The notes under the pieces are model-generated. The model was not told where the DNA came from. It saw only the letters and a list, made by a program, of their open reading frames with translations, and searched no databases. DNA of 21,229 nt, taken from IMG/VR virus record IMGVR_UViG_3300024265_000227, positions 1 through 21,229 of that record, one strand, 5' to 3'. Position 1 is the first letter of the stretch. The number at the start of each line of letters is the position of its first letter. Source of the stretch: a virus. This document shows, one piece after another, positions 1 through 21,229 of this stretch. The position numbers and the translations under genes were made by a program.

Positions 1-2
1 TA

Positions 3-1568
3 GAAAGAAATGCTCGTGACAATCAGACTTATGATCAATATCAATCTGAATATTCAAATCAGACACTTAGTACAAATATTGCAGGATTCGATGCGACAGC
101 CGGATTCTGGATGGATATAGGAAGTTCTAATTTTATAACTACAGGGGTTGGTAATTTTGGAGTTTTGAATGTTAATATTTCTAGTATCAATAATGTTATC
201 AATGCAGAATTGAGTATGAATACTCATAAGATAACTGATGTGGTTGATCCAACTTCTAATCAAGACGTGGCCACAAAAAAATATGTTGATGATACTGCTG
301 GTGGAGGAGGGGCCTTTACCGTAGACCATATTAATGATTGGGCAAAGATGACTGATGCAAATTATTCTTTAGTTCCAAATGCAACTGGAAGTGGAGTAGA
401 ATTCAATGATCTTGGTAAAAATTCTGCAAATGAAAAATGGGCTGATTGTTATTTGTCTGGATTTCTTTATGCAGACTCTGGAATTCAGGTTAATGGAAAT
501 GATGTCATAGTGGAAATTGCTTCATCTACTGATAATGCAATACCAAGATGGAACGGAACCGGAGGTGGAGCATTACAAAATTCTGGTTGCACAATAAATG
601 ATTCCAATGTTTTATCCTGTTCTGGATTGCAGGTAAACGGAAGTGGTGGTTTTACAGCATATATTGCAGGGACACTTGGAGTTACTGGAAATTGGACATT
701 GAGTGGAGCTGCACAATCAACTCTTAATATGAATAGTCAAGATATTGATAATGTAGAAGATTTGGAAGTTAATGATTTGTTTGATCATAATCAAGGATTT
801 ATTTTTTGTGCCGATGATTTCGAATTGGATGATGTAGAGCAAATAAGAGCAGATACTAATAACCTAGTAATAACAGGTGGATCTGATCCAGTTACTATTG
901 GTGGAGCAAGTATATTTGGAAATAATTCTGATTTATGGGTGGTAAGTGATTTAGATGTAAATGGAACAAAGAACTGTGTCGTTAATGCCAAGGATGGAAG
1001 AACATATATTTTCGCTGCTATAGAAAGTCCAGAATTATGGTTTGAAGAAAAAATGAGTTCTCAGTTGGTAAGTGGAGAAAAAGAAATAATCTTAGATCCA
1101 AGATTTATTGCAAGCACAGTAATAGACGCACTTCATCCCATTAATGCAATTGCAACTCCAACAAATCAATGTAATGGATTATGGGTAGAGAAAAAGTTTG
1201 ACAGGGTGATAGTTCATGAATTAAATAATGGAACTTCTGATTCTACTTTTGATATTACATTGTCAGCAAAGAGACTTGGATATGAAGACTTAAGATTTGA
1301 TGAATATTTGAAAGACACTGATATAAATGGACAATACAAAAAATCAAACGAAGAATTGATTATGGAGAAGAAACCGTTAATTATTAAAACTATGGAGATT
1401 AAGAAACACTATCCATCATTGAAACAAAAAATCAAAAAAGAAAAGAATCCAAATTTGAAAAGAAAGTTAAGACAAGAGTTCAAGGAAGAGCGTAAAAAGG
1501 TAAGTGTTCTTCGAGAAGAGATGGTAAAATTAAACGAAAAACACAAAAACAAAAAATGGAAGGGTTAA
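3..1568 (+). CDS. Tail fibre / receptor-binding-like protein, C-terminal part (5' truncated by window)
   Basis: The frame is open from base 3 with no stop, so the first ATG at 111 is internal and the real start lies left of the window; 521 residues are visible. The text is glycine-, asparagine- and serine-rich beta-structure typical of phage fibres, with the collar-like motif VATKKYVDD followed by a glycine run near residues 90-105. Around residues 330-455 is a domain I recognise from the C-termini of many bacterial and viral surface or fibre proteins (pattern SPELWFE...LDPRF...CNGLWVEKK...HELNNGTSD...AKRLGYED). The last ~75 residues are very Lys/Glu-rich and predicted coiled coil, an odd end for a fibre. 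Host adsorption is inferred from composition and the domain pattern; the exact position in the tail is not shown. Confidence 0.7.
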   Translation, partial: ERNARDNQTYDQYQSEYSNQTLSTNIAGFDATAGFWMDIGSSNFITTGVGNFGVLNVNISSINNVINAELSMNTHKITDVVDPTSNQDVATKKYVDDTAGGGGAFTVDHINDWAKMTDANYSLVPNATGSGVEFNDLGKNSANEKWADCYLSGFLYADSGIQVNGNDVIVEIASSTDNAIPRWNGTGGGALQNSGCTINDSNVLSCSGLQVNGSGGFTAYIAGTLGVTGNWTLSGAAQSTLNMNSQDIDNVEDLEVNDLFDHNQGFIFCADDFELDDVEQIRADTNNLVITGGSDPVTIGGASIFGNNSDLWVVSDLDVNGTKNCVVNAKDGRTYIFAAIESPELWFEEKMSSQLVSGEKEIILDPRFIASTVIDALHPINAIATPTNQCNGLWVEKKFDRVIVHELNNGTSDSTFDITLSAKRLGYEDLRFDEYLKDTDINGQYKKSNEELIMEKKPLIIKTMEIKKHYPSLKQKIKKEKNPNLKRKLRQEFKEERKKVSVLREEMVKLNEKHKNKKWKG

Positions 1569-1756
1569 AAAAAGAAAACATAAAGAAGGTTACTAAGAAT
1601 GAAGATTCAGTTGATGTAACTTTTGAAAACAAAGTCCAAATTAATATTGATACTTTGAAAATGAGATACAATATTCTGAATGGTCAGATAGACAGATTAA
1701 CTCAAGAAAGAGAAAAGATTTTAGAAATAGCAAAACAATCTAAGATAATTTTATAA
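1556..1756 (+). CDS. Small coiled-coil protein, unknown function
   Basis: This 66-residue protein starts inside the last 13 bases of the fibre-like gene and ends in TAATG, sharing one base with the next start, so it is probably translationally coupled on both sides. Residues 1-30 are charged; residues 35-60 (MRYNILNGQIDRLTQEREKI) form a heptad-like helix. Small coiled-coil proteins next to fibres can be fibre chaperones or virion connectors, but nothing here proves that role. I do not recognise a family. Confidence 0.6.
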   Translation: MEGLKKENIKKVTKNEDSVDVTFENKVQINIDTLKMRYNILNGQIDRLTQEREKILEIAKQSKIIL

Positions 1757-2136
1757 TGAAAAAAGAAAAAGTAGATCTAAGGTGGAGAGTAATTTCTGTA
1801 GTTTTTGTACTTTGTATTGTATTTTTATTAATTGCCTTTTATAATATTTATCAAGAAGTGAAGGAAACTAAAAGATTCAATTCTTTAGAGGGTATGTGTG
1901 AAAGAATAAAGATAACTCCTAGTTGGATGAATTCCAGGGGAACATTGGTTGGTGAGGGTTTCCAAATTTTTGGTGGTAATATGACTGGAATAGTTGATAT
2001 GTTAATAGATGAGCCTGTTTATTTTCTTTACAGTTCTTCTTGTCCAGCATGCCTAAATCAAATAACATTATTTGGAGATGATTGGAAGAAGTATGAAGAA
2101 AGTAATTTAACAATCGATTGTTTAAAATTAAAATAA
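1756..2136 (+). CDS. Membrane-anchored thioredoxin-like CPAC protein
   Basis: The 126-residue protein has a positively charged N-terminus, one strong hydrophobic segment at about residues 11-29, and a C-terminal segment with a strand-like stretch (EPVYFLY, 86-92) followed by SSSCPACL, giving Cys96 and Cys99 in the CxxC position of thioredoxin/DsbA-type active sites. By the positive-inside rule the redox end should face outside the cytoplasm. The protein stops about 27 residues after the CPAC motif, so only the first strand and active-site helix of a thioredoxin fold would be present. It follows the fibre genes with one-base TAATG coupling. A role in disulphide exchange at the envelope is inference; a simple membrane protein with a chance CxxC is the alternative. 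Confidence 0.6.
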   Translation: MKKEKVDLRWRVISVVFVLCIVFLLIAFYNIYQEVKETKRFNSLEGMCERIKITPSWMNSRGTLVGEGFQIFGGNMTGIVDMLIDEPVYFLYSSSCPACLNQITLFGDDWKKYEESNLTIDCLKLK

Positions 2137-2150
2137 CCAGGAGGTGAAAA

Positions 2151-2348
2151 ATGGAAAAAAATTGGTACGAATCAAAAACTAAGTGGGCGGCTTTATTGAT
2201 TGCAGTAGGTCCAGTATTAACAACGCTTGGCGGAATGTTAAGTGGACACTTGGATATTGTTTCAGGTGTTGAAGTATTGATGGTTCAAGTAGGTGCTGTG
2301 CTTGCTGTTTTCGGAATTAGAGATCTACCTTTCGTCAATAAGGAATAG
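2151..2348 (+). CDS. Holin-like small membrane protein
   Basis: The 65-residue product begins MEKNWYESKTKWAALLIA, a WYESKT-type opening I associate with small phage holin-like proteins. It has two hydrophobic segments (about residues 12-30 and 39-57) separated by a short Gly/His/Asp turn, and a charged C-terminus. A strong Shine-Dalgarno AGGAGGTGA (2139-2147) precedes the ATG. It is the last gene of the late module before a non-coding region. Function as a holin or other membrane-active protein is inferred from size, topology and position; no endolysin gene is visible in the window. Confidence 0.65.
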   Translation: MEKNWYESKTKWAALLIAVGPVLTTLGGMLSGHLDIVSGVEVLMVQVGAVLAVFGIRDLPFVNKE

Positions 2349-2443
2349 TAGAAACCTTTATTAATTTCAATTTCTTATTTTTTATGAGTGGAAAGTTCTT
2401 ATGTCTTTGATGTAATTGCTTTGTGTTTCATAGCACCACTCTT

Positions 2444-2462
2444 TGGCCTTCGGGCCATTTTT
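2444..2462 (+). terminator. UUCG-loop hairpin with T tract, intrinsic-terminator-like
   Basis: TGGCC (2444-2448), loop TTCG, GGCCA (2453-2457), followed directly by TTTTT. The stem is perfect, UUCG is an exceptionally stable tetraloop, and the site lies about 100 bases after the last late gene. This is the classic shape of a hairpin-plus-U terminator. Archaeal termination usually needs only a U tract, so it may instead be an RNA 3' end protector or part of a small RNA. Confidence 0.6.
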
Positions 2463-2475
2463 CATTCTTAACCTA

Positions 2476-2652
2476 GTGTCCCTACCATTTCCTATGGAAC
2501 TTTATCGTCGAAGAATAGTTCTTTTCAATCAATACTACTTACTTTAATATATATAATACATAATACAAATATTTATAAATAAAACTTATAAAACAAAACT
2601 CCAAATTCTTGTAAAGTTTTAAAAATGTTTCCATAGGAAATGGTAGGGACAC
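2476..2652. repeat. Perfect 24-bp inverted repeat around an AT-only core
   Basis: Left arm 2476-2499 and right arm 2629-2652 are exact reverse complements over 24 bases, separated by 129 bases that are almost entirely A/T. The left side has CCTA at 2472, 2481 and 2491, roughly one helical turn apart, giving an iteron-like look. Immediate flanks (ACCTA left, AGAGT right) are not duplicated, so there is no sign of a transposon target-site duplication. Candidate roles are a replication origin, a recognition site for a dimeric DNA-binding protein, or a recombination site. Confidence 0.85.
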
Positions 2653-2683
2653 AGAGTTAGATATATGTTAGTTAGGGTAGGAG

Positions 2684-2699
2684 TAGAAAGATTTATAAA
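2684..2699 (+). promoter_or_regulatory. Archaeal BRE/TATA promoter, leaderless start
   Basis: TAGAAAG followed by A and TTTATAAA (2692-2699). The TATA centre lies 28-29 bases before the ATG at 2724, so transcription should begin at or just before the start codon; no Shine-Dalgarno is present there. The same TAGAAAG-N-TTTAWAWA string recurs at 9821-9836 with the same distance to an ATG. Confidence 0.75.
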
Positions 2700-2723
2700 G
2701 ATTAAATTCCTATTTCTATTACT

Positions 2724-3266
2724 ATGAAACACAGAAGAATTACTGAACTGTTCGGATCACGAAAAGAAGCAAGGGATTATCTATCAAATAATCCATGTTT
2801 GTTGATTGAAGGATCCAAATTATTTCAGACACAATTTAAAGTTGTTAAGGGTAAAGTTGATATTTTACTAAAAAGAGAAGATGTTTTATTCTTAGTAGAA
2901 ATAAAAGATAAAGGAAGTCTTTACTCAGCTAGACAACAGATTTCAAGATATGGTAGAATGTTTGAAAGATTTAGCCCTATTTTTCAAGGAAAAAAACTAG
3001 AGTATGTAATCGTAAAACTCCAAAAATACCTAGGTACTGATGTTTATACATACGAAGATATTGATGATGTTTTGAGTAGAAAAAATGACTATGAAACAAT
3101 CCATCTAAAAAGGACATTAGAAACACAGAATCTTCCAGAGATAAAAGAAAAAACCAGGATTGCCTCAGATAGTCCAGAGACAAAAAGAAAGTGGAAGAAA
3201 AATTGGAAAGTCGGAATGGTCAAACACGCAAAGAAAATGGAGGATAGCAAATATGGAAAAAAATAA
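2724..3266 (+). CDS. PD-(D/E)XK-type nuclease, NucS/EndoMS-like core
   Basis: The 180-residue protein contains a compact nuclease signature: GKVDILLK (Asp46), then LFLVEIKDKG (Glu59-x-Lys61), then a helix with ARQQISRYGRM (Gln71/Gln72, Tyr76). This D...ExK...QxxRY order is that of the NucS/EndoMS C-terminal and related archaeal restriction-like nucleases, which cut mismatched, branched or single-stranded DNA. The N-terminal 40 residues may be a small cap and the C-terminal 50 are Lys-rich, likely DNA-binding. It is the first gene after the non-coding region and has a leaderless promoter. A recombination or repair role is inferred; a defence or genome-degradation role is possible. Confidence 0.7.
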   Translation: MKHRRITELFGSRKEARDYLSNNPCLLIEGSKLFQTQFKVVKGKVDILLKREDVLFLVEIKDKGSLYSARQQISRYGRMFERFSPIFQGKKLEYVIVKLQKYLGTDVYTYEDIDDVLSRKNDYETIHLKRTLETQNLPEIKEKTRIASDSPETKRKWKKNWKVGMVKHAKKMEDSKYGKK

Positions 3267-3549
3267 AGAGTTCATTGAACTTAGGGATGTTTGGGGAGAA
3301 TACACAATAAAACAAATTCATAGAGATAAAACAAGAAAGCTTGTTAAGGGTCTTTTTAGATTAGGTTTGTTATCAAAATTCAAATCAAATTTTAATAAAA
3401 AATCAATAACAAAAGCAATATGTTATATTAATTTTATGATACCATGTACTGCTTGGCCAATAACTAATCCATTAATAATAAAGGCTTCTAATTGTATTAA
3501 TATGGACAAAATCCAAAGAAAAATAAATTGTTTTAGGATAAAATTCTGA
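3253..3549 (+). CDS. Small basic protein, unknown
   Basis: The frame is open from 3160, but the ATG at 3253 is preceded by GGAGG (3239-3243) at good spacing and overlaps the nuclease end by only 14 bases, so 98 residues are preferred. The N-terminal third is charged (DVWGEYTIKQIHRDKTRKL), possibly a helical DNA-binding segment. The C-terminal part has scattered Cys (CYINFMIPC, NCIN, NCF) and is basic. No family recognised. The end joins the next gene as TGATG. Confidence 0.5.
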   Translation: MEKNKEFIELRDVWGEYTIKQIHRDKTRKLVKGLFRLGLLSKFKSNFNKKSITKAICYINFMIPCTAWPITNPLIIKASNCINMDKIQRKINCFRIKF

Positions 3550-3749
3550 TGGTAATTGGACATGCAATGAGTTTTCAATCAAAGAAAAAAGAATTGAAAA
3601 AGTTGATTGAGTATGGTGAGGAAAATAATTTTAATCCAGAACTTTTAGAAGATTACAAAGCTCAGTTATCACATGTTGAAACGAAACTAAAAGAGCAAAG
3701 TGAAGAAAGAGAAAGATTCAATAAATCAACAGGAGAATCAAATGGATAA
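3549..3749 (+). CDS. Small charged coiled-coil protein, unknown
   Basis: 66 residues, mostly a predicted long amphipathic helix rich in Lys and Glu (KKKELKKLIEYGEENN; ETKLKEQSEERERFNK). It starts in a TGATG junction with the gene before; the ATG at 3567 (MSFQ) is an alternative start. The 3' end carries the Shine-Dalgarno of the next gene (AGGAG at 3731-3735). Function unknown. Confidence 0.5.
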   Translation: MVIGHAMSFQSKKKELKKLIEYGEENNFNPELLEDYKAQLSHVETKLKEQSEERERFNKSTGESNG

Positions 3750-4164
3750 AGATATAAGAGTTCTTCTTGAACAAATCAAGAAATTAGAAAGTGAAGGTTT
3801 TCTTAAGTTTAATCAAAGTAGGTCTGAGGTAATGGATTTTATTGAGAATGATATGGAGTATGTAGTTTTTGGGAAAGAAGAATCAGTTACAAAATATTCA
3901 TCATGCAGAGAGGCCTGTGGAATGTCATTGTATCAACTTAATAAGTTTGTTGATAAAGAATTGAAATCTGATTCAGAAGAGGCAAATAAAGATTATTCTC
4001 ATGAAGAAAGAGTTTTAATGCATAAATATTGTATGGAAAATAATCTTAGAGATACTTGGTTTAATCTTGTTACTTGGAAAAAATTGGGAATTATATTTTT
4101 AAACAACAGTGATTACGATGTCATAAAATTTCACAAGAAGAAAGCCAAGGAGGAATTGATATGA
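3742..4164 (+). CDS. Unknown protein with possible helix-turn-helix
   Basis: The frame opens at 3700, but ATG 3742 has AGGAG (3731-3735) six bases upstream and leaves only an 8-base overlap, so the 140-residue product beginning MDKDIRVLLEQ is preferred. Residues about 50-75 (SSCREACGMSLYQLNKFVDKEL) resemble a helix-turn-helix in spacing. The rest is charged and alpha-helical, with WFNLVTWKKLGIIF near the end. It ends in ATGA with the next gene. No family assignment. Confidence 0.55.
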   Translation: MDKDIRVLLEQIKKLESEGFLKFNQSRSEVMDFIENDMEYVVFGKEESVTKYSSCREACGMSLYQLNKFVDKELKSDSEEANKDYSHEERVLMHKYCMENNLRDTWFNLVTWKKLGIIFLNNSDYDVIKFHKKKAKEELI

Positions 4165-4412
4165 ATCTAAGAACATTGAAAGATTTGCGTGGATTTTGGA
4201 TGCCGAATCAGGTTAAGGCAAAAAGGTATAGAATGGTAGAAGAGTCAGAATTGAGACAAGAAGCAATCAACCATATTAATCACATGAGAGCCGAGATTTC
4301 TGACTTCACTGCAAGGGATGAGTTAAATTCCAACATTAAAATAAATTCCTTGGCAGCACAAATTGGATGGATAAAAAAGTTCTTTAATATTTCTGAGGAT
4401 GATTTACAATGA
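4161..4412 (+). CDS. Small helical protein, unknown
   Basis: 83 residues, start fixed by AAGGAGG (4147-4153) and an ATGA overlap with the gene before. Sequence is helical: LKDLRGFWMPNQVKAKRYRM, then SELRQEAINHINHMRAEI and a C-terminal WIKKFFNISEDDL. The ELRQEAI...I helix is common in small viral adaptor-like proteins, but I cannot name the family. It is coupled by ATGA to a short frame at 4409. Confidence 0.55.
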   Translation: MNLRTLKDLRGFWMPNQVKAKRYRMVEESELRQEAINHINHMRAEISDFTARDELNSNIKINSLAAQIGWIKKFFNISEDDLQ

Positions 4413-4579
4413 TACAAATTAGAATGACAAGAAAGGGATTAGAGGTAGCCAGATATTTCCCATTTATAGTTTTCGGACTTATGTCTGAAGATGGGGGGGT
4501 CAATTCTTTACAGGATTCTCCCAGCCCCCTTATTATTGAGAAGGAGGTAAAACATGGAAACATTAAAAAGAGAAATTAA
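4409..4579 (+). CDS. Possible 56-residue protein overlapping the next gene
   Basis: An ATGA overlap with the gene before gives a 56-codon frame (MIQIRMTRKGLEVARYFPFI...) that runs 26 bases into the next gene, unlike the tight junctions elsewhere. It crosses a run of seven G residues (4493-4499); with one G fewer, the frame would end just before the next ATG, so a length error or programmed slip is possible. The N-terminal half looks protein-like, the second half less so. Without it, 141 bases would be non-coding. Confidence 0.4.
   Translation: MIQIRMTRKGLEVARYFPFIVFGLMSEDGGVNSLQDSPSPLIIEKEVKHGNIKKRN
4493..4529 (+). promoter_or_regulatory. G7/C5 hairpin before the annealing protein gene
   Basis: GGGGGGG (4493-4499) can pair with CCCCC (4525-4529) across a loop of about 25-27 bases, followed by TTATTATT and then the Shine-Dalgarno GGAGGT (4543-4548). 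Such GC tracts are rare in this AT-rich sequence. It could be an attenuator or a translation control element for the gene at 4554. Confidence 0.35.
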
Positions 4580-5141
4580 GGCTGTTTCACTTGGAAGATT
4601 GAAAGATGGATCAATAGGATTCATGACGACAGAAGAAGAAGGTAAATGGTACAATGTCCAAGGCGAATCAGAACAATTAGAGGCAATGGTTAAGGATGTA
4701 GTTGCAAAGGGAAATATTATTGAGTTTCAATACAATAATGGAATTGTAGGAAGTTTGAAATTAGTTGAAAAAGCTCCAGAAAAGAAATCTGAGAATTGGG
4801 CTGACGAAATGAATAACTTTGAAGATTTGCTTGCCGATGCTCATGAGAAGTACAAAGACAAATTGGAAATTCGAACTGAGGTTATGAGAGATGCAGAAGG
4901 AAATGCAATGATTGACTTAGAAAAGAAGTTTGCGTTTTTCAAATGCGAAGTAATTGTTGATGGAAAAACATTTATGGGGCATGGAGATGCAACCAAAGAA
5001 AATGTAACGAGTAATCTAATACAACCACATTTCATAAGAATGGCTGAAACAAGATCAATTGTTAGAGCATTAAGATTCGCAACAAACAATGCAAAAGTTG
5101 CTGTTGAAGAGACTGACGATGTTCCAAAAGAAAAACAATGA
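4554..5141 (+). CDS. Rad52-like single-strand annealing protein candidate with OB-like N-terminus
   Basis: 195 residues, preceded by AAGGAGGT. Residues 5-72 are beta-rich and OB-like (SIGFMTTEEEGKWYNVQGE ... KGNIIEFQYNNGIVGSLKL). Residues 85-185 carry FKCEVIVDGKTFMGHGDATKEN and MAETRSIVRALRFATN (163-178), the A/M-ETR-x-x-x-RALR helix found in Rad52/Sak-type phage annealing proteins. The combination suggests ssDNA binding plus annealing for recombination-dependent replication. It lies beside a ParB-like gene and a small beta protein, a common recombination-module order. Family assignment is by motif; the OB part could be something else. Confidence 0.6.
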   Translation: METLKREIKAVSLGRLKDGSIGFMTTEEEGKWYNVQGESEQLEAMVKDVVAKGNIIEFQYNNGIVGSLKLVEKAPEKKSENWADEMNNFEDLLADAHEKYKDKLEIRTEVMRDAEGNAMIDLEKKFAFFKCEVIVDGKTFMGHGDATKENVTSNLIQPHFIRMAETRSIVRALRFATNNAKVAVEETDDVPKEKQ

Positions 5142-5422
5142 GTTTGATAAATAAGCATTTTGCAATTCTTGGATTCGAAGTTGAGGATAGAGTTACTGGA
5201 TTGAAAGGTATTGTTAGTTCGATAAGTTTTGATTTATACGGATGCATACAAGCAACGATAACTACAAAGGCTGATAAAAATAACGTCAAAGGAACTTGTT
5301 ATTGGCATGACGTTTCAAGAATAAAAATACTTAGCAAAAAACCAGTAATGCAAGTGCCAAATTTTCACTACGGCAAACTAGCCGAGGGGAAAAAAGGACC
5401 TGCAGAAAAGATGACGTTATAG
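5138..5422 (+). CDS. Small beta-barrel-like protein of a phage-widespread family
   Basis: 94 residues with ATGA coupling to the annealing protein. The pattern GFEVEDRVTGLKGIVSSISFDLYGCIQA...W.DVSRI with a C-terminal PVMQVPNF...KGPAEK matches small conserved phage proteins of unknown function that I recognise by pattern (V.D.VTG..G...S...L.GC.Q). An SH3/KOW-like barrel is likely. It is the last gene before the first regulatory cassette. Confidence 0.6.
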   Translation: MSLINKHFAILGFEVEDRVTGLKGIVSSISFDLYGCIQATITTKADKNNVKGTCYWHDVSRIKILSKKPVMQVPNFHYGKLAEGKKGPAEKMTL

Positions 5423-5509
5423 AATAACGAATTTTATTTTTTTATTTTTTTTTAAAAAAACCTGGCGAGGTTAAACGCAAACCTGAACTAAATTCAGGGA
5501 GGTAAAACA
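5423..5509 (+). promoter_or_regulatory. Repeated terminator/promoter cassette, copy 1
   Basis: After the stop codon: a T-rich tract (5431-5453) interrupted by single A residues, ending in TTTTAAAA-type TATA-like sequence, then CCTGGCGAGG (5461-5470; with flanks a 5-bp stem AACCT/AGGTT around GGCG), then TTAAACGCAAAC (5471-5482). The T tract should end the upstream transcript, and the TATA-like element would start a new one about 27 bases on, within the AAACGCAAAC string. The GC-rich palindrome would then lie between TATA and start site, where archaeal repressors commonly bind. Confidence 0.65.
5482..5503 (+). promoter_or_regulatory. Hairpin abutting the Shine-Dalgarno of the ParB-like gene
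   Basis: CCTGAA (5482-5487), loop CTAAA, TTCAGG (5493-5498) is a perfect 6-bp stem whose last two G residues belong to the Shine-Dalgarno GGGAGGT (5497-5503) of the gene starting at 5510. Folding would partly mask the ribosome site. Copies 2 and 3 of the cassette lack this hairpin. Confidence 0.45.
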
Positions 5510-6994
5510 ATGAAGAAAATACAAATAGATGAGATAAAGGTGAAAGAGAATGTCCGAACTGATTACGGTGATTTGACAGAATTGTCTGCATCAGTAAGAG
5601 AACATGGAATTAGAACCCCTATAGAAATAAATTCTGATAATGAATTGATTGATGGGTTCAGACGAGTCAAAGCTGCAAAGGCTGCAGGACTTAAAGAGAT
5701 TCCATATTTTATTAATGAGGAGCAAGTAAATAAAACAGAATCACAAATAATATCTGGATTATTTCAAAAGAACTTGAATCCGATTGAGGAAGGAAAAGCA
5801 TTTCAGATCTATATGGATAAAGAAAACATGACATCGGAACAACTTGCAGTTAGGATTTCGAAAAGAAAAGGTTATGTGGATAAGAGGTTGGAATTAGCAA
5901 AATTACCAATTAAGGTTCAAGAAGCTTTGATAAAAAACAAAATTCAAATGGGTCATGCTTTGTTATTAGCAAAGATGCAAGGAGACGAACGATTGAATTT
6001 TATGAAAGAAATTATTGAGGACGATATGAGTGTTGGTGATGCAAAAGATGATTTAAGTCGTATTAGTAAGAATCTAAATAAAGCCCCATTTTGCAAAAAA
6101 GATTGTAAGAATTGTATTCATAATGGATCCAAACAAACAGAATTATTCGAAACAGGAACAATCCTAAGCGGAGACTGTATGAATAGCAAATGCTTTAACA
6201 GAAAAATGAAAGACTTTATTATTGATAAGAAAGCAGAATTTAAGGATATGTTTTTTGAACGTAAGGATAGATATAATACCAATGAGGATCCATCAGGATA
6301 TGAAGATGCATCAAATACTTGGAATTTGAAGACGCTAGGAATTACAGAAGCCTATATGGTTAAGTGTCGAAAGAACAGAGATTATAAAGTTAGGATTGAT
6401 TCTGATGGACATATTCAAGAATACTTTAAGATTCCGACAAAAAAACCAACGGATGGAGAAGAGGTTAAGGAGGTTCAAGTTGATAAGAAAGAGCAAGGAT
6501 TATTGGCAAAGGTTAGTGAATTCAAAACAGAATTTTTGATGGAAAAAACAAAAGTTATAATGGAACCATCTAAATTCAATACAAAACAACTTGCAGTTAT
6601 TCGAATGATGCAAAGCGCAGGATATTCTGCCTTAGATTCATCAGCTGGAAAATTCAAAGATATTCTGGATATTTATGGAAGTATCAATGTTGAAAAATTA
6701 TTGAAGGCTAGTGATGAATTACTAGATATAGCAATTTATGAACTTTCAAAACATGCACTTCATAAATTAACAGCAAAAGAGTTAGTATTAGTATCAAGAA
6801 ATTTTGGAGTTGATGTTAAAAAAGACTTTAAGATTACTGAGGATTATTTGAAACTTTATACAAAGGATCAACTGAAAGCTTTAGGTAGAGAACTTAAACT
6901 TGAAGGCCCAGAAACTGAACTCAAGAAAGACGAACTCATTTCACATATATTGAAACAAGATTTGAAAGGATTAGTCCCAAAGATTCTACTTTAA
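5510..6994 (+). CDS. ParB-like CTPase/DNA-binding protein with Cys cluster and SAP-like end
   Basis: 494 residues. Residues 1-95 form a ParB/Srx-type domain: VRTDYGDLTELSASVREHG, LIDGFRRVKAAKAAG (GFRR at 49-52 in the GERR position) and FQKNLNPIEEGKAF (85-98) matching the NLQRxxLNPIEE box. Residues 105-135 look like the following helix-turn-helix. Residues 195-228 hold five cysteines (195, 199, 202, 223, 228), probably a zinc site. The C-terminal ~45 residues (YTKDQLKALGRELKL...KKDELISHIL) look SAP-like. ParB proteins bind DNA and switch with CTP; in viruses they serve partition, replication or regulation. Its cassette promoter and masked ribosome site suggest tight control. Confidence 0.75.
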   Translation: MKKIQIDEIKVKENVRTDYGDLTELSASVREHGIRTPIEINSDNELIDGFRRVKAAKAAGLKEIPYFINEEQVNKTESQIISGLFQKNLNPIEEGKAFQIYMDKENMTSEQLAVRISKRKGYVDKRLELAKLPIKVQEALIKNKIQMGHALLLAKMQGDERLNFMKEIIEDDMSVGDAKDDLSRISKNLNKAPFCKKDCKNCIHNGSKQTELFETGTILSGDCMNSKCFNRKMKDFIIDKKAEFKDMFFERKDRYNTNEDPSGYEDASNTWNLKTLGITEAYMVKCRKNRDYKVRIDSDGHIQEYFKIPTKKPTDGEEVKEVQVDKKEQGLLAKVSEFKTEFLMEKTKVIMEPSKFNTKQLAVIRMMQSAGYSALDSSAGKFKDILDIYGSINVEKLLKASDELLDIAIYELSKHALHKLTAKELVLVSRNFGVDVKKDFKITEDYLKLYTKDQLKALGRELKLEGPETELKKDELISHILKQDLKGLVPKILL

Positions 6995-7069
6995 TAAAAC
7001 AAATTTTATTTTTTATTTTTTTATATACCGGGCGCGGTCAAACGCAACTAAACAACCAGGAGGAAAAAC
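6995..7069 (+). promoter_or_regulatory. Repeated terminator/promoter cassette, copy 2
   Basis: T-rich tract 7003-7022 right after the stop, TATA-like TTTATATA (7020-7027), CCGGGCGCGG (7028-7037; 4-bp stem ACCG/CGGT around GGCG), then AAACGCAAC (7040-7048), then Shine-Dalgarno AGGAGG (7058-7063). The third stem pair is G-C here and T-A in copy 1. Confidence 0.65.
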
Positions 7070-7489
7070 ATGAAACAAGAAAACATAATACAATTGAAAG
7101 CTACTAGAACAAACTTAGATGATCTAAAGGTAGAACTTGCAGAAAAAAAACAAGAGTTTGAAGAACAAAATAGTGAATTAATCGAAAAAATCGAAAAGAC
7201 AACATTAGATCTTAATGGATGTATTGATCAAGTAAAAGTATCTGCTATGGAAGAATTCCGTGAAACAGGCGAGAAGAAATTGCTTGGAGGAATTGGAATC
7301 AGAATTTTAACATCATTGAAGTATGATGAGCAAGCTGCAATCGATTGGGCAGATGCAAAAATGCCAGTAGCATTAAAGACTATATTGGATAAGAAGCAAT
7401 TTGAAACTTATGCAAAGAGTACAGATTTAGATTTCGTAAAGAAGGTTGAATCAATATGTGTAACAATACCAAAAGTAATTGAAATCTAA
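7070..7489 (+). CDS. Coiled-coil protein, Gp157-like architecture
   Basis: 139 residues. Residues 1-65 are a long coiled coil (DDLKVELAEKKQEFEEQNSE). The second half contains LLGGIGIRILTSLKYDEQAAIDWADAKM and a DKKQFETYAK helix, a pattern seen in short phage proteins placed beside annealing proteins. A coiled coil followed by a beta hairpin resembles the Siphovirus Gp157 layout, but the match is by shape only. It has its own cassette promoter and a strong AGGAGG site. Confidence 0.5.
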   Translation: MKQENIIQLKATRTNLDDLKVELAEKKQEFEEQNSELIEKIEKTTLDLNGCIDQVKVSAMEEFRETGEKKLLGGIGIRILTSLKYDEQAAIDWADAKMPVALKTILDKKQFETYAKSTDLDFVKKVESICVTIPKVIEI

Positions 7490-7558
7490 ATATCAAACAA
7501 ACTTTATTTTTTTTATTTTTTTTTAAAAAGCCGGGCGCGGAACGCAAACAAAAACAAT
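7490..7558 (+). promoter_or_regulatory. Repeated terminator/promoter cassette, copy 3
   Basis: T-rich tract 7503-7524 after the stop, TTTTAAAA (7521-7528), CCGGGCGCGG (7531-7540), then AACGCAAAC (7541-7549). The ATG at 7559 follows with no Shine-Dalgarno. The expected transcription start (~27 bases from the TATA centre) is near 7551, so this copy would give an almost leaderless mRNA, unlike copies 1 and 2. Confidence 0.65.
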
Positions 7559-7963
7559 ATGACAATAGAAAATATTTCAGAAAATCAAGGGAAATTAGGT
7601 AAGCTAAAGTTAGTTAGCAGAGTTAGAGATTCTTTTACATGCTATCATTGTAAAGATGATATTGCATCTGGCAGTAAGTGTTATGATCAAAGTGATTATA
7701 CTGGGACAGGTTTCTTCCCATCAAAAAGAAGAATGTGTGTTGAGTGTGGGGAAAAGTTTATTGCAGGCGGATTAGAAGTTAAGGAAAAGAAAGTCAAAGC
7801 ACCAAATAAAGAAAAACCCGAGAAGGTTGTTATTAATCCAAAAGACGGCTGCGGAAAAGATACTGAATATCCTAAACCTGATAAAAGTGGGGTTTGGAAG
7901 TGTGGAGAGAAAGCACCGGTCGTTGGTATTATGAATTGTAAAGATTGTGGAGGGTTCAAATGA
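7559..7963 (+). CDS. Double zinc-ribbon protein, unknown
   Basis: 134 residues. The N-terminal half has CYHC (Cys28, Cys31), Cys41 and CVEC (60, 63), spaced like a PARP-type or treble-clef-like zinc site. After a Lys/Pro-rich linker (74-93) the C-terminus has Cys98, Cys115 and CKDC (127, 130), a second likely zinc site. Such proteins usually bind nucleic acid or protein partners. Driven by cassette copy 3 and joined by ATGA to another zinc ribbon. Confidence 0.6.
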   Translation: MTIENISENQGKLGKLKLVSRVRDSFTCYHCKDDIASGSKCYDQSDYTGTGFFPSKRRMCVECGEKFIAGGLEVKEKKVKAPNKEKPEKVVINPKDGCGKDTEYPKPDKSGVWKCGEKAPVVGIMNCKDCGGFK

Positions 7964-8097
7964 ACTGTCCTTCTTGTAATTCCACAACTTATGAAAAGGG
8001 GCCACTTGGGAGTTCCTGCAAAAGATGCGGATATATTAATGATCCCGATTATCTTAAAAAGCTTGATTGCAGTTTTAAATCTGGGGGACAAGATTGA
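7960..8097 (+). CDS. 45-residue zinc-ribbon protein
   Basis: Starts in an ATGA overlap with the gene before. The product MNCPSCNSTTYEKGPLG... has CPSC and CKRCGY at canonical zinc-ribbon spacing (Cys3, Cys6, Cys20, Cys23) and a short acidic/basic tail. It ends in TGATG with the following gene. The tight coupling on both sides and the intact knuckles support a real gene despite its size. Function unknown. Confidence 0.6.
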   Translation: MNCPSCNSTTYEKGPLGSSCKRCGYINDPDYLKKLDCSFKSGGQD

Positions 8098-8501
8098 TGG
8101 ATAAGATAACTGAGGAAGTAATTACTAGCTTAATAAGACGTATTGAAATAATAGAGGAGAAACAATCAAGACTTTCAAGACCAGATAGGGATGGATATTA
8201 TAAACCAACACCAGAAAAATCACCATCTAAAAGACATAAGGGTTTGGCCACAGAAGGTCAGTTGAGATATTTGAGGATTCTTGGCGCACATATTCCAGAA
8301 GGTATGACAAAAAAGGATGCAGGAATTGAGATTGATAGATTGGTTAAAGAAAAGGATTCAGTTGAAACTCAACCAATTGTCCAGGAAGAGATTAAAACAA
8401 AAGAAGATGCTGAAAAGGTTGCAGATGTTGAATTTGAAATTGTTGAACCAAAAGAAGTTGATACTGATGATGTGGGTGTTGATGGGGAGGGTTTAATGTG
8501 A
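8097..8501 (+). CDS. Protein with ATExQLxYL small helical domain
   Basis: 134 residues starting at ATG 8097 in a TGATG junction; a TTG three bases earlier is not needed. The N-terminal 30 residues are helical. Residues about 50-83 (GLATEGQLRYLRILGAHIPEGM...AGIEIDRLVKE) match a small helical module, ATEKQLxYIKxLG...TKxEASxxI, that I recognise from phage and archaeal proteins of DNA metabolism. The C-terminal 50 residues are acidic and low-complexity, as in ssDNA-binding protein tails. A nucleic-acid role is plausible. Confidence 0.5.
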   Translation: MDKITEEVITSLIRRIEIIEEKQSRLSRPDRDGYYKPTPEKSPSKRHKGLATEGQLRYLRILGAHIPEGMTKKDAGIEIDRLVKEKDSVETQPIVQEEIKTKEDAEKVADVEFEIVEPKEVDTDDVGVDGEGLM

Positions 8502-8650
8502 TAGATCCAAGATTAATATTAATTAGTGGAAACGGAAGAACATTTCTTGAGAAGTCTAGAATGTTTGAAGTTACACATGCTTTCTCTATGCGTCTTTTTA
8601 GGTCTAAAAATGCCCCAAAATTCAAAGGTAAAATAGGAGATATTACATGA
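8498..8650 (+). CDS. Small GTG-start protein, unknown
   Basis: 50 codons starting at GTG 8498 inside an ATGTGA junction, with GGGGAGG (8484-8490) at good distance, and ending in ATGA with the SWIM-HNH gene. The product (IDPRLILISGNGRTFLEKSR...) is basic toward its end. The junctions on both sides make it likely to be translated. No family recognised. Confidence 0.5.
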   Translation: MIDPRLILISGNGRTFLEKSRMFEVTHAFSMRLFRSKNAPKFKGKIGDIT

Positions 8651-9174
8651 GAATTATTCCAGTTTGTGAAAGATATGAATCGAAGATTTATGTTATTGAT
8701 GAATCAAATGTGATTTACAAAATTGATTGTAGGTGTGGAGATTTTAGTGGTTCTTATACTCCAGAAAAAGTTGTTAAAGGAAAAGTTATAGACGCTAAAT
8801 GGTTTCCAGGCAGAAGACTGAAGAATGCTAGACAGTTTTCAAATAAGATTTTTTATGCTGAACCTTGCAAACACTTGAAGCCGGCAGTCGAAGCATTAGA
8901 AAAACAGGGTTATGTCTTAAAGAGACCAAAGCCAATGACAGGAGCAGACAAGTGCACACCTGAATTAAAAAAATTACTAATCGAAAGGTCAAATGGACTT
9001 TGTGAGTGTCCAATAGTTGAATGCAGAAAACCAGGACAAGAAGTTCATAGGAAGATTGCCGGTGTTGATGGTGGGAAATATAGTGAAGATAATTGTGTTT
9101 ATTTGAATGGTGAATGTCATAAAGCAATAACATATCAACCGTGGCATTCTAGCCCTGGTAGGAAAATAAAATAA
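8647..9174 (+). CDS. SWIM zinc finger fused to HNH endonuclease
   Basis: 175 residues. The N-terminal part has a SWIM-type pattern CxCx(n)CxH: Cys28, Cys30, Cys74, His76 (DCRCGDF ... PCKHLKPAVEAL). Residues 103-170 carry an HNH pattern: LIERSNGLCECPIVEC (Cys119, 121, 126), then VHRKIAG (His134), then DNCVYLNGECHKAI (Asn154, Cys157, His158). HNH enzymes nick or cut DNA with one metal ion; SWIM domains bind DNA or proteins. Viral HNH proteins often act with terminase, but this one lies in the replication/small-gene module far from it. Start fixed by ATGA. Confidence 0.7.
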   Translation: MRIIPVCERYESKIYVIDESNVIYKIDCRCGDFSGSYTPEKVVKGKVIDAKWFPGRRLKNARQFSNKIFYAEPCKHLKPAVEALEKQGYVLKRPKPMTGADKCTPELKKLLIERSNGLCECPIVECRKPGQEVHRKIAGVDGGKYSEDNCVYLNGECHKAITYQPWHSSPGRKIK

Positions 9175-9326
9175 TGGCAGAAGGAGAACATCAAATCTGC
9201 CAACATTGTGGAGAAAGAGGAATAAATTTTGACTGGGTAAAAGTAGAAGGAAAGGAAGACAGGATTCCAATTTGGAAATGCAAATGCGGAGCTAAATGGA
9301 AAGATACAAGATGGAAAAAAAAGTAA
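9174..9326 (+). CDS. 50-residue zinc-ribbon protein
   Basis: TAATG coupling to the HNH gene. CQHCGE (Cys9, Cys12) and CKCGA (Cys36, Cys38) enclose a Trp/Asp-containing loop, a minimal zinc ribbon with a basic, Trp-rich tail (KWKDTRWKKK). No further family assignment. Confidence 0.6.
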   Translation: MAEGEHQICQHCGERGINFDWVKVEGKEDRIPIWKCKCGAKWKDTRWKKK

Positions 9327-9478
9327 TTATTCCATTGATAGAAAAATGCAAGTGCGGTAAGAAAGTTACGGATCATCATTTCAAATGCAATGAATGTTGG
9401 GGAAATACTGCAAGACTCAAACACAGAAAGAAAATGAGAAAATTAATGGAACCAGTAAGAAGGAGGTTTAGAGAATAA
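9311..9478 (+). CDS. Small basic zinc-ribbon protein
   Basis: 55 residues from ATG 9311; ATG 9296 in the same frame, with GGAG at 9288-9291, is an alternative. CKCGKK and CNEC form one zinc knuckle pair, followed by a strongly basic helix (KHRKKMRKLMEPVRRRFRE) suited to nucleic-acid binding. It ends in TAATG with the next gene. Confidence 0.55.
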   Translation: MEKKVIIPLIEKCKCGKKVTDHHFKCNECWGNTARLKHRKKMRKLMEPVRRRFRE

Positions 9479-9639
9479 TGGTAGAATATGAAATCAAATT
9501 AACAAATTCAGCAGGAATTGAGATTATATTTGATGAGACTTGGGGTTCATGTTGGAGATGTTGTGAGACAGGATTTCTTCTTGAACATAAATGTAGGGCT
9601 TGTAGACAGGAGTTAGGAGAACTCGAAGTAATAATATAA
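9478..9639 (+). CDS. 53-residue zinc-ribbon protein
   Basis: TAATG coupling to the gene before. The N-terminal half is beta-like (MVEYEIKLTNSAGIEIIF), then CWRCC (Cys25, Cys28, Cys29) and CRAC (Cys39, Cys42) give a zinc site, ending in an acidic strand. No known family. Confidence 0.55.
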   Translation: MVEYEIKLTNSAGIEIIFDETWGSCWRCCETGFLLEHKCRACRQELGELEVII

Positions 9640-9641
9640 TA

Positions 9642-9833
9642 ATGACATCTGAAACAATAGATAGACTAAAGCAAACTATGAAGTTGATATTAGATGGAGC
9701 GGTTATTAAACTAAGTGATTTTGATGAGATTGGAAAACACTTTGATACTGCAGTTCAACAAATCGAACGATTAGAAAAATCAAGGGATTCGTGGAAAAAA
9801 AAATATACAGATTTGAAAAATAGAAAGCTTTAA
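9642..9833 (+). CDS. Small coiled-coil protein, unknown
   Basis: 63 residues, nearly all one amphipathic helix in the second half (AVQQIERLEKSRDSWKKKYTDL). It starts two bases after the stop before and its own stop codon lies inside the TATA element of the next promoter, so it ends the operon that begins after cassette 3. Confidence 0.5.
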   Translation: MTSETIDRLKQTMKLILDGAVIKLSDFDEIGKHFDTAVQQIERLEKSRDSWKKKYTDLKNRKL

Positions 9834-9836
9834 ATA
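9821..9836 (+). promoter_or_regulatory. Archaeal BRE/TATA promoter, leaderless start
   Basis: TAGAAAG-C-TTTAAATA, TATA centre 28 bases before the ATG at 9860, with no Shine-Dalgarno before that ATG. It shares TAGAAAG-N-TTTAWAWA with 2684-2699. The box overlaps the 3' end and stop codon of the gene before. Confidence 0.75.
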
Positions 9837-9859
9837 ACAAATATACATATATAATTATA

Positions 9860-10057
9860 ATGGTGATATCTAAGAGAAAAAATATTCATGTAAAAACTCT
9901 CAAAAAAGTTGAGGATTTTTTGAAGCAGCAAACAAAACCAATTTTCAAATCTGATATTGTAAAGCAAATTGGAGTCGATTATGATTCTTTGGGAGTTGCT
10001 TTGGATATGTTAGAAATTACTCATTACAAAGATGGGAGGGTTGAGCTTAAATGTTAG
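9860..10057 (+). CDS. Winged-helix DNA-binding protein
   Basis: 65 residues: KTLKKVEDFLKQQTKPIF, then KSDIVKQIGVDYDSLGVALDML as helix-turn-helix, then a wing-like HYKDGRVELK. This is a complete minimal winged helix. It is the first gene of a leaderless transcript and overlaps the next gene by seven bases, suggesting a regulator pair. Confidence 0.6.
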   Translation: MVISKRKNIHVKTLKKVEDFLKQQTKPIFKSDIVKQIGVDYDSLGVALDMLEITHYKDGRVELKC

Positions 10058-10386
10058 AAATAATCAATCAGCGCTACATGAAGTTCTTGTTTAAGATTTC
10101 AAATAAACCGAGAAACATTTCCGAGTTAGCAAAGATTGGTGATTTGACAATAAGTGTTGCTTCGACTTTGATTTCAAGATGGGCAAGAGAAGGCGTAATA
10201 ATAAAACAAAAAACAGAAGGAGCAAAAGAAATCATAATTGTTTTAACTGAATATGGAAAATCACAAGTAGCATTATTGAAATCATTGAATAAAAATCACA
10301 TTAATAAACAGGAGCAATTAAGTAAAGAGGAAGAAGCGGCCGTTTCTCTAGTTGATAATAGTATTGGAAAAGGAGGTGAAAAATGA
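10051..10386 (+). CDS. MarR-like winged-helix regulator
   Basis: 111 residues. Residues 5-75 read as a winged helix: RYMKFLFKISNKPRNISELA, LTISVASTLISRWAREGVI as recognition helix, and a wing KTEGAKEIIIVLTEYGKSQV typical of MarR/ArsR-type folds. The C-terminus is a charged helix. GGGAGG (10034-10039) precedes the start. With the previous gene it is the best candidate in the window for a viral transcription regulator. Confidence 0.65.
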   Translation: MLEIINQRYMKFLFKISNKPRNISELAKIGDLTISVASTLISRWAREGVIIKQKTEGAKEIIIVLTEYGKSQVALLKSLNKNHINKQEQLSKEEEAAVSLVDNSIGKGGEK

Positions 10387-10832
10387 CATCAAACACAAAA
10401 GACGAAGAAACTAAGTTGACTTATGACGAACGAAGAAAAATCTTGAATCAAAAGAAATCTCAAACTACTGAAAACATGACGGAAGAAGTAAAGGACGACG
10501 AAGGAAACGTTACCGAAGAACCAAAGTTAATCTCAACTGTGAAGCAAAGCATGGAAGTTGAATATACTGAGGATGGAATAAGACTCGCGCATGATAATCT
10601 TTCAAAGGAAAAATCATTTATGGATAAAAGGTTAATTGATTTAGAAGAACAATTTGAAGGTGAAATGCCAGAAGATTTAAAGAAGCTAAAGGATCAGTTA
10701 CAAGCAATCGGTAAATATGATGCTTCTGAAAAAGCAAGGACAGAACACAAGGCTATCCAGGAGAGATTGAAGATTGTAAATGCAGAGATTAAGTCGCTTA
10801 CAGATGAGATTGGAACTAGGTTGAAGTTCTAA
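10383..10832 (+). CDS. Acidic coiled-coil protein, unknown
   Basis: 149 residues, ATGA overlap and a perfect GGAGGTGA (10372-10379). Residues 1-55 are charged and probably disordered; residues 70-145 form two coiled-coil segments (DNLSKEKSFMDKRLIDLEEQ; EHKAIQERLKIVNAEIKSL). It may be a scaffold or partner of the regulators. No family recognised. Confidence 0.55.
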   Translation: MTSNTKDEETKLTYDERRKILNQKKSQTTENMTEEVKDDEGNVTEEPKLISTVKQSMEVEYTEDGIRLAHDNLSKEKSFMDKRLIDLEEQFEGEMPEDLKKLKDQLQAIGKYDASEKARTEHKAIQERLKIVNAEIKSLTDEIGTRLKF

Positions 10833-10880
10833 TTTTGAAATTATTATTTTATTATTTTATATTTTCAACCAGGAAATACT
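10833..10880 (+). promoter_or_regulatory. T-rich terminator, possible weak promoter
   Basis: The 48-base gap is mostly T and A (TTATTTTATTATTTTATATT), with a TATA-like TTTTATAT near 10854-10861 and AGG (10871-10873) before the ATG at 10881. It resembles the cassette T tracts but lacks the GC hairpin and the AAACGCAA string. Confidence 0.4.
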
Positions 10881-11033
10881 ATGACAAAAGAAAAAGAAAC
10901 ACAGCAGGGAATTACACGAACAGAAACCAAGAAGAGTGCTAACGGTATGATATTAGAAGAAAAGCATTTGGCTGTTTATGGTAGTGACTTGAAAGAAATT
11001 AAAGAGGTTTTTGGCGAGGAGTGGAAAAAATGA
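10881..11033 (+). CDS. 50-residue charged protein, unknown
   Basis: Starts at ATG 10881 after CCAGGAAATACT and ends in ATGA with the next gene. The product begins MTKEKETQQGITRTETKK and has a second half VYGSDLKEIKEVFGEEWKK. It is hydrophilic, with no motif I recognise. The ATGA junction is the main support. Confidence 0.5.
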   Translation: MTKEKETQQGITRTETKKSANGMILEEKHLAVYGSDLKEIKEVFGEEWKK

Positions 11034-11152
11034 ATAGATGGATGTGCTGGTTAGGTTTGCATAAGATGAAGATAATTCTTGGTGATGATGGATTTTCTGA
11101 GAAGAAAGTTTGTTTGAGATGTGGTAAGCCCAGGAGGTTTTTGATATGGTGA
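11030..11152 (+). CDS. 40-residue Cys-motif protein
   Basis: ATGA start, and its end overlaps the next ATG by seven bases. MNRWMCWLGLHKM followed by VCLRCGKPRR gives the Cys...His...CxxCGK layout of very small phage proteins (CxLFGH...CxRCGK), a probable one-zinc fold. CCAGGAGG inside its 3' end serves the next gene. Confidence 0.5.
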   Translation: MNRWMCWLGLHKMKIILGDDGFSEKKVCLRCGKPRRFLIW

Positions 11153-12117
11153 AAGCAAATGTAATTATAAAATTACCAATATCAGATTCAGAGAAAGTTA
11201 TGGGACTGTGTGATAGAATTAAGGATTCAGAAATAGTAATTTTACCAAGGGATGTAAAGGTTTTGATTAAGGATTCTAATGGTCTTTGGAGTGAGGCGTT
11301 TCAGGATTATGAAGTTGAAGAAGTTTTTGAAGAAGATCCTCTTCACAATGTGGCCGAAGAGGAGATTAAGGAATATATTTCTGGTGAAGAAGCGATTGAA
11401 GCTAAGATGGAAGAACTTGCAAAGAAAGCAGAAGATGGGGGAGAGGAAGAAATATTGGTTAAGAGAAGAAGACCTAAAATTTTATCTGATAATGCCGATG
11501 AATTTCTCAAAGAACATTATAAAGAGAATATTGATAGGGAGCTTGCAGAAACAATAAAGAAAGTTTTTGGAGAACAATATACAAATGACCAAATCAAAGA
11601 GGCCAGAAAACGATTGGGCCTAAAAAAAGAAAAAAATAGAAAAAACGAAAAACGTGATGGTAAGCCAAGAACCAAATGGACTGAAGAGCATTTTGAATGG
11701 CTGAGGGAAAATATTGAGGATTATGGAAATGCAGAGTTACATAAAAAACTTGTGGAGAAATTTGATTTAGATGTTACTTTAAACGCAATGCAGGCCAGAA
11801 TGTGCATAGTTGGAATCACAAGAAAAAACAGAACTGCAATGCCAAAAACAAAAAATCCTGCTCGACCTTTTAATCCAAAATTATTAAAAAGTGAAGCTAC
11901 AAAAATTGGCAAGAGAAAAGGAATGTCCAAAGGAGCAATCGAATTAATCGAAGAAAACTACATGGAAAAGACTGATGATGAGTTACGAGAATTAATTGCA
12001 GACAAAACTGGAAACTTTCATACTTCAGATAAAATTCAAAACTATAGAGAATCAAACGGAATGGCGCGCCCAAAAGGATGGAATCCAGATGAGTTTGTAT
12101 CAGAGGAGGGAGATTAA
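11146..12117 (+). CDS. Protein with three Myb/SANT-like HTH repeats
   Basis: 323 residues with AGGAGG upstream (11132-11137). After an N-terminal beta/acidic part (1-105) come three related helical units: about 112-160 (DEFLKEHYKENIDRELAETI...EARKRLGLK), 177-228 (WTEEHFEWLRENIEDYGNAE...MQARMCIVGI) and 260-309 (GAIELIEENYMEKTDDELRE...IQNYRESNGM). The pattern, W/x-EE-x-x-FL-x-ENY...ELA...ARR-LGL, is the Myb/SANT-like HTH seen in DNA-binding viral and archaeal proteins. Tandem repeats suggest reading a long DNA site. It begins the HerA cluster and is TAATG-coupled to a membrane protein. Confidence 0.65.
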   Translation: MVKANVIIKLPISDSEKVMGLCDRIKDSEIVILPRDVKVLIKDSNGLWSEAFQDYEVEEVFEEDPLHNVAEEEIKEYISGEEAIEAKMEELAKKAEDGGEEEILVKRRRPKILSDNADEFLKEHYKENIDRELAETIKKVFGEQYTNDQIKEARKRLGLKKEKNRKNEKRDGKPRTKWTEEHFEWLRENIEDYGNAELHKKLVEKFDLDVTLNAMQARMCIVGITRKNRTAMPKTKNPARPFNPKLLKSEATKIGKRKGMSKGAIELIEENYMEKTDDELRELIADKTGNFHTSDKIQNYRESNGMARPKGWNPDEFVSEEGD

Positions 12118-12377
12118 TGGCTGAACCTCAAAACCTAGCAAATGCAGCAGTTATAATCGCAGCAGTTTATTTTATGTTCCAATCAGGATTTAATTGGTGG
12201 ATGGCTGCACTTATTTTGTGGGGACTTGCAACATGGGCGCATTGGCATCAAACAGAAGACCAAAAGAAACTAGTAAGATTAGGAATCGAAGAAGTAGAGG
12301 TAAGAACACAAAACATGAAGATGGCAACAGCGGTTGCAACAGCAAATCTAAAAGTAATCATGAGGAACTTGCAATGA
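12117..12377 (+). CDS. Small membrane protein upstream of HerA-like ATPase
   Basis: 86 residues with one long or two short hydrophobic stretches (about 8-40: AVIIAAVYFMFQSGFNWWMA ... LILWGLATWAHW), then a charged amphipathic helix with VEVRTQNMKMATAVATANLK. TAATG start, ATGA end into the HerA-like gene. It could tether the ATPase to the membrane, an inference from coupling only. Confidence 0.6.
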   Translation: MAEPQNLANAAVIIAAVYFMFQSGFNWWMAALILWGLATWAHWHQTEDQKKLVRLGIEEVEVRTQNMKMATAVATANLKVIMRNLQ

Positions 12378-14098
12378 TATTAGGAAAAAATGTTGAAACA
12401 GGCGAGAACGTAGAATTAGATCTTAAAAAATTAATAAGAACTAGACTTCTGATCCAAGCAAATAGTGGCGGCGGCAAGTCCTGGTGTGCTAGAAGAATTA
12501 TGGAACAAACAAGCAAAGATGTTCAACATATAATAATTGATACTGAGGGAGAGTTTTCAACACTTAGGGAAAAATATGATTATTTACTGATTGGATCTGA
12601 TGGAGAGATTCCGGCCACAATCAAAACAGCAGGACTTTTGCCAAAGAAGATAATGCAGATGAAGTTGTCTGTGATTATTGATTTATCTGAGATGAGTAAA
12701 ACAGAAAAATGTAATTATGTGAAGAAATTCCTTGAAGAATTAATAATATTGCCAAGAGAATTATGGACGCCTGTTTTGGTATTTATTGATGAGGCCCATG
12801 ATTTTGCACCGGAGAGCGGAAAGGGAAAGTCAGAGGCAAGACCTGCAGTAATAGGTTTATGCTCAAAAGGAAGAAAGAGAAGATATGGATCAGTTCTAAT
12901 GACACAAAGGGGTGCAAAATTAAACAAAGATGCAACTGCGGAGTGCAATAACAAATTAACAGGCCTTGCAAATATACCAACTGACAGAAAGGTTGCTGCA
13001 GCCGATTTGGGATTCACAACAAAAGAACAGGAAATAAGACTTAGACAATTAGAACCAGGAGAAATGTATGGTTATGGTTCTGCAGTTTCAAAAGAGGTTA
13101 TTAAAATTAAGATAGGACCAGTGTTTACAACTCATGAGGAAGACGAAGATGGAGAAGTTGCAAAGCCAGCAAAGACACCAGATAATATCAAAAAGCTAAT
13201 GAATAAATTTATTGACTTGCCAAAGGAAGCAGAAAAAGAACTTAGGGATATAACTGATTGCAAGAATAAAATAGTAGAGTTGAAACTAGACTTGAGAAAG
13301 GCTTTGAACTCCCAACCCAAACCGGAAGCAGATGAACGAGCACTACAAAGAGCAAGAGATGAAGGATCCAGAGAGATGCAAAAAGTTCTTTCAGATAGGG
13401 AAAGGGAATACAATCAAACATGCAAGGCGTTCCAAAGAGAGATTAAGTACCTTGAAAGAATAATTGAAAATGTTGGAAAGGTTATTGGAGTGAAAGTTAA
13501 TCCTGTTGAGATACCAGAGATGAAACCCCTTCCCCCCCGGACCCCCCCTACCCAAGAAGTGGCTTGTAATGTCCCGCAAGTGTCCCGCAAAATACCAGTA
13601 TTTATTGGTAATAGAGAATTTTCAGATGAAGAACCTAAAACTGCACCGCTTGGATTATGTGGAAGAAATATTTATTCAGTGCTTTATGCTAATTCAACAA
13701 GAGAACTTACAAAAGTTCAATTAGGATTATTATCAGGTTATTCAGTAAAGTCTAGTGGATTCAATAATGCCTTATCACAATTAAACACAATGGGATTATT
13801 AGAAAGAATAAATGGAAAACTGAAAATAAAAGAAGTCAATGCAGAATTCATAAAGGAAGGGTTCGGAGAAATATCAAAAGAGTTGTGGTCCAAAAGTTTG
13901 GGAAAATGCCCCAGAAAGATATTTGAGTTTTTACTAGAGAATGAAATAGAGTTCGAAAAAGAAGAGGTTGCGGAGAGGGTTGGTTATTCAGTAACTTCAA
14001 GCGGATTCAATAATGCACTATCACAACTGAATTCTCTTGGCTTAATCAAAAGGGATAATGGTTTGATTAAAATAAATCCTGAGATTTTGGAGTTGTAA
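12374..14098 (+). CDS. HerA/FtsK-like ATPase with duplicated C-terminal winged helices
   Basis: The frame is open from 12194, but ATG 12374 gives the ATGA junction and the normal family start (MILGKNVETGE), 574 residues. Walker A ANSGGGKS (29-36), Walker B VLVFIDEAHD (134-143), a sensor Gln in SVLMTQRGAK (~178) and conserved GRKRRYG (167-172) mark the HerA/DUF87 pump fold. A coiled coil (~275-380) and a Pro-rich linker lead to two winged helices, about 426-490 and 509-574, which share GYSV(K/T)SSGFNNALSQLN almost exactly. HerA proteins translocate or pack DNA, often with nucleases. As a separate terminase is present, a role in replication, conjugation-like transfer or defence is more likely than head packaging. 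Confidence 0.8.
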   Translation: MILGKNVETGENVELDLKKLIRTRLLIQANSGGGKSWCARRIMEQTSKDVQHIIIDTEGEFSTLREKYDYLLIGSDGEIPATIKTAGLLPKKIMQMKLSVIIDLSEMSKTEKCNYVKKFLEELIILPRELWTPVLVFIDEAHDFAPESGKGKSEARPAVIGLCSKGRKRRYGSVLMTQRGAKLNKDATAECNNKLTGLANIPTDRKVAAADLGFTTKEQEIRLRQLEPGEMYGYGSAVSKEVIKIKIGPVFTTHEEDEDGEVAKPAKTPDNIKKLMNKFIDLPKEAEKELRDITDCKNKIVELKLDLRKALNSQPKPEADERALQRARDEGSREMQKVLSDREREYNQTCKAFQREIKYLERIIENVGKVIGVKVNPVEIPEMKPLPPRTPPTQEVACNVPQVSRKIPVFIGNREFSDEEPKTAPLGLCGRNIYSVLYANSTRELTKVQLGLLSGYSVKSSGFNNALSQLNTMGLLERINGKLKIKEVNAEFIKEGFGEISKELWSKSLGKCPRKIFEFLLENEIEFEKEEVAERVGYSVTSSGFNNALSQLNSLGLIKRDNGLIKINPEILEL

Positions 14099-14208
14099 TG
14101 GCAAGACCAAACGGAGTATCTCAAAAAGCAAAGGGCGAAACTGAAACTAAGCGTCATCAGGAAATAATCGAAAAACAAAGGAAAGAAAAACTGGAGAAGA
14201 AAAAATGA
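14098..14208 (+). CDS. 36-residue basic peptide, unknown
   Basis: TAATG start after the HerA-like gene and ATGA end. Very basic and helical (KRHQEIIEKQRKEKLEKKK). Its opening MARPNG echoes the MARPKGW near the end of the triple-HTH protein. Support is the coupling on both sides. Confidence 0.45.
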   Translation: MARPNGVSQKAKGETETKRHQEIIEKQRKEKLEKKK

Positions 14209-14384
14209 TAGATAAAAGAATGTTATCAATATTTTGGGTATGTCTTGCTGTAGTATTAGTTGCATCTCTTCCGAGTATGGTTGAAATTGCGAAGATGGGA
14301 ATGTTAGGAATAGCTTTATCTGGAGTAATATTTCTAGGACTATTGATTTTTATGATGCATATAACGGATGGTATATTCCAATGA
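14205..14384 (+). CDS. Two-helix small membrane protein
   Basis: 59 residues, ATGA on both sides. Two hydrophobic segments, about 8-22 (SIFWVCLAVVLVASL) and 32-52 (MLGIALSGVIFLGLLIFM), with little else. It mirrors the membrane protein before the HerA-like gene, so the ATPase is bracketed by two membrane proteins. A holin-like role is the alternative. Confidence 0.55.
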   Translation: MIDKRMLSIFWVCLAVVLVASLPSMVEIAKMGMLGIALSGVIFLGLLIFMMHITDGIFQ

Positions 14385-14752
14385 TAAGTAAAATAATCCA
14401 AAGAGAGAAAGAGCGCCAGGAAGAGTATTTCAACGGATGCGGTAGGAGTACTGGTTATCCGTATGACGAAGATTGCGGAAAAGGAAGATTTTGTGAGTTA
14501 TGTGGAGGGAGGGTTCAATCCCACAAACAAAGCCTAATTAACTTGAAGGAGTATATGGAAGGGGAATTAGCTTTCTTTGAAAATCATGTTTATCAAGATG
14601 ATGATCCTTGCTCTTTTGACCATCACGGATATTGCCAAACTCATGGAACTGTTGGAGAAGATAATTGTTCTAACGTAGTGATTAAAGAAAAGCAAGACCA
14701 ACTCAAAGAAGACATTCAAGAACTAAACAAAATGATTGAGAGATACGAATGA
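14381..14752 (+). CDS. Cys/His-rich protein with DHHGYCQTHG motif
   Basis: 123 residues. N-terminal Cys cluster CGRSTGYPYDEDCGKGRFC and CELCGG, then a helix, then DPCSFDHHGYCQTHG...DNC (~76-95), a Cys/His motif found in many small phage proteins, then a coiled-coil tail. Probably two zinc sites. ATGA junctions on both ends. Exact role unknown. Confidence 0.55.
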   Translation: MISKIIQREKERQEEYFNGCGRSTGYPYDEDCGKGRFCELCGGRVQSHKQSLINLKEYMEGELAFFENHVYQDDDPCSFDHHGYCQTHGTVGEDNCSNVVIKEKQDQLKEDIQELNKMIERYE

Positions 14753-14880
14753 AATGCGAAAAATGCGGTCAAGAAGTGCAAAGTTCATTAACTCATGTTT
14801 GCAATCCTACGGCCATAGATATGTTTCAGAATCCCTGGAAATATTCTTCTACTAGTAATGGAACTGGAGGAAAAGAATAA
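14749..14880 (+). CDS. 43-residue zinc-knuckle protein
   Basis: ATGA start, TAATG end. MKCEKCGQEV...THVC gives Cys3, Cys6, His16, Cys18, one zinc site, followed by an unstructured Ser/Gly tail (PWKYSSTSNGTGGKE). No family. Confidence 0.5.
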   Translation: MKCEKCGQEVQSSLTHVCNPTAIDMFQNPWKYSSTSNGTGGKE

Positions 14881-15236
14881 TGAAACAATATTTAGAATTT
14901 GATGAGATAGAAGTTCCAAGTAGAAAAACCAAAGTATTCGAAGTTAGAAACAAGGAAACCGATTGGTTTTTAGGAACTGTTCAGTGGGCGAATAATTGGA
15001 GGCAATATACTTTTGTTCAGAGATTAGATTTGCAAATTCAGATGTCTAGTGGTTGTATGAAAGAACTTTGTGTTTTCATTGATGAGTTGATGAATGAAAG
15101 AAAGCATCCAAAAGTAAAACATTGTAAGGTAAAATTAAAATGCTTTTGGTGCAGTAAGAGATATGTGGATTTGGAATCCCATACTAAAAAGATGCATCTA
15201 GGATTAACAGCGAGGTCTTATGATTATAATGGATGA
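14880..15236 (+). CDS. Small conserved domain fused to a C2H2 zinc finger
   Basis: 118 residues. The N-terminal part, FDEIEVPSRKTKVFEVRNKE...LGTVQWANNWRQYTF...CMKELCVFIDELM, matches a compact domain widespread in bacterial and phage proteins (LGxIxWxxxWRQYxF). Residues 88-103 then read CFWCSKRYVDLESHTKKMH, a classical C2H2 finger. Such fingers are common in archaeal viruses. The pairing suggests a DNA- or RNA-binding adaptor. TAATG coupled. Confidence 0.6.
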   Translation: MKQYLEFDEIEVPSRKTKVFEVRNKETDWFLGTVQWANNWRQYTFVQRLDLQIQMSSGCMKELCVFIDELMNERKHPKVKHCKVKLKCFWCSKRYVDLESHTKKMHLGLTARSYDYNG

Positions 15237-15429
15237 AAGAAGATTAGAAGAAGTATGCGAAGAAGAGAACTTCTCACAAATACTATTAGGAAATGTTTAT
15301 TGCTCACTTGCAAAAGGGCGACAAGTAGAATGCAAATATCTAAACAAACAAAAGGACAAAAACGGATTATACCCATGTATGAATCTAATTTACCAGGAGA
15401 ATGATCCTAACCAGGAGTTTGATTCATGA
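15220..15429 (+). CDS. Cys-containing small protein, unknown
   Basis: 69 residues from ATG 15220; ATG 15229 (MDERRLEEV) is an alternative. Contains Cys13, YCSLAKGRQVECKYL and LYPCMNL, four cysteines that could bind one metal. It overlaps the previous gene by 17 bases and ends in ATGA. Confidence 0.5.
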   Translation: MIIMDERRLEEVCEEENFSQILLGNVYCSLAKGRQVECKYLNKQKDKNGLYPCMNLIYQENDPNQEFDS

Positions 15430-15755
15430 TAACTGAATTTATTTGTGATAGGTGTGGACAAAAAATAACATTACCAAAAGGAGGCCGCCCAATGATATAT
15501 CCAAAGCTGGAAGTTCCAAGGGATGTTTGTTATGCATGCAAAGATGATATTACAGGACTAGATATCAAATTGAATCAGAAGTTTGCAAAAATCATAAGAG
15601 ATATTGACAAAGAGATGTTCCCGGCGGCGAATAATATTTTAGAATTTGGGAATAATGAAAATATTTCTCAACAATCGGATGTTGCAAAATCTATTTATTC
15701 AGCATTAATTTATCCGAAACCTATTTATAAAATTGGAGATGTTGCAACATCATGA
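15426..15755 (+). CDS. Zinc-ribbon protein, unknown
   Basis: 109 residues, ATGA at both ends. CDRCGQ (Cys7, Cys10) and CYAC (35, 38) flank a beta segment, a zinc ribbon, followed by a helix (NQKFAKIIRDIDKEM) and an unremarkable C-terminus. Function unknown. Confidence 0.55.
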   Translation: MITEFICDRCGQKITLPKGGRPMIYPKLEVPRDVCYACKDDITGLDIKLNQKFAKIIRDIDKEMFPAANNILEFGNNENISQQSDVAKSIYSALIYPKPIYKIGDVATS

Positions 15756-15901
15756 GCGGAGTAAAAATAATCGCAGTTCAGGTAGTAGGGCTTTGTAGCA
15801 AATGTCGTAAAAATTCAAAAGATCATGCTTGGCCACTGTATGATAAAAATGGTAGGAAGTATGAGGATAAAGAAATTTCTTGTGTGGGATGTGCATTATG
15901 A
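15752..15901 (+). CDS. 49-residue zinc-ribbon protein
   Basis: ATGA start and end. CSKC (Cys15, Cys18) and CVGC (Cys44, Cys47) enclose a beta hairpin with Trp and Tyr; a compact zinc ribbon. No family. Confidence 0.55.
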   Translation: MSGVKIIAVQVVGLCSKCRKNSKDHAWPLYDKNGRKYEDKEISCVGCAL

Positions 15902-16473
15902 AGAATGAAGTAAAAACCCCAAACACACACAAAGAAATTGGAAAATCCATGAAAAAACAGGAAGGAAAATTAATTCGATTAAAACTAAAGCAAATCAAAC
16001 CCTACAAACGAAACGCCAAAATCCACACAGAGAAACAAGTCGGCGACATCAGGGATTCAATCATAACTTTCGGGTACAACGATTTAATTGCAGTAGACGA
16101 AAAGAACTTAATTCTTGAAGGACACGGAAGACTAAGAGCCCTATACATGATCGACACAACCGGAACAAAAGAAATCCCTGTGTGGCAATTAAAAGGACTG
16201 ACAGAGAGCGAAAAGAAAGCTTACCGAATCGCGCATAATAAACTGAACCTAGACACAGGGTTCGATGTAGAAATCCTAAGTGAAGAATTCCATGAGTTAG
16301 AAGAGAGCGATAATTTTACTGATACTGGTTTCGAAGTTGAACAAATAACTACAATATGGGATAAAAAACAACCAAACACGCAAAAAACAGACGTGTCCGC
16401 ACACGAACGAGAAATAAACAAAAAGAATAAATGCCCTAATTGTGGGTATGACTTAGCGGAGTCTAAGAACTAA
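15898..16473 (+). CDS. Stand-alone ParB-like domain with C-terminal zinc ribbon
   Basis: 191 residues from ATG 15898 (ATGA). The core is the ParB-like domain usually found as the N-terminus of phage ParB/DNA methylase fusions: IKPYKRNAKIHTEKQVGDIR, then LILEGHGRLRALYMI (GHGR in the GERR position), then LTESEKKAYRIAHNKL. No methylase follows; instead the protein ends in CPNCGYDL. The first ~370 bases use many C-ending codons and CGA/CCC, unlike the rest of the gene, which suggests a mosaic origin. Likely DNA-binding, perhaps with the terminase genes downstream. Confidence 0.7.
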   Translation: MKNEVKTPNTHKEIGKSMKKQEGKLIRLKLKQIKPYKRNAKIHTEKQVGDIRDSIITFGYNDLIAVDEKNLILEGHGRLRALYMIDTTGTKEIPVWQLKGLTESEKKAYRIAHNKLNLDTGFDVEILSEEFHELEESDNFTDTGFEVEQITTIWDKKQPNTQKTDVSAHEREINKKNKCPNCGYDLAESKN

Positions 16474-16619
16474 TGGCAGATGAATGTCCGAACTGCGGAG
16501 AAATGAAATTAATATTCATAGATTCTAATAGTATACTTGATGATTGGGAATGTTCAGGCTGTAAAACTAACTTCAAATTTAAGACAAATATGAGATATAA
16601 CCTAAAGGTGAAGAACTAA
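16473..16619 (+). CDS. 48-residue zinc-ribbon protein
   Basis: TAATG on both sides. CPNCGE (Cys5, Cys8) and CSGC (Cys27, Cys30) with a beta hairpin between, then a basic tail. Note the preceding gene ends with the similar CPNCGYDL, so a domain relation is possible. Function unknown. Confidence 0.55.
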   Translation: MADECPNCGEMKLIFIDSNSILDDWECSGCKTNFKFKTNMRYNLKVKN

Positions 16620-16870
16620 TGACAGAAGTAAAACCAATGAAAATAAGCGAGTGGATTAAGGACTTGCAGTGGCAACTCGACACTTACGGAGATGCAGATG
16701 TTAGAGTTTGTTGGGAGAGACATGATCAACTAGATGCAAATAATGTATTCTTCAGTAGAGTTATCGGAAATTATGAGTGCTCAAACACAAAAACTGATAA
16801 AGAAATCAAAGAATTAAAAGATAAACCAACAGATAACGATGGTTTATGGATCCAAAACTTTCCATATTAA
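16619..16870 (+). CDS. Small conserved phage protein, unknown
   Basis: 83 residues. KISEWIKDLQWQLDTYGDADVRVCW is the SEWIxxLxxxxxxYGDxxVxV opening of a small phage family I recognise, ending in a strand (GLWIQNFPY). It is TAATG-coupled and overlaps the next gene by 25 bases. Role unknown. Confidence 0.55.
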   Translation: MTEVKPMKISEWIKDLQWQLDTYGDADVRVCWERHDQLDANNVFFSRVIGNYECSNTKTDKEIKELKDKPTDNDGLWIQNFPY

Positions 16871-17253
16871 GGAATAAATTACAACAAACGCAACACATGA
16901 CATCACTAACAGTATCAAAATTTAAGAAAGCACTAGAAGGAACAGGCGGAGTTCAAGCAGTTATCGCTAAGGCATGTGGAGTTGATAGGTCAACTGTTAC
17001 AAGGTTCATTCAAAAATATCCAAAGATGAGATTATTGCTTGATGCTGAAGCTGAAAGAATAATCGACATAGCCGAAAACAAACTCCATGCGCTTGTTAAC
17101 GACAAGGACATCCGGGCCATAAAGTTCTTCCTAGAGACAAAAGGCAAGTCCCGAGGTTACGTTTCAAAGCAAGAGTTAGAAATTGCAGGTAACATTTCAA
17201 CACTAACGAAAGAAGAGCGCGCTGAAGAAATAAAGAGGTTGTTGGGGAAATGA
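16846..17253 (+). CDS. Terminase small subunit candidate
   Basis: 135 residues from ATG 16846, or 118 from ATG 16897; neither has a clear Shine-Dalgarno. KFKKALEGTGGVQAVIAKACGVDRSTVTRFIQKYPKMR is a helix-turn-helix with the order seen in phage terminase small subunits, followed by AENKLHALVNDKDIRAIKFFLETKGKSRGY, which is typical of that family. It would recognise viral DNA and load the large subunit, which lies one gene downstream. Confidence 0.7.
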   Translation: MDPKLSILRNKLQQTQHMTSLTVSKFKKALEGTGGVQAVIAKACGVDRSTVTRFIQKYPKMRLLLDAEAERIIDIAENKLHALVNDKDIRAIKFFLETKGKSRGYVSKQELEIAGNISTLTKEERAEEIKRLLGK

Positions 17254-17441
17254 AGGTAAAAATTAGGATGACAAAAGCTTGTAGAAATTGTATTAACTGT
17301 CATGGTCATATGAATATACATGAGACAGGAGAAAAACCATGTTGCCGTTTAGATATATTGCAAAATGAAGTAAAGCACGTAAGAGAAAAAAGATGTCCAA
17401 ACTTCGAAAATACGATGTCTACTAATAGGAGTAGGAAATGA
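17250..17441 (+). CDS. Cys-rich small protein
   Basis: 63 residues, ATGA start. ACRNCINCHGHM, EKPCCRL and RCPNFEN together give a Cys-rich pattern (CRNCxxC...CCRLD...CxNFE) of short phage proteins. It sits between the terminase subunits. Its 3' end provides AGGA for the terminase start at 17442. Confidence 0.55.
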   Translation: MKVKIRMTKACRNCINCHGHMNIHETGEKPCCRLDILQNEVKHVREKRCPNFENTMSTNRSRK

Positions 17442-18962
17442 ATGAAAGTAACAAAACAACAAGTAGGTGAACTCTTCGAAAAAGTAAAGGATGAACAAAA
17501 GCTTAAAGAACTTCTCCAAGAAATCTTCTCCCACAAAGAAAACATCCAAACGTTCGGAGAAGTAGTATTTCCCAAAACCGTAATCAACAAAACTCCCAAT
17601 TTCCACTCCGAAATCTACGAATTACTATTTAAGCCAGGAAATGATGCACTGGCCGCACCAAGAGGACATGCTAAAACGTCCGTTACAGGTATAATTTTCT
17701 TGATTTATTGCATAGTTAATGAATTGGAGGAATATATTGTTTACATCTCTCAGAATCATTCTAAAACAGTCCAGTTCATTGACCCTATTAGGTTTGAGTT
17801 TAAGAACAATAAAATGCTACGATTCATTTACGGAGACTTAACGCCGCGCCCAGGCAGAGGTGATGATGGAAAGGATCGTGAGGATTGTTTCGATGTTGGA
17901 GGATGCAGAGTTGAAGCGGTGTCGTTCGAAAAGAATCTGCGAGGTTTCAAATTCCGAAATATACGTCCAACCCTCATAATTGGTGATGATATTGAATCTG
18001 ATGATAGGGTCCTTAATCCAGAGCTTCGAGAGAAAGACCGAAACAAACTAAACAAAGTAATCATCCCCAGCCTGGATATTAACGGCCGCTTTAAGATGAT
18101 TGGAACATTGCTTCACTTGGATTCTCTACTCAACAACAAAATTAAACTATACAAAGGAAAGGTGTTTGCAGCATGCAATTCGGAGTTTAAGGATCTATTA
18201 TGGCCCGAACGGTTTACTGAGGAAAAATTAAGGAAAACTAAACACGACATTGGATCTGTGGCATTTCAACAAGAATATTTGAATAACCCAGTTGACAACT
18301 CGAGCTCACTAATCAAACGAGAATGGATAGAACAATGTTTCAGAAAAGACCTCTCATCTGAAGATGTGTTCAATATGGAATTTAGTGTGAAGACGATGGG
18401 TGCGGACTTTGCCTTTTCTGATAGAGTGTCTGCGGATGAGAGCGCTTACGCCGGGCTAGGCAAGAAGGATGAATTTTATTATTTGCTGAATTGTCAAAAG
18501 GACAAAGGTCTCTCAGTTAATGAACAAATGGATATCATCAAATCGCAACTATTCGAGAAATACCGATATGACAAAATAGGCTTAGAGGAAAACTCCATCA
18601 AGGCCATAAGCAAAGACATTGACCAATGGAAGTTGCCTATCACATTATTTTGGACATCCGCAAACGACCCCGCCGCCCGAAAGAAAGAAGATTACGACTG
18701 GACAAACAAACGTCACACAGTTGGAAAGATTAATCTGATTATGAGGCTCGGAACTGCATTCGAAAATAAAGAGTTCATAATCCCATACAAAACAGAAGCC
18801 GACAAACAAATTGCGGACCGTATTTTAGCAGAGTGCACGTCCTTTGCTTTGTCTGATGGGAAACTTGTTGAAGCCGGAGTTCATCCAGATATTCCAATAG
18901 CACTTGGTTATGCACTTGAATTAATGAACATGGGCGGCGAATCCTCGTGGGCTTTTGTTTAG
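17442..18962 (+). CDS. terL: Terminase large subunit
   Basis: 506 residues, a usual length. ATPase half: Walker A-like APRGHAKTS (72-80) and Walker B TLIIGDDIESDD (177-188; Asp182/Asp183), preceded by YISQNHSKT and followed by the coupling motif GTLLH (221-225). Nuclease half: MGADFAFSD (Asp322), GLEENS (Glu382/383) and HPDIPIALGYAL (Asp483) supply the acidic residues of the RNase H-like headful nuclease. It pumps DNA into the head and cuts it. Parts of the gene (start and 18590-18720) are richer in C-ending codons than neighbours. Ends the packaging transcript before a new promoter. Confidence 0.9.
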   Translation: MKVTKQQVGELFEKVKDEQKLKELLQEIFSHKENIQTFGEVVFPKTVINKTPNFHSEIYELLFKPGNDALAAPRGHAKTSVTGIIFLIYCIVNELEEYIVYISQNHSKTVQFIDPIRFEFKNNKMLRFIYGDLTPRPGRGDDGKDREDCFDVGGCRVEAVSFEKNLRGFKFRNIRPTLIIGDDIESDDRVLNPELREKDRNKLNKVIIPSLDINGRFKMIGTLLHLDSLLNNKIKLYKGKVFAACNSEFKDLLWPERFTEEKLRKTKHDIGSVAFQQEYLNNPVDNSSSLIKREWIEQCFRKDLSSEDVFNMEFSVKTMGADFAFSDRVSADESAYAGLGKKDEFYYLLNCQKDKGLSVNEQMDIIKSQLFEKYRYDKIGLEENSIKAISKDIDQWKLPITLFWTSANDPAARKKEDYDWTNKRHTVGKINLIMRLGTAFENKEFIIPYKTEADKQIADRILAECTSFALSDGKLVEAGVHPDIPIALGYALELMNMGGESSWAFV

Positions 18963-18978
18963 AAATTCAACAATTAAC

Positions 18979-18986
18979 TTTATAAA
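18979..18986 (+). promoter_or_regulatory. TATA box for the portal/head transcript
   Basis: TTTATAAA in an 87-base gap. The expected start is near 19010, leaving a leader of about 40 bases. The upstream TAGAAAG seen at the two leaderless promoters is missing, so this may belong to a different, later class. Confidence 0.6.
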
Positions 18987-19023
18987 ATTAAAAATCATTG
19001 AATAACTATCACTAGAACATATC

Positions 19024-19038
19024 AAGGTTGCCCACCTT
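19024..19038 (+). promoter_or_regulatory. Hairpin in the portal gene leader
   Basis: AAGGT (19024-19028), loop TGCCC, ACCTT (19034-19038): a perfect 5-bp stem starting about 14 bases from the predicted mRNA start and 11 bases before the ATG. No Shine-Dalgarno lies between it and the start codon, so it may protect the 5' end or adjust translation. Confidence 0.4.
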
Positions 19039-19049
19039 AAATCACATTC

Positions 19050-21229
19050 ATGGAAAAGACTTTTAAGAATTTCTTTGGTTTGCTTGGACAGAAGGTCGAA
19101 GCAAAGGCCGGAGATGGTGCTGTAACTGCATTTGAGGAATCAAGAGACGGACAACCAAAAGCATACATTCCAAACTTTTTTTATAGGCCGCCTTTTGGAT
19201 ATCCAAGATATGAGGATCTTAATTACCAAAGGCAGTTGGCTGAATCTGTTTATGTTGATATGGTAGAAACGGCCATAATTGATCAGGTTACTTCTTTTGA
19301 TTTTACGATTGTTGCTGAGGATAGAGATGGAAATGAAGTTCCAGGGAAAGATAAGGAAGTTGAAGAGGTTAAGGAGTTTTTTTATAATCCAAATACTAAT
19401 CCAGGAGAAAGTTGGGAGAAGATAGTTGCTGCAATGTTACCTGATTTGTTGGAAATTAATTCTGGGATAATGGTTAAGGTTTTCAATTCGTTCGGAAAGA
19501 TGGTAGAAATTGTTGCGCGGGATGGGGCCGCATTTACAAAGAATCCAGACGTATATGGAATGTTCACTAATCGAGCAGATTTGATTTTGATGAAGAACAT
19601 TTATGATCCGGACCCTCAGGCAGAACAAATAGAAAATCCGTTTCCTGCAATTAATGGTTATTTGACAAGTGGTGAAGCTCGGGAAGAGGGAGCATATTTT
19701 CAATATGGATTTAATACAGGGGCTAGACCTGTTCCGTTCGGAAAGAGAGAAATTATTTGGTTTGAGAAGAAGGTGCGAACTAATAAAATCTATGGCCGAA
19801 GCGCAATGGCGGTTTTGGCAAAGACAGTTCAAACTCTTATTTATGCAGTTGAGCATAATCTTGAATACTTTTCTGATAATTCTATTCCCCCAGGGATTTT
19901 AGGTTTGGAGGGAATGGCTACTGGTGATATGAAAGCATTTGGTCAGCAATGGGCTGAATCTCAAAAGAAGAAGGATGATTTAGGCAATTGGAAAAAGGCT
20001 TTTCACAAACTTGCAATAGTCAACAAGAAAGCAACTTTTGAAAGATTAGGATTTACTAATCAGGAATTAGAATTAATCGAATCTCAAAAGTGGTGGGCAA
20101 AAATGGTTTGGGGAGCATTTGGTTTGACTGCAACTGACCTTGGATTTACTGAGGATGCAAAGGGAAGTGCAAATCAGATTGTTCAGACTGCTGTTGCTAG
20201 AAAGAGAATTATTTATCCATTGTTAAGGTTGATTGAGTATTATGTAAACACCCAGATTATTCCGGAGTTCGGGTATGAGGGGATTCGTTACAAGTATAAG
20301 ATTTTTGATGTTGATGAGGAAACAAAGAAATGGACCCTTTACAAATTACAAACAGAATCAGGATTAAAAACTGTAAACGAAATCAGGAACTCGGAAGGAC
20401 TTGATCCGGTTGAGTGGGGCGAGGAATCTCCAAAGCAATGGACACCAACCGACAGCACAAATATTAATGTGAATGATTCAAGACAAACTGATGCAAATAA
20501 GATTAATAATGATTCTCGAGCTGCGAGGGCGGCCTTAAATAAGAACCCAAAAAAAAACATAAAAGCACAAACTACTGATTCGCCGCTTATTTTGGATCCA
20601 AATGAAGAACTAGATGAGAATGATTTGGAGAAGGTGATTGTTGAATTTTTGGATGAGAATGAAGATAAGGTTATGGAGATTTTAGATTCTATAAATACTA
20701 AGAATCCATTGGCCGAGATTAAAGGGATAGACGATTTGCCAAAGATAATAAAAAACCTATTCCAAATTTTCAATATTAAGAAGATTGTTAATTTAGTGAT
20801 TGGTAATGAGTATGATAATGGTTGGGAGAAATCCGAAAAAGAATTAGACAGAAATGTTCAAATGAACAAGGGTGCTTTGGAGTTCTTGCAAGATTATACC
20901 TTTGATAATATTAAGAGCATGACTGAAGAGATTGCAAATGATTTGAAAGCAGAATTAAGCCGGGGAATTATCAATGGTGAGAGTATTACTAAGTTAAAGA
21001 AGCGAGTAACAAAGGTTTTCAATGTCGGAACTAATAGGGCCACAATGATTGCCAGGACTGAATCTAATCGAGCAGAGAATAATGGAAAGCTTTTGGCAAT
21101 GAAAGGTTCAGGCGTAGAGATGCAAAAGAAATGGATAACGCATGAGGATGATAGGACTTCTGATATTTGTACAAGGTTAGATGACCAAGTGGTTGATCTT
21201 GATGCGGATTTTGTTGATTCTAAAACAGG
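19050..21229 (+). CDS. Portal protein fused to MuF-type minor head domain (3' truncated by window)
   Basis: Open from ATG 19050 to the window end, at least 726 codons without a stop; an in-frame TAA lies 12 bases before the ATG, fixing the start. Residues ~1-430 read as a phage portal: RQLAESVYVDMVETAIIDQV, IYGRSAMAVL (~249), FGLTATDLGF (~357) and QTAVARKRIIYPLLRLIEYY. After a linker with low-complexity Asn/Lys/Glu stretches, residues ~580-726 show the SPP1 gp7/Mu gpF domain: ISRGI-like LKAELSRGIINGESI, MIARTESNRAENNG (~666) and KKWITHEDDRTSDIC. The portal forms the DNA gate of the head; the MuF domain normally is a separate protein made with it. Confidence 0.85.
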   Translation, partial: MEKTFKNFFGLLGQKVEAKAGDGAVTAFEESRDGQPKAYIPNFFYRPPFGYPRYEDLNYQRQLAESVYVDMVETAIIDQVTSFDFTIVAEDRDGNEVPGKDKEVEEVKEFFYNPNTNPGESWEKIVAAMLPDLLEINSGIMVKVFNSFGKMVEIVARDGAAFTKNPDVYGMFTNRADLILMKNIYDPDPQAEQIENPFPAINGYLTSGEAREEGAYFQYGFNTGARPVPFGKREIIWFEKKVRTNKIYGRSAMAVLAKTVQTLIYAVEHNLEYFSDNSIPPGILGLEGMATGDMKAFGQQWAESQKKKDDLGNWKKAFHKLAIVNKKATFERLGFTNQELELIESQKWWAKMVWGAFGLTATDLGFTEDAKGSANQIVQTAVARKRIIYPLLRLIEYYVNTQIIPEFGYEGIRYKYKIFDVDEETKKWTLYKLQTESGLKTVNEIRNSEGLDPVEWGEESPKQWTPTDSTNINVNDSRQTDANKINNDSRAARAALNKNPKKNIKAQTTDSPLILDPNEELDENDLEKVIVEFLDENEDKVMEILDSINTKNPLAEIKGIDDLPKIIKNLFQIFNIKKIVNLVIGNEYDNGWEKSEKELDRNVQMNKGALEFLQDYTFDNIKSMTEEIANDLKAELSRGIINGESITKLKKRVTKVFNVGTNRATMIARTESNRAENNGKLLAMKGSGVEMQKKWITHEDDRTSDICTRLDDQVVDLDADFVDSKT

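Follow-up and report, generated by a model that had tools for sequence, protein, structure and literature searches.

The DNA analysed here, which we call the window, is a viral record of 21,229 bases that holds three copies of an intergenic cassette between positions 5423 and 7558, all on the plus strand. The order of parts is the same in the three gaps: first a T tract, which includes TTTATTTTTT, then the core, then AACGCAA, and finally a start codon. The gaps had been described as 70-90 bases long and measure 87, 75 and 69 nt at copies A, B and C; the cores, CCTGGCGAGG at 5461 and CCGGGCGCGG at 7028 and 7531, lie where the earlier note placed them and carry the tails it gave (AAACGCAAAC, AAACGCAAC and AACGCAAAC). 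At copy A, the T tract (5432-5453), a proposed archaeal-type terminator, follows the stop codon of a 94-aa gene (5138-5422). Stem 1 of its core (5461-5470) extends to AACCT (5459-5463) and AGGTT (5468-5472), and the proposed stem 2 (5465-5478) would join GCG (5465-5467) to CGC (5476-5478), with no variation. A second hairpin (CCTGAA/TTCAGG, 5482-5502), also found in L022/L064, overlaps the Shine-Dalgarno sequence GGGAGG (5497-5502) of the ParB-like gene that follows (5510-6994; domains ParB_N and HTH_ParB), so translation may be controlled there too. Copy B has its T tract at 7004-7022 and its core at 7028-7037, with stem 1 extended by the pair A7027-T7038 and a proposed stem 2 at 7032-7045 (GCG 7032-7034 with CGC 7043-7045); it precedes the gene of a 139-aa coiled-coil-like protein (7070-7489) that has no family match. 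Copy C (T tract 7503-7524, core 7531-7540) has a stem 1 of three pairs and a proposed stem 2 at 7535-7545 (GCG 7535-7537 with CGC 7543-7545), and precedes the gene of a 134-aa cysteine-rich protein (7559-7963), zinc-ribbon-like by eye and equally without a family match.

This repetition is a real feature of the window. The motif CCNGGCGNGG has three exact matches and none elsewhere on either strand, dinucleotide shuffles gave an expectation of 0.02 copies, and none of 100 shuffles reached three. The proposed search for the core followed by AACGCAA returned three forward matches in the window, no reverse match and no control match. The T-tract motif TTTATTTTTT is present at 3/3 sites and has a single further plus-strand occurrence in the window, at 798. 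The core is absent from the fourth T-rich gap (10833-10880), which corrects the earlier note. A different short motif, A[C/T]TAAA[T/C], stands just 5' of the Shine-Dalgarno sequence of numerous genes, whether or not they have a T tract (5487 and 7047 in the window, and leaders of the relatives).

Absence of the motif from the same junctions of related genomes had been named as the outcome that would point to chance similarity. The cassette does occur at corresponding junctions of related viruses, and we regard it as one reused cassette. Pattern scans of viral contigs found five further copies with the same layout in four related contigs, all reading T tract, core, ACGCAA and start codon: one in L004 (10.8 kb), two in G002 (36 kb; L005:2672 on the minus strand, which is L016:11317, and L016:16820, which is L020:1733 on the minus strand), and one each in L021/L065 and L022/L064. 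The eight copies precede six different kinds of gene in all, among them ParB-like genes (window, L021 and L022), an 8094-type gene (L004) and other, unrelated genes. Single-sequence protein searches gave no kin; alignment-based searches did. A recombination protein, the 8094-8501 gene and an HNH gene are common to the window and all four core-bearing relatives. The same three genes are present in L014, L015 and L017, where the exact core is absent, so the element marks one virus group. Downstream of the recombination-protein operon lies a ParB-like gene in the window, L021 and L022, a KIYEEA-type gene in L004 and L015, and another gene in L005. A looser pattern that left the stem arms free gave no additional kin. 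Pattern matches in L013 and L023-L031 were set aside as chance, these being unrelated viruses with no common genes or context, as were seven motif matches in cellular genomes, which are scattered over bacteria and have no common T tract or gene context.

The earlier note described the core as a hairpin in which one stem pair changes from T-A to G-C while the GGCG loop stays fixed. The change is real, and the stem covaries: two pairs of stem 1 differ on both sides, the third from G-C to U-A and the outer one from A-U to U-A, which corresponds to one to two independent events. The idea of a simple hairpin fared less well than stem 1 itself, since the fixed loop is complementary to the AACGCAA tail. 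The GCG within the GGCG loop matches the CGC within the tail, and both loop and tail are likely invariant because these letters pair. If stem 1 and the GCG/CGC pairing coexist, the element is probably a small H-type pseudoknot, judging by its letters: it has a hairpin loop complementary to a 3' tail and workable loop lengths. Over the eight-copy alignment, 100% of the cells of stem 1 and stem 2 are paired, and sliding the partner by 1-3 columns lowers the pairing to 15-46%. The linker from stem 1 to the tail is 3 nt longer only in the window copies at 5461 and 7028 and in L064, and the same three copies have a fourth stem-1 pair in the alignment (A-U, A-U and U-A), as might be expected if a loop crossing a longer stem needs extra length. 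Two observations count against the pseudoknot: with 3+3 bp and loops of 1 and 2 nt it would be near the steric limit, and nested folding of several copies gave weak folds only. Stem 2 of the GGCG family is invariant in 8/8 copies and taken alone has p of about 0.055-0.06 against genome sequence, three complementary letters being expected by chance about 5% of the time. At the gathering score, Rfam returned nothing in the window, and tRNAs only in the relatives.

The same two-stem plan recurs with other letters. At the junction of L015 that corresponds to the L004 core stands ACTCT-UUUGCU-AGAGU followed by GGCAAA, letters unrelated to the core; they form a five-pair hairpin whose loop UUUGC pairs with GCAAA in the tail. 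Between the tail tube gene and that of its assembly chaperone, L014:976 reads UGUC-GAUGGGUA-GACA and then ACCCA, with UGGGU/ACCCA as stem 2. L063:9438 reads UGUUCU-CGCCGA-AGAACA with UCGGC (stem 2 GCCGA/UCGGC), and L058:2186 on the minus strand is a homologous variant of it with stem 2 GCCG/CGGC; both precede a 97-aa gene family that in L060 follows the major capsid gene. The T-tract leader at L060:12085 (minus strand) also has stem-2 complementarity; a nested alternative fold shared with its orthologue L061:9712 counts against it. Besides L015, then, the plan is found in late-gene leaders of three other relatives. Set against 6,000 windows drawn at random from the same genomes, the different-letter leaders rank in the top 0.2% or better, and 6/19 T-tract leaders outside the GGCG family fall in the top 0.35%, against 0.07 expected. 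When stem 1 is kept constant, p for the loop-tail match is 0.002 (L063:9438), 0.005 (L060:12085), 0.008 (L014), 0.013 (L058), 0.024 (L015) and 0.27 (L063:10958), values that are post hoc and of moderate weight because the pattern was noticed in the same leaders. T-tract leaders D, P, R, X and Y gave no loop-tail fold, and I, L, V and Z have different hairpins instead. In the class II leaders (L060:10384 minus, L063:10958, L058:439 minus and L059:3166 minus) a pseudoknot is unsupported and was rejected; these late-gene T-tract leaders have their own two-hairpin design, a long hairpin followed by GTC-NNNN-GAC and GGACTT.

T tracts closely follow stop codons in these genomes, also right behind the genes for the major capsid and the tail tube, and in most leaders the upstream gene stops about 15-35 nt short of where the tract ends. 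Archaeal 3' ends form at U tracts without a hairpin, and at least two U4 runs are associated with high termination efficiency and aCPSF1 binding (PMC8716108). In the cassettes the stop codon is followed by two U4 runs or more, and the suggestion that each copy begins with a U tract able to end the upstream transcript fits this definition of an archaeal terminator. Operon-internal termination is described as common in Methanococcus (PMC10450193). Two other readings of the T tract were rejected. A -1 frameshift signal is contradicted by every examined leader that has an upstream ORF, since this ORF stops before the end of the tract; at the core copies, its stop codon even precedes the start of the tract. 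An intrinsic terminator on the reverse strand would have a hairpin and T run on the minus strand for copy A alone, and there are no convincing minus-strand genes there. The virus is probably an archaeal tailed virus: NucS, HerA-like domains and TATA-type promoters favour an archaeal host, and annotated phage relatives gave no match informative on the host. Were the host bacterial, a T tract placed before a hairpin would not be an intrinsic terminator.

The explanation we prefer, and which we give about an even chance of being right, is that the element is an operon-internal cassette made of an archaeal-type U-tract terminator and a folded 5' leader, acting mainly as RNA. The earlier note had allowed for an operator, an RNA leader or both, and the balance favours the leader. 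As an operator, CCNGGCGNGG would be bound beside a TATA box by a viral winged-helix or ParB-like protein that represses or activates the promoter. The TATA-like stretches reported next to the core do exist in the three window copies, the stem-1 letters form a short inverted repeat, and conserved winged-helix-like genes exist (10051-10386 in the window). However, the TATA-like box is not conserved in the relatives, being weak or absent in L005, L016:16820, L022 and L015. Archaeal RNA starts about 22-27 nt downstream of the centre of the TATA box. In L004 and L005, GGAG occupies positions 20-23 from the first core base and the start codon follows at 28/29. RNA driven by a TATA box at -8 to -1 would then begin at the Shine-Dalgarno sequence, leaving this sequence outside the transcript or at its very 5' end, so it is more likely that the core lies inside the RNA. 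The spacing from core to AACGCAA varies by 3 nt among copies, the conserved GGCG centre is asymmetric and the orientation of the cassette is constant in every copy, which also argues against a simple operator. The ParB-like protein is a poor candidate for the ligand, and a ParB binding site was rejected, since G002, searched whole (L016 and L060), gave no ParB hit yet keeps both cassette copies. Finally, L015 has the same fold with unrelated letters. An operator is unlikely on these grounds, and the core is probably transcribed.

Stem 1 could also be a simple leader hairpin, with AACGCAA an unpaired contact for a protein or the ribosome and the GCG/CGC match due to chance. The invariance of stem 2 in the GGCG family, with its borderline p of about 0.055, and the several T-tract leaders that have hairpins and no loop-tail match speak for this; the recurrence of the match with other letters in L015 and four other leaders speaks against it, and we hold it to be rather unlikely. 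The T tract could instead be a degenerate TATA region of a late promoter, ~25 nt upstream of a start at the core, so that the conserved letters would be promoter or initial-transcribed elements and folding would be incidental. Most copies do have an A-rich and then a T-rich stretch 20-30 nt upstream of the core, the cassette is common to genes of different kinds, and elsewhere these viruses have a promoter that is followed by a conserved downstream element. We think such a promoter quite unlikely, as the promoters that can be clearly recognised in these viruses have the sequence AAGTTTTAWAAAGG, which bears no resemblance to the T tract, and as it leaves unexplained both the stem covariation and the loop-tail complementarity of leaders with different sequences. 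It is compatible with the preferred explanation as to the start of the RNA. A function as exchange linker, in which short homology at the borders of gene modules serves gene swapping between viruses, as proposed for the PeSLs (promoter early stem-loops) of T4, would suit the differences in the gene that follows the same recombination-protein operon. The homology is only about 20-40 nt, though, and L015 has the same fold in replaced sequence, which argues that the fold is kept and not the homology; we consider this function very unlikely, and it is not exclusive of the preferred explanation. That the cassettes are nothing but AT-rich, terminator-bearing gaps in which GC patches arose by accident has a negligible probability. 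T runs are indeed numerous in these AT-rich genomes (mostly 32-36% GC), but chance is refuted by conservation: three exact copies far exceed the shuffled expectation, and five more are found in kin.

Under the preferred explanation of a terminator joined to a folded leader, the U tract after the stop codon would end part of the upstream transcripts, as archaeal U tracts do. Directly after it, stem 1 (CCN/NGG) would close the GGCG loop, whose GCG would pair with the CGC of the A-rich tail to form an H-type pseudoknot with which the 5' leader would begin. Most copies have a Shine-Dalgarno sequence between this fold and the next gene. The 5' end of the leader could be made by transcription starting in the T tract or close to it, or by cleavage at that place. 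Since the fold recurs before unrelated genes, it most likely governs some general property of their transcripts and is not a matter of gene-specific autoregulation; candidates are definition of the 5' end, stability, and access of ribosomes or of one common RNA-binding protein. A more specific version, which we think distinctly unlikely, is that read-through RNA is cut at the U tract by aCPSF1/FttA or a related nuclease and that the pseudoknot just 3' of it blocks 5'-to-3' degradation, so that the downstream message survives; the polymerase may also escape the torpedo. If true, an archaeal DNA virus would be using an exonuclease-resistant RNA to divide a single transcript into stable parts. 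Little work has been done on regulatory RNA in archaeal viruses, and the cassette would offer a concrete, easily testable case of control by leader RNA: since relatives keep the fold and change the letters, the effects of compensatory mutations are sharply predicted by the two-stem model. A small, reused fold behind an archaeal-type terminator could also help to explain how the gene-dense genomes of such viruses divide their transcripts.

Several known systems resemble parts of this arrangement. T4-type PeSLs, as Arbiol et al. are said to have found in 2010, reportedly carry a bacterial early promoter. Like them, the cassette is a short intergenic hairpin element reused before unrelated genes (here eight copies and six kinds of gene) at borders of variable gene content; unlike them, it begins with a T tract, where no sigma-70-type boxes were seen by eye. 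The haloarchaeal tailed virus HGTV-1 has a TATA box-like region and an inverted repeat before its left-side ORFs (PMC3950731), and is thus another archaeal tailed virus with a repeated intergenic motif that is TATA-like and has an inverted repeat. Its BRE/TATA-like boxes lie roughly 30-45 nt before many start codons and there is no long T tract, whereas the cassette copies have no conserved TATA/BRE box at promoter distance; on reading the HGTV-1 intergenic regions, we rejected the two as the same element. The archaeal U-tract terminators of aCPSF1/FttA (PMC8716108) resemble the cassette in having multiple U4 runs (two or more) behind a stop codon and no upstream hairpin; we saw no description of a conserved fold directly 3' of the U tract as a component of them. 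The 5' leader of the gene 32 mRNA in T4 and RB69 contains an H-type pseudoknot (PMC3014915, PMC535899), as the leaders proposed here would, but it serves a single gene by autogenous repression, whereas the fold of the cassette precedes many unrelated genes behind a terminator-like tract.

Other features of these genomes deserve mention. The 375-nt gap before the NucS-like gene of the window contains two long inverted repeats, 2469-2499/2629-2659 (31 nt, 90%) and 2412-2433/2722-2743 (22 nt, 86%), and a TTTATAAAG box at about 2692; it may be an early control region, or a signal for replication or packaging. The HerA-like ATPase (12317-14098) has repeated C-terminal winged-helix-like parts, and no homologue was found in the searched parts of seven relatives. 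The terminase (17442-18962) is 83% identical to that of L063 and 79% to that of L059, against about 35-70% for most other shared genes, which points to mosaic exchange. Archaeal-type promoters resembling AAGTTTTAWAAAGGGAATANNCGTGTATATT were found in L016, L017, L058, L064 and L065, and are joined to a conserved downstream part at L016:8750, L017:5113/6005/9064/11997, L058:8995 (minus strand), L065:5332 and L064:441. In L016 (10001-11096) and L014 (10001-11069), the recombination-protein gene has an HNH gene inserted at its 3' end, and in L016 this insert closes with the conserved RALRFATNNAKV end, present there for the second time. The leader of the recombination protein itself has a G-rich/C-rich hairpin (window ~4490-4540, L016 ~9930-9985, L017 ~9900-9965 and L064 ~1150-1205). 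The two sides of its stem change together from virus to virus, around a conserved GATTC...GATTCTCC, and its CTCC could pair with the Shine-Dalgarno sequence.
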